Source: Lentzea sp. NBRC 105346 (GTDB lineage Bacteria > Actinomycetota > Actinomycetes > Mycobacteriales > Pseudonocardiaceae). Taken from it: a stretch of 64,000 bases of DNA. The notes below the pieces were generated by a model that ran no database searches, was not told the DNA's origin, and worked only from the letters and a program-made list of their open reading frames with translations. A program made the position numbers and the translations under genes. Numbering within the stretch: the stretch's first letter is position 1; every line of letters begins with the position of its first letter. The DNA lies in NCBI RefSeq assembly GCF_030269605.1, contig NZ_BSTQ01000007.1, positions 62,001 through 126,000 of the forward strand, written 5' to 3'. Shown here in pieces: positions 1-64,000 of the stretch.

Positions 1-527
1 TGGGAGCGATGCTCCTCCAGCGCGAGGATCTTGCGGTCGAACACGTCGGTGATGTCGACGAAGTGGTCCGGACGCGGGCTCATGATCAGCCACGTCTCGG
101 GCACCGTCCACGGGTCGTTGTGCAGCAGCGGGTTGCGCGCGTCCGGGTAGATCGCCCGCAACGTCGTCTCGCCCGCGGACCGGTGGTCCGGATGCGCGTC
201 CGGCAGCCGGGACCAGTTGATCTCCGGGCTGTGCATGACCACGCGGTCCGGTCGCAACTCCCGGATCACCCGGCTCAGGTCCTGACGCAGCGCGCCCGAC
301 ACCTCGAGCTCGCCGTCGGGATAGCCGAGGAACCGGACGTCACCGACCCCGGTGACCTTCGCAGCAGCCCGCTGCTCCGCCCGGCGCACCGACGCCGCGC
401 CACCCGCGGCCCCGTCGGTGATCACGCAGTAGACGACCTCGGCTCCCCCGTCGGTCCAGCGGCCGATGGTGCCCGCCGCGCAGAACTCCGCGTCGTCGGG
501 ATGAGCGACGACAACCAGTGCGCGCAT
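1..527 (-). CDS. PIG-L family deacetylase (N-terminal part)
   Basis: The first 175 residues of a LmbE/PIG-L metal-dependent N-deacetylase; the C-terminus lies outside the window. Residues 8-13 read AHPDDA, the family's zinc-binding HPDD motif, and a later HPDHRSAG supplies the third metal-ligand histidine. The family removes acetyl groups from amino sugars, mycothiol precursors and natural-product intermediates. ATG starts one base after the stop of the upstream methyltransferase, so the two are almost certainly co-translated. As the distal gene of the diiron-oxygenase/carrier-protein cluster it may unmask an amine in the product (inference). Substrate cannot be read from sequence. Confidence 0.9.
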   Translation of the reverse strand, partial: MRALVVVAHPDDAEFCAAGTIGRWTDGGAEVVYCVITDGAAGGAASVRRAEQRAAAKVTGVGDVRFLGYPDGELEVSGALRQDLSRVIRELRPDRVVMHSPEINWSRLPDAHPDHRSAGETTLRAIYPDARNPLLHNDPWTVPETWLIMSPRPDHFVDITDVFDRKILALEEHRS

Positions 528-528
528 G

Positions 529-1320
529 TCACACCCTCGCGGTGAACAGGAACGACCGCGGCACGTCCGGCACCTCGCGAGGTACGACGGGATAGTCCCA
601 GCGCCCGAAGTTCGCGCCCTCCTGCCCCGGCTCGCGCAGGTCCTCGACCTGCCAGCCACAGGACAGCAGCAGTCCCTCCGGGTCGTCGGTGCCGAACCGC
701 CACGGCGCGCCGTCCTCCGACAGCGCCCGGAGAAACGACCGCGCGAACGGGTTCTTCAGCGACGCCGCGCTCGTCATGTCGCTGACCAGCACACTGCCCG
801 GTGCGGACAGCGCGGCGAGATCGCGCAGCAACGCGCGCACGCACTCCTCGGTCAGGAAGAACAACAGTCCCTCGGCGACCCACAGCGTCGGCAGATCCTT
901 GCGGAATCCCGCGTCGCACAACGCGCCGGTCCACTCTTCCGCGAGGTCGACCGGAACCGGCTTGCTGCGTGCGCCCCGCAGCAACTCCGCCTTGGCGTCG
1001 AGCAACGCGGGCCGGTCGAGCTCGTAGATCACGAGGTCGTCCGGCCACGGCAAGCGCAGCACGCGGGTGTCCATCCCGGCGGCGACGAACACGACCTGCC
1101 GCACGGTCGACGCCGCGCGCATGATCGCATCGTCCATGTACCGCGTGCGGATCGCGATGAACGGCGCGGTGCCAGCGCCCGCGTACCTCTTCAGCAGCTC
1201 GAACCCCGTGTCACCGGCCAACTTGCGCGCATGCTCGTCGGTGAACAGCGCGTCTTCCCTTTCCGACTCCAGCGCGCGGGCGGCAGCGGTCCACCGGGCG
1301 GTCTGCGAAACGGCTTCCAT
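529..1320 (-). CDS. SAM-dependent methyltransferase, leucine carboxyl methyltransferase family
   Basis: 263 residues. An N-terminal QTARWTAAARALES stretch and the glycine-containing motif FVAAGMDTRVLRLPW (about residues 95-110) match the LCM/TcmP-type fold, in which SAM binds at this loop and an acidic residue follows the next strand (VIYELDRP). Members methylate carboxylates or hydroxyls, often in polyketide and peptide pathways. It starts 7 bases after the MaoC stop and abuts the PIG-L gene, so the three form one transcription unit. A role as carboxyl or O-methyltransferase of the cluster product is inference. Confidence 0.85.
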   Translation of the reverse strand: MEAVSQTARWTAAARALESEREDALFTDEHARKLAGDTGFELLKRYAGAGTAPFIAIRTRYMDDAIMRAASTVRQVVFVAAGMDTRVLRLPWPDDLVIYELDRPALLDAKAELLRGARSKPVPVDLAEEWTGALCDAGFRKDLPTLWVAEGLLFFLTEECVRALLRDLAALSAPGSVLVSDMTSAASLKNPFARSFLRALSEDGAPWRFGTDDPEGLLLSCGWQVEDLREPGQEGANFGRWDYPVVPREVPDVPRSFLFTARV

Positions 1321-1327
1321 CGTCGGT

Positions 1328-1786
1328 CTACTCCTCGGTGGCCGGCCTGCGCCGGAAGATGCTGTGCAGGATCATGCTGAACACGACCTCGCCGTCGGCG
1401 TCGACGAACTCGCACTTCGGTTTGACGACACCGGTGTCCGGCCGCCGCAACGACGGAGACGTGCCGAGCACCGTGAGCCGCGCGGTGAGCTGGTCGCCCG
1501 GCCGGACCGGGCGGTGGTACCGGATCTCGTCGACGCCGGGCGATCCCTCGCAGGCGCTGTCCGCGAGCAACCCGTCGACGTAGCAGCGCATGAACATCGA
1601 CGCCGTGTGCCAGCCGCTCGCGATCAGGCCGCCGAACGACGACTCCGCGGCCTGGTCGTGATCGACGTGGAATGGCTGGGGATCGTACTGGCGTGCGAAT
1701 TCGATAATTTCCGCCTCAATCACCTCCACTTTTCCCAGATCGTGGACGTCTCCGGAGACGTAGTCTTCAAAGTAACGCAATTGCAC
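1328..1786 (-). CDS. MaoC-like hydratase/dehydratase
   Basis: 152 residues, a single hot-dog fold of the (R)-specific enoyl hydratase (MaoC) family. The catalytic Asp/His pair is in YDPQPFHVDHDQA near residues 34-46. Such enzymes add or remove water on enoyl thioesters bound to CoA or a carrier protein. In this cluster a carrier protein is encoded just upstream, so the thioester may be carrier-bound (inference). A GTG start at 1786 is used; it lies only 15 bases from the divergent ATG at 1802, so either the promoter lies within the neighbour or the transcript is leaderless. Confidence 0.85.
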   Translation of the reverse strand: MQLRYFEDYVSGDVHDLGKVEVIEAEIIEFARQYDPQPFHVDHDQAAESSFGGLIASGWHTASMFMRCYVDGLLADSACEGSPGVDEIRYHRPVRPGDQLTARLTVLGTSPSLRRPDTGVVKPKCEFVDADGEVVFSMILHSIFRRRPATEE

Positions 1787-1790
1787 CCCT

Positions 1791-1803
1791 ATGCTTCAAG
1801 CAT
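1791..1803. promoter_or_regulatory. Palindrome between divergent start codons
   Basis: ATGCTT-C-AAGCAT is a perfect 13-bp odd palindrome filling the gap between the MaoC start (1786) and the DinB-like ATG at 1802, which it partly includes. The position fits an operator controlling both genes, but nothing identifies the protein that would bind it. Confidence 0.35.
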
Positions 1804-2440
1804 GACCCGTGACCCGAAGTTGGCGGCACGACTGCTGCTGGCGGAGCGTGACGAACTCGTCCCGATATTGCGCCGAATGCCAATCGAGAAATTCGACCTG
1901 CCGACGGCATGCACCGGCTGGTCGGTTCGCGATGTGCTGGCGCACTGTGCCGCGGCCCTCACCCGGTTGACCGAGGACCGCGTGCACGATTTCTGCCCGA
2001 AATGCAATCAGGAGGACATCGACGATCGACGCGACCACACGATCACCGACATTCTCGACGAACTCGAATCCGGTTACGTCACCGCGGGCGAGGCGCTCTC
2101 CCGGTCCGACGGCAGACTCGACGTCATCGCGCTCGGCGAGTGGGTGCACGGTGGTGACGTCCGCGAGGCGCTCGGTGAGCCGAACGCGTACGCGAGCGCC
2201 GGGATCGATGCCGCCATTACCCTGTTGACCAGCTCGAACCGAGTGTTGAAGACACCGCTGACCCGCGTGCGGACACCGGATCAGGAGTGGCTGCTCGGCA
2301 CCGCGGAACCCGGCCGGGAGACCGCCGAACTGATCGCCGCCGTGCCCACGTTCATCCGGCTGTACACCGGCCGCAAAGCCGGCCCGAACGACTACCGGCT
2401 GCGTGGCGCGAGCCCAGAGGAACTCGTCATCTACCGCTAG
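1802..2440 (+). CDS. DinB-like / maleylpyruvate isomerase family protein
   Basis: 212 residues of the actinobacterial DinB/mycothiol-dependent maleylpyruvate isomerase superfamily. The N-terminal helix ending TGWSVRDVLAHCAAAL and the later WVHGGDVREALGEP carry the histidines that bind the divalent metal in this four-helix fold. Members use mycothiol in isomerisation or S-transfer reactions; many have unknown substrates. It runs against the surrounding cluster and its last 4 bases overlap the 3' end of the carrier protein gene, so it either belongs to the cluster under separate control or was inserted into it. ATG at 1802 fits the usual family N-terminus. Confidence 0.8.
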   Translation: MTRDPKLAARLLLAERDELVPILRRMPIEKFDLPTACTGWSVRDVLAHCAAALTRLTEDRVHDFCPKCNQEDIDDRRDHTITDILDELESGYVTAGEALSRSDGRLDVIALGEWVHGGDVREALGEPNAYASAGIDAAITLLTSSNRVLKTPLTRVRTPDQEWLLGTAEPGRETAELIAAVPTFIRLYTGRKAGPNDYRLRGASPEELVIYR

Positions 2441-2664
2441 AAATACCGTTTCTCGATGTTGTGCAGTGTGCGGAAGTCATCGAGCTCGATGGTGTCGACG
2501 TTGATCTCGACGCCGGACAACTGGGAAACCAGGAAGACGAACTCGACGAACGACAGCGAGTCGATCAGCCTGTTCTCGATGAGATCGAGATGCGGATCGA
2601 TGTCCGTCAGCTCGGCGTGCTTCGCGAGAATCCATTCCTTGACTTCGTTGATTGCCGTGCTCAT
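2437..2664 (-). CDS. Acyl/aminoacyl carrier protein
   Basis: 75 residues with the carrier-protein fold. Ser36 in LIDSLSFVEF is the expected phosphopantetheine attachment site, followed by the typical acidic helix. ATG overlaps the stop of the ligase gene (ATGA), so the two are translationally coupled and probably work as a pair: the ligase charges the pantetheine thiol with an amino acid. This pairing is known from Bradyrhizobium, where seryl-tRNA synthetase homologs acylate small carrier proteins. The 3' end overlaps the convergent DinB-like gene by 4 bases. Confidence 0.92.
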   Translation of the reverse strand: MSTAINEVKEWILAKHAELTDIDPHLDLIENRLIDSLSFVEFVFLVSQLSGVEINVDTIELDDFRTLHNIEKRYF

Positions 2665-3455
2665 ATCCTCAGCCCCTCCACCGCTTCGATCGCGTCGGAC
2701 CAGCTTCCGAATTTCTCCCGCAGAACTTCGAGCCAGCGTTCCAGACCGAACGCGACACAACTCGTGAACGCGGGTACACCGCCATAGGTGATCTCACAAC
2801 GGGCGCCGAAGAAGTTCCGGTGCACGTTCACCGACGCGATCGCGAGGTCGCCGTACCTGAACTCGTACTTGACCGGCGCGAGCTGCTGCATCAGGGCACG
2901 CCCGCCGTCGCGCCGGTAGAACGGGTCGGTCGCGGGCTCCTTGCGCAGCGGCAGGCCGAGCGCCCCGGCGAACCGGTGGATCCGCTCGGTGTAGATGCGC
3001 AGGTGCTCGTCGGTGAAGTCCTTGTCCCCCAAGGCGACGATCTCGCGCATGTGGAACCCGAGCAACCGCCGCAGACCGTCATAGTGGTCCTCGTTGCGGT
3101 AACAGCGGCCGAGCACCGTCACCCGCGTGCCGGTGGTCAGCTGCGCGCCTCGGTGATGCAGGTACACCGCGTAGCACGCGGCGGACGGCAGCCCCAGCCG
3201 TGGCGGATCGAGCCGCTCCACGGTCGGCGGCGTGTACTCGAGGTCGAGTCCACATGCGACCAACGCGTGGTGTGGAAAGTTGTCGTAGTAGTCGAAGGCG
3301 GCGAGGTCCTCCACCGGAAGCAGCGGCGGCATCGTCATCGGCGCCGCGCCGTGCTCGACACCCCACCCGGTGAACACCGCGTCGAGCACGCCGAGCAGCC
3401 GGGTTTCCTCGGGGCCGAGCGCGAGGAGCCCGGTGATCTGTTGATGAACCGGCAT
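2661..3455 (-). CDS. Amino acid:[carrier protein] ligase (class II aaRS-like)
   Basis: 264 residues: a bare class II aminoacyl-tRNA-synthetase catalytic domain with no tRNA-binding domain. Motif 2 is GRCYRNEDHYDGLRRLLGF and motif 3 is SCVAFGLERWLEVL. Cys94 (SAACYAVY), Glu138 (HMREIV) and Cys233 (TSCVAF) have the spacing of the three zinc ligands of the Bradyrhizobium enzymes, which resemble archaeal-type seryl-tRNA synthetase but load Gly or Ala onto a carrier protein instead of tRNA. It overlaps the carrier protein gene and follows the diiron oxygenase by 12 bases. A small amino acid is the likely substrate by family precedent; the exact one cannot be read. Confidence 0.9.
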   Translation of the reverse strand: MPVHQQITGLLALGPEETRLLGVLDAVFTGWGVEHGAAPMTMPPLLPVEDLAAFDYYDNFPHHALVACGLDLEYTPPTVERLDPPRLGLPSAACYAVYLHHRGAQLTTGTRVTVLGRCYRNEDHYDGLRRLLGFHMREIVALGDKDFTDEHLRIYTERIHRFAGALGLPLRKEPATDPFYRRDGGRALMQQLAPVKYEFRYGDLAIASVNVHRNFFGARCEITYGGVPAFTSCVAFGLERWLEVLREKFGSWSDAIEAVEGLRI

Positions 3456-3467
3456 GTCCCACCCCGC

Positions 3468-4361
3468 TCAGTTGATCGACAACGTCGGGTCGGTGATGAT
3501 GCCGTTCTTCGTCAGGAACGACATGGGCTTGCGGACGACCTTGAGCTCGGGCGCGCGCCGCCGTTCGTCGGCCAGCAGCCGCGAGCGGAAGCCCATCGGG
3601 TCCTCGACGCCGGCGTCGCGGTACACGGCCGGGTTGTAGAACGCCCGGAGGCTGAACGCGACGTAGCGCTTGAGGTAGTCCTCGATCCCGCGCAGCTCCG
3701 TCTCGTCGAGCCGGCCGGCGATCCGCTTGTACAGCAACGCGACCAGCTCTCGCCCGAACGCGATGTGCCGCGACTCGTCCTGATGGTGAATGCGGTTGAC
3801 CTGGCGAATGGTCTCGTGAAGTGAGCGGTCCTCACCCATGCGCATGTTGTAGAAATCGACGATCTCCTCGAACAGGAGAATCCGAGCGAAAACGAGAAAG
3901 TTCTCGACGTCCGCGTCGCCGGCCGAACCGAGTTCGAGCTTGACCGTCGGATAGATCTTGCCACCGTACCGCCGGCAGAACTCGGCAAAGAACCACATGT
4001 GCTCGTTCTCCTCACCGATGAAGTGGTGAAAGAAGTCCGAGGGAATCTCGAAACCGGGCATGTGGATGCGGTTGACGACCTCGATCAGCAACTCACGAAT
4101 GCCGTGCACGTTCATGCTGTAGAAGTTGATGCTCTCCCACTTGGAAAGTCGCATCATGGTCTCAACGCCCAGCTCATCGACCAGTTCCGTACCGTACGGC
4201 GAGATCAGATCCTCGCTCATCCAGTAGACGTCCTCCGGGATGCTGTCAACCCAGTCGAACATTTTGTAGGGATTGTAGTAGTCTTCGACCGACTTTTCGC
4301 CCAATCGGTCGAGGAGTTCCTTGAACCGCTCTGTGACAGCGTTGTCAACCGCAGAACGCAT
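3468..4361 (-). CDS. AurF-like diiron oxygenase
   Basis: 297 residues of the ferritin-like AurF/CmlI diiron oxygenase family (PF11583), which oxidise arylamines or amines to hydroxylamine, nitroso or nitro groups and in some cases hydroxylate carbon. Ligand motifs are visible in order: an early Glu (KWESINFY), IGEENEHMWFF, FEEIVDFYNM and HHQDESRHIAFG. It is the first gene of the minus-strand operon; a plausible promoter lies 50-80 bases upstream. Next to an amino acid-loading ligase and a carrier protein, oxidation of a carrier-bound amino acid is the obvious hypothesis, but N- versus C-oxidation is not decidable from sequence. Confidence 0.88.
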   Translation of the reverse strand: MRSAVDNAVTERFKELLDRLGEKSVEDYYNPYKMFDWVDSIPEDVYWMSEDLISPYGTELVDELGVETMMRLSKWESINFYSMNVHGIRELLIEVVNRIHMPGFEIPSDFFHHFIGEENEHMWFFAEFCRRYGGKIYPTVKLELGSAGDADVENFLVFARILLFEEIVDFYNMRMGEDRSLHETIRQVNRIHHQDESRHIAFGRELVALLYKRIAGRLDETELRGIEDYLKRYVAFSLRAFYNPAVYRDAGVEDPMGFRSRLLADERRRAPELKVVRKPMSFLTKNGIITDPTLSIN

Positions 4362-4411
4362 GCGCGTGCAGCCTTTCGGTCTAATTCCGAAGATAGCGCT
4401 ACCAATACGGC

Positions 4412-4441
4412 AAGGTAGTGACGCCCCTTACGCACAGTCAA
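4412..4441 (-). promoter_or_regulatory. Candidate promoter of the diiron oxygenase operon
   Basis: On the minus strand, TTGACT (4441-4436) and TACCTT (4417-4412) are separated by 18 bases, a good match to the actinobacterial housekeeping pattern. Transcription would begin near 4405, giving a leader of roughly 45 bases before the ATG at 4361, with AAAGG as the weak ribosome-binding site. Confidence 0.5.
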
Positions 4442-4462
4442 CCCGACGTCCCCCTAACGCAC
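4420..4462 (-). repeat. Direct repeats overlapping the operon promoter
   Basis: Two near-identical copies on the minus strand, GTGCGTTAGGGGGACGTC (4462-4445) and GTGCGTAAGGGGCGTC (4435-4420), start 27 bases apart. One fills the spacer between -35 and -10; the other lies just upstream of -35. Direct repeats placed like this are typical of activator sites (for example SARP family), but the binding protein is unknown. Confidence 0.5.
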
Positions 4463-4468
4463 ATCCGT

Positions 4469-4503
4469 ATCAGCCGGTGTTCACGATGCGAACACCGGCT
4501 GAT
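4469..4503. terminator. Perfect 14-bp inverted repeat
   Basis: ATCAGCCGGTGTTC, a 7-base loop, then its exact complement. It lies downstream of the minus-strand serine-hydrolase-like gene and upstream of the diiron oxygenase promoter, so it most likely ends the former transcript. No T-run follows on the minus strand. The remaining bases from 4504 to 4593 show nothing recognisable. Confidence 0.5.
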
Positions 4504-4593
4504 GTGGAAAAACCCAGGTAGAACCGCAATGCGTCAATATGTTTTGTCGCCGTCAATCACTTCGCGTCTCATGTGGACCGCTTCAATTGGGAC

Positions 4594-5961
4594 TCAAAAG
4601 GCGAGTCGCTCGTTGACTGCTTCGACCAGGACCTGCCGGTTGGTGACGACGACCCACGGCTGACCGCGGACGATCACCGATGCGCTGAAACCAGCCCCGG
4701 CACCAGGGTGGCCGGCGACGTCCCTGGCCGGCACGAGCATCCAGCCGAGGCCCGCTCGGCCGCCGAATTCGTCCCGTTCGGCCTGTGGCGACAGCGCCTC
4801 GTGCACGAGCGGGGCGGGCAACAGCGAGGACCACCCGAGTCCGAAGCGGACCAGGTCGAGCGCGGTGGTCCACAGGCCGGCCGCGGCGGTCAATGTGGAC
4901 ACCTCGGCCGGCACGGGCTCGAAGGAGCCCGCCTCGGTCAGGCGGTGGCCGGTCGCCGCCCCGGTCGTGGGAGGGCTCGTCGGGAACGAGGACCCGGCCA
5001 TGCCGAGCGGGTCGAGGACCATGCGCGTCACGGCCTGCGGATACGGCAACGCGGTGACGTCGGCGATCAGGCGGCCGAGCACCTCGTACCCGCTGTGGCC
5101 GTAGGCGAACGTGCCGCGTTTGCCGTCCACGCCGCCGGTGTGGGCGAGCAACTCCCGCACGGTGACGGCACCGTGCGAGTCGACGGGCTCGTCGAGCCGC
5201 ACGCGCCCGTCCGCGACCAGCCGCAGGACCGCGGTCGCGGTGACGAGCTTGGTGACCGCGAACGCCGGGAAGCGGTGCTCCGGCAGCAGTACCTCGGCAC
5301 GGTCGAGGTTCGCCCAGCCGCGGGAGATCGCCCACGCCGAGCCGTCCGCGGTCGCACCGGCCACGGTGAGGCCGACCAGTCCGAGCTCGGCGAACGACTC
5401 CGCGGCCACAACGGCCGCTTCCTCCGGTACCGCACCGGACGTGCGCCTCGGCGGTGCCGCCACCCGCGGGTCCGCGGCCTTCGTCTCCAGCGGGTACAGC
5501 CTCAGGGTGCGCAGCCGGTGCGGCGGCTCCGCCTCGGTGGCCGCCTCGACCCGCAGACCGGCGATCTTCGCCCGCAGCCGCAGCGGCTCGGCCCGAACTT
5601 CCGTGAGGCCGGCCCGCAGTTGCGGCGCCAACGCACCGAACAGGCCGGGCAACCTGTCCGGTGGCAACAGATCCAGATAGTCGTCGGCGAAGTGCCGCCG
5701 CAGTTCGCCGGCGTCCGGAACCGTCCATTCCGGACTGTCGGCGGTGGCGAAGCGGGACAGCATCCACCGAACTTGGGCGAGGGCATGGCCTTCGACGTGT
5801 TCCTTGAGCGCGGTCCAGCTCGGGAACCCGTGCTCACGGGCGATGGCCAGCTGGGTGTCGTGCAGTGTGTCGAACTCCCCGGCGGCGAGGCGGCGTTTGG
5901 CCTCGACCTTCAGGTGGCGAAGGCTGGGCCGGTCGGGGAACTGGCGTGACTGTGCGGACAA
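4594..5961 (-). CDS. Serine hydrolase-like protein lacking the catalytic serine
   Basis: 455 residues. Residues 10-60 resemble the short domain ending GFPSWTALKEHVE that often precedes ankyrin-type or hydrolase domains in actinobacteria. Residues about 65-180 form an unidentified domain. Residues 185-455 are a class C beta-lactamase/D-peptidase-like domain: HTGG near 274 and HPGAGAGF near the C-terminus are present. The active-site tetrad normally SxTK reads AVTK (Ala235-Lys238), and the YxN tyrosine motif reads YGH. The codon at 235 is GCG, one base from TCG. It is therefore probably non-catalytic. ATG at 5961 is chosen because the N-terminal domain is complete from there. Confidence 0.82.
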   Translation of the reverse strand: MSAQSRQFPDRPSLRHLKVEAKRRLAAGEFDTLHDTQLAIAREHGFPSWTALKEHVEGHALAQVRWMLSRFATADSPEWTVPDAGELRRHFADDYLDLLPPDRLPGLFGALAPQLRAGLTEVRAEPLRLRAKIAGLRVEAATEAEPPHRLRTLRLYPLETKAADPRVAAPPRRTSGAVPEEAAVVAAESFAELGLVGLTVAGATADGSAWAISRGWANLDRAEVLLPEHRFPAFAVTKLVTATAVLRLVADGRVRLDEPVDSHGAVTVRELLAHTGGVDGKRGTFAYGHSGYEVLGRLIADVTALPYPQAVTRMVLDPLGMAGSSFPTSPPTTGAATGHRLTEAGSFEPVPAEVSTLTAAAGLWTTALDLVRFGLGWSSLLPAPLVHEALSPQAERDEFGGRAGLGWMLVPARDVAGHPGAGAGFSASVIVRGQPWVVVTNRQVLVEAVNERLAF

Positions 5962-6067
5962 GGCAGTCCTTCCTCAGCGCCCGCGGGTCCGCGACATCGG
6001 GCTGGAAAGACCTGCCAATGATCTTCGTGTGCGACCGGTGAGCTTGCAGCTCTGCCCGCGGACCCGG

Positions 6068-6110
6068 AGGCGGCCGGAAACCGCCAAGCCCCAACATATC
6101 CCGGCCGCCT
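6068..6110 (-). terminator. Inverted repeat after the first trypsin gene
   Basis: AGGCGGCCGG and CCGGCCGCCT, a perfect 10-bp stem with a 23-base loop, lie 17 bases past the stop of the trypsin-like gene and about 100 bases before the next minus-strand start. The loop is long and no T-run is present, so the terminator role is tentative. Confidence 0.35.
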
Positions 6111-6126
6111 GGGTGCCGCGAACGAA

Positions 6127-6843
6127 TTAGTAGAGGTACGAGGTCACGCGCGTGTAGACGCCGGGCTGGCCGGGTTCGGCGCACCCCTTGCCCCACGACA
6201 CGACGCCCGCCAGCCTGCCGTCAACGATGTACGGGCCGCCGGAGTCGTCGGTGCACGCGTCCACGCCGCCCTGCGGGTACCCGGCGCAGAACATCGCCTT
6301 GGCGTTGTACCGCGGGTAGGCGGCGGCGCAGACCGTGTCCGCCATGATCGGGATCGACGCCTGGCGCAGGACCGCGGGCTTCGTCATGTCACCGAAGTGC
6401 TGCACACCCCACCCGAGCACGGTGCCGGCCTTCCCCGCCACGTACACCGACTTGTCCGCGATGGGCAGCACCGCGTACGGCATCTCCTGCGCCAGCGTGA
6501 CCAGGGCGATGTCGGCGCCCATGCTCGGGACCGTGTAGCCGGACGCGATCTGGTACTTCGTCACGACCGCGTCGATGCCGTCGGCCGTCCTCAGGTCGAG
6601 CCGGCCGCCGACGACGTGGATGCTGCCCGGCGTCCGGTTCGCCACGCAGTGCGCCGCGGTCGCGACGAGCGCGGGGCCGACGAGCGCGCCACCGCAGTAC
6701 TGACGGCCCTCGCTCTGGAGGGACACCATCCACGGGTACTCGGAGATGCTCCCGACCGCTGTCCCGCCGACGATGCGAGGGGAGGCTTGCGCGGGCACCA
6801 CCGTGACGAAGATCAGGGCCAGAACCGCAGCGAAGAGGCGCAT
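6127..6843 (-). CDS. Secreted trypsin-like serine protease
   Basis: 238 residues of chymotrypsin family S1. A Sec signal peptide (residues 1-20, ending AQA) is followed by the mature N-terminus IVGG, which in this family inserts after propeptide removal. The triad is visible as TAAHC (His57), GADIAL (Asp102) and DDSGGP (Ser195); the Asp189 position (GGVDAC) predicts Arg/Lys specificity. The oxyanion-hole residue Gly193 is replaced by Asp (TDDSGG instead of GDSGG), which should lower activity. The protein ends at YTRVTSYLY and so lacks the C-terminal helix tail seen in its neighbour. Tandem paralog of the gene at 6973. Confidence 0.9.
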   Translation of the reverse strand: MRLFAAVLALIFVTVVPAQASPRIVGGTAVGSISEYPWMVSLQSEGRQYCGGALVGPALVATAAHCVANRTPGSIHVVGGRLDLRTADGIDAVVTKYQIASGYTVPSMGADIALVTLAQEMPYAVLPIADKSVYVAGKAGTVLGWGVQHFGDMTKPAVLRQASIPIMADTVCAAAYPRYNAKAMFCAGYPQGGVDACTDDSGGPYIVDGRLAGVVSWGKGCAEPGQPGVYTRVTSYLY

Positions 6844-6864
6844 ACGGCCACTGAACCGAGGCCG

Positions 6865-6940
6865 TCAGAGCCCGGCATCTCGAACCGGCGAAGGTGACAC
6901 CACCGAGTGAAGGCCGTCGGCATACGCGGCCCCGGACACC
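6865..6940 (-). pseudogene. Leftover 3' end of a third trypsin gene
   Basis: In the minus frame ending at the TGA at 6867-6865 the sequence reads AYADGLHSVVSPSPVRDAG, closely matching AYADDLHAVLVPSPVRAGG at the end of the intact paralog (6973-7740). The fragment has no start or catalytic domain. It lies directly upstream of the trypsin gene that has lost this tail, so it marks a tandem duplication followed by deletion or recombination. Bases 6941-6972 hold a degenerate GTGGGCGT repeat. Confidence 0.75.
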
Positions 6941-6972
6941 CACTAAGGACGCCCACTACCCCGAACACCCCG

Positions 6973-7740
6973 CTAACGCCCACCAGCCCGAACCGGCGAG
7001 GGCACCAAGACCGCGTGCAGGTCGTCGGCGTACGCGGCCACCCGCACATACACGCCGGGCTTGCCCCGGCGCGCACACCCCTCACCCCACGACGTGATGC
7101 CGACCAGCGTGCCGTTCGCGACGATCGGCCCACCCGAGTCGCCCTGACACGTGTCGACCCCGCCGTCGGGCAGCCCGGCGCAGAACATCGCGGCCGCGAC
7201 GAACTGGGGATACGCCTCGCGGCACGACTTTTCCGGCAGCACCGGCACCGATGCGGCCATCAGGTAGCGCGACGGGTTGCCCTGCTCGCTCGTGCGCCCC
7301 CAGCCCAGCGCTGTCAGCTGCGTGCCGACCGCGTAGAGCTCCTTGGACGTGGCGATCTTCAGCGGCTCGTAGGGCAGCGGTTCCTTCAGCGTGAAGACCG
7401 CGACGTCCGCACCCTGGTCGGCGGCGGAGTAGTCCGGGTGCACCCACACCTCGTCGGGTGTGACTGCGTACCCGGAGTCCTTGTCCTGCTTGTCCTCACG
7501 GCCCGCGACCACGCGGACCGAAGAGGCGGACTTGCCCGCCGCGCAGTGCGCCGCGGTCAGCACCTTGTCGGGCGCGACGAGCGTCCCGCCGCAGTACTGG
7601 AAGCCGGTCTTGTCCGTCAGGTACACCACCCAGGGGGTGTCCTTGATCGGCGCCCGCTTCCCGCCCACGATCTGGGCGTCCGCGAGTGCCTGCCCAGGCA
7701 GCAGGAGGAGCAGTACCAGCGCTACGGCGAGTCGTCGCAT
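6973..7740 (-). CDS. Secreted trypsin-like serine protease
   Basis: 255 residues. A signal peptide with a leucine-rich core (residues 1-20, ending ALA) precedes IVGG. All S1 hallmarks are intact: TAAHC, GADVAVF, and DTCQGDSGGP with Asp at the S1 position, so trypsin-like specificity and normal activity are expected. Six cysteines are placed for disulfides. The tail AYADDLHAVL forms the usual C-terminal helix. It starts 15 bases after the M48 peptidase gene stop, so the peptidase genes may share a transcript. Exported proteins of this type digest extracellular protein. Confidence 0.93.
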   Translation of the reverse strand: MRRLAVALVLLLLLPGQALADAQIVGGKRAPIKDTPWVVYLTDKTGFQYCGGTLVAPDKVLTAAHCAAGKSASSVRVVAGREDKQDKDSGYAVTPDEVWVHPDYSAADQGADVAVFTLKEPLPYEPLKIATSKELYAVGTQLTALGWGRTSEQGNPSRYLMAASVPVLPEKSCREAYPQFVAAAMFCAGLPDGGVDTCQGDSGGPIVANGTLVGITSWGEGCARRGKPGVYVRVAAYADDLHAVLVPSPVRAGGR

Positions 7741-7755
7741 AAACCTACAGAGTAG

Positions 7756-8781
7756 TCACTCCGCTGCTCCATTCGGAGCAAACTTGCTCCAAACCTTTCC
7801 AGCGGTGCCCGCCACGGCCTCGCCGACCTCGTTGATGACCTTGATCAGCGGGTCGGTGGAGTTCGCCATCGACTCCTTGTACGACTTGGCGGCGGACTTG
7901 ATGTCCTCGGTGAAGTTGCTGGAGGGACTGTCGTCCTCGCGACGCGGGTACTCGCCGGTGAGGATCGAGCGGTACTCCTCGCTCGCAGCCCATTTCTGCA
8001 GCTCAGCGGCCCGCACGACGGCCAGCGGGTGGCTGCGGCGCTCGGTGTGCAGGAGCTTGAGCAGGCTGTCGCGGATGTCCTCGACCTCCTGGTACTCCTT
8101 GGCTTGGGCGAGGAACTCGCCGGTATCGACCTCGGAGACGTCCATGCCGCCCGCCAGCGCGACGTGCACGCGCAACGCGGCCTGCGGGTCCTGGGACGCG
8201 AGCAGGCCGGCCCGGTCGCACGTCAGCTCGGTCTTGCGCTGCCACTCGTAGAGCGCGGCGATGATCGCGCGCATCGCGAGGTACCCGGCCGGCATCCAGC
8301 CGAGCGACTGCTGCAGCCCGAGGAGCCTGCGCAGGATCGTCGCGTACAGGGCGTGGCCGGACTTGGCATGCCCCATCTCGTGCCCGATGACGAACCGCAG
8401 GCCGTCGTAGTCGAGCAGCTCCACCAGGCCGGTCGACAGCACGATGAACGGCTGGTCGATGCCGTAGGTGCCCGCGTACGCCTCGGCCGCGCGCTCGATG
8501 TAGACGTCGGGCACCGGCTCGATGTCGAGCGTCGCGGCCACCTCCAGCCGCAGCCGGTTGATGTTCGGGTACTGCTTGGGTCCGACGCGGATCGACGACG
8601 CGACCTGCAGCAAGCGCTCGCCGCGTTCGGTGAACGCGCCCGCGACGGCCTGCAGGATCGGGCCGATGCCGGGGACCGCACGCAACACGGCGAGCGCGCC
8701 CCGGTCGGCCGGGTGTTCGTAGGCGCGCGGGCTCAGCCCCGGAAAGCGCACCCTGGATGTCTGCTCGATATCCCCAGTCAC
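7756..8781 (-). CDS. M48 family zinc metallopeptidase
   Basis: 341 residues from a GTG at 8781. HEMGH (in VIGHEMGHAKSGH) is the zinc motif of M48 peptidases (HtpX/Ste24 relatives), with the third ligand expected in KTELTCDRAG. There is a hydrophobic stretch around SLGWMPAGYLAMRAIIAALYE but no clear N-terminal membrane anchors, so this is the soluble or peripherally attached subfamily common in actinobacteria. The open frame continues upstream to 8844, but the chosen start leaves room for the divergent promoters and gives the usual N-terminus (VTGDIEQTS). Confidence 0.85.
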   Translation of the reverse strand: MTGDIEQTSRVRFPGLSPRAYEHPADRGALAVLRAVPGIGPILQAVAGAFTERGERLLQVASSIRVGPKQYPNINRLRLEVAATLDIEPVPDVYIERAAEAYAGTYGIDQPFIVLSTGLVELLDYDGLRFVIGHEMGHAKSGHALYATILRRLLGLQQSLGWMPAGYLAMRAIIAALYEWQRKTELTCDRAGLLASQDPQAALRVHVALAGGMDVSEVDTGEFLAQAKEYQEVEDIRDSLLKLLHTERRSHPLAVVRAAELQKWAASEEYRSILTGEYPRREDDSPSSNFTEDIKSAAKSYKESMANSTDPLIKVINEVGEAVAGTAGKVWSKFAPNGAAE

Positions 8782-8823
8782 GTACCCCAGGTTAGACACG
8801 AATCGGCCTCGGCTGTCTTGTTT

Positions 8824-8836
8824 CGCCGAATCGGCG
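8824..8836. promoter_or_regulatory. Palindrome in the M48/hydrolase divergent gap
   Basis: CGCCGA-A-TCGGCG is a perfect 13-bp odd palindrome 16 bases before the GTG at 8853. A second CGAATCGGC half occurs near 8799. The location suits an operator; the regulator is unknown. Confidence 0.35.
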
Positions 8837-8852
8837 TTGCACACTGACGCCC

Positions 8853-9764
8853 GTGACCGAAGCGAGCGAAGACACCCGGACCCTGCCCCTCGGCGGCGAG
8901 GTCGTGGCCACGCTGCTGCGCAGGCGGCCCGCCACGAACACCAGGGGCGCGATCCTCTACGTCCACGGGTTCGCCGACTACTTCTTCCAGGACCATGTCG
9001 CGGACCACTTCACGGCGCAGGGCTACGACTTCTACGCCATCGACCTGCGCGGGTACGGGCGGTCGCTGCGCGACGGCACACCGCCGAACTACGTGACCGA
9101 CATGTCGGTGTACTTCGAGGAGCTCGACGCCGCGGTCAAGGCGATCCGCCAGGACGACGGCCACGAGCACCTGGTCGTGCTCGGCCACTCCACGGGCGGG
9201 CTGACCACGTCGTTGTGGGCGCATGCGCGCCGCGCCGACAAGCTGATCGACGCGCTGGTGCTGAACAGCCCGTGGTTCGACGTGCCGGAGCCGCCGCCGA
9301 TCCGCAGGCTGGTGCGGTTCCTCGGCCGCGTCGCGCCCAAGCTCGTGATCCGGCCTGGGCTCGGCGACGTCTACGGCAAGAGCATCCACAGCGACCACAA
9401 GGGTGAGTGGGCGTTCGACCTGACGATGAAGCCGCTCGCCGGGTTCCCGGTGCTGGCCGGCTGGATCCGCGCGATCCTCATCGCGCAGCAACGGCTGCAG
9501 CAGGGCCTCGACGTCCCGGTGCCGGTGCTCGTCCTGCACTCGGACCGCAGCATGATCACCGAGAAGGAGTGGTCCGAGGACGTCATGAAGGTCGACGCCG
9601 TCCTCGAGGTCGAGCACATGAAGAAGTGGGCTCCGGGCATCGGCAAGGACGTGACGGTCGTCGAGGTGCCCGGCGGGCTGCACGACCTCTTCCTGTCGCC
9701 GGAGGCTGTCCGCACGCGTGCGTTCGACGAGGTCGACAAGTTCCTGGCCGAGAAAACGGCTTGA
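8853..9764 (+). CDS. Alpha/beta hydrolase (monoacylglycerol lipase-like)
   Basis: 303 residues. VHGFADYFFQDHVADHF and YAIDLRGYGRS give the fold's entry strands; GHSTGG holds nucleophile Ser113; LHSDRS near 233 and the GGLHDLFLS histidine complete the triad. This is the serine aminopeptidase S33/monoglyceride lipase branch, usually acting on lipid esters in the cytoplasm. A GTG start at 8853 follows the divergent promoter gap. The ABC exporter gene begins 34 bases after its stop, so they may be co-transcribed. Confidence 0.87.
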   Translation: MTEASEDTRTLPLGGEVVATLLRRRPATNTRGAILYVHGFADYFFQDHVADHFTAQGYDFYAIDLRGYGRSLRDGTPPNYVTDMSVYFEELDAAVKAIRQDDGHEHLVVLGHSTGGLTTSLWAHARRADKLIDALVLNSPWFDVPEPPPIRRLVRFLGRVAPKLVIRPGLGDVYGKSIHSDHKGEWAFDLTMKPLAGFPVLAGWIRAILIAQQRLQQGLDVPVPVLVLHSDRSMITEKEWSEDVMKVDAVLEVEHMKKWAPGIGKDVTVVEVPGGLHDLFLSPEAVRTRAFDEVDKFLAEKTA

Positions 9765-9798
9765 CCTCGACCTAACTACACGTTCGAGACTGGCGTCC

Positions 9799-11670
9799 AT
9801 GAACATCGACATGAACGCCTGGGTGGCGCTGCAGAGCGCGATGCAGGACAAGCAGAGCCGCAAGATCACCCGCGCGACCGTCGCGCGGGTGGCGCGGTTC
9901 GCGGCGCCGCAGAGGTTCGCGGTGCTGGCCCTGCTCGGCACCAGCTCGGTCGCGGCGGTCCTCGCCGTGCTGACGCCGGTGCTGGCGGGCCGGGTCGTCG
10001 ACGCGATCGTTCATGGCGGTGACGTCGGAACAGTCGTGCGGCTCTCGTTACTCATAGCCGTGATCGCGGTCGGCGAGGCCGGCCTGAGTCTCGCGGAACG
10101 GTGGCAGTCGTCCCGCGTCGGCGAGGACCTGATCCTGCGGCTGCGCGAGGCTGTTTTCGCGCATGTGCAAAGGATGCCGGTCGCGTTCTTCACCCGTACC
10201 CGCACCGGCGCGCTGGTGTCGCGCCTGAACAACGACGTGATCGCCGCGCAGCGGGCGTTCGCGACGACGTTGTCCGGTGTGGTCACCAACATCATCGCGC
10301 TGGTGCTGACGCTGGCCGTGATGCTGACGCTGTCGTGGCAGATCACGTTGCTGGCCATGGTGTTGCTGCCGGTCTTCGTCATCCCGGCCCGCCGGGTCGG
10401 CCGCAGGCTGGCGGGCATGGAGGCCGAGCGCGCGAACCTCAACGCGTCGATGACGACGCAGATGACCGAGCGCTTCTCGGCGCCGGGTGCGACGCTGATC
10501 AAGCTGTTCGGCCGGCCCGCCGAGGAGAACGCGGAGTTCAGCCGGCGTGCGCGGCGCGTGCGGGACATCGGTGTGCGCACCGCGGTGCGGCAGTGGGTCT
10601 TCATCGTCGCGCTGACCTTGGTGTCCGCCTTGGCGTTGGCGGTCGTCTACGGTCTCGGCGGCTACTTCGCGATCCGCGGCCAGCTGGAGGCGGGCACGAT
10701 CGTGTCGCTCGCGCTGCTGCTGACCCGGTTGTACTCGCCGCTGACCGCGCTGGCCGGCGCGCGGCTGGACGTGATGACCGCGCTGGTGTCGTTCGAGCGC
10801 GTCTTCGAGGTGCTCGACCTGCCGCCGTTGATCAAGGAAAAGGACTCTCCCGCAACGGTTCCCGACGGTCCGGTCTCGGTGGAGTTCTCCGGGGTGTCGT
10901 TCGCCTACCCGTCCGCGGACAAGGTGTCGCTGGCGTCACTGGAGGAAGTGGCCAGTCTGGACACCCGCGGCGGCGAGCAGATCCTCGACGACGTCTCGTT
11001 CCGCGCCGAACCGGGCCAGATGATCGCGCTGGTCGGCGCCTCGGGTGCGGGCAAGTCGACGATCGCCTCGCTGACGCCCCGGTTGTACGACGCGGACTCG
11101 GGCTCGATCCGGCTGTCCGGTGTGGACGTTCGCGACCTGTCGTTCGACTCGATCCGCGACACGGTCGGCATGGTGACGCAGGACGGGCACCTGTTCCACG
11201 AGAGCATCGGCGCGAACCTGCGGCTCGCCGCACCCGGCGCCACCGACGACGAACTGTGGGACGCGTTGGAACGGGCCCGCCTCTCGGCGTTGGTCCGGTC
11301 GCTGCCGGACGGCCTGGACACCGTGGTCGGCGAGCGCGGCTACCGGTTGTCCGGCGGCGAGCGCCAGCGGTTGACGATCGCCCGGCTGCTGCTCGCCAAG
11401 CCGCGGGTCGTGATCCTGGACGAGGCCACCGCACACCTGGACTCGCGGTCGGAGGCCGCGGTGCAGGAGGCGCTGGTCGAGGCGCTGGCCGGACGGACAT
11501 CGCTGGTGATCGCGCACCGGTTGTCGACGATCCGCGCGGCGGACCAGATTCTGGTGGTGGACAAGGGCAGGATCGTCGAACGCGGCACACACGACGCGTT
11601 GCTCGCGCTCGACGGCCACTACACGAAGCTGTACCGGACGCAGTTCAGCGAGGAGCCCGTCGCGTCATAG
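9799..11670 (+). CDS. ABC transporter, fused permease and ATPase
   Basis: 623 residues, a half-transporter exporter. Six membrane segments occupy roughly residues 35-330, and the nucleotide-binding domain follows with GASGAGKST (Walker A), LSGGERQRLTIARLLL (signature) and RVVILDEATAHLDS (Walker B), then the H-loop IAHRLST. It should work as a homodimer expelling lipids, peptides or drugs. ATG at 9799 is used; an ATG at 9811 is also possible. Its last 6 bases overlap the convergent TetR gene, whose divergent operon carries streptogramin-type resistance genes, so a role in drug export is conceivable but unproven. Confidence 0.92.
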   Translation: MNIDMNAWVALQSAMQDKQSRKITRATVARVARFAAPQRFAVLALLGTSSVAAVLAVLTPVLAGRVVDAIVHGGDVGTVVRLSLLIAVIAVGEAGLSLAERWQSSRVGEDLILRLREAVFAHVQRMPVAFFTRTRTGALVSRLNNDVIAAQRAFATTLSGVVTNIIALVLTLAVMLTLSWQITLLAMVLLPVFVIPARRVGRRLAGMEAERANLNASMTTQMTERFSAPGATLIKLFGRPAEENAEFSRRARRVRDIGVRTAVRQWVFIVALTLVSALALAVVYGLGGYFAIRGQLEAGTIVSLALLLTRLYSPLTALAGARLDVMTALVSFERVFEVLDLPPLIKEKDSPATVPDGPVSVEFSGVSFAYPSADKVSLASLEEVASLDTRGGEQILDDVSFRAEPGQMIALVGASGAGKSTIASLTPRLYDADSGSIRLSGVDVRDLSFDSIRDTVGMVTQDGHLFHESIGANLRLAAPGATDDELWDALERARLSALVRSLPDGLDTVVGERGYRLSGGERQRLTIARLLLAKPRVVILDEATAHLDSRSEAAVQEALVEALAGRTSLVIAHRLSTIRAADQILVVDKGRIVERGTHDALLALDGHYTKLYRTQFSEEPVAS

Positions 11671-12231
11671 GACTCCCGCTCGCGCCGCCGCCAGCGCCGC
11701 TCGCGCCGAACGCACGGCGACCTCGTCGTCGACCGGTTCGCGGGTGACGAACATCCGGTAGTAGAGCGGCGCGCACGTCAGCCGCACGAGCTCCACCGGG
11801 GAGGTGCCTTCGGGTGCCTCCCCGCGTTCGATTCCGCGCACCACGACGGTCGCCGCCTCCTCGTGGCGCCGCGCGTAGAACTCCCGCAGCGCGTCCCGCG
11901 CGGGCGTCGACTGGAACCCGGCGGCGATGACCGCCTCGAACACGGGCGACCGCCCGCGCACGACCTCACGCGCCAGCTCGATCAGATCCCCCTCCAGCGT
12001 GCCCGTGTCCGGGATCGGCCACGCGTCGGCGGCCGTCGACGCGAGCGCGTCCGCGATCAGGCCGTCGGTGGTCGCCCATCTCCGGTACACCGTCGTCTTG
12101 TGCACGCCCGCGCGTTGCGCGACGTTCTCGACCGTGAGTCCGAGATAGCCGCGTTCGGCCAGCTCGGCATACGTCGCCTCCAGGACGGCAGCCCGCACAC
12201 GGGCGGTCCGGCCACCAGGTCTCGCATTCAA
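11665..12231 (-). CDS. TetR family repressor
   Basis: 188 residues from a TTG at 12231, preceded at a 6-base distance by GGAG. The N-terminal helix-turn-helix reads [21 protein letters not shown], diagnostic of TetR regulators; the C-terminal half (from about residue 65) is the ligand-binding, dimerising part of the TetR_C_11-like type. The Shine-Dalgarno sequence lies inside one copy of a repeated palindrome that also sits in the divergent esterase promoter, so this protein very probably represses both itself and the esterase/Vat operon until an inducer binds. The inducer may be the antibiotic that Vat inactivates (inference). Confidence 0.9.
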
Positions 12232-12255
12232 ATGCAACTCCAGTTGCGTTAGCGT
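12227..12255 (+). promoter_or_regulatory. Esterase/Vat promoter with operator copy 1
   Basis: TTCAAA (12227-12232), 17 bases, TAGCGT (12250-12255) form a plausible promoter reading toward the esterase. The spacer contains GCAAC-TCCA-GTTGC (12234-12247), the first operator copy, so repressor binding would block polymerase directly and also cover the TetR ribosome-binding site. Confidence 0.65.
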
Positions 12256-12268
12256 CGATCTCGTGGCA

Positions 12269-12297
12269 AGCTTAACGCAACACAAGTTGCATTTGGG
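12269..12297 (-). promoter_or_regulatory. TetR promoter with operator copy 2
   Basis: On the minus strand CCCAAA (12297-12292), 17 bases, TAAGCT (12274-12269). The spacer holds GCAAC-ACAA-GTTGC (12277-12290). The two operators share the longer consensus TAACGCAACN4GTTGCATTT, lie in opposite orientation and have centres 43 bp apart, about four helical turns, so both promoters can be silenced by the same repressor. Confidence 0.6.
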
Positions 12298-12305
12298 GGG
12301 ACGAC

Positions 12306-13391
12306 TTGAAACTCGAGCACGTAGACGAAGACCACGTGCGGGTCACGTTCGTCTGGCCGCGGCCGGACCGGCAGGTGTCCATCCGGGCACAGGTGTTCGA
12401 CGACCCGAACGCGTTGTCGCACCCGATGCAGCGGGTCGGCGACGAGTGGCGGCTGGACGCCGTGGTGCGGGCGGACGCGGTGTTCACCTACCAGTTCATC
12501 GTCGACGACCCGTTCGTCGACGCGGACACCACGGACCTGAACCTGCTCGCGAAGCTGATGGCCGATGCGCGCACGCGGTCGTTCGCGGACCCGGCGAACC
12601 CGCACCGGATCTTCCCGCAGGTGGCCGTGATCGCCGGCGAAACCGAGGCGCCACCGGAGAACTGGGACTCGGTCGCGATCATGCCGAAGGCCGAGCCGAT
12701 GGACTGGTTCGACGGCCCCGCGCCGGAGCTCACCATCCGGCACGTCAGCGGCAGGCAGATCGACGTCCTTCACACCGACGTCCTGCACAGTGGCGACGAC
12801 CCGGTCGTCGTGCTGCTCGACGGGGAGTGCTGGTCCCGCGTCGCGAACCTGCCCGCGGCGATCCGGCGGCTCGGGCTGAAGGCGACGTTCGCGTTCGTCC
12901 ACAACAATGGCGGGCCGGCGGAGCGGTTCGCGGAACAGACCTGCTCCGAGGACTTCGCGAACCACCTGGCCGACGAGATCGTCCCGGCGATCGGCACCCC
13001 GAAGGACGTGATCATCGGCGGCGACAGCCTCGCCGGACTCGCCGCCGCGCACGCCGCGTTCACCCGCCCGGACGTGTTCGGCGGCGTGATCTCCACGTCC
13101 GGCAGCCACTGGTGGGGGCAGCTCGTCGACGGCGAGCCCGAGTGGCTCACCCGGCAGATCGCTCAGGCCGACCGGAAACCGGTGCGGTTCTGGGTGGACG
13201 TCGGCATGCTGGAGACCGGCGTGACGCCGTACGCGCCGGGCGTCGACCAGCGCGCCGCCAACCGGCACCTGCGCACCGTGTTGCAGGCCAAGGGATACGA
13301 CGTCGCCTACCACGAGGCGCCGGGCGGCCACGACTTCGCGACCTTCCGCCGCAGCACCCTGAAGGGGCTGCTCCACTTCCTGGGGGCTTGA
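12306..13391 (+). CDS. Enterochelin esterase-like hydrolase
   Basis: 361 residues. Residues 1-110 form the N-terminal beta-sandwich domain of Fes-type esterases; residues 120-361 are an alpha/beta hydrolase with Ser241 in GGDSLAG and a histidine in GGHDFATFR near the end. Fes enzymes open trilactone siderophores, and relatives cleave other cyclic esters. It starts at TTG 12306 behind a GGGGGG ribosome-binding site. It is separated by 2 bases from the Vat gene and controlled by the TetR operator. With Vat as partner, hydrolysis of a depsipeptide lactone such as a group B streptogramin is an attractive but untested idea. Confidence 0.85.
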
Positions 13392-13393
13392 TC

Positions 13394-14029
13394 TTGATAC
13401 CTGACCCGAAGCAGCTCTACCCGCTGCCCGACCACCCGCGCGTCGTGCTGCTGAAGACGTTGGTGAAGAACCCGCAGATCCAGGTCGGCGAGTACACCTA
13501 CTACGACGATCCGGAGCACGCGGAGGAGTTCGAGCACCGCAACGTCCTCTACAACTACGGCGCCGAGAACCTGATCATCGGCAGGTACTGCGCGATCGCG
13601 GCCGAGACGCGGTTCATCATGTCCGGCGCCAACCACAGCACGAAGGGCGTGTCGACGTTCCCGTTCACGATCTTCGGCGGCGAGTGGGCCGAGCGCACGC
13701 TGGACATCGCGCTCGACATCCCGAGCCGCGGGGACACCGTGGTGGGCAACGACGTCTGGATCGGCTACCGGGCGATCATCATGCCCGGTGTGCACATCGG
13801 TGACGGCGCGATCATCGCGACCGGCGCCGTCGTCACGTCCGACGTGCCGCCGTACACCGTCGTCGGCGGCAACCCGGCGAAGGTGGTCAAGCAGCGGTAC
13901 TCCGATGAGGACATCGAACGCCTGCTGCGCGTGAAGTGGTGGGACTGGCCGGTCGAAAAGGTCACGCGACACCTGCGCGTCCTCATGGCCGGGACACCGG
14001 AGGAGATCGAAAGGGTGGCGTCCGAGTGA
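13394..14029 (+). CDS. Vat-type xenobiotic (streptogramin A) O-acetyltransferase
   Basis: 211 residues from TTG 13394, the normal length of Vat enzymes. The N-terminus [20 protein letters not shown], the catalytic histidine in [10 protein letters not shown], the following PFTIFGGEW and the left-handed beta-helix hexapeptides ([20 protein letters not shown]) are those of VatA/VatD. Vat trimers transfer acetyl from acetyl-CoA to the hydroxyl of group A streptogramins, abolishing ribosome binding. Its place behind an inducible TetR/operator strengthens a resistance role. Related actinomycete enzymes can have other substrates, so specificity is not proven. Confidence 0.9.
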
Positions 14030-14070
14030 ACTTTTCCGATGCCTCCGGCTGATCGCGTCACCATGAGCAC

Positions 14071-15948
14071 ATGGAGTACGACCGGTACTGCGATCTGACG
14101 ATGCGCGGTGGCACGACCAGCGGTGTGGTCTACCCCCTCGCGGTCTGTGCGCTCGCGGAGCACTACGAGTTCAAGTCGATCGGCGGCTCGTCGGCGGGCG
14201 CGATCGCGGCGGCGTTCACCGCGGCCGCCGAGAAGGGCCGCGCGCAAGGTGGGTTCACCAAGCTGGCGGCCACGATCGACTGGTTCACCTCGGGTAAGGG
14301 CCCGGAGCGATGGCGGCTGGCGCAGCTGTTCCAGCCCGGCGACCGCACCCGCGCGCTGTACCGGATCGTCGTCGCGACCATGCAGCAACGCCGGACGACG
14401 GGTCGCAGCTCGTTCTCCTGCCTGTTCTTCGCGCTGCTCGGCGCGGTCGGGTTCCGCGCGAAGCTGGCGCTGGGGCTGATGGCGGCGCTGTGGCTCGGCG
14501 GGCCCGTCATGTGGACGGCCTGGCTGGCACCGGCGTCGTACGAACGCTGGCTCGCGATCACGTTGATCGCGCTCGCGCTGCTCACGGTTCCGTTGGTGCT
14601 GCTGCGCATCCGCCGCGCACTGCCGTGGCCGGCCTGGCTGGTCGCGGTTGTGCCGCTGGTGCTCGGGCTCGCGTTCGCCCGGCACTGGGCGACCGCGGCG
14701 GTCGCGCTGATCGCGTGGCTGGTGCTCAGCTTCGCGGGCGTGAGTGCGTTGATCGTGACCTATGGCCTGGCCGCGCAACGGTTCCTGCGCGACAACGCCG
14801 AACGGATCCACTTCGGACTCGTGCCCGGCACCGGCACGTTCAAGCCTTCGTTGCTGGACCGGCTCTCCGGCGTGCCGAAGTCGACGGGCGTGCCGCCGCT
14901 GGCCGACTGGATCGCCGCGCAGCTCGACGACCTCGCGGGCGTCGATCACGTGCTGAGGTTCAGCGACCTGTCGTCGAACCTCGTGCTGATGACGACGGAC
15001 CTGTCCGCGGGCCGTCCGTTCCGGGTGCCGTTCCAGGAGGAGAACCACTGGCAGTACTGCACTTCCTGCCTCGCGTACGTGCTGCCCGAACGGGTCGTGC
15101 TGGCGCTCGGCGGCGAGTCGCTGGGCGTGCGGTGCCCGCTGCACGCCGACGTCCCGCTGCGGCCGTTGCCGCCGGACCTGCCGGTCGCGCTGGCGGTGCG
15201 GATGAGCCTGTCGTGTCCCGGTCTGATCGCGGCGGTACCGCTGTGCCGTGACGGGCGGGTGCACTGGTTCTCCGACGGCGGCCTCACCAGCAACTTCCCC
15301 ATCCACTTCTTCGACTCGCTGCTCCCCCGCTGGCCCACGTTCGGCCTGAGCCTGCAGTCGTTCCCCATCGGCGACTCGCAGGAGATCTGGCTGCCCGAGC
15401 AGGATGCCTCGACCAGCGGCGCGCCCTATGCACCGCTGAACTCGACGCGCTCGTTCCTGGTCTCGATCCTCGACACGTTCCTCGGCTGGCGCGACACCAT
15501 GCAGTCGGCGATGCCGGGGTACCGCGGCCGGATCGCGCACATCCGGCAGCACGAGAACGAGGGTGGCACGAACCTGTTCATGCCGCCGGAGACCATCCGG
15601 GATCTGGCCGAGCGCGGCGGCCGCTCCGGGCAGCTGCTGCACGACCGGTTCGTTCAGCGTCCCGAGACCGACCGCTACCGCTGGATCCGGCTGCGCATCG
15701 CGATGCGCGAGTACCAGGAGCTCGGGCAGGACGCGGCCGAGCGCAAGGCCGGGTATGGGGAGTTGTTGGAGCGGTTCGAGATCCCGGCCGCGTTGCACGG
15801 GTGGTTCCGCACCCCACCGAGCGGAACCGACCCGTGCGGGCCGGAGATCTCGAACGCCCTGTCCGGCGTGGCTGACCTCGCCGGGTTCGGTCCGTACGAC
15901 GGGGCCCCACCCGTCGATCCGGACCTCCGCCTCACACCGCCGGAATGA
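14071..15948 (+). CDS. Membrane-associated patatin-like phospholipase
   Basis: 625 residues. RGGTTSGVVYPL (residues 12-23) is the oxyanion loop, GGSSAG holds nucleophile Ser41, and SDGGLTSNFPIHFF supplies the catalytic Asp, giving the Ser/Asp dyad of patatins. Between them sit three or four hydrophobic segments (roughly residues 128-235), an unusual insertion that should anchor the enzyme in the membrane, and two CxxC-like cysteine pairs (YCTSC, VRCPLH). Patatins release fatty acids from lipids. It appears to be a single-gene unit ending at a strong hairpin. Confidence 0.87.
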   Translation: MEYDRYCDLTMRGGTTSGVVYPLAVCALAEHYEFKSIGGSSAGAIAAAFTAAAEKGRAQGGFTKLAATIDWFTSGKGPERWRLAQLFQPGDRTRALYRIVVATMQQRRTTGRSSFSCLFFALLGAVGFRAKLALGLMAALWLGGPVMWTAWLAPASYERWLAITLIALALLTVPLVLLRIRRALPWPAWLVAVVPLVLGLAFARHWATAAVALIAWLVLSFAGVSALIVTYGLAAQRFLRDNAERIHFGLVPGTGTFKPSLLDRLSGVPKSTGVPPLADWIAAQLDDLAGVDHVLRFSDLSSNLVLMTTDLSAGRPFRVPFQEENHWQYCTSCLAYVLPERVVLALGGESLGVRCPLHADVPLRPLPPDLPVALAVRMSLSCPGLIAAVPLCRDGRVHWFSDGGLTSNFPIHFFDSLLPRWPTFGLSLQSFPIGDSQEIWLPEQDASTSGAPYAPLNSTRSFLVSILDTFLGWRDTMQSAMPGYRGRIAHIRQHENEGGTNLFMPPETIRDLAERGGRSGQLLHDRFVQRPETDRYRWIRLRIAMREYQELGQDAAERKAGYGELLERFEIPAALHGWFRTPPSGTDPCGPEISNALSGVADLAGFGPYDGAPPVDPDLRLTPPE

Positions 15949-15999
15949 CCGTTATGGCCACCATTACGGACCTCACATCCGTCATGGTGGCCATAACGG
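15949..15999. terminator. Bidirectional hairpin terminator
   Basis: Two 22-base arms (15949-15970 and 15978-15999) are complementary except at one position, with a 7-base loop. It lies between the convergent patatin gene and the DUF6585-like gene. CCCCCCC follows instead of a T-run. Confidence 0.75.
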
Positions 16000-16011
16000 A
16001 ACCCCCCCGAA

Positions 16012-17190
16012 TCACGCTGCCCGAGTAGCCCGCGCGGCGTTGGCCAGTGCGAGCAGGATCTGCACGTTCGGCGTGTCCCTGACCCACAGCACCTTGCGCA
16101 GCGTGGGCGCCTTGATGTCGACCTGCCCGGCGGCTAGCTCGAACCGCGTCACGGTGTGCCATGGCGCGAACGAGTTGTCCGCGCTGACCCCGTCCCGGTT
16201 CACCACGATCCCGCCGAACTTCAACGCGACACCGGCCTCGAACGACTCGACGTAACGCGGCAGCATCACGCGGTTGGCATCACGCGTGAGCCGCTGCCCG
16301 AGCTCGGCGATGTCGCGCCACTCGTCCTCGAAGTCGAAGCTCTCCTCGGCGTTGCGCCACACCGTGTACTTGTGCCGCTGGCCGATCGACACGAGCACCG
16401 CCGTCACCTCGTCCCACCGCGAGGTGAACCGCTTGCCGTCCTGCACCACGTGAATGCCGTTGGTGAAGAACGTCGCGCGCCACGCCTTCCGCTTCGCCAC
16501 GCGCACGCGGCCGTAGATCACCGCCGGCACCGCGCACGCGGCGATGCCGTACTCGACGACCGTCTCGATCCCCTGGAAGAGGCTGTACCCCAACGGTCCC
16601 AGCAACAGCACGCCGAACACGAACCACCCGACCGGCGTCTTGCCGGCGTACTCCGCGACGGGCCGGCCCAGCTTCGCTTCCAGGCCAACGATCTCCGCCG
16701 TCAGCTCGGGTTCGTCGGCGAGGTGCAGCTCGTCGGCGTCCGGGTTCTCGGCCCGCCACTCCTTGGTGATCCTGCGCTGCTGCCGGGCCGAGACGAGGCC
16801 GCCCGCGATCGCCAGCAGCAGCACCCACGGCCCCGCAAGGCCGAGCGCGGACTCCGGCTGCCGAATCTTGGTGCGCGCGGTGGTCCCCCACACGCTCGTG
16901 ACGAACGCGCCACCCGTACTGGTGTCCCTGATGTCCTCACCGACGCTGTCGGTGAGCTCTCCCTTGACCTCGACACCGTCGACCGTCCACGTGGCCGGGC
17001 AGTCCGTCGTGCTGCCGCCCCGGCGTCCGTACGTGGTCTCGCACGGACCGGTGTAGCTCACCATCACCTGGTCGCCGAACTGGTAGGTGTACGCGGGCCA
17101 CGCCCACACACTCGCGATCCCTGCCCCAAGACCGAGCAGAATGAACAGCGGCGTCAGCCGCGCCCAGGGACCACCGCGCTTCTTCGACAT
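16012..17190 (-). CDS. Four-segment membrane protein, DUF6585-like
   Basis: 392 residues. One hydrophobic segment near residues 12-32, an extracytoplasmic loop with a cysteine pair (PCETTY, TDCPATW), then three more segments (about 115-135, 195-212, 222-240), followed by a 150-residue cytoplasmic domain resembling the DUF6585 PH-like fold (FFTNGIHVVQDGKRFTSRWDEV). ATG at 17190 gives a positively charged N-terminus (MSKKRGG) before the first segment. It overlaps the preceding small membrane gene by 37 bases. Function unknown. Confidence 0.75.
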   Translation of the reverse strand: MSKKRGGPWARLTPLFILLGLGAGIASVWAWPAYTYQFGDQVMVSYTGPCETTYGRRGGSTTDCPATWTVDGVEVKGELTDSVGEDIRDTSTGGAFVTSVWGTTARTKIRQPESALGLAGPWVLLLAIAGGLVSARQQRRITKEWRAENPDADELHLADEPELTAEIVGLEAKLGRPVAEYAGKTPVGWFVFGVLLLGPLGYSLFQGIETVVEYGIAACAVPAVIYGRVRVAKRKAWRATFFTNGIHVVQDGKRFTSRWDEVTAVLVSIGQRHKYTVWRNAEESFDFEDEWRDIAELGQRLTRDANRVMLPRYVESFEAGVALKFGGIVVNRDGVSADNSFAPWHTVTRFELAAGQVDIKAPTLRKVLWVRDTPNVQILLALANAARATRAA

Positions 17191-17357
17191 GGCGGGGAAC
17201 CTAGATAGCCCCACCACATGCCGACCACACGGAAGACGACCACGCCCGCGACGGCGGCGATGAACCACGGCCACCGCCGGTGCGCGGACGGCAGGCCACG
17301 CTGCTCCGGCACGTAGGCCGGTGCGAGGTGAGTCCACCACGGCGTGGGTTCGGTCAT
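17154..17357 (-). CDS. Small membrane protein
   Basis: 67 residues from ATG 17357 (an upstream start at 17384 is possible). The N-terminal half is proline- and tryptophan-rich and soluble; residues 34-52 (WPWFIAAVAGVVVFRVVGM) form one membrane helix. Its 3' end overlaps the start of the DUF6585-like gene, suggesting coupling. A 36-bp element just upstream is repeated in front of the next minus-strand gene. No known family. Confidence 0.5.
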   Translation of the reverse strand: MTEPTPWWTHLAPAYVPEQRGLPSAHRRWPWFIAAVAGVVVFRVVGMWWGYLGSPPCRRSAVVPGRG

Positions 17358-17403
17358 GTCCTTCCTTCGCTCGAAGGCCTCCATTCGTTAGCCGCGACTC
17401 ACC

Positions 17404-17439
17404 CGAACGGCCGCATCGGGGTTGCCGATCGCGCTACCC
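17404..17439 (-). repeat. 36-bp repeated upstream element, copy 1
   Basis: Identical at all but one position to 18352-18387; bases 17409-17439 match exactly. Each copy contains the small hairpin ATCGG-GGTTG-CCGAT. Copy 1 overlaps the 3' end of the gene at 17434 and lies 20-47 bases upstream of the possible starts of the small membrane gene. Confidence 0.75.
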
Positions 17440-18249
17440 CGGTGTGATCGACCAAGATCCGCTCGACGTTATCTGGATCAACGCCGGTCCGGCGAGCGGC
17501 ACGGTGCCCTCGTAACTCCCGATGTGGTTGACCGCGAGGTCCAACCGCTCCTTGTCCAGTGAGACGACGTGCACAATGAAGTTGCTCTCGCCGACGTTGG
17601 TGATCTTCGCCTTGGTCGACTTGCCGCTGAAGAAGACGACCGAGTCGCCCTTGCCCGACACCGGGCCCGACGCCTTCGTCGCCATGTCGAGTTCACCTAC
17701 GGTCAAGGTCCAGGCCCCGGAGGCCTTGACGGTCAAGGTGGTGGTCCGGCTGCCGTCTCTGATGTCCAACCACATCTGACCGCTGTACGCGCCGATCTCA
17801 TTGACGAGCAAGGACTCGAAGCCGTCCGACTTCAGCATGGTGTTGCTGGTACAGGCGGGACACTCGAACTTCGCGATCTTCACTCCGGCCGGACGGTCCA
17901 ATGTGATCACGTCGTCGCCGCTGCCCTTGAACACGGACGGTGGCGGGGGCGGCGGTTTGGTCGTGGTCGTGGTGGTCGTCGTCGTGGTCGTCCGAACCGT
18001 GGTCGTGGGCTTGGCGCTCGTCGTGCTCGCGGCGCCGGTCGCCTGGTCGCGCTGCGCGTTCGACAGGGCCGAACCGGCGACGATCAGCACGACAACCCCA
18101 CCGACGATCCAAGGCCACTTCTTCGGCTTCTTCTTGAGCGGCAAGGGATACGACTGCGGTACTTGGACTGGTGCGGACTGCTGCCACATCGACGAGGGCG
18201 GCGGATCGGCCGGCGGTTGCCCAGGGGTGCCGAACGGCGGTTGGGTCAC
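17434..18249 (-). CDS. Single-pass membrane protein with Thr-rich stalk
   Basis: 271 residues from GTG 18249 (ribosome-binding site AAGGTGAG). Residues 1-38 are a proline-rich cytoplasmic tail, KKKPKKWPWIVGGVVVLIVAG a signal-anchor helix, then a stalk of consecutive threonines followed by a proline run, and from about 105 an exported domain with a CPAC pair (FECPACTSN) and a beta-sandwich-like pattern (SGQMWLDIRDGSRTTTLTVKASGAWTLTV). Not a recognised enzyme; the exported domain may bind or sense something at the wall. A 36-bp element repeated elsewhere lies about 100 bases upstream. Confidence 0.7.
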   Translation of the reverse strand: MTQPPFGTPGQPPADPPPSSMWQQSAPVQVPQSYPLPLKKKPKKWPWIVGGVVVLIVAGSALSNAQRDQATGAASTTSAKPTTTVRTTTTTTTTTTTKPPPPPPSVFKGSGDDVITLDRPAGVKIAKFECPACTSNTMLKSDGFESLLVNEIGAYSGQMWLDIRDGSRTTTLTVKASGAWTLTVGELDMATKASGPVSGKGDSVVFFSGKSTKAKITNVGESNFIVHVVSLDKERLDLAVNHIGSYEGTVPLAGPALIQITSSGSWSITPG

Positions 18250-18267
18250 GAATCTCACCTTCGAGGA

Positions 18268-18353
18268 CGAGTGGTGGACGTTGGTTCAGCCGGCTGCCCC
18301 GTCCTTCGGGGAAGGATCACCATGCGTTATCACGTTGAATCGTCCACCACTCG
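18268..18353 (-). repeat. 13-bp inverted repeat in the upstream region
   Basis: CGAGTGGTGGACG (18268-18280) and CGTCCACCACTCG (18341-18353) are exact complements 60 bases apart; within the loop CCCCG-TCCTT-CGGGG makes a second hairpin. It lies just upstream of the stalked membrane protein start and overlaps copy 2 of the repeated element by 2 bases. Confidence 0.5.
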
Positions 18354-18387
18354 AATGGCCGCATCGGGGTTGCCGATCGCGCTACCC
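18352..18387 (-). repeat. 36-bp repeated upstream element, copy 2
   Basis: Second copy of the element at 17404-17439, here about 100 bases upstream of the stalked membrane protein gene. The two copies bracket that gene, so they may be a shared promoter/regulatory sequence or the ends of a small inserted segment. Confidence 0.75.
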
Positions 18388-18410
18388 TCGAACCATGACG
18401 CAGCGATTTA

Positions 18411-18525
18411 GCGGCCCCCGGCTGGCAGAGCCAGTCGCCGGGGCGTGCACGCGCGCCTGACTTCCATCGGCGGCGGGACCCGGCCAGGGGGTTGATCCCG
18501 TACCCGCGACCCGATGGGAACTCTC
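18411..18525 (+). ncRNA. Candidate structured RNA or leader upstream of the PheRS-like ligase
   Basis: Two strong foldable units. Unit 1 (18414-18444): CCCCGGC pairs with GCCGGGG and inside it TGGC-AGA-GCCA, 11 pairs in all with one 3-base bulge. Unit 2 (18462-18519): CCATCGG (18464-18470) pairs with CCGATGG (18511-18517), then GCGGG (18473-18477) with CCCGC (18503-18507), around GGG-GGTTGAT-CCC. Unit 2 reaches the ligase ribosome-binding site. I could not fit a normal tRNA cloverleaf. It could be a regulatory leader or the ligase's own RNA partner; both are inference. Confidence 0.35.
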
Positions 18526-19554
18526 ATGTACCGCACCGAAGAACTGACCCGCGCCCTCGAGATCCGTGACCTCACCGACCCAGCCCAGGGCCACCACGCC
18601 ATCCAGCTGATCATCGAAGCGATCACGGAGCGACTGACCAAACCGGTCGAGATCGTGCGCCGCCACCCACTGGTCCCGGTGGAGCACAACTACGAACACC
18701 TCGGCTATCCGCGCAACGCCATCACCCGCGACGCCCGCTACACGAGGTACGTCAGCGAGACGTGCATGCTCCGCAGCCACACGTCAGCCATGATCCCGCC
18801 CGCCCTCCAGCAGACGACGGACGACGTGACGCTCGTGTGCCCAGGCATGGTCTACCGGCGCGACACGGTCGACCGCCTGCACACCGGGACGCCACACCAA
18901 CTCGACGTGTGGCAGATCAGCCGAACACCACAGAACATAAGGACGCTCGTAAAAACGATCGTCGAAGCGGCACTCCCAGGAGCCGAATACCGCCTGACAC
19001 CAAGGGAACACCCGTACACCGACCAGGGCTGGCAGGTGGACGTCAAACAAGCGGACCGGTGGGTCGAGATCGGCGAGTGCGGCATCGCGGCCCGCCACGT
19101 CCTGGACCGCGCCGGAGTGGACCGGCACGGCCTCGCCAGCGGCTGGGGGCTGGACCGGTTGCTCATGCTGCGCAAGGGAATCCCGGACATCCGCCTGCTG
19201 AGGACCACGGACGACCAGATGCACGACCTGAGCCCGTACCGGCCGATCTCCAGGCACCCCAGGATGATCCGCGACATCTCGATCGCCACGGACCCGGAGG
19301 CGGACCTGGAGACGCTGGGCGACGTCATCCGCGACACGGACACCGGCAACACCGTCGAGGAGATCGAGATCCTCAGCGAGACTCCGGTGGCCGACCTGCC
19401 GGACCACGTCGTCGAACGTCTCAAAGCGATGCCAGGTCAGAAGAACGTGTTGCTGCGCCTGACCCTGCGCGCGCCGACGCGGACCCTGACCGACGAGGAG
19501 GCGAACGAGATCAGGGACCGGATCTACGAGTCCTTGCGCGCCACCCCGGCGTAG
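18526..19554 (+). CDS. srmL: Stand-alone PheRS-like ligase (SrmL type)
   Basis: 342 residues from ATG 18526 (an in-frame ATG at 18514 lies inside a hairpin). Residues about 1-225 are a PheS-type class II catalytic core: motif 2 MVYRRDTVDRLHTGTPHQLD and motif 3 GWGLDRLLMLRKGIPDIRLL. Residues about 240-342 are a ferredoxin-fold anticodon-binding domain (YRPISRHPRMIRDISIATD), normally at the end of PheT. The layout equals mitochondrial monomeric PheRS, but bacteria use PheST, so this is an extra ligase; NCBI names similar proteins PheS-related mystery ligase SrmL. Substrate unknown. Its 3' end overlaps the convergent DUF574 gene by 31 bases. Confidence 0.82.
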   Translation: MYRTEELTRALEIRDLTDPAQGHHAIQLIIEAITERLTKPVEIVRRHPLVPVEHNYEHLGYPRNAITRDARYTRYVSETCMLRSHTSAMIPPALQQTTDDVTLVCPGMVYRRDTVDRLHTGTPHQLDVWQISRTPQNIRTLVKTIVEAALPGAEYRLTPREHPYTDQGWQVDVKQADRWVEIGECGIAARHVLDRAGVDRHGLASGWGLDRLLMLRKGIPDIRLLRTTDDQMHDLSPYRPISRHPRMIRDISIATDPEADLETLGDVIRDTDTGNTVEEIEILSETPVADLPDHVVERLKAMPGQKNVLLRLTLRAPTRTLTDEEANEIRDRIYESLRATPA

Positions 19555-20315
19555 ATGCCCACGAAGTCGGCGTCGGCGTCGGGCCGCCACTCGTTGACCG
19601 GCACGACGCCCGGCTCGATCAGGGACAGCCCGGTGAAGAAGCGCGACACCTCGGCGTGCGTGCGCGGCGTCACCGGGTTGCCCGTGCGCTTGTAGATGGC
19701 GCTGACCTGGTCGGCGCCGTTGTCCTCGGGGTCGTAGCCGTCCATGGTGCCGTGCGAGAGCACCAGGTAGCTGCCGGGCACGCACGCGTCCAGGTAGGTC
19801 TCGACGACGCTGTACGGGTCGTCGGAGTCCGGGACGAAGTGCAGCGCGGCGACCATGAGCACGCCGACGGGCTTGGTGAAGTCCAGGAGATTCGACTGCG
19901 TCAGCACGGTCGACGGCGACCGCAGGTCCGCCTGAATCGCGCACGCGTAGTCGTTCTCCGCGAGCAGCAGGTTGGCGTGGGAGACGGCGACGGGCTCGAA
20001 GTCGACGTAGACGACGCGCGCGGTGGGATCGTCCTGCTGGGCGATCTCGTGCACGTTGCCGACGGTCGGGATGCCGCTGCCGAGGTCGAGGAACTGGCTG
20101 ACACCGGCCGCCCGGAGGGTGCGCACGGCGCGGCGGAGGAACGAGCGGTTGGACTGCGCGCCGGTCGCGGCTCCCGGCGCGAACTGCTCGACCGCCTTGG
20201 CGGCGGCGCGGTCGGCCTCGAAGTTGTGCGAGCCGCCCAGGAAGTAGTCGTACATCCGCGCCACGCTGGGCTTGGTGACGTCGACCGACGAGGGCACCCA
20301 GTTGAGCTGTTCCAT
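19524..20315 (-). CDS. DUF574 SAM-dependent methyltransferase
   Basis: 263 residues of the S-adenosyl methyltransferase family PF04672, abundant in Streptomyces and relatives and largely uncharacterised. The N-terminus (VDVTKPSVARMYDYFLGGSHNFEADRAA) is the family signature and FLDLGSGIPTVGNVHEIA the SAM loop; VVYVDFEPVAVSHA binds the ribose. ATG at 20315 gives the standard N-terminus. It is divergent from the P450 (86 bases) and its tail overlaps the PheRS-like gene. Confidence 0.9.
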   Translation of the reverse strand: MEQLNWVPSSVDVTKPSVARMYDYFLGGSHNFEADRAAAKAVEQFAPGAATGAQSNRSFLRRAVRTLRAAGVSQFLDLGSGIPTVGNVHEIAQQDDPTARVVYVDFEPVAVSHANLLLAENDYACAIQADLRSPSTVLTQSNLLDFTKPVGVLMVAALHFVPDSDDPYSVVETYLDACVPGSYLVLSHGTMDGYDPEDNGADQVSAIYKRTGNPVTPRTHAEVSRFFTGLSLIEPGVVPVNEWRPDADADFVGIYAGVARKDS

Positions 20316-20401
20316 CACGCGCGAGATGTTGCCTCTACGCCACACGGGTGTCCACCGCCACACGACCGAACTGAGACATTTCATCCAACGTGTTGAGCGT
20401 C

Positions 20402-21616
20402 ATGCCCACCACCGCCATGTTCAACCCGATCGACCCCGCGTTCATCCAGGATCCGTATCCCGCCTACGCGTTCCTGCGCGAGTACTCCCCCGTGCACTTC
20501 GAGCCCGCGCTCGGTGGGTGGTTCGTCACCAGGTACGACGACGTCCGCACGGTGCTGACAGATCCCCGCACGATCCGCCCGCCCGCGGGTGACATGCTGC
20601 TCGGCCGGCTGCCCGACGAGGTGCGCGGCGAACTGGCCTGGTTCGAGGAGAAGCTGGCGACGAGCCTCGCGTTCGCCAACCCGCCGGAGCACGGCCGGCT
20701 GCGCGCGCTGGTGGCCAGGGCGTTCACGCCGCGCACGGCCGAACGGATCCGCCCCGAGATCGAGCGCGTGACCGAGCAGCTGCTCGACGACATGGCCGCG
20801 AAGCCCGACCCGGACGTGCTGCGCGACCTCGCGTATCCGTTGCCCACGATCGCGGTGTCCCGGCTGATCGGTGTGCCGGACGAGGACGTCGAGGGGCTGG
20901 TGGGACTCGTCGGCGACGCCATGAAGATCATCGGCCAGGCGCTGCCGTCCGAGGACCCGATCGCGGCCGCCCGCAACGCGAGCCTCGCCACCGAGAAGAT
21001 CTTCGACTACCTCGAGGACCTCATCGCGTGGCGCCGCAGGACACCCGAGGACGACCTGATCTCCCAGATCGCCGCCACGCCCGGATACGACGACGCCGAG
21101 CTCATCCTCACCGTGCTCGTGCTGATCAACGGCAGTCTGGAGACCACCGCGCACTTCATCGGCAACGCCACGCTCGCGCTGCTGCGCCACCCCGCGCAGG
21201 CGGCGCTGCTGCGGGAACAGCCGGAGCTGATCGACTCCGCGGTGGAGGAACTGCTGCGCTACGACACTCCGGTGCCCGTCACCCCGCCGCAGCTCACCAC
21301 CGCGCCGATCATGCTGAGCGGCCGCCGGGTCGAGGCGGGCCAACTGCTGTTCCCGGTGATCGGCGCCGCGCACCGCGACCCGGTCAAGTACGCCGACCCG
21401 GACCGGCTGGACATCACGCGCGACCCGCCGGGCACGCTCGCGTTCGGCGGCGGTGTGCACTACTGCATCGGCGCCGTCATGGCGCGGCTGGAGGCCAAGG
21501 TCGCGCTGCCGGCGTTGTTCGGCCGCTTCCCGGAGCTGCGGCTCACCGAGACCACGCCGCTGTTCCGGCCGGACCCGGTACTGCGCGGGCTCACGGCGTT
21601 TCCCGTTCACCTGTAA
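20402..21616 (+). CDS. Cytochrome P450
   Basis: 404 residues. The haem loop FGGGVHYCIGAVMARLE carries the thiolate cysteine, EELLRYD is the K-helix ExxR, and RHP...HRDP the usual meander context. The I-helix motif normally AGxET reads GSLETT, an uncommon variant of the oxygen-activating groove that keeps the Thr. The sequence is of the soluble CYP107/CYP105-like bacterial class that hydroxylates natural products using separate ferredoxin. ATG at 20402 is preferred over a GTG at 20390. A sigma factor-like gene follows after 22 bases. Substrate not inferable. Confidence 0.92.
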   Translation: MPTTAMFNPIDPAFIQDPYPAYAFLREYSPVHFEPALGGWFVTRYDDVRTVLTDPRTIRPPAGDMLLGRLPDEVRGELAWFEEKLATSLAFANPPEHGRLRALVARAFTPRTAERIRPEIERVTEQLLDDMAAKPDPDVLRDLAYPLPTIAVSRLIGVPDEDVEGLVGLVGDAMKIIGQALPSEDPIAAARNASLATEKIFDYLEDLIAWRRRTPEDDLISQIAATPGYDDAELILTVLVLINGSLETTAHFIGNATLALLRHPAQAALLREQPELIDSAVEELLRYDTPVPVTPPQLTTAPIMLSGRRVEAGQLLFPVIGAAHRDPVKYADPDRLDITRDPPGTLAFGGGVHYCIGAVMARLEAKVALPALFGRFPELRLTETTPLFRPDPVLRGLTAFPVHL

Positions 21617-21638
21617 CGAGCCCATCCGGTTGGGCAAG

Positions 21639-22508
21639 ATGTTGCCCATGGCGACCGACGGGCTGTTCGCCCACTGCTACCGGATGCTCGGCTCGGTCCA
21701 GGACGCCCAGGACGCGTCGCGCGGAACGACCGGCTCCGAACGCACGTCGCGCTACCGCGCGGCGAACAACGCGTGCCTGCGCCTGATCCGGAATCGCCCG
21801 CGGCGGATGCTGCCGTTCGACCACGGCCCCGCGTGCGCCGACGCTAGCGACCTCGGCACACCGGTCACGGGACCGCTGTGGGTGGAACCCGCCCCCGACG
21901 ACCTGCTCGGCGCCGGAAGCGAGAGCGTCGAGCTGCCGTTCGTCGCCGCACTGCAACACCTGCCGTTCCCCCAGCGCGCGGTGCTTAGCCTGTGCGAGGA
22001 GTTCAGCGCGGACGAGACGGCGGAGATCCTCGACATGACGCGCGCGTCGGTCGGCAGCACGCTCGAAGCCGCGCGGGCCGCGGTGGACCACCCCGAGCGC
22101 AGCCAGCGGGAGGAACTGCGGGCGCTCGGCGCGGACGGGCGGCGGGAGCTGGTCGACGCGCTCGTCACCGCGTGGGAGAAGGCCGACGTGGACGGATTAC
22201 TCGATCTGCTCACCGAGGACGCGCGGTTCACCATGCCGCCGCTGCCCGCGTGGTTCGACGGCCGCGACCGCATCCGGAGGTTCGTCAGCGAGCGGCTGTT
22301 CGCGACGCCGTGGCGGCTCGTGCCGATCCGGGCCAACGCGCAGCTGGCGCTGGCCTGCTACCAGTACGTCGACCACGAGTTCCTGCTGGGCGCGATCAAC
22401 CTGCCGCACGTGCGCGACGGCCGGATCAGCTGGCTCGCCGGATTCGTCGATCCCCAGCTCCACCAGCACTTTTCCATCGCACAGAAGTTCTCCCGCATGG
22501 ACAGGTGA
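21639..22508 (+). CDS. ECF-like sigma factor with SnoaL domain and shortened region 2
   Basis: 289 residues (ATG 21639; 21648 also possible). Region 2.1 is recognisable ([18 protein letters not shown]), but the following helix that contacts the -10 element is much shorter than in relatives (SigJ/TIGR02960 type): only [22 protein letters not shown] links to the RRxP motif. Region 4 ([42 protein letters not shown]) is intact and a SnoaL/NTF2-like domain follows (residues 175-285). Promoter melting may be impaired, so it could be a degenerate or specialised factor. Probably co-transcribed with the P450. Confidence 0.8.
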
Positions 22509-22551
22509 GTCCGCCCACAGCGAACAAAGGAACAGTGCGGTGCTCCACTTG

Positions 22552-22572
22552 GTTGAGCCAGTCAGACTCAAC
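22552..22572. promoter_or_regulatory. HAIR-like HspR box upstream of lon
   Basis: GTTGAGC-N7-ACTCAAC resembles the HspR consensus CTTGAGT-N7-ACTCAAG (11 of 14 arm positions match) with the correct spacing and is 17 bases upstream of the lon ATG. HspR represses lon in Streptomyces lividans, so heat-shock derepression is expected here. Confidence 0.7.
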
Positions 22573-22588
22573 TTTGAAGGAGACCGAC

Positions 22589-24904
22589 ATGGTGGCTCTG
22601 CCGGTACTGCCGCTGGACGACGTCGTTGTACTGCCCGGCATGGTGGTACCGATCCGCATCTCCGGATCCGACGCCAGCGCCGAGGCCCGAGCCGCGGTTG
22701 ACGCGGCCACCGCGACGTCGAACCAGCAGGTCCTGCTGGTCCCCAGGCTGGACGGAAAGTACGCGCCGGTCGGCACACTGGCCGAGATCGAGCAGGTGGG
22801 ACGCCTGCCGGGCGGCGAGCGCGCGGCCGTCGTGCGGGGCACGAAGCGCGTGCGGATCGGCAGCGGGACGACCGGTCCCGGCGCCGCGCTGTGGGTCGAG
22901 GCGACCGTCGTCGAGGAGACCGTCGACGGCCACGCCCGTGAGCTGGCCCGCGAGTACAAGGCGCTGGTCACCACGATCCTGCAGCAGCGGGGCGCGTGGC
23001 AGGTCGTGGACTCGGTGCAGCAGGTGGACGACCCGTCCGCGCTGGCCGACCTCGCGGGGTACGCGTCGTACCTCAAGGACGAACAGAAGGTCTGGCTGCT
23101 GGAGACGTCCGACGTCGCCGAGCGCCTCACCAAGCTGCTCGAGTGGGGCCGCGAGCACCTGGCCGAGCTCGACGTCGCCGAGACGATCGCCAAGGACGTC
23201 AAGGAGGGCATGGAGAAGCAGCAGCGGGAGTTCCTGCTGCGCCAGCAGCTCGCCGCGATCCGCAAGGAGCTCGCCGAGCTGGACGGCAAGCCCGCGTCCG
23301 AGGAGGCGGACTACCGGGCCCGCGTCGAGGCCGCCGACCTGCCCGAGAACGTGCGCAAGGCCGCGCTGTCCGAAGTGGACAAGCTGGAACGGACGTCCGA
23401 GCAGTCGCCCGAGGTCGGCTGGATCCGGACGTGGCTCGACACGGTGCTCGAGATGCCGTGGAACGAACGGACCGAGGACGCCTACGACATCAAGGGCGCC
23501 CGCGAGGTCCTCGACGCCGACCACGCCGGCCTGGCCGACGTGAAGGAGCGCATCACCGAGTACCTGGCCGTCCGCAAGCGGCGGGCCGACCGCGGCATGG
23601 GTGTCGTGGGTGGCCGGCGCAGCGGCGCGGTGCTGGCGCTCGTGGGTCCGCCCGGTGTCGGCAAGACGTCGCTCGGCGAAAGCGTCGCGCGGGCCATGGG
23701 CCGCAAGTTCGTGCGCGTCGCGCTGGGCGGCGTGCGGGACGAGGCGGAGATCCGCGGGCATCGGCGCACGTACGTCGGCGCGCTGCCCGGCCGCATCGTG
23801 CGGGCCATCTCCGAGGCCGGCTCGATGAACCCGGTCGTGCTGCTGGACGAGATCGACAAGGTCGGCTCGGACTACCGCGGCGACCCGACCGCGGCGCTGC
23901 TCGAGGTGCTGGACCCGGCGCAGAACCACACGTTCCGCGACCACTACCTGGAGGTCGAGCTCGACCTGTCGGACGTGGTGTTCCTCGCGACGGCGAACGT
24001 GCTGGAGTCCATCCCGGCGCCGCTGCTGGACCGGATGGAGCTGGTGCAGCTCGACGGCTACACCGAGGACGAGAAGGTCACCATCGCCCGTGACCACCTG
24101 CTGCCGCGGCAGATCGACAAGGCCGGCCTCACCACCGAGGACGTGTCGATCGACGAGCCGGCACTGCGGCAGCTGGCCGGCGAGTACACGCGCGAAGCCG
24201 GTGTGCGGCAACTGGAACGCGCCCTGGCGCGGGTGCTGCGCAAGGTGACGGCGAAGGTCGCGGTCGGTTCCGAGGAACTGCCGGTGGCGATCGGTCAGCC
24301 GGACCTGCGTGGTTACCTGGGCAGCCCGAAGCACACGCCGGAGTCGGCCGAACGGACCGCACATCCCGGTGTGGCAACGGGTCTGGCCGTCACGGGCGCG
24401 GGCGGCGACGTGCTGTTCGTCGAGGCCTCGCTGGGCGGCAAGGGCCTGACCCTCACCGGCCAGCTCGGTGACGTGATGAAGGAGTCGGCGCAGATCGCGT
24501 TGTCATACCTGCGTTCCAAGGACATCGCACCCAAGGACGATGAGGGCGTGCACATCCACGTCCCGGCGGGCGCGGTGCCGAAGGACGGCCCGTCCGCGGG
24601 CGTCACGATGACGACGGCACTGGCGTCGCTGCTGTCCGGCCGCCCGGTGCGTTCGGACGTCGCGATGACCGGCGAGATCTCGCTGACCGGCCGCGTGCTG
24701 CCGATCGGTGGCGTGAAGCAGAAGCTGCTCGCCGCCCACCGGGCCGGCATCACGACAGTGTTGCTGCCCAAGCGCAACGAGCCGGACCTCGACGACGTAC
24801 CGGCCGAGGTCCGCGACGCGCTGACCGTGCACCTGGTGTCGGACGTGACCGAGGTGCTGCAGCACGCGCTGGAGCAGAAGACCGCCGCAACCGTTGCGGC
24901 GTAA
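22589..24904 (+). CDS. lon: ATP-dependent protease La (Lon)
   Basis: 771 residues, the normal bacterial Lon length. N-terminal substrate-binding domain ([21 protein letters not shown]), coiled region ([17 protein letters not shown]), AAA+ module with GPPGVGKTS (Walker A) and VVLLDEIDK (Walker B), then the protease domain with catalytic Ser in [10 protein letters not shown] and Lys in [14 protein letters not shown]. It degrades misfolded and selected regulatory proteins in the cytoplasm. GAAGGAGA is an ideal ribosome-binding site for ATG 22589. HAIR-like box upstream, strong terminator downstream: a single-gene heat-shock unit. Confidence 0.97.
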
Positions 24905-24910
24905 CGACCT

Positions 24911-24954
24911 CCGGGCGGGGAGCCGCGGCGACGGCTCCCCGCCCGGGGCTTTTC
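24911..24954 (+). terminator. Intrinsic terminator of lon
   Basis: CCGGGCGGGGAGCCG (24911-24925), 6-base loop, exact complement (24932-24946), then GGCTTTT. A perfect 15-bp GC stem with a short T-run, directly after the lon stop. Confidence 0.9.
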
Positions 24955-24955
24955 G

Positions 24956-25420
24956 CTAGAGCCCGATGTCGATGACGACGCGGGTCGGGTTGTCGAGCAG
25001 GAACACCCGGTGCCACGAGTTGGCGTTGGCGTATCCGAGCCCGACGGTCAGGTTCGCCTCGAAGTCACACGTGAGCGCGACCCCGCGAACGTTGGCGAGT
25101 GCGGGCGTCGGGAAGTTCCGCGGCCCGGTGTAGGTCGGGTTCCCGGCATCGTCGTGCGCCGCGGCGGGCGCGAGACGAACCTCCAGGAAACCGTTGCCGG
25201 GCACGGAAACCGGGTTACCGGGCCCGCAGTCGTAGAGCTGGTCGACCTCGTTGACGAAGAACTCCGGCCGGTTGCCGTTCAGGTCGAGCACCACGCGGTC
25301 GAAGCCCGTGTGCCTGCCCGTTCTGATGGCGGTGAGGGTCGGGGTGCTGGTCGCGGAGGCGGCCGGGACGATGTAGAACACCGCCGCGATCGCGAGAAGC
25401 AGGACGGCGAGTCTCTTCAT
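24956..25420 (-). CDS. Secreted AMIN-like domain protein
   Basis: 154 residues: signal peptide (residues 1-23, ending ASA) and one compact beta domain beginning LTAIRTGRHTGFDRVVLDLNG and ending RVFLLDNPTRVVIDIG, the pattern of the AMIN-like domain of actinobacterial (lipo)proteins, which are thought to act at the cell wall. Two cysteines (LYDCGPG, ALTCDF) may form a disulfide. Tandem paralog of the next gene; about half the residues match. Function unknown. Confidence 0.8.
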   Translation of the reverse strand: MKRLAVLLLAIAAVFYIVPAASATSTPTLTAIRTGRHTGFDRVVLDLNGNRPEFFVNEVDQLYDCGPGNPVSVPGNGFLEVRLAPAAAHDDAGNPTYTGPRNFPTPALANVRGVALTCDFEANLTVGLGYANANSWHRVFLLDNPTRVVIDIGL

Positions 25421-25483
25421 GTTGGCCCCCTCTCAGGGCTACCTCGATGAAAGAGCAGACGCGCCGTCCCGCCCAGGGTTGCG

Positions 25484-25948
25484 TCAGTTCTTGATGTCGA
25501 TCACCAGGCGCAACGGGTTCTGCAGGAAGAACACCGAGTGCGCCGAACCGGGCCGCTCGTAGCCCACGACCACCCCGAGGTCGGCCTCGAAGTCACACGT
25601 GATCGCGACGCCGCGCACGTTGGTGAGTCCCGGCGTGTCGAACTTGCGCGGACCGGTGTAGGTCGGGTTTCCGGCATCATCGTATGTGGCGGCGGGCTGC
25701 GCGTGCACCTCGAGGAACTCGTTGCCGGACACCGAGATCGGCTTGCCGGACGCGCAGTTCGCGGGCTCGGTCGTCACGAACGAGGAAGTCCCCGGCTGCG
25801 GCCCGGTGAGGTCGAGCACCACCCGGTCGTACCCGATGTTCCGCCCGGTCCTGATGTTCGTCAGGTGCGCGATCGAGTCGGCGTTGGCGGCCGGCACCAC
25901 CGCGAACATCGCCACGGCGGCCAAGAGCAGCACGAAGAAACGCTTCAT
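25484..25948 (-). CDS. Secreted AMIN-like domain protein (paralog)
   Basis: 154 residues with the same length, signal peptide (ending ANA), conserved GFDRVVLDL-like strand ([12 protein letters not shown]), paired cysteines and C-terminal NPLRLVIDI. It is a tandem duplicate of the gene at 24956, separated by 63 bases. It lies 25 bases past the polysaccharide deacetylase gene stop, so a wall-related role for the trio is reasonable but inferred. Confidence 0.8.
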
Positions 25949-25973
25949 GAGTCTCCCCCTCAGTCGGAAAGCG

Positions 25974-26750
25974 TTATGCCAGGAAGTCTTCCAGAGGAAC
26001 CGGCGTCAGGCCGTCGGCTTTGGCCCGATCGAGAAACGCCTGGAAGTCCTCGGCGAACGTGCTCCGGAAGTGCATCAGCACGATGTCACCCTTGTTGAGC
26101 TTGTCGCCGGCCTGGAACTGCACGTGCCCGTCGTTCACCGCGGCGGTCCACAACACCAGCGCCTTGAACCCGCAGTCGGCCGCGGCCTTGCGCGTGGTGG
26201 CGTCGTAGTTGCCGAACGGCGGCCGGAACAACGTGGGCCGCTTGCCGTACTCGCCGGCGATGAAGTCGGCGTTGGAGCAGATCTCCTGCTTCTGGAACTC
26301 GTAGCCCTTACCGCTCATGTTCGGGTGGTTCGCCGTGTGGCTGTGCACCGTCACGGGCAGGGGCTTGAAGTAGTCCTTGTGCCCCTCGATGTACTTGGTG
26401 TTGAGGAAGAGCGACGGCCGGATGCCCGCCTTCTTCATCATCTCGGCCGCCGCCGGATGCTTGATCGCCCCGTCGTCGATCGTGATGAAGACGTACGGTT
26501 TGTCCGTCGCGATCCGGCTGACCACGGGCACCATCCCGTGCTCGATCGGCGGTGCCGTCGCCTGCACCGTCCCGTACGCGTACGGCGGCGGGAACATCAC
26601 CGGAGGCGGCGGCGGAGTGGTCGTGGTCGTCGGACTCGGCGACGACGTCGTCAGGACGGGTGCCTGCGGCGGAGCCTCCGGCTCACGGGCACAGGACACC
26701 GCAACAGCCGCGATCAACAACGCGGCGGCAACACGCAACTTTCCCCCCAC
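25974..26750 (-). CDS. Polysaccharide deacetylase lipoprotein (NodB domain)
   Basis: 258 residues. Lipobox AVSC places Cys20 as the lipidated residue, followed by a Thr/Pro-rich linker. The NodB domain shows motif 1 as ITIDDG (usually TFDDG; the metal-binding Asp is kept), motif 2 HSHTANHP and motif 3 RPPFGNYD. Such enzymes remove acetyl groups from peptidoglycan or chitin-like polymers outside the membrane. First gene of a minus-strand trio with two AMIN-like proteins. Confidence 0.88.
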
Positions 26751-26834
26751 AACTCGGAGACGTTAGAGAGGCCGCTCGGGTTGCACGGGACTAGGGTCGT
26801 CAAGGTCACATTCATCTCGTGTGGAGGGATTGCG

Positions 26835-27362
26835 ATGTTCCTCGAGCGCCCGGCCGCTCCCGACCCCTACTCGCTGCTCCCGAAGGTCGCGTCCTTCGAC
26901 GTGACGTCGACGGACGTGAGCGACGGAGAGCAGCTCCCCGACGCGCAGGTCTTCGAGGGCGGCAACACGTCCCCGCAACTGAGCTGGTCCGGTTTCCCGG
27001 CCGAGACGAAGAGCTTCGTGGTGACCTGCTTCGACCCGGACGCGCCGACCCCGTCCGGTTTCTGGCACTGGGTCGCGGTCAACATCCCCGCCTCCGTGCA
27101 GTCCCTGGAGACGGGCGCGGGTGCCTCCGACGCCTCGTTGCCCGGTGACGCCTTCCACGTGCGTTCGGACTACGGCCAGCGCGCTTTCGGCGGAGCCGCG
27201 CCGCCGAAGGGCGACATGCCGCACCGCTACTACTTCGTGGTGCACGCGGTGGACGTGGAGAAGCTGGACGTGGACGAGAACGCGTCGCCGGCGGTGGTCA
27301 GCTTCAACCTCGCGTTCCACACGCTGGCAAGGGCCATCATCACACCCACTTACCAGCACTGA
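26835..27362 (+). CDS. YbhB/YbcL family PEBP-like protein
   Basis: 175 residues of the phosphatidylethanolamine-binding/Raf kinase inhibitor-like family. The ligand pocket motifs [15 protein letters not shown] and [12 protein letters not shown] are conserved. Bacterial members are cytoplasmic with no settled role. ATG 26835 is preceded by GGAGGG. Mycothione reductase follows 39 bases downstream behind a long hairpin. Confidence 0.9.
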
Positions 27363-27370
27363 GTGGAACA

Positions 27371-27412
27371 AAGTGCCTCACGCCGATGGTTGGATCAAGG
27401 CGTGAGGCACTT
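27371..27412 (+). promoter_or_regulatory. Perfect 14-bp hairpin covering the mycothione reductase start
   Basis: AAGTGCCTCACGCC (27371-27384) and its exact complement (27399-27412) surround a 14-base loop. The second arm contains the GTG start (27402-27404) and the last two bases of the AAGG ribosome-binding site, so the folded RNA would hide the start. It may also act as a DNA operator or a terminator of the PEBP gene, though no T-run follows. Confidence 0.6.
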
Positions 27413-28772
27413 CGACCTGGTCATCATCGGCACCGGCTCCGGCAACTCGATCCCCGACGAGCGCTTCGCCCACTGGAACATCGCGATAGTCGAGAAGGGT
27501 GTCTTCGGCGGCACCTGCCTCAACATGGGCTGCATCCCCACGAAGATGTTCGTCCACACCGCCGACCAGGCCGCCGCTCCGGCCAACGCCGCGAAGCTCG
27601 GCGTGGACGCCCATCTGGACGGTGTCCGCTGGCCCGACGTCCGCGACCGGATCTTCGGCCGGATCGACCCGATCGCGAAGTCGGGCCGCGACTGGCGCGC
27701 CAACGACAACCCGAACGTCACGGTCTTCGAGGGCACGGCGAGGTTCGTCGGCCCGAAGACCCTCGACACGGGCACCGGCGAGACGATCACGGCGGACCGG
27801 TTCGTGATCGCCGCGGGCAGCCGCCCCGTCGTCCCGGACGTGGCCGACCTGGAGACGGTCGGCTACCACACCAGCGACACGATCATGCGCCTGGAAGAGC
27901 TGCCGCAACGGATGATCATCCTGGGCAGCGGCTTCGTGGCCACGGAGTTCGCACACGTCTTCTCCAGCTTCGGGGTCCAGGTCACGCTCGTGGCCCGCGG
28001 CGATCTCCTCCTGAGCAAGGAGGACCGCGAGATCTCCGAACGCTTCACCGAGATCGCCAAGGACAAGTGGGACGTCCGGCTGAAGCGCAAGGCCGTGCGC
28101 GCGGAACGCCTCGGTGACATCACCCGCCTGCACCTCGAAGGCCCGGAGGGCGAGGAGAACGTCGACGCGGAGGTGCTCCTCGTGGCCGTCGGCCGCACGC
28201 CGAACTCGGACCTGCTCGGCCTCGACCAGGCCGGGATCGCCCAGCACGACGACGGCCGCGTCAAGGTCGACGAGTACCAGCGCACGAACGTCGACGGCAT
28301 CTACGCGTTGGGCGACATCAGCTCGGACTACCAGCTGAAGCACGTGGCCAACCACGAGGCTCGGGTCGTGCAGCACAACCTGATCAACGACGAGAAGATC
28401 AGGTCGGACCACCGCTTCGTGCCCGCCGCCGTGTTCTCGGCACCGCAGATCGCGAGCGTCGGCCTGACGGAAGAACAGGCGAAGGCGAAGAACATCCGGT
28501 ACGTGACCGCGAGCCAGGCCTACGCGTCGATCGCGTACGGCTGGGCCATGGAGGACACGACGGGTTTCGCGAAGCTGTTGGCGGACCCGGAAAGTGGCCA
28601 AATTCTGGGCGCGCACATCATCGGGCCGCAGGCGTCTACGGTGATCCAGCCGATCATCCAGGCGATGAGCTTCGGTCTGGACGCGCGCAGCATGGCGCGG
28701 GGCCAGTACTGGATCCATCCCGCGATGCCCGAGATCGTCGAAAACGCTCTGCTGAACCTCCCGTTGGACTGA
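27402..28772 (+). CDS. mtr: Mycothione reductase
   Basis: 456 residues, a class I flavoprotein disulfide reductase. N-terminal FAD motif IIGTGSGNSIPDERF is the mycothione reductase version of GxGxxG, GGTCLNMGCIPTKMF holds the redox cysteine pair, IILGSGFVATEFAHVFSSFG binds NADPH, and YWIHPAMPEIVENAL carries the catalytic His-Glu. It reduces the disulfide of mycothiol, the actinobacterial thiol buffer. GTG 27402 gives the expected start (VRHFDLVIIG). Its initiation site lies in a perfect hairpin. Confidence 0.93.
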   Translation: MRHFDLVIIGTGSGNSIPDERFAHWNIAIVEKGVFGGTCLNMGCIPTKMFVHTADQAAAPANAAKLGVDAHLDGVRWPDVRDRIFGRIDPIAKSGRDWRANDNPNVTVFEGTARFVGPKTLDTGTGETITADRFVIAAGSRPVVPDVADLETVGYHTSDTIMRLEELPQRMIILGSGFVATEFAHVFSSFGVQVTLVARGDLLLSKEDREISERFTEIAKDKWDVRLKRKAVRAERLGDITRLHLEGPEGEENVDAEVLLVAVGRTPNSDLLGLDQAGIAQHDDGRVKVDEYQRTNVDGIYALGDISSDYQLKHVANHEARVVQHNLINDEKIRSDHRFVPAAVFSAPQIASVGLTEEQAKAKNIRYVTASQAYASIAYGWAMEDTTGFAKLLADPESGQILGAHIIGPQASTVIQPIIQAMSFGLDARSMARGQYWIHPAMPEIVENALLNLPLD

Positions 28773-28837
28773 AACGCCCTAGCACATAGGGACTTCTGCC
28801 ACTGGAGTGCGCGCATTCGACCCTTCACGATGCTCCG

Positions 28838-29257
28838 ATGGGAGAGAAGGGGAGGGTGCTGGTCGCCTACACCTCGACCATCGCCGCCACAGACGAGATC
28901 GCCAAAGTCATCGGTACGGAGCTCGCCGGATGCGGGCTCCGCGTGACCGTCCTCAGCGTCGCGGACACGGCGAGCTTGCACGACTTCGGAGCCGTGATCA
29001 TGGGCGACGCCGCCGCCCGTGACGCGCACCGGTTCGTGAAGCTGCACAAGGTTCCGTTGCGCCGCACGCCACTCTGGCTGTTCCACCGGGGTCAGCCGCC
29101 GGTGCCACCGGAGGTGACGCGGATGATCCGCCGGCTCGGGGCCAGCGGACCGGTCAGCTTCGGGGGCGCGGCACCGGACTGGGACCGCGCCAAAGCCTGG
29201 GCCCGCTACCTAGCGGACCAGCTAACGGTGCTGCACCGCGGGTTCGTCAGCAACTAG
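28838..29257 (+). CDS. Flavodoxin domain protein
   Basis: 139 residues. VLVAYTSTIAATDEIAKVIGTELA is the phosphate-binding loop of a flavodoxin-like FMN fold, of the short type found in protoporphyrinogen oxidase HemG-like and small actinobacterial proteins. Phosphate-loop serine/threonines are present; aromatic flanking residues are less clear, so FMN binding is likely but not certain. Electron partner unknown. It follows mycothione reductase by 65 bases and its tail overlaps the convergent MFS gene by 4. Confidence 0.75.
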   Translation: MGEKGRVLVAYTSTIAATDEIAKVIGTELAGCGLRVTVLSVADTASLHDFGAVIMGDAAARDAHRFVKLHKVPLRRTPLWLFHRGQPPVPPEVTRMIRRLGASGPVSFGGAAPDWDRAKAWARYLADQLTVLHRGFVSN

Positions 29258-30522
29258 ATGACGCGGGGGCGCCCAGCGATCACGCCGAACGCCGTCAGCG
29301 CGCCCAGCAGCGCCAGCTGCACGACGAGCGCCACCGACCACGTGCCGGTGAAGTCACGCAGCACGCCGAACGCGAACGGGCCGGTGGCGGCGATCAGGTA
29401 GCCGATCGACTGCGACATCGCCGAGAGGCGCGCGGTGTCCGAAGTGGACCGGGTGCGCAGCGACACGATGAGCAGCGCGAGCGGGAACATGCCCATGCCC
29501 AGGCCGATCAGCACCACCCACAGGGCGGGCGCGAGCGTGGGCGCGACCAGCAGACCGAGGATGCCCGCGAACGACAGCAGGCCGAGCAGCACCACCATGC
29601 CGGCCTGTGAGGCCTGCCGCGCGGCGATCGGCGGCACGATGAGGCTGACCGGGACGCTGAGCAGCATGGACACCGCGAGCAGCAGTCCGGCGGTGTTCCG
29701 GTCGACGCCCGCGTCGTTGAGGATCGCGGGCAGCCAGCCCATGACGGTGTAGGCGAACAGCGACTGCAGCCCGAAGAAGACGGTGATCACCCACGCGAGC
29801 GGCGAACGCAGCATCGAACCGGATGCCGACGCGGAACGAACACCCGTCGTCCGAGTTGGAGCACCGTGCCGCGCACCGGCGGCCCACACGAGCAAGGCGG
29901 CGAGCGAGAGCAGCGCCCACGCGCCGACCGCGCCGCGCCAGGAGCCGATGAGCTCCTCGAGGCGCGGGGTCGCGGCGGCGGCGAGTGCCGCTCCCGCGGC
30001 GAGCGCTGCCGTGTACACGCCGGTGAGCAGGCCGACCCTGGCCGGGAACGAGTCCTTGACCACGACCGGGATCAGCACGTTCGACACGGCGATCCCGGCG
30101 CAGGCGATGAACGTGCCGCCCAGAACCACCCACGGACCGTCGATCACGCGGAGCACGAGACCAAGGGTCAGCACCGCGAGCGACAGACCCACCGCCCGAG
30201 CCATGCCGAGCCGGCGACCGAGCCACGGAGCGGCGAACGCCGCGAAGCCGAAGCAGAGCGCCGGAACGGCGGTCAGCGCGCTGGTCCATGCGGCGGAAAC
30301 ACCCAGGGCGGACCGGACATCGCCGAGGACCGAGGCCAGACTGGTCACCGCGGGCCGGAGGTTCGCTGCCGCCAGGGCGACCCCCACAGCGAGCAGCGTG
30401 GTTCCGATCAGCGGAACGTGACGATTCTTAACCGCGATCGGCACCGGTTGAACACGATCGGTGGCAATCTGGGCGTCGAGAGTCGTCTGCTGAATCGTCA
30501 CGCGCTCTACTATCGCAGACAT
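29254..30522 (-). CDS. MFS transporter, CynX/NimT family
   Basis: 422 residues with 12 hydrophobic segments after a 35-residue cytoplasmic N-terminus. NLRPAVTSLASVLGDV is the signature of the cyanate/nitroimidazole (CynX/NimT) branch; GWLPAIL and the second-half GMFPLALLIVSLRTR also fit. Transported solute is unknown. ATG 30522 is chosen; the frame stays open far upstream only because of high GC. It is divergent from a FadR-type regulator, the standard arrangement for this transporter family. Confidence 0.88.
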   Translation of the reverse strand: MSAIVERVTIQQTTLDAQIATDRVQPVPIAVKNRHVPLIGTTLLAVGVALAAANLRPAVTSLASVLGDVRSALGVSAAWTSALTAVPALCFGFAAFAAPWLGRRLGMARAVGLSLAVLTLGLVLRVIDGPWVVLGGTFIACAGIAVSNVLIPVVVKDSFPARVGLLTGVYTAALAAGAALAAAATPRLEELIGSWRGAVGAWALLSLAALLVWAAGARHGAPTRTTGVRSASASGSMLRSPLAWVITVFFGLQSLFAYTVMGWLPAILNDAGVDRNTAGLLLAVSMLLSVPVSLIVPPIAARQASQAGMVVLLGLLSFAGILGLLVAPTLAPALWVVLIGLGMGMFPLALLIVSLRTRSTSDTARLSAMSQSIGYLIAATGPFAFGVLRDFTGTWSVALVVQLALLGALTAFGVIAGRPRVI

Positions 30523-30529
30523 GGGATGT
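30519..30529. promoter_or_regulatory. Candidate GntR operator
   Basis: ACAT-GGG-ATGT is a short inverted repeat covering the MFS start codon and 21 bases before the GntR start, a suitable place for mutual control. Weak evidence based on position and symmetry. Confidence 0.3.
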
Positions 30530-30549
30530 TCGGATGAAAGGATGACGCT

Positions 30550-31221
30550 GTGCCGTTGGCCACTACCCGACGGGCGGGCCTCGTTGACCAGGTGATCGAG
30601 CAGATGAGAGCGACGATCACCAGCGGCGAGTGGCCCGTCGGGCAGCGCATCCCGCCGGAGCCCGAGCTGGTCACCGCCCTCGGCGTCGGGCGCAACACCG
30701 TGCGCGAAGCCGTCCGGGCGCTGTCGCACGCGGGCCTGCTGGAGGTCAGACAGGGCGACGGGACGTTCGTCCGCGCGACCAGCGAGCTCTCCGGCGCGGT
30801 CCGCCGCATGTGCGGCAACGAGCTGCGCGAGGTGCTGCAGGTTCGCCGCACGCTCGAGGTCGAGGGCGCCAGGCTCGCCGCGACGCACCGCACCGAGGCG
30901 GAGCTCGCGACGCTGACCACGTTGCTCGCCCAGCGGGACGGCGCACTCGCGGCACAGGACTGGGACCGGGTCGTCGAGCACGACACCGCGTTCCACCTGC
31001 TGCTCGTGAAGTCCTCGCACAACACCCTGCTCGCCGAGCTCTACCAGGGGCTCTCCGAGGCGGTCAGGGCCAGTGTCGCGGCATCGGTCGACACGTCGCT
31101 GCCGTTCCACAACCAGGTGTCGCACACCGGGCTGCTGGACGCGGTCCGCGCGGGCGACCCGGCGAAGGCCGCCGCGGAGGCGGGCGGGTTCCTGGAGGAG
31201 CTGCTGCAGAAGCACGGGTGA
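30550..31221 (+). CDS. FadR/GntR family regulator
   Basis: 223 residues from GTG 30550. Winged helix at residues 8-75 (IPPEPELVTALGVGRNTVREAVRALSHAG is cut here to its core: LGVGRNTVREAVRAL) and a C-terminal FCD all-helical domain with metal-binding histidines (VVEHDTAFHLLLV, SHTGLLDAV). FCD regulators sense small carboxylic acids. It is divergently paired with the MFS transporter, which it most likely controls; the epoxide hydrolase downstream may also be in its reach. Confidence 0.9.
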   Translation: MPLATTRRAGLVDQVIEQMRATITSGEWPVGQRIPPEPELVTALGVGRNTVREAVRALSHAGLLEVRQGDGTFVRATSELSGAVRRMCGNELREVLQVRRTLEVEGARLAATHRTEAELATLTTLLAQRDGALAAQDWDRVVEHDTAFHLLLVKSSHNTLLAELYQGLSEAVRASVAASVDTSLPFHNQVSHTGLLDAVRAGDPAKAAAEAGGFLEELLQKHG

Positions 31222-31263
31222 AAAGGACTGAACCTGTCCGCGTTTGCTCGTAGCGTGAGCGAC

Positions 31264-32364
31264 ATGGACATCACCCCGTTCCGCATCGAGATCCCGCACG
31301 CCGACATCGAGGACCTGAAGGCCCGGCTGGCGAACACGCGCTGGCCGGGACCGGACCTGCCGGGAGCCGGCTGGTCGTACGGCGTGCCCGTCGACTACCT
31401 GCGGTCGCTCGCGTCCTACTGGGAGCAGGAGTACGACTGGCGCGCGTGGGAGGCGCGGCTGAACTCGTACCCGCAGTTCGTCACCGAGATCGACGGTCAG
31501 CGCATCCACTTCCTGCACGTGCGGTCGGAGAGCCCGGACGCGCTGCCGCTGGTCCTCACGCACGGGTGGCCCGGCTCGGTCGTCGAGTTCCTCGACGTGA
31601 TCGAGCCGCTGTCGCAGGACTTCCACCTGGTGATCCCCTCGATCCCGGGTTTCGGCTTCTCCACCCCGAAGACGGAGACCGGCTGGAACGTCAACCGCAT
31701 CGCGCGGGCGTTCGCGGCGCTGATGACCGGCCTGGGCTACGAGCGGTACGGCGCGCAGGGCGGCGACTGGGGATCGGCCATCTCGCAGGCCATCGGCCAG
31801 GTCGACCCCGAGCACGTCGTGGGCGTGCACGTGAACATGCTGATGACGTACCGAATCCCCGGCATCGAGTTGTCCGCGGACGACGAGAAGCGCCTGGAGG
31901 GGCTGGACCGGTACATGCAGGAGCTGTCCGGCTACATGCACATCCAGCGCACCCGGCCGCGCACGCTCGCGTACGGGCTGCACGATTCGCCGGTGGGTCA
32001 GCTGGCGTGGATCGCCGAGAAGTTCCGCGAGTGGACCGACTCCGACGAGGTACCGGAGGACGCGGTGAACCGCGACCTGATGCTGACCAACATCTCGATC
32101 TACTGGTTCACCGGCACGGCGGGCTCGTCGGCGGACCTCTACCGCGAGCAGGACTCCGCGTGGGGCAAGCGCGAGACGACGACCGTGCCGACCGGCGTCG
32201 CGGTCTTCCCGCACGACCTCGGCTCGCCGGTGCGAACGCTGGCGGAGAAGATGATCCCGACGCTCGTGCACTGGACGGAGTTCGACCGCGGCGGCCACTT
32301 CGCCGCCATGGAGGAGCCCGACCTGCTGGTTGCCGACATCAGGAAGTTCTTCGGAGAGCTGTGA
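31264..32364 (+). CDS. Epoxide hydrolase family alpha/beta hydrolase
   Basis: 366 residues. Residues 1-110 are the EHN domain ([23 protein letters not shown]), followed by [11 protein letters not shown] (oxyanion HGWP) and GGDWGSAIS with nucleophile Asp; the later [10 protein letters not shown] histidine completes the triad. These match microsomal-type epoxide hydrolases, which open epoxides to diols. Starts: ATG 31264 or GTG 31255. The stop overlaps the GTG of the next gene (GTGA), so they are coupled. Confidence 0.9.
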
Positions 32365-33449
32365 AACTGTCCCTGCGCACATTGAACCGCACACTCCTGG
32401 CGCGTCAGCTCCTGCTGGCGCGCCAGGACGTGCCGGTCGTCGACGCCATCACCCACCTCGTCGGACTCCAGGCGCAAACCACCACGCCGCCGTATCTGGC
32501 GCTGTGGTCGCGGCTTCAGTCGTTTTCGGTCGACGACCTCAGCTCGTTGATCGAAGACCGCACGCTGGTGCGGATGACGCTGATGCGCGGCACCCTGCAC
32601 CTCGTAGCGGCGCCGGACTGCGCGGCGCTGCGGCCCGTGCTGCAACCGATGCTGGCCAAGGGTTTGCAGAACGCCTACGGCCCGCAGCTGAAGTCCGTCG
32701 ACCTCGACGAGCTGGTCGCCGAGGCGGACTCGCTCCTGGCAGAGGGGCCGCTGACGGTCGCGGACCTGGGATCGCGCCTGCTGGAACGCTGGCCGGACTC
32801 GACCGCGCGGGCCCTGTCGTTCGGCGCGCAGTTGTTGTCCCCCATGGTCCGCGTGCCGCCGAGCGGTGTCTGGGGGCAGTCGGCCATGCCGTCGAACGGG
32901 TCGCTGCGCCAGTGGAGCGGTCTGGAGCTGCCGGACACCGCGCCCGCCGGCCCGATGATCGAGCGCTACCTGCGGGCGTTCGGTCCCGCATCCGCCGCGG
33001 ACATCGCCGCGTGGTCGAAGCTGACCGGGCTGCGGCCGCACATCAACCAGCTCGATCTCGTGAAGTACCAGGATCCCAACGGCCGCGAGCTGCTGGACGT
33101 GCCGGACGGTGAGCTGACCGACGAGGACGCACCCGCGCCGGTGCGGTACCTGCCGGTCTACGACAACCTGTTGCTGTCGCACGCCGATCGCACGCGCGTG
33201 ATGTCCGACGAGCACCGCAAGCGTTGGGGGGCCACGAAGAACGGCGTGTTCCCGCAGACGTTCCTGGTCGACGGGTTCGTGCGCGGCACGTGGGAGATCG
33301 AGGAGACGAAGGCCGCGGCGACGCTCGTGCTGACGGGGTACGCGAAGGTGTCCAAACGGGACCAGCAGGCGCTGTCCCGTGAGGGTGCGGCATTGCTGAA
33401 GTTCGTGGCACCCGGCAAGTCGCACGACTTTCGCTTCACACCCGCCTGA
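32361..33449 (+). CDS. Winged helix DNA-binding domain protein (HTH_42 family)
   Basis: 362 residues of PF06224, the AlkX/YcaQ-related family. Opening [19 protein letters not shown] and [20 protein letters not shown] are typical; [14 protein letters not shown] and [10 protein letters not shown] ([11 protein letters not shown]) also match. Some relatives are DNA glycosylases for crosslinks, but the catalytic QxQ/QxD motif here reads GLQAQTT. Activity is uncertain. Translationally coupled to the epoxide hydrolase; repair of epoxide-damaged DNA would make sense of the pairing but is inference. Confidence 0.85.
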
Positions 33450-34323
33450 TCACGTCCAGCGCCGCGGTGATCGCCGGGCGCCGCGACGCCTGTGTGCGCC
33501 ACACGGCGAACAGCCGGCGCGTCGGCGTCGGGCGCAACGGGATGACCCGGACATTGTCCGGCACGACACCACGACCGTGACGCGGCAGCAGCGCGACACC
33601 GATTCCCTTGGCCAGCAGGGCGAACTGCGTCTGGTACTCGCCGATGCGGTAGACGAGGTTCGGCTCGATGCCGGCCGCACGGAAGGTGTTGACGAGCCAG
33701 TCGTGGCAGATCGAACCCTCCGGCTGGCACATCCACCGCTCGTGCGCGAGGTCGGCCGGTTCGAGCACGTCCTTGTCCGCCAACGGGTTGCTCTCCGGGA
33801 TCAGCACGTCCGCGATGTCGTCGCAGATCTTCATCCGGGAGAGCTCGTCCGGCACGGGCAGCGGCGTGTTCGTCCAGTCGTGCACGACCGCGAGGTCCAG
33901 CTCACCGCGCGAGACGGCGTCAAGCGCTTCGGGCGGGTCGATCTCCAGCAGCCGCACGTCCAGCGCGGGGTGTTCCTCGGCCAGTTCGACCAGGACCCGC
34001 GGCATCAGCCCGCGCGCCGCCGTGGCGAACGACCCGATGCACAGCCGCCCGACCGCGGCGCCGCGCAGCTCCTCCAGCGTGACCTCGGCCTCTTCGACGA
34101 GTTTGAGCACGTGCCCGGCCGTCTCGACGAGCAGTTGCGCCGCGTCCGTCAGCGCGACGCCCCGGCCCCGCTTCTCCAGTAGCGTGGTTCGCGTCTCGCG
34201 TTCCAGCTTGGCGATCTGCTGCGAGATGGCCGACGGCGTGAACCCGAGAGCCTCCGCCGCCGCGCCCACCGAACCGTGCGCCGCCACGGCGTGCAGCGCA
34301 CGGAGCCGACCCATATCCAACAT
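33436..34323 (-). CDS. LysR family regulator
   Basis: 295 residues. N-terminal winged helix (LRALHAVAAHGSVGAAAEAL, TPSAISQQIAKLE) and two-lobe effector domain starting near residue 90 (GRLCIGSFATAARGLMP). It is divergent from the EamA transporter with a 73-base AT-richer gap, the classic LysR-target layout, so the transporter is the likely target. Its tail overlaps the HTH_42 gene by 14 bases. Confidence 0.92.
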   Translation of the reverse strand: MLDMGRLRALHAVAAHGSVGAAAEALGFTPSAISQQIAKLERETRTTLLEKRGRGVALTDAAQLLVETAGHVLKLVEEAEVTLEELRGAAVGRLCIGSFATAARGLMPRVLVELAEEHPALDVRLLEIDPPEALDAVSRGELDLAVVHDWTNTPLPVPDELSRMKICDDIADVLIPESNPLADKDVLEPADLAHERWMCQPEGSICHDWLVNTFRAAGIEPNLVYRIGEYQTQFALLAKGIGVALLPRHGRGVVPDNVRVIPLRPTPTRRLFAVWRTQASRRPAITAALDVIRRV

Positions 34324-34396
34324 GTAGCGATTCTAAACTATTCGGTTGAGCATAAATCACTGGTTCTTAACTGTTCTTGTCTTCAGACTCGATGAC
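34324..34396. promoter_or_regulatory. LysR/EamA divergent control region
   Basis: AT-rich for this genome. TTGAGC (about 34346-34351) followed after 16 bases by TAACTG is a possible promoter toward the transporter, giving a transcript that starts close to its GTG. No convincing LysR T-N11-A palindrome could be fixed by eye. Confidence 0.35.
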
Positions 34397-35290
34397 GTGA
34401 ACCCACGCCACATCGCCCTCGCCGTGCTCGTCGCCGCCATCTGGGGCTTCAACTTCGTGGTGATCCACGTCGGGCTGGCGAACTTCCCGCCGATCCTGTT
34501 CTCCGCGCTGCGTTTCCTCGCCGCGGCCGTGCCCGCGGTGCTGTTCGTCGGCAAGCCGTCGGTGCCGTGGCGCTGGGTACTGCTCGTCGGGCTGGTGCTG
34601 GGTGTCCTCAAGTTCTCCCTGCTGTTCGGCGGCATGTACGCGGGCATGCCACCCGGCCTGTCCTCGCTGGTGTTGCAGTCGCAGGTGATCTTCACGACGT
34701 TCTTCGCTTTCGTGGTGCTGCGCGAACGCCCGCGTGGCGTGCAGTTGACCGGCATCGCGATCGCGTGCGCCGGCATCGTGGTGATCGCGCTCGACTACGG
34801 GGCGGGCAGCCCGCTCGGGGCGTTCCTGCTCGTACTGGGTGCGGCGGCGTGCTGGGGTGTGTCCAATGTGGTCATGAAGTACGCGAAGCCCGCCGACACC
34901 CTGCGGTTCATGGTGTGGGTGAGCGCGGTGGCCGTGCTGCCGTTGTTCGCGCTGTCGTTCCTGTTCGAGGACATGTCGGCGTTGACGCGCCTGTCGTGGG
35001 GCGGCGCGGGCGCGATCGGCTACGTCGCGTGGATCTCGACGCTGCTCGGGTTCGGCATCTGGGGTTTCCTGCTGCAGCGCTACGACGCGAGCACGGTGGC
35101 GCCGTTCTCGTTGCTGGTGCCCATCTTCGGCATGCTCTCGGCATGGCTGTTCCTCGGCGAGCAGCTCACCGCGCTGCGCCTAGCCGCGGGCGGCCTGGTG
35201 CTGGCCGGGCTGGCTATTCCACAGCTGGTGGCGCGCCCGGCGGCACGAACGGCAGCCCTTTCGGAGCCCCTCGTTCCAGCAGTTCGATGA
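34397..35290 (+). CDS. EamA/DMT family transporter
   Basis: 297 residues with ten hydrophobic segments and two EamA repeats ([14 protein letters not shown] in the first, [17 protein letters not shown] in the second). The YdeD/RhaT-like family exports amino acids and metabolites. GTG 34397 is chosen. Divergent from LysR. Its 3' end overlaps the convergent cobQ by 77 bases, an unusually long tail overlap, so the last 25 residues share DNA with the end of CobQ. Confidence 0.9.
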
Positions 35291-36716
35291 CCTTCGCGGT
35301 GTCCAGGTGATCGGCGACGAGGTCGCCCAGCAGGTTCAGCTGGGCGGCCCGCTCGTGCGCGAAGCTGACGGTTCCCGTCTTGAAGTCGCGGTTCGCCCGT
35401 TCGGCCGCCCACATGAGGAACTTCCGGCGGAAGCCGTCGTTCTCCAGCAGCCCGTGCCAGTGTGTGCCCAGGATCCTGTCCTGGTGGGCGCCTTCGTCGC
35501 CGATCAACGGGTCCTCACTGCTGCGAACGACCTGGCCGTGGTGGATCTCGTAGCCGCTCACGGGTTCTCCCCAGGCGGTCGCTTCGGGCCTGCCGAGGGT
35601 TTTCTGTTGCCGGAAGCGGATGTCGACGTCGAGCAGCCCAAGCCCCTTCGTGACCCCGTTCTTCGACTCGACGTCGTCCTCGATCTGCCTTGAGAGCATC
35701 TGGAAGCCGCCGCAGATGCCCAGGATCGGGCCGCTGAAGTCCGTGATCGCCTGCGCCAGGCCGGTCCGGTGCAGCCACGCGAGGTCGTCGACCGTCGCCT
35801 TGGATCCCGGCAGCACCACGAGGTCCGCGTCCGCGAGCCGCGACGGCTCGGTGACGAACCGCACGCTCACGCCGGGTTCGCACGCCAGCGCCTCGACGTC
35901 CGTGGCGTTGGAGATGCGCGGCAACCGGACGACGGCGATCCTGAGCCACTGCTCGCCCACCGGCGGCTTCGGCCGGCCGACCACGCCGTCCGCCGTGTAG
36001 GACAACGAGTCCTCCGCGTCGAGCCACAGCTCTTCGCGCCACGGCAGGACACCGAGTATTGGTCTTTTGGTGAGTTGCTCGAGTTGTTTGAGGCCCGGTT
36101 CGAGGAGCTTCGGGTCGCCGCGGAACTTGTTGATGACGAAGCCGGCGACCAGTGCCTGATCCGCGGCGTCGAGGAGCGCGAGCGTGCCGAAGAGGTGCGC
36201 GAACACTCCCCCGCGGTCGATGTCGCCCACGACGAGCACGGGGATGTTCGCCTTGGTCGCAAGGCCCATGTTCGCGATGTCGTTGGCGCGCAGGTTGATC
36301 TCAGCGGGTGAACCGGCACCTTCACAGATGACGACTTCGTGGTCTCTTCTCAGTCCGTCCAAAGTAGACAGAACTGTGTGTTGCAGCTCCGCTTTTCGCT
36401 CGCGGTAGCTGAGCGCCGACACCTCGCCGATCGCCTTGCCGAGCACGACGACCTGGCTGGTGCGGTCACCACCGGGCTTGAGCAGGACGGGGTTGAACCG
36501 CACGCTGGGCTCTTTCCCGCAGGCCGCGGCCTGCAACGCCTGCGCCCGCCCGATCTCGCCGCCGTCGAGCGTGACCACCGAGTTGTTCGACATGTTCTGC
36601 GCCTTGAACGGCACGACGTCCACGCCGTTGTTGCTCAGAAACCGGCACAGCCCAGCCGTGAGGACGCTCTTACCCGCGTCACTGGTCGTCCCTGCGATCA
36701 ACAGCGCACCCCGCAT
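35214..36716 (-). CDS. cobQ: Cobyric acid synthase
   Basis: 500 residues, full length. N-terminal dethiobiotin-synthetase-like ATP domain ([48 protein letters not shown]) and C-terminal class I glutamine amidotransferase with Cys in [13 protein letters not shown] and His in [10 protein letters not shown]. CobQ amidates adenosylcobyrinic diamide at four side chains in cobalamin synthesis. No other cob genes are near. ATG 36716 (MRGALLIAG) starts the domain directly. Divergent from the next hydrolase with 28 bases between. Confidence 0.95.
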
Positions 36717-36744
36717 GAGCGCCAATGCTGCCATCATCACGTGC

Positions 36745-37431
36745 ATGTCGACCGTCGTCCTCCTGCACAGCCCCTTCCTAGGCCCGGCGAGCCTGCGTCC
36801 GCTAGCCGACGCGCTGGCCGCGCGGGGATGGCCGGTGCTGCTGATGGACCTGCAGATGACGGTCAACGAGCCCCCGGTGCACCAGCGCCTGATCGGCGCC
36901 TTCGCCGACGCCCTGGAGGACTCCATGGTGACCGACGACATCGTGCTCGTCGGTCACAGCGGCGCGGGCCCGCTGCTGCCCGGTTTCGCCGACGCCCTGG
37001 AATCGCCCGTGTCCGGGATCGTCTACCTGGACTCCGACCTGCCCACCCCCGGCCGGGCGTGGCGGGACACCGTGGATCCTTCGCTTGTCTCCGAGATCAA
37101 GTCACGGGTGCGGGCGGGGAAGCTGCCGCGGTGGGACCTCTGGTTCTCCCCGGACCCGCTCTCGTCGCTGGTGTTCGACGCGGTCCTGCGCGAGGAGATC
37201 CGAGACGAGATCCCCGAGGTGTCCTGGGAGTTCCTGAAGGAGCAACGGCCGGCCGTGGCGTGGCTCGGACCGTCGGGCTACGTGCAGCTCAGTGACGCTT
37301 ATTCCGTCGCCGCGGACGAGGCGGAGCAGCGCGGGTGGCCGGTGAAGCGGATGTCGTCGCACCACCTGGCGGCGGCCACGGACCCGGTGACCGTCGCCGA
37401 CGCCCTCACCGACGTACTCAGCACCTTGTAG
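36745..37431 (+). CDS. Small alpha/beta hydrolase
   Basis: 228 residues. [12 protein letters not shown] is the oxyanion region, GHSGAG holds the nucleophile serine near residue 73, and [13 protein letters not shown] carries the catalytic histidine. Length and motifs fit the compact AB hydrolase_6 class common in actinobacteria. Substrate unknown. ATG 36745 overlaps the likely cobQ leader on the other strand. Confidence 0.8.
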
Positions 37432-37594
37432 CACCGGAGTTGTTACACGACCACGACAGTGGACCTTGTTCAACCGACCGTTCGGGGCCAATCTGGAATC
37501 ACGGCCCAGCACTCAGCAGACCGCGCCAGCGATCCTTCGCACGGCAGTTTGACCGAGGGGCCAACCCGGCCCCCGACGGAGCGTTGGAGTTCTC

Positions 37595-37825
37595 ATGCCC
37601 GGTTCCGCTGTCAAGCCACGCCCAGACGTCCCACCCGTTCCGGGTTCGTACTTGGTTCTGATCACCCTGGTGTTGATCTGGTCGAGCACGATGATGCTGC
37701 TCGGGTACGGAATCGACACCATCGTCGTCGTGCTGGGCGCAGCCGCGGTCACCGTGCGGCAACTGTCGGGCTTCCCCAGGCAGGATCCGCGCCCGGCCAG
37801 TCCTCGCGCCAGGGCAAGCAGATGA
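37595..37825 (+). CDS. Small membrane protein coupled to an HTH gene
   Basis: 76 residues: a proline-rich start, two hydrophobic stretches (SYLVLITLVLIWSSTMMLLG and DTIVVVLGAAAVTV) and a basic tail. TTGGAG precedes ATG 37595. Its stop overlaps the next ATG (ATGA), so both are made from one message. The 163 bases before it show no clear promoter. No recognised family. Confidence 0.55.
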   Translation: MPGSAVKPRPDVPPVPGSYLVLITLVLIWSSTMMLLGYGIDTIVVVLGAAAVTVRQLSGFPRQDPRPASPRARASR

Positions 37826-38208
37826 GCACCACGCGCCGACGTCCTGGCCGGTCTCACCACATCCCTGATCCTGCGGACGGCCCGGTCGCAGCCCACGCAT
37901 TCGACCTGCAGACCCTGAGCCGATCGACCGGCATGTCCCTGCGAGCGCTCGCGGACCGTCTGGCCCGAGAGCACCCGGACATGCACGTCTCCTACGCAAC
38001 GCTCGCGCGCACGCACAACGGACGCCAATGGCCGCCGTGGCGCAACGTCCAGGCCTACGTGCTCGCCTGCGGCATGAACCCGCGCGCGTGGCGCGAACAG
38101 AAGTACGCCAGGTACGAAACCCTCTTGGCCCGCGCGAACTCCTGGGTCGACGCACCGGCGACCCACGTCGGCTGGTCGACGCTCGCCCAACGCCATCTGG
38201 TGAGCTAG
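37822..38208 (+). CDS. Helix-turn-helix protein
   Basis: 128 residues. The segment [20 protein letters not shown] followed by [12 protein letters not shown] resembles an XRE-like helix-turn-helix, and [22 protein letters not shown] matches the stretch that follows it in many actinobacterial WhiJ-type regulators. DNA binding is likely; targets unknown. Coupled to the small membrane gene. The last 4 bases overlap the convergent map gene. Confidence 0.6.
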
Positions 38209-39062
38209 CAGACCGTCAGGATCTCCGAGCCCGTGTCCGTCACGACGATGGTGTGCTCGAACTGAGCGGTCCAGCTCTTGTCCTGCGTGGTGGCGGTCCA
38301 CTCGTCGTCCCACATGTCGTGGTCGATCCCACCGAGCGTGATCATCGGCTCGATCGTGAACGTCATGCCGGGCTCGAGCACGGTCTTCATCGACGGCTCG
38401 TCGTAGTGCAGCACCACCAGCCCGCTGTGGAACGACCGCCCGATGCCGTGCCCGGTGAAGTCGCGCACGACGCCGTACCCGAACCGCTTGGCATAGGCCT
38501 CGATGACGCGCCCGATGACGTTGATCTCACGCCCCGGCTTCACAGCCTTGATGGCCCGCATGGTCGCCTCGTGCGTGCGCTCGACGAGCAGCCGGTTCTC
38601 CTCGGCGACGTCACCCGCGAGGAACGTCGCGTTGGTGTCGCCGTGCACGCCGCCGATGAAGGCCGTGACGTCGACGTTGACGATGTCGCCGTCCTCGATG
38701 ACCGTGCTGTCCGGGATGCCGTGGCAGATGACCTCGTTCAGCGAGGTGCAGCACGACTTCGGGTAGTTCCGGTAGCCGAGCGTCGACGGGTACGCGCCGT
38801 TGTCGCAGAGGAACTCGTGCACGACGGCATCGATGTCATCTGTCGTCGCGCCCGGCTGCACGACCTTGCCCGCCTCCTGCAACGCCTGCGCGGCAAGGCG
38901 GCCGGCGACGCGCATGGCCTCGATGATCTCCGGCGGCTGCACCCACGGGTCCGTGTTCTTCGCCGGGGCGGGCTTGTCCACGTACTCGGGACGCACGATG
39001 CGTGACGGCACCTGTCGACGTGGGGATTGCACACCTGGAACCAGCGGAGCACGAACAGCCAT
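38205..39062 (-). CDS. map: Methionine aminopeptidase type I
   Basis: 285 residues with the longer N-terminal extension usual for the actinobacterial MapA/B that follows the ispG region. Metal ligands: Asp pair in [21 protein letters not shown], His in GHGIGRSFH, Glu in FTIEPMI and QFEHTIVVT; substrate-pocket CHG present. It removes initiator methionine from new proteins. ATG 39062. Part of the map-PBP-GNAT-ispG-rseP-dxr block conserved in actinobacteria. Confidence 0.95.
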
Positions 39063-39080
39063 GGCCTCCACATTACGGCG

Positions 39081-39113
39081 TCACGGCACCGCCCTGAGGA
39101 AGCGGGCCGACGA
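39081..39113 (-). pseudogene. Leftover 3' end of a penicillin-binding protein gene
   Basis: The minus frame ends SSARFLRAVP-stop, nearly identical to VSAKFLRAVP-stop of the intact gene 85 bases upstream, and a 15-base stretch TCACGGCACCGCCC with its flank is repeated at DNA level. It looks like the remnant of a duplicated copy. The short stretch between the two stops holds nothing else recognisable. Confidence 0.55.
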
Positions 39114-39165
39114 CGGCCCCCCGCTCCTCGGAGGGAGCCGGCGCTCCTCGGGCGTGCTCATGCGG

Positions 39166-40953
39166 TCACGGCACCGCCCGCAGGAACTTCGCCGACACGT
39201 CCACCGCGGGCGTCGAGCTGTCCGCCCCGAGCAGCAGCACGGCGAACGCCACGTCACCGCGATACCCGACGAACCACCCGTGCGAGTGCACGCCGTCCCC
39301 GAACTGCGCGGTCCCGGTCTTCCCCCGCACGTCCCCGAGCCCCTTCAACTGCGGCGCGGTCCCGTAGTCGACGACTTCCTTCATCATCTGCCGAACGGGA
39401 TCCAACGCCTTGGGCGCGACCGGAGCCTTGTCGACCTTGGTCTCCCGCCCTCGCAACAACGAAGGCGTAGGCATGGACCCCTTGGCCACGGTCGCAGCCA
39501 CCAGGGCCATCCCGAACGGCGAAGCCACGACCTTGCCCTGCCCGAAAGCGTCCTCAGCCCGTTCCACCACGTCGGCAGCGGGCGGCACCGACCCGGTGAT
39601 CGTCGTCAACGCCGGAATCTCGAAGTCGACCCCCAGCCCAAGCGACCGAGCCGAGTTGGACAGCGCATCCGCGGGCAGGTCCACGGCCAAAGTCGCGAAC
39701 GTCGTGTTGCACGAGAAGGCGAAGGCGGACCGCAGCGGAATGGTGCCCTTCTCGAACTCGCTGGAGTTCGGCACGATCCGCCGCCCGTCGATGGTCGTCT
39801 TCCCCGGACACGGCACGGGCGACTCGGCGTTGACCTTGCCCGCCTCCAGCACGGCCAGCGCCGACGGGATCTTGAACGTCGAACCGGGCGGGAAGCGGCC
39901 ACTCAGGGAAATCGGCCCCTGCGCGTCGGCCGGCTCGTTCTGCGCCACGGCCAGAATGTCGCCGGTGGACGGTTGCAGGGCGACCAGCATGGCGGGCTGC
40001 GTGACCGGCTCCAGAGCGTCCTCGGCCGCCGCCTGGACGACCCGCGACAACGACACGTTGATGGCCTTGGCAGGCGACGGCTGGGTGGCGTGCAGCTCGT
40101 CGACCTCGCCACCGGCCGCGTCGACGGTCGCGATGCGGAAGCCGGCGTGCCCCGCGATCTCCTCCTCGACGGCCTTGCGCACGGCGGGCAGCACCTGGGA
40201 GCCGAAGCCGCGTGACGGCGGCAGCACGGAGATCTGAGTCGTGAAGCGCACGCCGGGCAGCTCGTAGATCTTGGGCTTCACGGTCTGGTAGTCCGCGTCG
40301 CGCAGGGCGGCGGCCTGGTAGACCTGCCCCTCGGGCGTCTTGTTCACCCCATCGGTGATCGACTGCTGGGTGATCGACTTGTCGAACGGGGCCAGCGCGT
40401 CGGCCAGGGCCTTGGCCACCGCGGCCACGTCACCGGCCTCCTTGCGGTTCACCAGCACCGACACCACTCGCTCGGGCGTCAGCACGGCCGTGCCGTCGCG
40501 ATCGAGCACGGGCGCCGGGTCGGGCTTCAGCTCGGTCAGCGCGATGGTCTGCTGCGCGCCGAGCTTCGGGTGCGCGACGGACGGCGCCCAGTGCACCTTC
40601 CACACGTCGGCGTCGCGGCGCAGCTCGAACTTGGTCTGGTAGTTCCAGTGCCTGCCCTTGTCGAGGTCCCAGTCGAACGTCACGGTCGCCTCGGACGACA
40701 CCGATTCGCCGCCCGGCTCCCGGACCTGCTCGACCTTGGGCGCCATGCCCTTCGGCTTGAGGGCGCCGCGGAACTTGTCCAGCAGCTCGGTCGCCGAACC
40801 GGGGTCGTCGGTCAGACCGGCCGCGCCCTTGACGTCACCGCTCGCGAGCTTGCCGACGAAGTCATTGGTCACGTCGGACGGGCCCGGCTTGGACGTGAAC
40901 AGCCCGCAGCCGCTGACGAACACCAGAACCGCGCATACCGTGATGAACCGCAC
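39166..40953 (-). CDS. Penicillin-binding transpeptidase (class B-like lipoprotein)
   Basis: 595 residues. A lipobox-like VSGC (Cys16) suggests lipid anchoring. Residues about 25-145 are the NTF2-like MecA_N domain, then a dimerisation domain, then the transpeptidase with STFK (active Ser), SCN and KTGT. It crosslinks peptidoglycan outside the membrane. Homologs with this layout sit between the GNAT and map genes in many actinomycetes. Starts 36 bases after the GNAT stop. Confidence 0.93.
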   Translation of the reverse strand: MRFITVCAVLVFVSGCGLFTSKPGPSDVTNDFVGKLASGDVKGAAGLTDDPGSATELLDKFRGALKPKGMAPKVEQVREPGGESVSSEATVTFDWDLDKGRHWNYQTKFELRRDADVWKVHWAPSVAHPKLGAQQTIALTELKPDPAPVLDRDGTAVLTPERVVSVLVNRKEAGDVAAVAKALADALAPFDKSITQQSITDGVNKTPEGQVYQAAALRDADYQTVKPKIYELPGVRFTTQISVLPPSRGFGSQVLPAVRKAVEEEIAGHAGFRIATVDAAGGEVDELHATQPSPAKAINVSLSRVVQAAAEDALEPVTQPAMLVALQPSTGDILAVAQNEPADAQGPISLSGRFPPGSTFKIPSALAVLEAGKVNAESPVPCPGKTTIDGRRIVPNSSEFEKGTIPLRSAFAFSCNTTFATLAVDLPADALSNSARSLGLGVDFEIPALTTITGSVPPAADVVERAEDAFGQGKVVASPFGMALVAATVAKGSMPTPSLLRGRETKVDKAPVAPKALDPVRQMMKEVVDYGTAPQLKGLGDVRGKTGTAQFGDGVHSHGWFVGYRGDVAFAVLLLGADSSTPAVDVSAKFLRAVP

Positions 40954-40989
40954 GGCGGGCAGTATTGCCTAAAAAGGATGCGAACGTCG

Positions 40990-41844
40990 TTAGAAAAGCA
41001 CTGTGGCGTACTGACCGACCTGTTCGAACCCGACACGCCGGTACGCGGCCTGTGCCACGTGGTTGTACCCGTTGACGTACAACGAGGCGGTGCGCCCGAG
41101 TCCGCGCAGCAGCCGGTCCGCGACGGCCGCGGTGCCCGCCGTGCCGTAGCCGTGGCCACGCCGGTCCGGCCGCACCCAGACGCCCTGGATCTGGCCGACC
41201 TTCTTGGACAGTGCGCCGATCTCGGCCTTGAAGACGACCTCGCCGCCCTCGAACCGGGCGAACGCCCGGCCGCCCGCGATCAGCTCGGCGACGCGGGCGC
41301 GGTAGCCGGCGCCGCCGTCCTCCGCGCACGGGTCGATGCCGACCTCCTCGATGAACATCGCGATCGCCGCGGGCAGATACCGGTTGAGCTCGTCCGGCCG
41401 CACCTGGCGCACCAGCGGGTCGGCCTTGATCAGCGGCGTCGAGCCGAGCGCCATCAGCGGCTGCTCGGCGCGGACCTCGCGCGCGGGACCCCAGTCCGGC
41501 TGCAGCTCCTCCCACAGCGAGAGCACCTGCTCGGCCGGGCCGACGAGCGACGAGCACATCCGCCCGCGTCTGCGCGCCCGGTCGGCGAACGACCGCATCG
41601 CCGAGGCGTTGCCGCGTAACGGGATGAGGTTCGGCCCGGAGAAGCACAGCCCCTCCACGCGGCCGCCGCGCAGCGACCGGGTGTCGGACGCCCAGATCTC
41701 ACCGCCGAGCCGCCACGGGTCCAAGCCCGCGGTCTCGACCCTTGCGGCCACCATGCACGACGCGACGGGATCATGTTCCAGCACCCCGAGCACCTCGGGC
41801 AGATCCCGTTCGTCGAGCAACCGCGCACCGGCCAGCCTCAGCAC
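40990..41844 (-). CDS. DUF4081 and GNAT acetyltransferase
   Basis: 284 residues: DUF4081 (residues about 10-135) followed by a GNAT domain with acetyl-CoA loop VWVRPDRRGHGYGTAGTAAV and C-terminal YVNGYNHVAQAAYRRVGFEQVG. The same fusion normally lies directly after ispG in actinobacteria. Here it starts 37 bases after the lasso peptidase stop, so it may now be read from the lasso promoter. Substrate unknown. Confidence 0.9.
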   Translation of the reverse strand: MLRLAGARLLDERDLPEVLGVLEHDPVASCMVAARVETAGLDPWRLGGEIWASDTRSLRGGRVEGLCFSGPNLIPLRGNASAMRSFADRARRRGRMCSSLVGPAEQVLSLWEELQPDWGPAREVRAEQPLMALGSTPLIKADPLVRQVRPDELNRYLPAAIAMFIEEVGIDPCAEDGGAGYRARVAELIAGGRAFARFEGGEVVFKAEIGALSKKVGQIQGVWVRPDRRGHGYGTAGTAAVADRLLRGLGRTASLYVNGYNHVAQAAYRRVGFEQVGQYATVLF

Positions 41845-41880
41845 GCCCCCCAGCGTGCCAGACGAGACGGGCCGATCGCA

Positions 41881-42303
41881 TCAGCCAACAGTGCCCGGAC
41901 CGACCACCATGAGTGGTCGCAGCCCGGCCGTCCCATGTGGCTCGCCCACCGCGACGCCATCCACGGCGATCCACGCGTGCGCGTAGAACGGCGACGTGCG
42001 CACTCCGGTGCAGAACGTCGGCCACGTGCCGCGCATCCGGCACAGCAGCGCGGCCGCGAGCGATCTCTGCAGGCAGTACCGCCCGGCGCACATCGTCGAC
42101 ACGGCCACCACGTGCTGCCGCGCGGCAAGCGCTTGCCCGTGCGTGGCGGGCGCGGCACCCCGCCGCAGCCGTTCCAGAATTCGCCTGATCCGGTAAGGCT
42201 TCGCCCGCGCCAGCACCCGCGCGGCGATCACCGCGAGCAACGGCGCGCCCCGCCGCCACACCGGCAGCCGCACCCCTTCGTCGAGCGTGACCGGCGCGCT
42301 CAC
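41881..42303 (-). CDS. Lasso peptide leader peptidase (B2, transglutaminase-like)
   Basis: 140 residues. CAGRYCLQRSLAAALLCR contains the catalytic Cys, FYAHAWIAVDG the His and Asp: the papain/transglutaminase-like triad of lasso B2 proteins, which cut the leader from the precursor. GTG 42303 overlaps the stop of the RRE gene (GTGA), giving tight coupling. No ABC exporter gene is present in the cluster, so export must use another system. Confidence 0.93.
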   Translation of the reverse strand: MSAPVTLDEGVRLPVWRRGAPLLAVIAARVLARAKPYRIRRILERLRRGAAPATHGQALAARQHVVAVSTMCAGRYCLQRSLAAALLCRMRGTWPTFCTGVRTSPFYAHAWIAVDGVAVGEPHGTAGLRPLMVVGPGTVG

Positions 42304-42548
42304 GACCACACCAGCCCACGGTCGATCAGTGCCTCCATGACCTGCTCGACATCCCGTGCGATCCGCTCCGCCGCGCCGGGATACCGCTGGACCAGCGACG
42401 ACACCGGGTCGCCGCCGCTCTGCAACACCCGCAACACGGCCACGCCGGTGGTGTTGAGCTGGAAGTACCGGCCGGTGCGCTCGTCGAGCAGCACCATCCC
42501 GTCCCCGGTCTCAGCGAACGACACGTGCGGTTCGAGTTGCCACTTCAC
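42300..42548 (-). CDS. Lasso peptide RRE protein (B1, PqqD-like)
   Basis: 82 residues from GTG 42548 (42563 possible). The winged-helix RiPP recognition element shows the PqqD pattern MVLLDERTGRYFQLNTTGVAVL and RDVEQVMEALIDRGLV. B1 binds the leader motif YxxPxLxxxG and presents the precursor to the peptidase and cyclase. It overlaps the end of the cyclase gene by 38 bases and the start of the peptidase gene by 4. Confidence 0.93.
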   Translation of the reverse strand: MKWQLEPHVSFAETGDGMVLLDERTGRYFQLNTTGVAVLRVLQSGGDPVSSLVQRYPGAAERIARDVEQVMEALIDRGLVWS

Positions 42549-44286
42549 GCAGCCACACCTCACAGGCCAGAGTGCTTTCCAGGGCGATCACGCCCAGGTT
42601 GTCCCGATGAACCCCGACGAGGACGTCCCGCACGCCCGCCGGGTCGATCAGCCCGAGCCGGGCCAGTTCCGAGTCCTCGAAGAGCCGGGCGATCGCGGCC
42701 CGGTTGCGGCGCAGCCCGAGGTGGACCTCCGAGCTGAACTCGCCCTTCGTCCGCCGGCCGAGCACATCGTCCGGCACGATCCCGCGCATCGCGGCGGCCA
42801 GCAGCGGCTTGTAGCGCACCGGGCCGGCGTGGTCGGACTGCCGCACGGACAGCACGGCCTCCACCACGCGGTCGTCCAGGAACGGCGTCGCGGTCCGCAC
42901 GCCGAACCGGCGCATCAGCCGGTCCGTGAGCCGGGCGTTCGCGGCACAGGTCCGGACCCCTTCCAGCATCGTGTGCGCGGCCCGGTCCCGGCCGAGCGGC
43001 TCCGGTTCGTCGACGGATCTCAGCTGGTCAGCGGCCAGTTCGGCGGCGAGCGGGGTCGCCCACGGTGGCAGGTGCAGCGGTGCGACCCACGACATGTCGA
43101 GCACGCCGGACGCCCGCTCGGGCGTGCCGATGCCCGCGATGGCGTCGAGCACGTTCGCCCGGTACGACCGGCGGTCGGCGAGCGCGCGCACGATCTGCCC
43201 GAGCGGCCAGCGCGCGAACCGGCGGTACGCCCGCACCGACCGCAGTGCCTGCCACGGCCGGGTCCGCACGAGCGTGTGCAGGTGGTGCACCCACGGGCGG
43301 AACAGTTCGTCGCCGCCGGCGCCGGTGAAATGGGCGACCGATCCGGCGGCGGCCATCCGCACCGCCTGATCCTGCAGCCGCCACCGGTTGCGGATCCAGC
43401 CGTGCGGCTGTTCCAAATCAGTCCAGACGGCGTCGAACCCACCGAACGCCGAAGGCAGTTCACCGACATCCAGAACCTGGTGTTTCGAATTGAGATATGC
43501 GGCCGCCCGACCGGCCCATTCCACGTCATCAAAATCGGCGTCCGGCGCGGACATTACCTGCGTTACGAATTCACCCGGACGATACGCGTCGAGCAGAAAG
43601 CAGATCGACGTCGAGTCCATTCCACCTGACAGGTCGGCGCTCATCGAAGGCGCGAGCCGGGCCGCCACGGCATACCGCAACGCGCCGCGCACCAGCGGCA
43701 CGCCCTCGGCCAGCGACCGTTCCGGGGCCGGCGGCGTCCACCACCGCTCCACGCGGTGCCCCCCGCCCGGCCTGGTGTGCAACACCGAATCGGGTGGCAC
43801 CCGGCGTACCCCGCGCCACGCCGGCACGTCACCGAGCTGCCCGGCGCCGCGGGTCAGCAGCTGCACCGCGACCACCGCCGGATCGACGCCGTCGCTCGCC
43901 AGGAGGTCGTCCCGGTCGGCGGCGACGGGCACGCCGTCGATCAGCGAATAGCTGACTCGCCGCAGGCCAGAGACCATGCCGCGTACCGACAGACACCCGT
44001 CGACGGCCGCGACGAGATGCCACTCGCCGCGCAGCAGCCCGGCGATCTCGTCCAGCGAGCGGCCGCGCAACGCCGAGGCCGTGACCGAGGTGACGCCCAG
44101 GACAGCGATCTGGACGCCCCGCTCGGTCACGCGCACCAGCCGGTCGTCCGCCCAGCGCCCGAGCAGCCACGGGCGCCCCGACGGGTGGTCGATCCGCTGG
44201 GGCGCCCGCGCGAGGAACCCCCGGACCGCGTGTGCCTCGCGGTCGCCGTCGGCCACCGCGACGAACCAGTCCAAAGATTCCGTCAT
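42511..44286 (-). CDS. Lasso peptide macrolactam synthetase (C, asparagine synthetase-like)
   Basis: 591 residues. An N-terminal glutaminase-like domain without the catalytic Cys2 (starts MTESLDW) and a C-terminal synthetase domain with the ATP pyrophosphatase motif SADLSGGMDSTS (about residue 222). Lasso C proteins adenylate the ring Asp/Glu side chain and join it to the new N-terminal amine. ATG 44286 is 6 bases after the precursor stop. Together with A, B1 and B2 this is a complete class II type lasso set. Confidence 0.95.
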   Translation of the reverse strand: MTESLDWFVAVADGDREAHAVRGFLARAPQRIDHPSGRPWLLGRWADDRLVRVTERGVQIAVLGVTSVTASALRGRSLDEIAGLLRGEWHLVAAVDGCLSVRGMVSGLRRVSYSLIDGVPVAADRDDLLASDGVDPAVVAVQLLTRGAGQLGDVPAWRGVRRVPPDSVLHTRPGGGHRVERWWTPPAPERSLAEGVPLVRGALRYAVAARLAPSMSADLSGGMDSTSICFLLDAYRPGEFVTQVMSAPDADFDDVEWAGRAAAYLNSKHQVLDVGELPSAFGGFDAVWTDLEQPHGWIRNRWRLQDQAVRMAAAGSVAHFTGAGGDELFRPWVHHLHTLVRTRPWQALRSVRAYRRFARWPLGQIVRALADRRSYRANVLDAIAGIGTPERASGVLDMSWVAPLHLPPWATPLAAELAADQLRSVDEPEPLGRDRAAHTMLEGVRTCAANARLTDRLMRRFGVRTATPFLDDRVVEAVLSVRQSDHAGPVRYKPLLAAAMRGIVPDDVLGRRTKGEFSSEVHLGLRRNRAAIARLFEDSELARLGLIDPAGVRDVLVGVHRDNLGVIALESTLACEVWLREVATRTARVVR

Positions 44287-44292
44287 GGTGAA

Positions 44293-44418
44293 TTACAGGT
44301 ATTCCCACCGAGCGTGGGTACCGTCAAATGAGATACCCATGCTGCCACCCATGGTCAGTTCCTCGTGGTCACCCAGTTCCACCAGTGCCGGCGGCTCGTA
44401 AATCGCGTCGAACTCCAT
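44293..44418 (-). CDS. Lasso peptide precursor
   Basis: 41 residues. Leader residues 1-23 contain YEPPALVELGDHEELT, the conserved YxxPxLxxxGxxxxxT recognised by the RRE protein, with Thr at the next-to-last leader position. The predicted core (residues 24-41) is GGSMGISFDGTHARWEYL: Gly1 amine to Asp9 side chain would close a 9-residue ring, leaving a 9-residue loop and tail with bulky Arg14, Trp15 and Tyr17 as possible plugs. There is no cysteine, hence class II. AAGGAGA lies 7 bases upstream of ATG 44418. Confidence 0.93.
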   Translation of the reverse strand: MEFDAIYEPPALVELGDHEELTMGGSMGISFDGTHARWEYL

Positions 44419-44454
44419 GGCAGTTCTCCTTCGAAAATGAGGGGACTGCCCATA

Positions 44455-44483
44455 TGCCTATCCAATCCCAATTCGAAGGTCAA
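44455..44483 (-). promoter_or_regulatory. Promoter of the lasso cluster
   Basis: Minus strand: TTGACC (44483-44478), exactly 17 bases, TAGGCA (44460-44455), a strong match to actinobacterial SigA/HrdB promoters. The start would be near 44447, about 30 bases before the precursor ATG. Confidence 0.7.
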
Positions 44484-44502
44484 GCTTCTCGATCATCGTT
44501 AC

Positions 44503-44539
44503 GAAAAAACGGACACCTTCCGGATAGGAAGGCGTCCGT
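44503..44539 (-). terminator. Intrinsic terminator of ispG
   Basis: Minus strand: ACGGACGCCTTCC (44539-44527), 5-base loop, GGAAGGTGTCCGT (44521-44509), then TTTTT and CG. A 13-bp stem (one G-U) with a T-run, 25 bases past the ispG stop. It separates ispG from the lasso genes. Confidence 0.92.
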
Positions 44540-44563
44540 TCGTGTGTGCCGAAAGTTGCGAAA

Positions 44564-45712
44564 TCAGCCGACTGAGACGACCGGCTCGCCGCCGGCCTCC
44601 ATGTCCTCCGCGATCCGCATGGCCTCTTCGATGAGCGTCTCGACGATCTGGTGCTCGGGCACGGTCTTGATGACCTTGCCCTTCACGAAGATCTGGCCCT
44701 TGCCGTTGCCGGACGCGACACCCAGGTCCGCCTCGCGGGCCTCACCGGGCCCGTTCACGACGCAGCCCATGACCGCGACGCGCAGCGGCACCTCCATGCC
44801 CTCCAGGCCGGCGGTCACCTGCTCGGCGAGCGTGTAGACGTCCACCTGCGCGCGGCCGCACGACGGGCACGACACGATCTCCAGCTTGCGCGGCCGCAGG
44901 TTCAGCGACTGCAAGATCTGGTGCCCGACCTTGATCTCCTCGACCGGCGGCGCGGACAGCGACACCCGGATCGTGTCGCCGATGCCCTGCCGCAGCAGCG
45001 CGCCGAACGCCACCGCCGACTTGATCGTGCCCTGGAACGCCGGGCCGGCCTCCGTGACGCCGAGGTGCAGCGGATAGTCGCACTGCTCGGCCAGGATCTC
45101 GTACGCCCGGACCATGACCACCGGATCGTTGTGCTTCACCGAGATCTTGATGTCGTGGAAGTCGTGCTCCGCGAACAGCGAGGCCTCCCACAGCGCCGAC
45201 TCCGCCAGCGCCTCGGGCGTGGCCTTGCCGTACTTCTGCATCAGGCGCGGGTCGAGCGAACCGGCGTTGACGCCGATGCGGATCGGCGTGTTGTGGTCGC
45301 GGGCCGCCTGCGCGATCTCCTTGACCTTGTCGTCGAACTTCTTGATGTTGCCGGGGTTCACCCGCACCGCGGCGCAGCCCGCCTCGATCGCGGCGAACAC
45401 GTACTTCGGCTGGAAGTGGATGTCCGCGATCACCGGGATCTGCGACTTCTTCGCGATCGCCGGCAGCGCGTCCGCGTCGTCCTGCGACGGGCACGCGACG
45501 CGCACGATGTCACAGCCCGCGGCCGTCAGCTCGGCGATCTGCTGCAGTGTGGCGTTGACGTCCGCGGTCAGCGTGGTCGTCATGGACTGGACGGACACCG
45601 GGAACTCACTCCCGACGCCGACGTTTCCCACCATGAGCTGCCTCGTCTTGCGACGTTCCGACAGCACCGGAGGCGGCAATGCCGGCATTCCGAGCATCAC
45701 GCCGTCACTCAT
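44564..45712 (-). CDS. ispG: 4-hydroxy-3-methylbut-2-enyl diphosphate synthase
   Basis: 382 residues. TIM-barrel part opens with [19 protein letters not shown] and the C-terminal part binds a 4Fe-4S cluster through Cys in [12 protein letters not shown] and [12 protein letters not shown] plus a Glu. It converts the cyclic diphosphate MEcPP to HMBPP in the non-mevalonate pathway. ATG 45712 (MSDGVMLG) is preferred over an upstream start at 45730. It follows rseP by 17 bases. Confidence 0.97.
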
Positions 45713-45729
45713 GGGTTGAGCACCTTTCA

Positions 45730-46935
45730 CTACTGGCCGAGCCTGATGGGGTTGACGATGTCCGCGGTCACCGTGAGCAGGGTGATGGCACCGCCGACGA
45801 AGATCACGAAGTAGGTCAGCGGGAGCAACCGCAGGTAGTTCACCGGTGCGCCGGCCGGCTTGCCGCGCAGGGCCCTCACCCAGTCTCGCACCCGTTCGTA
45901 GAGGTTGACGGCGATGTGACCACCGTCAAGGGGCAGCAGGGGCAGGAGGTTGAACACACCGACGAAGAAGTTCAGTCCCGCCAGCATCAGCAGGAAGAAC
46001 GCCCACAGCCCGCGCTCGGCCGCCTCGCCGCCGAGCCGCGACGCGCCGACCACGCTGATCGGGGTGTCGAGGTCGCGCTCGCCGCCGCCGATCGCCTTCA
46101 CCACGGCGGGGATCCGCTCCGGGAAGCGCATGAGGCCTTCCCAGGTGTTGACGAACATCTGGCCGGTGAACGCGGTCGCGCCGCCGATCGCGGAGACCGG
46201 TCCGTACTGGAAGGTCGTGGTGGTCTGCACACCGATCGTGCCGACGTCCTTGACGGTCTTGCCGCCCTTGCCGTCGGGGAACTCGCGCGAGACCTTGGGA
46301 ACATCGACCTTGATGGTCTGCTCCTGGCCGTTGCGCAGCACCTTGAAGTCCGTGGGCCCGCTGCTCTCCTGGGTCTTCTTGCGGACGTCGGTCCACGTCG
46401 GCGTCGTGACGCCGCCGACCGCCAGGATCTGGTCACCGGCCTGCAGACCCGCCGCCTTCGCGGGCGCCGGGGCGTTCGCGGGACACGGCGAGTCCAGCGG
46501 CACCGTGTGGTTCTGCACGCAGTTCGAGATCTGCGACAGCACCGGCACGTCCTTGTTGTTCGGCAGGCCCAGTGTCGCGGCGAGCAGGTAGAGCACGACG
46601 AAGCCGACCATGAAGTGCGTGATCGACCCGGCGGCCAACACGACCACGCGCTTCCATGTCTTCTGCTTGTAGAACGCGCGGTGCTTGTCCGCGGGCGGCA
46701 CCTCCTCCAGGGCGGTCATGCCGACGATCTCGCAGAAGCCGCCGGCGGGGATCGCCTTGAGGCCGTACTCGGTCTCTCCCTTGCGGAAGGAGAAGAGCTT
46801 CGGCCCGAACCCGATGAAGTACCGGGTGACCTTCATCCCGAAGGCCTTCGCGGTCAGCAGGTGACCGAACTCGTGCAACGCGATGGACACCGCGATGCCG
46901 AGGGCGAAGAGCAGGACGCCGAGGACGTAGCCCAC
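45730..46935 (-). CDS. rseP: Site-2 protease (RseP family, M50B)
   Basis: 401 residues. HEFGH in the first membrane segment and LPLDGGH in the last third form the zinc site; a PDZ domain ([15 protein letters not shown]) lies between. It cuts membrane-bound anti-sigma factors and related substrates in intramembrane proteolysis (Rip1 in mycobacteria). GTG 46935; gap to dxr is 2 bases. Confidence 0.95.
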
Positions 46936-46937
46936 GT

Positions 46938-48071
46938 TCAGTTCCTTCCGACCAGTTCACGTGCGCGTGCCCGCGCCCATTCCTCGGCGGCGAGCACCTC
47001 TGCCACGTCCGCCGGGTCGTGCTTCCAGCCGTCCGCCTCCGCGAGCACCCGCCCGATGGTGTCCACGATGGAGAGGAACGGCGTGGCGCCAGCGACGAAG
47101 GCGGCCAGGGCCTCTTCGTTCGCGGCGTTGTAGATCGCCGGCTGGCACCCGCCCGTGGTGCCCGCCTGCCTGGCCAGTTCCACCGCTGGGAACGTGCCGG
47201 CGTCCAACGGCTCGAAAGTCCATGCGGTGGGTGCGTCGAAGGTACACGCGGGTGCCGCACCGGCCACTCGCTCCGGCCAACTGAGACCGAGTGAGATCGG
47301 AAGGCGCATGTCGGGCGGACTAGCCTGGGCCAGCGTCGATCCGTCCGTGAAGGTCACCATCGAGTGAATGATCGACTGCGGGTGCACGACGACGTCGATC
47401 CGATCGTACGGGACGCCGAAGAGCAGGTGTGCCTCGATGAGCTCCAGCCCCTTGTTGACCAGGGTGGCCGAGTTGATCGTCACGACCTTCCCCATGGCCC
47501 AAGTCGGATGCGCCATGGCCTGCTCGAAGGTGACTTTGCCGAGCTCATTTTTCGTCTTCCCGCGGAACGGTCCACCCGATGCGGTGAGGACGAGCCGCGC
47601 GACCTCGTTCTCGGTGCCGCCGCGCAGGCACTGGGCCAGCGCGGAGTGTTCCGAGTCGACACTGATGAGCTGCCCCGGCTTGGCGGCCTTGGTGACGAGC
47701 GGGCCGCCCGCGATGAGCGACTCCTTGTTCGCCAGCGCGAGCACCGCGCCGGTCTCGAGCGCCTTGAGCGTCGGCTCCAGCCCGCGCGAGCCGTCCATGC
47801 CGTTGAGGATCACGTCTGCTGGTTCGGCCTCGATGAGGTCTTGGATCGACGTGAGGACCTTGGCATCCGTCGCGATGTCGACGGGCTTCGCGACCGCGAT
47901 CGTCCCGACGCCGAACTCGGCGGCCTGTTCGGCGAGCAGCGCGGGGTTGGCACCGCCTGCCGCCAGACCGACCACCTTGAACCGGTCGCGGTTGGCCCGG
48001 ATGACGTCGAGCGCCTGCGTGCCTACGGAGCCCGTCGATCCGAGGATCAGGACAGTGCGTGGAGTACTCAT
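46938..48071 (-). CDS. dxr: 1-deoxy-D-xylulose 5-phosphate reductoisomerase
   Basis: 377 residues. [14 protein letters not shown] binds [14 protein letters not shown] gives metal-binding Asp and Glu, and [10 protein letters not shown] the flexible-loop histidine region. It makes MEP from DXP, the first dedicated step of the pathway that ispG later serves. First gene of the dxr-rseP-ispG unit, so isoprenoid synthesis and site-2 proteolysis are co-transcribed. Confidence 0.97.
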
Positions 48072-48091
48072 CGCCCCTCATTGTTCCGGAC

Positions 48092-48108
48092 CACGGCTGA
48101 GAGCCGTG
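48092..48108. promoter_or_regulatory. Short hairpin between dxr and the GlsB-like gene
   Basis: CACGGCT-GAG-AGCCGTG, perfect 7-bp arms, lies 20 bases upstream of the dxr start on the minus strand and about 100 bases before the divergent GTG at 48206. Operator or leader hairpin; no known factor. Confidence 0.3.
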
Positions 48109-48205
48109 CGCCCCCGTACTTTGATAACGGCGTGGTCACGGCAGTGTGAAGTCGCTCGATATGGGCATCCCTCTCCCGATTGGACCAAAGGAAGGGAGAC
48201 TCACC

Positions 48206-48472
48206 GTGGGTATCCTGGGCTGGATCGTTCTCGGCCTGCTAGCCGGCGCCATCGCCAAGGCCATCATGCCCGGCCGCGATCCCGGCGGGATCATCATCAC
48301 GATGCTGCTCGGCATCGTGGGCGCGATCCTCGGTGGCTTCATCGGTCAGGCGCTGTTCGGCACTGATCTCGGAACCTTCTTCGACATGCGCACGTGGCTG
48401 CTCGCGATCCTCGGAGCGATCGTCCTGCTGGGCATCTACCGGCTGGTCACGGGGAGCCGCGCACGCACCTAG
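48206..48472 (+). CDS. GlsB/YeaQ/YmgE family membrane protein
   Basis: 88 residues with three hydrophobic glycine-rich helices (ILGWIVLGLLAGAIAKAIMPG, GIIITMLLGIVGAILGGFIG, TWLLAILGAIVLLGIYRLV), the transglycosylase-associated/stress membrane family. GTG 48206 is supported by GAAGGGAG 8 bases upstream. Function unknown; homologs respond to stress. Ends at a strong terminator. Confidence 0.88.
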   Translation: MGILGWIVLGLLAGAIAKAIMPGRDPGGIIITMLLGIVGAILGGFIGQALFGTDLGTFFDMRTWLLAILGAIVLLGIYRLVTGSRART

Positions 48473-48488
48473 CCCTGCCTGACCTGCA

Positions 48489-48530
48489 GAAACCGGGGGT
48501 CTCCCGCTTGGGGGACCCCCGGTTTCAATT
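48489..48530. terminator. Intrinsic terminator after the GlsB-like gene
   Basis: GAAACCGGGGGTC (48489-48501), 12-base loop, exact complement (48514-48526), then AATTCTT. Perfect 13-bp stem. It ends transcription of the plus-strand gene; the convergent DUF4241 gene stops about 110 bases beyond it. Confidence 0.85.
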
Positions 48531-48642
48531 CTTCCAGAAGGGTCTGACAGTTCCGGGCTGGCTCAGGTCGCCAGTCTCGATCGAGCATCCTGCGGCGGTT
48601 GGGCCATTCGAGTGCGGGCCGACGGCTTACGCGGGCAAAGTT

Positions 48643-49950
48643 CTAGTCCTCGGCCGGCACGAACTCGCCGTCCACCCGCTCGAACGCCGATCCCGGCGGC
48701 TGATCGAACACCGCCTCCAGCGCGGGGTCCGCGCCGATCAGCTCGCGCAACGGCAGGATCGTGGCGTTCGAGGCGTCGTCCGCGTACTCCTGCGTCTCGT
48801 CGCCGGCGAACACACGCCAACCACTGTCCTCGTCGCGGCCAGGCTCTTCGCGGTACAGCCACGCGGCGTGGGCACCGTCGCGCGCCACGCGGGCGGACAC
48901 GATCGCCATCCTCGCGAGGTCGCCGAAATACAACCGTTCGAACCGTCGCTGGCGCGCCACGATCTCCGGCGCTCCCAGCTCCACTCGGACACGCAACAAC
49001 GTGCCGTCCTCGGCGAGGTCGCGGTACACCGGGAACGCACCGTCACCCCAACTGGTGAACCAGCCGGTCATCAGCGCGCCGCCGACCTCGACGTCCCCGG
49101 ACTCGGTCGCGGACGAACGCATCGGCTTCAGCAGGCGATAGTGGTCGTCGTGCGGCCGCAGGTCGAACGCGAACTTCACACCATCGCCCCGCAACGACTC
49201 CAGCTGGTGGTACCGGGACCGCATCTCGTCGAAGGTGAGATCGGCCCAGAGGTACTCGTCCTCCACTTTGGAACCAGCGAGCCTCGTGGCGACCTGCTCC
49301 GCGTCCGCGCCCCAGAACGCGAGGTCGAAGAGCCCGTCAACCGGTTCGTCGTTGACCCAAGTGTTCAACGCGGCCGGATCCGCGAACATCAGCCGCGCCT
49401 CGTCGACCAGCACGTATCCGGCTTCGATGGACTCCGCGGGCACACCCTCCGCGCACTCCACCCACACCGAGTGCCACCGCTCCTGGTCCGGCCCCGGCTC
49501 CATCCGCTCACCCAGCACCCGCAACGGCCCGGCAGGCAGACCACGCACCGCCACACCCCAGCCGCCGTGGAACGGCACCTCGGCACCGCCGGGCAGATCG
49601 TCGAGCAGCCGCTGCACCCGCGTGTAGTGCGGCATCCTCGGCACCTGCCGCACGGTCGCTTCGAGTCCGGTGAGCGCCACCGCCTCGACTACAGGGTCAC
49701 CGTCCTGCGGCACGTCGAAGACGTACCGGCCCTTGACGGCGGCAAGGCTCAGGCGTGCGGCGGCTTCGGCCGCCTGCGGGCCGACGATCTCGAAGTCCGC
49801 AGCGGCGTTCGCCTTCGCCACGACCACTGGTGGCGCGAGTTCCTCGGGAAGCAACGGTGGCTGATCACCCGACCACAGCCGGAGCAAGCCGAAGTCGATC
49901 AGCAGCAGATCACCTGACGGGAAGGACGCGCTCCCCAGCAACTCCGTCAT
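48643..49950 (-). CDS. DUF4241 and DUF2185 protein
   Basis: 435 residues. The segment GWFTSWGDGAFPVYRDLAEDGTLLRVRVELGAP matches DUF4241 around its core SWGDGAFPVYRDL, and the C-terminal SARVARDGAHAAWLYREEP and SGWRVFAGDETQEYAD match DUF2185 (an immunity-protein-like module). The N-terminal 250 residues are unassigned. DUF2185 and DUF4241 occur in toxin-immunity settings, but no toxin gene is adjacent. ATG 49950. Role unknown. Confidence 0.7.
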   Translation of the reverse strand: MTELLGSASFPSGDLLLIDFGLLRLWSGDQPPLLPEELAPPVVVAKANAAADFEIVGPQAAEAAARLSLAAVKGRYVFDVPQDGDPVVEAVALTGLEATVRQVPRMPHYTRVQRLLDDLPGGAEVPFHGGWGVAVRGLPAGPLRVLGERMEPGPDQERWHSVWVECAEGVPAESIEAGYVLVDEARLMFADPAALNTWVNDEPVDGLFDLAFWGADAEQVATRLAGSKVEDEYLWADLTFDEMRSRYHQLESLRGDGVKFAFDLRPHDDHYRLLKPMRSSATESGDVEVGGALMTGWFTSWGDGAFPVYRDLAEDGTLLRVRVELGAPEIVARQRRFERLYFGDLARMAIVSARVARDGAHAAWLYREEPGRDEDSGWRVFAGDETQEYADDASNATILPLRELIGADPALEAVFDQPPGSAFERVDGEFVPAED

Positions 49951-49981
49951 GCGGCACATCGTGCCATTCAGCAGGGCTGCC

Positions 49982-50632
49982 TCAGGTCGCCAGACCCGCG
50001 TCCCGCGCCAGCAACGCCGCCTGCACCCGGTTGGTCAACCCGAGCTTGGCGAGCAACCGACTGACGTAAGTCTTCACAGTTGCCTCGGACATGTGCAGCT
50101 TCTGCCCGACATCAGCATTGGACATCCCCTGCCCCAACAGAGTGAGCACCTCAACCTCACGCTCGGTCAACCGCTGCACCTGCCGCACGGCTTCCTGCCG
50201 CTTCGGCTGCCCGGAAGAGGCCACCATCCCCACCACCCGGCTGGTAACCATGGGCGACAGGTAAGCCTCCCCGTTGTGCACGGCACGCACGGCCCGCAGC
50301 AACTCCTCAGGCGCCGAGTCCTTCAAGAGAAACCCAGCGGCCCCGTCCGAGAGGGCGCGCACGATGTTCTCGTCCTCGCCGAACGTAGTCAGCATCACGA
50401 CCTTCACCCCAGGCGCGACGGCGTGCAGCTCCCGCGCGGCGGCGAGCCCGTCGAGCTTGGGCATCCGGATGTCGAGCACGGCGACGTCGACGCGGCGTTC
50501 CCGCACCGCCTGAACGGCCTCGCGGCCGTCGCCGACCTCGGCGACGAGCTCGATGTCGTCCGCCGTGCCGAGGATGGCCTTGATGCCCGCGCGCATCAGC
50601 GGTTCGTCGTCGGCGATCAGAACCCGGATCAT
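49982..50632 (-). CDS. NarL/LuxR family response regulator
   Basis: 216 residues. Receiver domain with phospho-acceptor Asp in VDVAVLDIRMPKLDG and Lys in FLLKDSAP; C-terminal LuxR helix-turn-helix LTEREVEVLTLLGQGMSNADVGQKLHMSEATVKTYV is represented by its core NADVGQKLHMSEATVKTYV. It is partner of the kinase gene upstream, with 4-base overlap (ATGA). Targets not known. Confidence 0.95.
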   Translation of the reverse strand: MIRVLIADDEPLMRAGIKAILGTADDIELVAEVGDGREAVQAVRERRVDVAVLDIRMPKLDGLAAARELHAVAPGVKVVMLTTFGEDENIVRALSDGAAGFLLKDSAPEELLRAVRAVHNGEAYLSPMVTSRVVGMVASSGQPKRQEAVRQVQRLTEREVEVLTLLGQGMSNADVGQKLHMSEATVKTYVSRLLAKLGLTNRVQAALLARDAGLAT

Positions 50633-52260
50633 TTCTTCCTCTGCACGTGGATCTTCTTTTCGACCAGCTTGCCGTCAGCGAAGCAGAAACGCACGATCCT
50701 GGTGCCGCCCGACAGGTACGACTGTTCGTCCGTGACGTGGTACACGCAGTGCGCGCCGGGCGGTTCGGGCGCGGCCTGGGAGTTGCGGTCGCCGTCCGCG
50801 ATCAGCGGTTCGGTGCCACGAGGTAACCGAGCCAGCACGTCGGCCTCGGCCTGCCCGAGCTGGATCGAGTCGATCACGGACTGCTGCACGACCTCGGTGA
50901 TCGGCCGCGTGCCGATCCAGGTGAATCCGCCGATCACGACGGCGACCACCACGCAGGCGGCGACGATCGAACCCGTGCCGGCCCACTTGCGGATCCTGGC
51001 CGGTGGCTCCTCGTCCTCGGGGTCCTCAGCGGGCGACGCGACGTGCTGCTCCTCGTACGGCAACACCGCGGCGATCCGGTAACCACCGGCCGGCAGCGCG
51101 CCGACGTGCAACATGCCGCCCGCGACCCGGACCCGCTCCCCCAGCCCGATCAGGCCGACACCGGCGCCCTTCGACGAGACTCCGGCGCGCGGCGGGTTGT
51201 TGCGCACCTCGACGACTAGCGCGTCCGGCTCGTACTTCACGGTCACCTGCACGGTCGCGCCCGGCGCGTGCTTCGACGCGTTCGTCAGGCCCTCCTGCGC
51301 GACGCGGTAGGCGGCGTGCGACACCTTCGCGGGCAGCTCGGTCGCCTGCCCGCCGCGCACCAGGCTGACCAGCATCCCCGCCCGCCGTGCACCCTCGACC
51401 AGCTCGTCGATCGCCTCGACCGTGCGGCGCGCCGGGTCGTCGTCCGGCTCGTCCTCGCTGCGCAGCACGCCGATGATCGTGCGCAGCTCGTCCATGCCGG
51501 TCAGGGCGGCCTTGCGCAGCACACCGATGGCCTCGCGCTGCCGCGCGTCGAGGTTCGTGTCCAGCGCCAACGCCCCCGCGTGCACGCTGATCAGGCTGAG
51601 CCGGTGGCCCAGGCCATCGTGCATGTCCTGCGCGATGCGGCTGCGTTCCCGGAGCCGGACCTGCCGCGACAACATCCGGTGCTCGGTGCGCATCCGCTGT
51701 TCGCGTTCCTGCATCGCCGCGACCAGCGCCTCGCGCGCCGCCAGGTACCGCCCGACCAGGAACGGCAGCGCCACCCCCACGCAGTACACGACGATCATGA
51801 GGAACACGCTGTAGGACGCGCTCGAGCCGAGCGGTGTCCCATCCCAGAACACCACGAGCAGCCCGAACGCCAGGACCGCCGCCACCGCGGCCCGCCGCCA
51901 CGACTCGACGCGCCGGCCCGCGGTGTAGCTGACGAACATCGCCAGCGCCGCGCCGCCGTACGGCCCGCTCATCGTCAGCAGGATGCCGAGCAGGAACGCG
52001 GTCGTCGGCAGCACCAGCCGCAGCGGCAGGATCACGACGTACCCGGCCAGCAGGCCGGCGAGCACCCACCCCGAAGCCGTCTTCTCCGCCCAGTAGCCGG
52101 GCCACACGTCGAGGACGATCGCCGCGAGCAGGATCGCGATCTCGCCCGCGATCCGCAACGGGGTCAGGCACCGCAGCTGAACCAGTGTCCGGTCCAGCAG
52201 CGCCGCGAACGACGCCCGGACGTCCGGGAGCGCGAATCGGCGCGGCAGAGCTTCAGTCAC
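50629..52260 (-). CDS. Sensor histidine kinase with extra C-terminal exported domain
   Basis: 543 residues from GTG 52260. Five or six membrane helices (about residues 38-170), HisKA_3 with phospho-His in RIAQDMHDGLGHRL, and HATPase with NASKHAP and GVGLIGLGERV (about 320-395). Unusually, a further membrane helix (about 430-452) leads to a roughly 90-residue outside domain (IDSIQLGQAEADVLARLPRG... FCFADGKLVEK) that looks like the small BamE/SmpA-type fold. This places a second exported module after the kinase. Coupled to the response regulator. Confidence 0.9.
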   Translation of the reverse strand: MTEALPRRFALPDVRASFAALLDRTLVQLRCLTPLRIAGEIAILLAAIVLDVWPGYWAEKTASGWVLAGLLAGYVVILPLRLVLPTTAFLLGILLTMSGPYGGAALAMFVSYTAGRRVESWRRAAVAAVLAFGLLVVFWDGTPLGSSASYSVFLMIVVYCVGVALPFLVGRYLAAREALVAAMQEREQRMRTEHRMLSRQVRLRERSRIAQDMHDGLGHRLSLISVHAGALALDTNLDARQREAIGVLRKAALTGMDELRTIIGVLRSEDEPDDDPARRTVEAIDELVEGARRAGMLVSLVRGGQATELPAKVSHAAYRVAQEGLTNASKHAPGATVQVTVKYEPDALVVEVRNNPPRAGVSSKGAGVGLIGLGERVRVAGGMLHVGALPAGGYRIAAVLPYEEQHVASPAEDPEDEEPPARIRKWAGTGSIVAACVVVAVVIGGFTWIGTRPITEVVQQSVIDSIQLGQAEADVLARLPRGTEPLIADGDRNSQAAPEPPGAHCVYHVTDEQSYLSGGTRIVRFCFADGKLVEKKIHVQRKK

Positions 52261-52318
52261 GCCATCACGCTACGAGACATCCCACGTTCCGTCCGCGCTC
52301 GTTGGTCGCTCGTTCGCC

Positions 52319-53137
52319 CTACGAAAGTTGACCGGCGAGTACGACCGCGCGCCCAGCCTTGCGGGCCCGCCACGCCGCGGTCACCACGCCGGCGAGCAGC
52401 AAAGCCGTCGTCGCCGTCACCATCAGCGTCGACAGCGCCACGATCTCCGGCGAGATCCCGCGCTTGCTGGCCTGGGCGTAGACGAACACCGGCAGCGTGG
52501 TCGACCCGACGCCCGTCAGGTAGCTGGAGATCACCACGTCGTCGAACGACAGCAGGAACGCGAACGCCGCTCCCGTCAGCACCGCGGGCGCCACCAGCGG
52601 GAGCGTCACGGTCCGGAACGCAGTCAGCGGCGACGCGCCCAGGTCGGCCGCCGCCTCCTCCATCCGCGTGTCCATGCCCGCGACTCGGGAGCGCACGACC
52701 ACCACCACGAAGCTCAGCGAGAACGCCACGTGTGCGAACAGCAGCGCGCCGAACCCGAGCGGGATGCCCGCCAGCTTCACGCAGAACCCGAGCAGCGCCA
52801 CGCCCATCACCACCTCGGGCACCACCAGCGGGAGGCTCAGCAGGATCGTCCACAGCGAACGACCGGGGAACGCCTTGCGCAGCCCGAACGCCGCCAGCGT
52901 CCCGATCACGGTCGCGATCGCCGCCGACGCCACCGCGAGCCGCAGCGTCAGATCGAGGGACTGTAGAACACGGGAATCGTTGAACAATTCTACGTACCAA
53001 CGATTCGACAATCCTTCGATCCGGCTCAGCGACCGGGAATTGTTGAACGATACGACAGCCAGCCACGCGATCGGCGCGTACAGGAAGAGGAAGACCAGCG
53101 CGGCGACACCGCCGAGCACCCACGGCCTGCGGTTCAC
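52319..53137 (-). CDS. potC: Spermidine/putrescine ABC permease (PotC-like)
   Basis: 272 residues, six membrane segments, and the EAA loop EEAAADLGASPLTAFRTVTLP that docks the ATPase. GTG 53137 overlaps the potB stop. Last gene of the potA-D-B-C operon; the four genes overlap each other by 1-4 bases, showing one transcript with coupled translation. Confidence 0.9.
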   Translation of the reverse strand: MNRRPWVLGGVAALVFLFLYAPIAWLAVVSFNNSRSLSRIEGLSNRWYVELFNDSRVLQSLDLTLRLAVASAAIATVIGTLAAFGLRKAFPGRSLWTILLSLPLVVPEVVMGVALLGFCVKLAGIPLGFGALLFAHVAFSLSFVVVVVRSRVAGMDTRMEEAAADLGASPLTAFRTVTLPLVAPAVLTGAAFAFLLSFDDVVISSYLTGVGSTTLPVFVYAQASKRGISPEIVALSTLMVTATTALLLAGVVTAAWRARKAGRAVVLAGQLS

Positions 53138-53973
53138 AGCACGTCCTCCCCACGCCGGCCGCGCAACACCAGCACGAGCACCACGAGGAGCAGCAGGAGC
53201 ACCGCCATCGCAGACCCCAGCGGCCAGTTGTTGCCGCCGCGGAACTGGTCGTCGATCACCGACCCGAACGTCGACTGGTTCACGCCACCGAGCAGCCGGG
53301 GCGTCACGAAGTCACCGGCCGACGGCACCAGGACCAGCAGCGACCCTGCCAGCACACCGGAGAACACGCCGGGCAGCACCACGCGGAAGAACGTCGAGGT
53401 CCGCCCGTGTCCGAGGTCGAACGAGGCCTCGACCAGCCGGTGGTCGAACCGCTCGCACGCCACGTACAGCGGCAGCACCATGAACGGCAGGAACCCGTAG
53501 GTCAGCCCGAGCACCACGGCGCCGTGCGTCAGCAGGAACCCGCCGGACCGCCCCAGCCCGATGCTCGACAGCGCCTGGTTGATCAGGCCGTCACCGTCGA
53601 GCAGCGCCTTCCACGCGTAGATCCGCGCCAGGTACGACGACCAGAACGGGATCAGCACCGCCACCAGCAGCACGTTCCGGTACCGCCCGCCGTGCCGCGC
53701 GATGAACCACGCCAGCGGAAACCCGAGCACCAGGCACAGCAGGGTCGTCGCGAACGCGTAGGCCAGCGTCCGCCCGAAGATCGGCAGGAACGCCGGGTCC
53801 AGCGCCGTCAGGTACGCCTGCGTCGTCCACGGCAGCACGGCCCGCGCGACCCCGGTGTCGCGCGTCGCGAAGCTGAACTGCACGACCAGCGCCAGCGGCG
53901 CGATCAGGAAGATCCCGAGCCAGACGCCGGTCGGCAGCAGCAGCGCGTTGGCCCGCAGGAACCGCGAGCGCAT
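53134..53973 (-). CDS. potB: Spermidine/putrescine ABC permease (PotB-like)
   Basis: 279 residues from ATG 53973, whose bases overlap the potD stop (ATGA). Six membrane segments and EAA loop VEASFDLGHGRTSTFFRVVLP. It pairs with PotC to form the membrane channel for polyamines or related cations. Confidence 0.9.
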   Translation of the reverse strand: MRSRFLRANALLLPTGVWLGIFLIAPLALVVQFSFATRDTGVARAVLPWTTQAYLTALDPAFLPIFGRTLAYAFATTLLCLVLGFPLAWFIARHGGRYRNVLLVAVLIPFWSSYLARIYAWKALLDGDGLINQALSSIGLGRSGGFLLTHGAVVLGLTYGFLPFMVLPLYVACERFDHRLVEASFDLGHGRTSTFFRVVLPGVFSGVLAGSLLVLVPSAGDFVTPRLLGGVNQSTFGSVIDDQFRGGNNWPLGSAMAVLLLLLVVLVLVLRGRRGEDVL

Positions 53974-55105
53974 CAGCCGGTCTTGACGCGTGTCCACGCG
54001 TCGGCGTACTTCGCCTCGACGTCACCGCCGAGATCCTTAGTGAACGGCAGCTTCTTCAGCCGGTCCTCGGAGGGGTAGACCAGCGGATCGTTCAGCAGAT
54101 CCTTGTCGATCAACGGCTTCGCGGCCGCGTTCGGGCTGCCGTATCGGACCGCGTTGGACAGCGCCGCGCCGACCTCGGCCCCGAGGATGTAGTCGATGAA
54201 CTTGTGCGCGTTCTCGGCGTGCGGGGCGTCCTTCGGGATGCACAGCACGTCCACATAGGACATACCACCCTCCGCCGGGATCGCGTAGCCCACGTCGGGG
54301 TTGGCCGCGCGCGCCTGGAACGCGTCACCGGAGTACGACTGCGCGAGCAGCACCTGGCCGGAGGTGAGCGGCTCGATCACGTCGGACGTGATCTGCCCGA
54401 TCTTCTTCTTCAACGACAGCAGGTAGTCCGCGGCGTCACCGATCTGCTTGGCGTCCGTGGTGTTCGGGTCGTGGCCGAGCTTCAGCAGGCCCAGCCCGAG
54501 CGCGTCGCGCGCCTCGTCCAGGATCGTCGACCGCTTCTCGGCGTTCGGCAGGTCGTAGGCGGAGAACCCGGTCACGTCCCCGCCGATCCCCGACTTCACG
54601 TACGCGAGCCCGGTCGTGCCCCAAGCCCACGGCACCGAGTACTTGTTGCCCTGGTCGTAGTCGGCGTCGACGAACCGCTGCTCGAGGTTCTTCAGGTTCG
54701 GGATGAGGTCGTGGTCCAGCGGCTGCACGAGCCCGGCCTTCAGGAACCGGCGGAGGAAGTTGTCGCTCGGCACCACCAGGTCGTACCCGGCCGCACCCGA
54801 CGTGATCTTCGCCTCCATCTCGTCGTTCGAGCTGAAGTTGTCGTAGGTGACCTCGATGCCGGACACGTTCTTGAAGCCCGGCAACGTGTCCTTGGCGATG
54901 TAGTCGGTCCAGTTGTAGAAGTTGAGCTTGGGCTCGTTCTTCACGTTGCTCGCTTTGACGGAACCCGACGTGCCGCCGGTTCCGCTCGGGGCGTTGCCGA
55001 CGCCGCACGCGGCGAGCGCGAAGAACGTCATGCTGCCGAGCATCGCGCGGCGGGTGACCCGCGGGCTCTCGGTGTCCCACATGCGGGCGATACGGATCTT
55101 CTCGG

Positions 55106-55109
<4 letters not shown>
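53973..55109 (-). CDS. potD: Polyamine-binding lipoprotein (PotD-like)
   Basis: 378 residues. The N-terminus has a twin-arginine-like VTRRAML followed by a hydrophobic stretch and lipobox LAAC, so it is a lipoprotein possibly exported by Tat. The mature part is a type 2 periplasmic-binding fold with LNFYNWTDYIAKDTLPGF and YDLVVPSDNFLRR, typical of PotD/PotF, and aromatic/acidic residues for polyamine binding. ATG 55109 overlaps the potA stop. Confidence 0.92.
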
Positions 55110-56233
<1,124 letters not shown>

Positions 56234-56388
56234 TCCAGGCGCCTTAGAGATCGGATGTGTGTGGCCGCGGATGAATGTAGACGAGCAACGACCTCACTGG
56301 TAAGTCGCACGCGCGCGACCTCACACCGTCGGGTTCACGATCGTGTGCGACGATGACGCCGGTAACCCGATGAGCAGTGGAGGGAACT

Positions 56389-56646
56389 GTGTCTTCGTCT
56401 TCGGAGCTGGACAAGCGTCCGGCCGTCGACCCCCACGAGGAGCCGTCGCACGAGTGGGGCTGGCACGGGACGTTCCCCAAGGCCACCCGCATCGCCGGCT
56501 GGTTCACCGCCATCGCCATGTTCGCCATGCTGATCGGCAACCACCACGGGTTCACCGAGGACCTGTGGCTGATCGGCACCGGCATCGGGCTCGTCGCGTT
56601 CCTGATCTGGGACCAGGTCCGCGGCCGCACCTCTTGGCGCCGCTAG
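56389..56646 (+). CDS. DUF2631 membrane protein
   Basis: 85 residues from GTG 56389 (AGGGA 6 bases upstream). HEWGWHGTFPKATRIAGWF followed by two helices (TAIAMFAMLIGNHHG and WLIGTGIGLVAFLIWD) is the DUF2631 pattern, restricted to actinobacteria. Function unknown. Its stop is 3 bases from the convergent kinase gene stop. Confidence 0.88.
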   Translation: MSSSSELDKRPAVDPHEEPSHEWGWHGTFPKATRIAGWFTAIAMFAMLIGNHHGFTEDLWLIGTGIGLVAFLIWDQVRGRTSWRR

Positions 56647-56649
56647 CCG

Positions 56650-58182
56650 CTAGCGCACCACCCAGCCGAACGGGAACTCGGTCTGGTACCCCTCGCAGCC
56701 GGCCACCGAGTCGAAGTGGTGCGCGCCCATGTTGCACCGGTACAGCACCATTGACGGCACGCCGGCCGGCTCCGATGTGAACACGTAGCCGAGCGGGCCG
56801 CCGCCGTACGGCGTCTGCCCCTCGCAGTCGGCCGCCGCCGAGGTCATCCGGTCCTCGGAGTTGTTGATGCGGCACGAGTACAGCGGCTTGGTGCCGGGCT
56901 CGGGGTTGGCCAGGAGCATCCCGAGCCCACCGGTGTTCTCCACCGTGAACCCGTCCGGCACCGCGATCCGTGACGTGCCGCTGTAGTGCCACCCGTTGCC
57001 GTTGCGGTACCGCGAGAACGGCAGCGTCTGCAACGCCGGCTTGGGCTTGGTGGTCGTCGGCGCCGGGGCGTTCGACTGCTGTTGCGTCGGCTTCGGCCCG
57101 GTCGAGGCGCTGGACGAGGGCGCCGCACTGCTCGACGACGACGAAGCGGCCGACGACACCGAAGTGCTCGCCGGAGCGCTCGACTCACCCGCGGACGATG
57201 AGGTGGCCGCACCTGCCTGCGCCGCCGCCGAACCGGGCTCACTGGCAGGCTTGATCAGGAAGACCCCGGCGAGCCCGATCACGACCACCGCGGCGACCGC
57301 GCCGGCGATGACACCGATCTTCTTCCGGGACTTCGGCGGCTCCGAGGTCGCCACCACCGACGTGACGGGCTCGATGTACACGGTCGCGGGCTCGACCCGG
57401 CGCGTGCCATCCGTCAGGTGCTCGCGCAGCTGCTGAGCGGTCAGCCGCTGGTCCGGGCTCTGCGCGAGCAGACCCATGATCACCGAGGCGAAGGACCCGC
57501 CGGTCCGCGACAGCGCCGGACGTTCGTACATGATCGCGTGCATGGTGGCCGCGGTCGTCTCGCGCGTGAACGGCGAACGCCCCTCCACGGCGTGGAACAT
57601 CGTCGCGCCGAGCGCCCAGAGGTCGCTCGCGGGCGCGGGTGCGTCGCCGGAGAAGAGCTCCGGGGCCATGTAGCCGGGCGAGCCCATGATGCCGCCCGTG
57701 GCGGTGAGCGACGGGTCGTCCATGGCGCGGGCGATGCCGAAGTCGGCGAGCTTCACCCGACCGTCCGGCAGCACCATGATGTTGCTCGGCTTGACGTCGC
57801 GGTGCACGATCCCCGCCGCGTGCGCGGCCTCCAGCGCGTTGAGCACCTGCAGCCCGATGTCGCGCACGCGGTCCTCGGACAACGCGCCCTCGCGGGCCAT
57901 CACGTCGGCCAGCGTCGGCGCCTCGACCAGTTCCATCACGAGGTACGTGACGCCGTCCTCGACCAGCACGTCGTGGATGCCGACGACGTTCGGGCTGTTG
58001 AGCCGGCCCGCGGTGCGCGCCTCGCGCAGCACGCGTTCGATGTCGGTGCGCGACGAGGTGCGCAGCTCTTTCAACGCGACCTGCCGGCCGATCACGCGGT
58101 CCTCGGCGAGCCAGACGACCCCCATGCCGCCGCGGCCGAGCTCACGGATCTTCGCGTACCTGCCAGCCACCAGTTCCCCCAC
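56650..58182 (-). CDS. Ser/Thr protein kinase with exported DUF5648-like domain
   Basis: 510 residues from GTG 58182. Kinase domain 8-265: LGRGGMGVV (glycine loop), VALKEL (Lys), HRDVKPSNI (catalytic loop), ADFGIARAM (metal Asp). A membrane helix (about 308-328), a Ser/Ala-rich linker of roughly 70 residues, and an outside domain of about 140 residues with repeated PLYSCRINNSEDRM and LYRCNMGAHHFDSVAGCEG units resembling DUF5648. Unlike PknB it has no PASTA repeats, so it senses something other than muropeptides. Confidence 0.92.
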   Translation of the reverse strand: MGELVAGRYAKIRELGRGGMGVVWLAEDRVIGRQVALKELRTSSRTDIERVLREARTAGRLNSPNVVGIHDVLVEDGVTYLVMELVEAPTLADVMAREGALSEDRVRDIGLQVLNALEAAHAAGIVHRDVKPSNIMVLPDGRVKLADFGIARAMDDPSLTATGGIMGSPGYMAPELFSGDAPAPASDLWALGATMFHAVEGRSPFTRETTAATMHAIMYERPALSRTGGSFASVIMGLLAQSPDQRLTAQQLREHLTDGTRRVEPATVYIEPVTSVVATSEPPKSRKKIGVIAGAVAAVVVIGLAGVFLIKPASEPGSAAAQAGAATSSSAGESSAPASTSVSSAASSSSSSAAPSSSASTGPKPTQQQSNAPAPTTTKPKPALQTLPFSRYRNGNGWHYSGTSRIAVPDGFTVENTGGLGMLLANPEPGTKPLYSCRINNSEDRMTSAAADCEGQTPYGGGPLGYVFTSEPAGVPSMVLYRCNMGAHHFDSVAGCEGYQTEFPFGWVVR

Positions 58183-58231
58183 GGCGCGGCATGCTATCTG
58201 GCGGCGGGACCGCGAATTTTTCCTGTCCCGT

Positions 58232-58246
58232 TGTGTCAGTGACACA
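58232..58246. promoter_or_regulatory. Perfect palindrome TGTGTCA-G-TGACACA
   Basis: 15-bp odd palindrome in the 139-base gap between the divergent kinase and secreted-protein genes, 50 bases from the kinase start and 76 from the other. A good operator candidate; the rest of the gap shows nothing definite. Confidence 0.45.
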
Positions 58247-58321
58247 CTGCGACGAGATCGCTACGGTAGGCATTGGTCTAGACCGCTCCCTGCACGAAAC
58301 GTGATTCAAGGCGGTCTCGTC

Positions 58322-59170
58322 ATGTCCATAACTGCATTTCTCGCGGCCTTGTCCCTGGTAGCTCCATCCCTGGTCGCGCCATCGCCGATCATCGACAATC
58401 TGCCGGACCAGTTCCGCGTCCCGTCCCCGTCCGACGTGTCGGTCCGTTCGGTGGTGTGCGACGGCGACGGCGTGAGCGGCAAACGGGTCCAGGCCATCTA
58501 TGTGCGCGGCGACCAGTCGCCTGACCGCTACGCGCAGCTGGTGGCCAAGTTCCAGGGCTTCGCCGACCAGATCGACAACACGTTCGTTGAGGCCGCGGGA
58601 CGGCTGGGCGGCGGTGTGCGGCACGTCCGGTTCGTCACCACGCCCGGCTGCCGCGCGAAGGTGGACAACGTTGTCATCCCCCAGTCGGCGATGAACAATC
58701 CGCAGGCGGTGGCCAACCAGCTGGCTGCGCGCGGCTACAACCGCAACGACCGGAAGTACCTGTTCTGGCACGACTCCGGCGGCTGCGGCGTGGCCTGGGG
58801 CAGCGGCGGCGACGACCGGCCCGGCGCGGACAACCGGTACAACTTCGGCCCGCACTACGCGGCGGTCGGCACCGGCTGCTGGACGTGGCAGGCGAGCGCG
58901 CACGAGCTGCTGCACACGCTGGGCGCGGTGCGAAGCAGTGCACCGAACGCGTCGAAGTACGGTCACTGCTGGGATGACGAGGACATCATGTGTTACGACG
59001 ACGGTGGCCTCCCCAACCCTCCGGGCCACCTCGTGAAGGTGTGTCCCGGCGCGCCGGAGAACCAGATCGACTGCAAGGGCGACGACTACTTCCACACCAA
59101 TCCAAGGCCCGGCTCGTATTTGGCGACGCATTGGAACGTCGCGCGCTCGCTGTTCCTGATCTCGTCGTAG
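58322..59170 (+). CDS. Secreted HExxH metalloprotease-like protein
   Basis: 282 residues. Signal peptide (residues 1-20, possibly ending at PSPI), then a domain with WQASAHELLHTLGAV, a zinc HExxH motif with a glycine two residues on as in metzincin-like proteins, and six or more cysteines for disulfides (GGCGVAWG, TGCWTW, GHCWDDEDIMCYDDG). Homologs are annotated only as hypothetical; protease activity is inferred. ATG 58322. Ends at a perfect hairpin. Confidence 0.8.
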   Translation: MSITAFLAALSLVAPSLVAPSPIIDNLPDQFRVPSPSDVSVRSVVCDGDGVSGKRVQAIYVRGDQSPDRYAQLVAKFQGFADQIDNTFVEAAGRLGGGVRHVRFVTTPGCRAKVDNVVIPQSAMNNPQAVANQLAARGYNRNDRKYLFWHDSGGCGVAWGSGGDDRPGADNRYNFGPHYAAVGTGCWTWQASAHELLHTLGAVRSSAPNASKYGHCWDDEDIMCYDDGGLPNPPGHLVKVCPGAPENQIDCKGDDYFHTNPRPGSYLATHWNVARSLFLISS

Positions 59171-59176
59171 CCGTGT

Positions 59177-59207
59177 CACCGGCGCGTGGTTCCGCCACGC
59201 GCCGGTG
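59177..59207 (+). terminator. Hairpin terminator after the secreted protein
   Basis: CACCGGCGCGTGG, loop TTCCG, exact complement: a perfect 13-bp stem 7 bases after the stop, without a T-run. Confidence 0.75.
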
Positions 59208-59220
59208 GCAGGATCCGTCC

Positions 59221-59899
59221 GTGCTCACCAACGCCGCCGCGGGCAGTTCGATCGGCAACCGCTACCGGGCCAACTTCGACGTCTTCCACCTGTCGACCGA
59301 CCCGCTGCTAGCCGTCGTCGCCGACGGCATGGGCGACGGACCCGGCAGCACCATGGCCGGCCGCACCGCCGTCGACCTGATGATCTCCTCACCCGACCTG
59401 GCCTCGGCCGTTTCCACGGCACACGCGCGCGCAGCTGCGTTCGGCACGGAACACGGTGTCCTGGCCGGCTGCACGCTGACCGCGCTCGCCGCCCGCCCGG
59501 ACGGCTACTGGGGTGGTGCAGATCGGCGACTCCCGCCTGTACCGCCTGCGGGCCGGCCTGCTCGAGTTGCTGACCGTCGATCACACCATGGCGTGGCTCG
59601 GCGTCGTGCACGGCTGGTTCACGCTCGACTCGCCATCGGCGGCTCGCGCTCGCTACCACCTGACGCGGTACATCGGCCACCCCGCGCACCCGGCGCCGGA
59701 CCTGATGAAGATCTCGCCGCTGCCCGGTGACGTCTACCTGCTGTGCACCGACGGCGTGGCCGAGCAGGTGCCTTATCAGCGGATGGCCGAGATCCTCGGC
59801 GGCTCCGCGCCGGACACGATGGTGTCCGAGCTGCTGGCGGCCGCGGACGCGGCGGGCGGCCACGACAACGCCACCGCCGTAGTGGTGACGTTCGCCTGA
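59221..59899 (+). pseudogene. PP2C-like phosphatase gene broken by a frameshift
   Basis: Two frames together encode a complete small PP2C. The first (GTG 59221 to about 59510) gives VFHLSTDPLLAVVADGMGDGPGS, with the metal-binding Asp pair region, and CTLTALAARPDGYW. The second continues VQIGDSRLYRLRAG to GHDNATAVVVTFA, the C-terminal metal motif. The break lies in a GGGG run at 59510-59513; removing one G restores a single frame of about 226 residues. It may be a true mutation, a sequencing error or slippage. It would naturally antagonise the Ser/Thr kinase nearby. Confidence 0.8.
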
Positions 59900-59912
59900 T
59901 CACTGAGTGCGC

Positions 59913-60344
59913 TTACAACTCGTCGGCATCGCCCCACGGGTTCAGCAAGGTGATGCCCGTATCGACGAAGTCCTTGACGTTGCGGGTGGCCAGGCAGGCC
60001 GCGAAACGGCGGCAGACAGCAGCGATCTGCGCATCGGCCATGCTGATCGGGCAGCCCTGTTCGTCGCGCGCTGCAGCGATTTCGCCGTAGTAGGCAGCTG
60101 CCACACCATCGAACGGCAGGATCTGCCCCTGGAAGTCCTCGGTCAGGAGCTCCGAGATCTTGACCGCGAGTGCGGTCTTGCGCTGGCCGTCCGGCATTCG
60201 CTCAACCCCGTAGGCGAGCTCAGCCGCCGTCACGGCGGTGATGAAGACTTCGTCGGCCGGGTACCGGTCGACCCAGCGAACCACCTCGTCGCTCGGAGCC
60301 TGCCTCATGAGCTCGGAAACGACGTTGGTGTCAAGAACGATCAC
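59913..60344 (-). CDS. vapC: PIN domain toxin (VapC/FitB type)
   Basis: 143 residues. Acidic PIN residues are in LDTNVVSELM (Asp5), TAAELAYG (Glu) and MADAQIAA (Asp), the metal-dependent RNase site. DTNVVSE and the length fit the FitB group. It is coupled to the antitoxin gene (ATGA overlap of 4 bases). Likely cleaves RNA when the antitoxin is degraded. Confidence 0.93.
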   Translation of the reverse strand: MIVLDTNVVSELMRQAPSDEVVRWVDRYPADEVFITAVTAAELAYGVERMPDGQRKTALAVKISELLTEDFQGQILPFDGVAAAYYGEIAAARDEQGCPISMADAQIAAVCRRFAACLATRNVKDFVDTGITLLNPWGDADEL

Positions 60345-60586
60345 TCGGGAAACTCCGCGGCTCGCACCGGTTCGGTGCGCTGGGGCAGAGCGAACGAGAC
60401 GTCATCGGCGTCGGCGAAGCGTTGCCGAACCCTCGTGCCCATACCGGGCCCGGACTCGGACTTGGTCAACACCGCGGCGAGGATCGCCCGTACCTCGGCT
60501 TCCATCGACCGGCCGTGCTCAGCCGCCCGAATCCTGAGCTTTGCCTTCAGACTCTCGTCGAAGTCGCGGATCGTCAGGACCGCCAT
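60341..60586 (-). CDS. vapB: Ribbon-helix-helix antitoxin (FitA/VapB type)
   Basis: 81 residues. The start AVLTIRDFDESLKAKLRIRAAEHGRSMEAEVRAIL is the FitA/Arc ribbon-helix-helix; only its core DESLKAKLRIRAAEHGRSME is needed to recognise it. The C-terminal 35 residues should wrap and inhibit the toxin. It represses the operon through the palindrome just upstream. Confidence 0.93.
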   Translation of the reverse strand: MAVLTIRDFDESLKAKLRIRAAEHGRSMEAEVRAILAAVLTKSESGPGMGTRVRQRFADADDVSFALPQRTEPVRAAEFPE

Positions 60587-60599
60587 GATCCACCTCCGA

Positions 60600-60625
60600 T
60601 GCTGTCATTGCAGTCAATGCTAGCA
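60600..60625. promoter_or_regulatory. Operator of the toxin-antitoxin pair
   Basis: TGCTnnCATTG-CAGT-CAATGnnAGCA, two 11-base half-sites matching at 9 positions each, 14 bases upstream of the antitoxin start. Typical of sites bound by RHH antitoxin dimers. Confidence 0.65.
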
Positions 60626-60649
60626 CCAGCGGCGATCACGCCGGGAACG

Positions 60650-61756
60650 TCAGCCCTCGGCGGCCAGCTGCCCGCAGGCCGCCGCGATCTCCTGCCCACG
60701 GGTGTCCCGCACGGTGCACTCGACACCCTGCTCCCGTACCCGCCGCACGAACTCCCGCTCCACCGGCTTCGGCGACGCATCCCACTTCGACCCCGGAGTC
60801 GGGTTCAGCGGAATCAGGTTCACGTGCACCAACTGCCCAAGGTGCTTGCGCAGCTTCTTCCCGAGCAGATCCGCCCGCCAAGGCTGGTCGTTGATGTCCC
60901 GGATCAGCGCGTACTCGATCGACACCCGCCGCCCGGTCTGATCCGCGTACCCACGCGCCGCCTCCAGCACCTCGGACACGTCCCACCGCGTGTTCACCGG
61001 CACCAACGTGTTGCGCAGCTCGTCGTCCGGCGTGTGCAACGACACCGCCAGCCGCACCTGCAGCTTCTCCTCGGTCAGCTTCCGGATCGCCGGCACCAGC
61101 CCCACGGTCGACACCGTCACGGTCCGCTGCGAGATCCCCAGCCCGTCCGGCGCGGGAGCCGTGATGCGGTGCACCGCCTCGATCACGCGCTTGTAGTTCG
61201 CCAGCGGCTCGCCCATGCCCATGAAGACGATGTTGGACAGCCGACCGGGGCCACCGGGCAGCTCGCCGTCGCGCATCGCGCGGGCGCCCATGCGGACCTG
61301 GTCGACGATCTCGGCGGTCGACAGGTTGCGCTGCAGGCCGCCCTGACCGGTCGCGCAGAACGGGCACGCCATGCCGCAGCCCGCCTGCGACGAGATGCAC
61401 AGCGTCGCGCGGTCCGGGTAGCGCATCAGGACGCTTTCGATCAGCGTGCCGTCGTGGGCGCGCAGCAGCGTCTTCTGGGTCGTGCCCTCGTCGCAGGTCA
61501 CCTTCCGCACGACCGAGAACAGCCCCGGCATCAGGTCCGCGACCAGCTTCTCCCGCGACGCGGCCGGAATGTCCGTCATATCGGTCGGGTCGACGGTCAG
61601 GCGGCTGAAGTAGTGGTTCGACAGCTGCTTGGCGCGGAACGGCTGCTCACCCAGAGCGGCCACCGCCTCGGCGCGTTGCGCGGGCGTGAGGTCGACCAGG
61701 TGGCGCGGCGGCAGGCCGCGCTTGGGCGCGTCGAAGACAAGGGGGAGGGAGGTCAT
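60650..61756 (-). CDS. rlmN: 23S rRNA (adenine-2503 C2) methyltransferase
   Basis: 368 residues, a radical SAM enzyme. [14 protein letters not shown] gives the CxxxCxxC cluster motif, GMGEPLANY the SAM site, and the C-terminal region contains the second catalytic Cys ([10 protein letters not shown]). It methylates A2503 of 23S rRNA and A37 of some tRNAs. It is divergent from the PadR gene with 77 bases between. Confidence 0.95.
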
Positions 61757-61797
61757 AGCACATCTAGTGTCCCACGAGATCGGCGCGCTATTTACCG

Positions 61798-61826
61798 TTG
61801 CATCTCGATAGTCTCCGATATATCGT
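61798..61826 (+). promoter_or_regulatory. PadR promoter with built-in palindrome
   Basis: TTGCAT (61798-61803), 17 bases, TATCGT (61821-61826). Transcription would begin about at the ATG 61834, so the message is probably leaderless. CGATATATCG (61816-61825) is a perfect palindrome overlapping the -10, a likely autoregulatory PadR site. Confidence 0.6.
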
Positions 61827-61833
61827 TAACGCC

Positions 61834-62412
61834 ATGAGACGACACCTACACGAACACATGCACAGGCACGGTCACCACGAACGCGGCTTCGGCGGTCGCG
61901 AAGGGTTCGGCGGTGGCGGCGGGTTCCGCCGAGGATTCGGCCCTGGTCACGGCCACGGGCACGGTTTTGGAGAAGGTCGCGGCCGGGGCAGGCAGCGGCG
62001 CGGGCAGATGCGCGCGGCTGTCATGCACCTGCTCGCCGAACGACCGATGCACGGCTACGAGATGATCCAGGAGATCGCCCGGCGCACGGACGGCCAGTGG
62101 ACGCCCAGCCCCGGTTCGATCTACCCGACGTTGCAGATGCTGGCCGACGAGGGCATCGTCACGGCGGTCGAGGAGGACGGCAAGAAGCTCTTCACCCTCA
62201 CCGACGCCACGGCGGCCGAAGGGTCCCCGGCACCGTGGGAGGGCATCCAGCTCGACCCGGTGGACGGCGAGCTGCGCACGGCGGTCCGCCTGCTCGGCAG
62301 TGCCATGGAGCAGATCTCCCACGCCGGCACCACCGAGCAGAAGGAACGCGCGATCAAGCTCTACAACGAGCTGCGCCGCAAGCTCTACGCCATCCTCGGC
62401 GAGGAGTCGTAG
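61834..62412 (+). CDS. PadR family regulator with His/Gly-rich N-terminus
   Basis: 192 residues. Residues 1-55 are a low-complexity tail rich in His, Gly, Arg and Phe, then the PadR winged helix (MRAAVMHLLAERPMHGYEMIQEIARR, core MHGYEMIQEIARR; SPGSIYPTLQMLADEGIV) and a C-terminal dimer helix. PadR proteins repress exporters or stress genes and respond to small molecules; the His-rich tail might bind metal or nucleic acid (inference). Leaderless promoter suggested. Confidence 0.9.
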   Translation: MRRHLHEHMHRHGHHERGFGGREGFGGGGGFRRGFGPGHGHGHGFGEGRGRGRQRRGQMRAAVMHLLAERPMHGYEMIQEIARRTDGQWTPSPGSIYPTLQMLADEGIVTAVEEDGKKLFTLTDATAAEGSPAPWEGIQLDPVDGELRTAVRLLGSAMEQISHAGTTEQKERAIKLYNELRRKLYAILGEES

Positions 62413-63390
62413 TCACCAGCGGTCGTGCACGTGCGGCCGGATCAGCTCGTCGTACACGCGCGTGATCTCCGCCGAGTCGACCGGCGCGAGGTCGGCGGCC
62501 GTGGCGTTGGCCCGAGCCTGCTCCACGTTGCGCGCACCCGGAATCACGACCGTCACACCCGGCTGGTCGACGATCCAGCGCAGCGCGAACTGCGCCATCG
62601 TCGCCCCCGCGGGCACCAGGGGACGCAACCGTTCGACCGCCTCCAGGCCGACGTCGTAAGGCACACCGGAGAACGTCTCCCCGACGTCGAACGCCTCGCC
62701 GTTGCGGTTGTAGTTGCGGTGGTCGTCCGCACCGAACGAAGTGTCCTTTGTGTACTTCCCGGACAGCAGGCCGGACGCGAGCGGCACCCGCGCGATGATC
62801 GCGACACCCGCTGACGCCGCCGCGGGCAGCACTTCCTCCAACGGCTTGTGCCGGAACGCGTTCAGGATGATCTGCACGCTCGCCACGTTCGGCCGCGCGA
62901 TCGCGGTCAGCGCTTCCTCGACCCGCTCCACGCTCACGCCGTACGCGGCGATCCGCTTGGCGTCGACCATCTCGTCGAGCACGTCGAACACCGCGTCGGT
63001 GCGGTAGACGGGCGTGGGCGGGCAGTGCAACTGCACCAGGTCGAGGGTGTCCACGCCGAGGTTGCGCCGGCTGCGGTCGTTCCACGCGAGGAAGTTCTCG
63101 CGGCTGTACCCCTCCGGCGTCTGCTCGGGCAGCCGCCGCCCCATCTTCGTCGCCACGAAGATGCCGGGATCGTTGCGTTCCTTGAGGAACCGGCCCACCA
63201 GGGTCTCGCTGCGGCCGTCGCCGTACACGTCCGCGGTGTCGAAGAAGTCGACACCCGTGTCGGCGGCGGCGTGCAGCAACGCGAGCGCGTCGCGTTCGTC
63301 CACCTCGCCCCAGTCGGCGCCGAGCTGCCAGCAGCCCAGCCCCATCACGCCGAAGTCGCGCCCCAGCCTGCCTGCGTTTCGCTTCTCCAC
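62413..63390 (-). CDS. Aldo/keto reductase
   Basis: 325 residues from GTG 63390. TIM-barrel family motifs: FFDTADVYGDGRSE (Asp and Tyr of the catalytic tetrad), VATKMGRR (Lys), LVQLHCPP (His). C-terminal VVIPGARNVEQARAN binds NADPH. Substrate unknown. It ends directly against the PadR stop (convergent). Confidence 0.92.
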   Translation of the reverse strand: MEKRNAGRLGRDFGVMGLGCWQLGADWGEVDERDALALLHAAADTGVDFFDTADVYGDGRSETLVGRFLKERNDPGIFVATKMGRRLPEQTPEGYSRENFLAWNDRSRRNLGVDTLDLVQLHCPPTPVYRTDAVFDVLDEMVDAKRIAAYGVSVERVEEALTAIARPNVASVQIILNAFRHKPLEEVLPAAASAGVAIIARVPLASGLLSGKYTKDTSFGADDHRNYNRNGEAFDVGETFSGVPYDVGLEAVERLRPLVPAGATMAQFALRWIVDQPGVTVVIPGARNVEQARANATAADLAPVDSAEITRVYDELIRPHVHDRW

Positions 63391-63400
63391 GAACGTGAAC

Positions 63401-63835
63401 CTAGTCCTCGTAGAACGCGCCCTCACCCGGTACCCACCACCAGTGCGCCACGGTGCTGCGGGCCGACCAGGCGCGAACGTGCAGCCGGTCCCGCTCGACG
63501 TGCGCCCGCGGGTCGCTCTCGATCTTTCCGCCCCACGAGGTGAAGCGCAGGCCCTTCGCCGCACTCCACGACCACCCCGACAGCGTGCCGTCGGCTCCAC
63601 GGGCGAACACAAGCTGTTCGTCGCCGCGCACCAGCACCTCCGGAGCGCCGACGATCGAGCCGCCCCAGTCGGCGAAGTAGACGACGCCGTCAGATCCTCG
63701 CCACCAGTGGGACAACGTGTTCCGGTCCGAGCGCGCGAACACGTGCCCGTGGACGTGTCCCGGCTCGGAAACCGCAATGGGCCCGGCCACCATCATGATC
63801 GACGCCGTTATCCCCAGAACGAGCCATCGCCTCAT
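63401..63835 (-). CDS. Secreted beta-propeller (PLL)-like protein
   Basis: 144 residues: signal peptide (to about residue 22) and short repeats with the pattern HVFARSDRNTLSHWWR, VFARGADGTLSGWSW and VRAWSARSTVAHWWW separated by WGG motifs, as in PLL/fucolectin-type propeller blades. Only about three blades are present, so it may assemble as a multimer or be a shortened relative. Sugar binding is a family-based guess. Confidence 0.7.
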   Translation of the reverse strand: MRRWLVLGITASIMMVAGPIAVSEPGHVHGHVFARSDRNTLSHWWRGSDGVVYFADWGGSIVGAPEVLVRGDEQLVFARGADGTLSGWSWSAAKGLRFTSWGGKIESDPRAHVERDRLHVRAWSARSTVAHWWWVPGEGAFYED

Positions 63836-63889
63836 GTGACCAGGGTCGACGACCGGTCTGCAAGTCCTCTGCAAACCGCCTGCAAGTCG

Positions 63890-64000
63890 CTAGACGATCA
63901 ACCCGGCGGGCTTGCGGCGGACGTGCAGGCGGTAGCCGACGGGGAAGCTCAGCCCCGGCGTCGCCGCGATCGCGCGGTCCGCCACCTTCTCGGAGAACTC
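63890..64000 (-). CDS. C-terminal end of an unidentified protein
   Basis: The last 36 residues (ending PVGYRLHVRRKPAGLIV) of a gene entering from beyond the window. Too little to assign a family. The phrase resembles ends of some methyltransferases, but this is not reliable. Confidence 0.5.
   Translation of the reverse strand, partial: EFSEKVADRAIAATPGLSFPVGYRLHVRRKPAGLIV

Follow-up and report, generated by a model that had tools for sequence, protein, structure and literature searches.

A four-gene lasso peptide cluster of Lentzea sp. NBRC 105346 with a predicted core and a probable insertion site between ispG and a GNAT gene

Class II lasso peptides are defined by a cysteine-free core, and the fusilassin/fuscanodin system of Thermobifida fusca has split B1 and B2 proteins; we take its core to be unrelated to the one described here (GGSMGISFDGTHARWEYL). 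Excerpts of PMC8498205 give the lasso ring seven to nine residues, and excerpts of a survey of Lentzea genomes report citrulassin and achromosin lasso clusters (PMC9120177). A first-pass annotation of a 64,000-nucleotide stretch of the Lentzea sp. NBRC 105346 genome (contig NZ_BSTQ01000007.1, positions 62,001 to 126,000; hereafter the window) had claimed a complete lasso cluster with a predicted new core peptide at 41881–44418. Open reading frames and family matches confirm a cluster at that place, on the minus strand, and "complete" is right for the minimal set of A, C, B1, and B2 genes. Judged by their sequences, the four genes form a real lasso cluster belonging to a well-known class, to which the predicted core is the addition. 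We consider it highly probable that this is a four-gene class II cluster whose precursor is cut after Met(-1) and closed through a Gly1–Asp9 ring, the genes probably having been inserted in this lineage.

ORF calls and translation place lasA, lasC, lasB1, and lasB2 in that order from 44418 down to 41881. The precursor gene lasA (44293..44418, minus strand) encodes 41 residues, with the leader MEFDAIYEPPALVELGDHEELTM and the predicted core GGSMGISFDGTHARWEYL. It is followed on the same strand by an asparagine-synthetase-like lasso cyclase with the PP-loop SGGMDS (lasC, 42511..44286; 591 aa), a stand-alone RRE of the PqqD family (lasB1, 42300..42563; 87 aa), and a transglutaminase-like leader peptidase (lasB2, 41881..42309; 142 aa). 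The genes overlap or abut, as had been noted: 6 nt separate the lasA stop from the lasC start, and the lasC/lasB1 and lasB1/lasB2 joints overlap. Read by eye, the true start of lasB2 is likely at 42303, because this gives a 4-nt GTGA overlap and many aligned homologs begin near there; that of lasB1 is perhaps at 42548. A ribosome-binding-like AAGGAG (44426-44431), also read by eye, lies 7 nt before the lasA ATG.

Likeness to the fusilassin/fuscanodin system is seen in lasB1, which among solved structures matches TfuB1 (6jx3) at 4.5e-9 and TbiB1 (5v1u) at 0.005; with scores of 79.9 bits against NF033530 (cut-off 70) and 47.5 against PF05402, its product is identified as a PqqD-like B1 RRE. Two designed trefoil proteins also matched by lasB1 (1.1e-4 and 0.09) were taken as chance. 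The lasB2 product has the character of a B2 transglutaminase-like peptidase (NF033537, 106.3 bits against a cut-off of 33; PF13471, 83.1), and the Cys of RYCLQRS and the His of AHAW sit in conserved alignment columns. The match of lasC to the Pfam Asn_synthase family (PF00733, 130.1 bits, cut-off 21) and its agreement with the consensus at each of the 38 columns conserved to 95% or more in an alignment of 50 cyclases (lasC included) identify a C macrolactam synthetase, though none of the NCBIfam models that lasC matched did so above its curated cut-off; against solved structures it had no match at 0.001. Taken together, these matches and that of lasA (below) show the identities of the four genes at the level of sequence.

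The best NCBIfam match of lasC, and its best lasso cyclase model, is that of the albusnodin/ikarugamycin-family macrolactam cyclases (NF033561), yet its 226.6 bits stay below the cut-off of 300 for membership; lasA likewise falls short of the cut-off of NF033525, the albusnodin precursor model (17.1 versus 30). The albusnodin-like locus of this genome is a different one (L004/L107), whose precursor, ending LTLGGPGGGKEDKRREVG, presumably resembles albusnodin. That lasC is under the lasso cyclase cut-offs, and that threading is not readable from a sequence, might suggest enzymes yielding an unthreaded, branched-cyclic, or other non-lasso peptide. We hold this exceedingly improbable, since the gene order and families are those of many retrieved lasso loci and lasA matches the lasso leader model. 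Several congeners carry citrulassin-type clusters with cyclases about 40% identical to lasC, but these stand in a separate clade; their cores are of the type LLGxxGNDRLILSKN, which we assume to be citrulassins.

In a tree of 50 cyclases, lasC groups with the cyclase of a lasso locus in genome G041 (L071/L098; support 97/94). This sister locus belongs to the same family and has the same A-C-B1-B2 order, a leader that ends in ELTM, and a core that starts with GG. It differs in that its cyclase is just 42–44% identical to lasC, its core (GGVGTVFDTWGLTPIP) has fewer residues and carries Asp at position 8, and neither ispG nor the GNAT gene that flank the window cluster had a match in the surrounding 18 kb. 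The tree leaves out repeat stretches of loci already included (L038, L039, L098, and L099), two loci whose cyclase is cut by the locus end (L015 and L040), and five added later (L100–L104); distant Asn-synthetase matches (L018–L037) were used neither for the tree nor for precursors. Two pairs are identical in it: the G011 cyclase at C35:235690-237423 (L042) with L009 of Lentzea xinjiangensis (NZ_FOFR01000013.1), and the genus-member cyclase L041 with L017 of Nocardia sp. NRRL S-836. Other arrangements were observed among the loci, including one of like gene order (L100:1202 onward) whose precursor, ending LTLGNGGGGVDTFWECWFWCDRP, has two core cysteines, two (L040 and L016) with two adjacent lasso-like precursors ahead of one cyclase in each, and one (L108:7826-8533) with B1-like and B2-like domains in a single open frame, probably a fused B protein.

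Across searches, the closest cyclase relatives of lasC are about 42–46% identical to it. Of the 24 genus genomes, 8 (own included) gave a cyclase match at 1e-60. No match was close, the best outside the window locus (44%) being in its own genome. At family level, 50 of 390 genomes match at 1e-95 (own included), with G041 the best other by E-value at 44% and G196 at 46%; at order level, 6 of 397 genomes drawn from a larger group match at 1e-108 with 42–44% identity (own included), three candidates per genome having been scored in both searches. Among the 31 loci returned by a search of contigs, the best actinobacterial cyclase is 42% identical along most of its length; the patterns of this search are limited to close relatives, and records lying very near this genome may be absent from it. 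Counting the own genome in each, lasA has matches in 3 of 149 relatives, in 7 of 390 genomes of the family, and in 1 of 396 of the phylum, where the own genome alone matched; the best match beyond it in these overlapping sets is 63% over residues 2–32. Neither the core GGSMGISFDGTHARWEYL nor five fragments of it were found in the literature searched. The claim of a new core is thus supported within the literature and genomes searched, a comparison that stands apart from curated lasso-peptide databases.

The leader features proposed in the first-pass annotation (YxxPxLxxxG and Thr at -2) are borne out by the translation: lasA reads YEPPALVELG...TM, with Tyr at -17, Pro at -14, Leu at -12, and Thr at -2, and an NCBIfam profile search places it above the cut-off of the lasso precursor model NF033521 (26.2 bits versus 19). 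The core carries Gly1 and Asp9, so the proposed ring is allowed; Asp9, able to bond to residue 1, is the sole acid at positions 7–9, Glu16 is the only further one, and the core has no cysteine, as in class II. For the cyclized 18-mer, recomputation gave an [M+H]+ of 1965.8912 and an [M+2H]2+ of 983.4492, in agreement with the earlier hand-calculated values of about 1965.9 and 983.4. A precursor-like regular expression, composed after the lasA precursor had been seen, matched once in the window versus 0 matches in 20 triplet shuffles of it.

Excerpts of PMC10368454 place YxxPxL at -17 to -12 in that study's own precursor set and state that Thr(-2) occurred in all earlier reported precursors; they also report Ile(-2) exceptions, so Thr(-2) is not universal. 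A tblastn search with lasA found matches in 16 other distinct loci, and all 16 related precursors have Thr two residues before the core start; Asp or Glu stands at position 8 in 8 of the 16 and at position 9 in 8 of the 16, and one (L040) would start its core with Asp as residue 1. This set did not demand Thr but favors similar leaders, and it is a biased sample because its members were found by likeness to lasA. A Thr(-2) tally over all pattern-found precursors was dropped as circular, since the pattern itself demanded Thr.

The Gly-Gly opening of the core and the eight-residue rings expected in 8 of the 16 related precursors could also fit a cut one residue later, which would give a 17-mer with a Gly1–Asp8 ring of eight residues and an [M+H]+ of about 1908.87 (one glycine subtracted). 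Thr would then stand at -3 and Tyr at -18, contrary to the register of all 16 related precursors and of the PMC10368454 excerpts; moreover, the sister locus L071 also has TM before and GG after the cleavage point, and there Thr(-2) yields a normal Gly1–Asp8 ring. We judge the later cut very unlikely.

With cleavage after Met(-1), a pathway can be proposed in which cleavage site and ring partner are predicted from the rules of the family. LasB1 would bind the LasA leader at its YxxPxLxxxG motif and pass LasA to LasB2, which would cleave after Thr(-2)-Met(-1). LasC would then use ATP to activate the Asp9 side chain, and the freed Gly1 amine would close a ring of nine residues (GGSMGISFD) encircling the tail (GTHARWEYL), in which bulky residues would act as plugs (candidates Arg14, Trp15, and Tyr17). 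Threading, export, and activity of the peptide are likewise predictions. Pfam scans of ten flanking ORFs, with hits in nine, showed no transporter, so none of these genes accounts for export.

The cluster is flanked by ispG (GcpE in Pfam) and a GNAT gene; the latter was found in 23 of the 24 genomes of the genus, this one and 22 congeners. In 20 of the 22 congeners, those with both flanks readable, the gap between ispG and the GNAT gene is only 117–1078 bp (stop codon included), which suggests that the cluster is probably a lineage-specific insertion between the two; L057 and L066, with no ispG in the fetched stretch, are outside the gap count, and the longest gap, 1078 bp, is that of L061 (G008). 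Loss of the cluster in other congeners, rather than insertion here, is less likely. The proposed insertion junction, GCACTGTTGGCTGATG (41879..41894, minus strand), has the last lasB2 codons and stop inside a block that congeners conserve upstream of the GNAT gene, and GTTGGCTGAT[GC] has an exact match within the 75 bp upstream of that gene in 20 of the 22 congeners. We infer that the insertion occurred just upstream of the conserved block, the TGA of which would serve as the lasB2 stop. The congeners share two well-conserved blocks ahead of the GNAT gene, one around GTTGGCTGATG and the other around ATCTGGCACGCT (window 41844-41895). GC3 is 0.873 in lasC, 0.886 in lasB1, and 0.867 in lasB2, versus 0.943 in ispG and 0.923 in the GNAT gene; with just two genes serving for comparison, this slight difference is no guide to a foreign origin. 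Among plasmids, lasA had no match and lasC matched 50 records, all at less than 60% identity; plasmids thus yielded no source for the cluster. Beyond dxr, some 4 kb away from the cluster, lies a gene whose product carries an Imm33 immunity-type domain at its C terminus (window 48643-49959).

Between ispG and lasA lies a terminator-like hairpin (44507..44541, minus strand) of 15 pairs with a 5-nt loop, followed by a T run; the fold of 44480-44566, a stretch picked by eye, has -33.4 kcal/mol (z = -4.14, with 0 of 200 shuffles as good). Mechanical scans of 41700-44700 returned no promoter and no terminator, so the possible lasA promoter TTGACC-17-TAGGCA (44455..44483, minus strand), read by eye only, is a weak candidate. 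The empty promoter scan is one of several features that would suit an intact cluster that is silent or decaying, an orphan insertion without expression or export. Others are the lack of a transporter among the flanking ORFs scanned, the lack of any cyclase above 44% identity outside this locus in the 24 genomes of the genus, an end branch of 0.9 for lasC versus a median of 0.34 in the cyclase tree, and a lasB2 stop apparently taken from recipient sequence. Against this, all four frames are intact, conserved residues are retained, and the ribosome-binding-like site ahead of lasA is good; we regard a silent cluster as unlikely but by no means negligible.

The genome has six NF033537 matches, all above cut-off, which coincide with the six loci where a cyclase homolog was found (L001–L006), and candidate precursors were read at all six. 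The cores besides that of the window are GWGISGYDLEDEFP (L002), GNGWLFTDAGAGIAKF (L003), GGPGGGKEDKRREVG (L004), and GNSSGSNDANGRGHG (L005); the L006 candidate is ambiguous and has no Thr at -2. At L002 (L002/L105, G000:C2:716650-721395), the precursor, cyclase, and B2 frames are intact and B2 comes directly after the cyclase, unlike in its sister loci in the tree (L088 and L094), which retain B1 between the two. A PqqD search of the whole genome found nine places, seven of them over cut-off, and all nine outside the regions of L002 and L004; both regions were also empty for a profile of B1 relatives at E up to 10, and no RRE was detected in 15 kb around L004/L107. With no RRE detected in cis, L002 may have to borrow one in trans. 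The LasB1 of the window is one of several RRE candidates in the genome for this, and it seems rather doubtful that it serves two lasso pathways, L002 included; a divergent RRE at L002 could have escaped detection.

The cluster enlarges an already large known class by a predicted core whose exact mass can be looked for. It is also a probable example of biosynthetic genes that have settled in a housekeeping region, with a junction that can be read. With six lasso loci, one of them without a detected RRE, the genome is also a test bed for the sharing or mutual exclusion of recognition proteins among lasso pathways, a question related to one raised in excerpts of PMC13381572.
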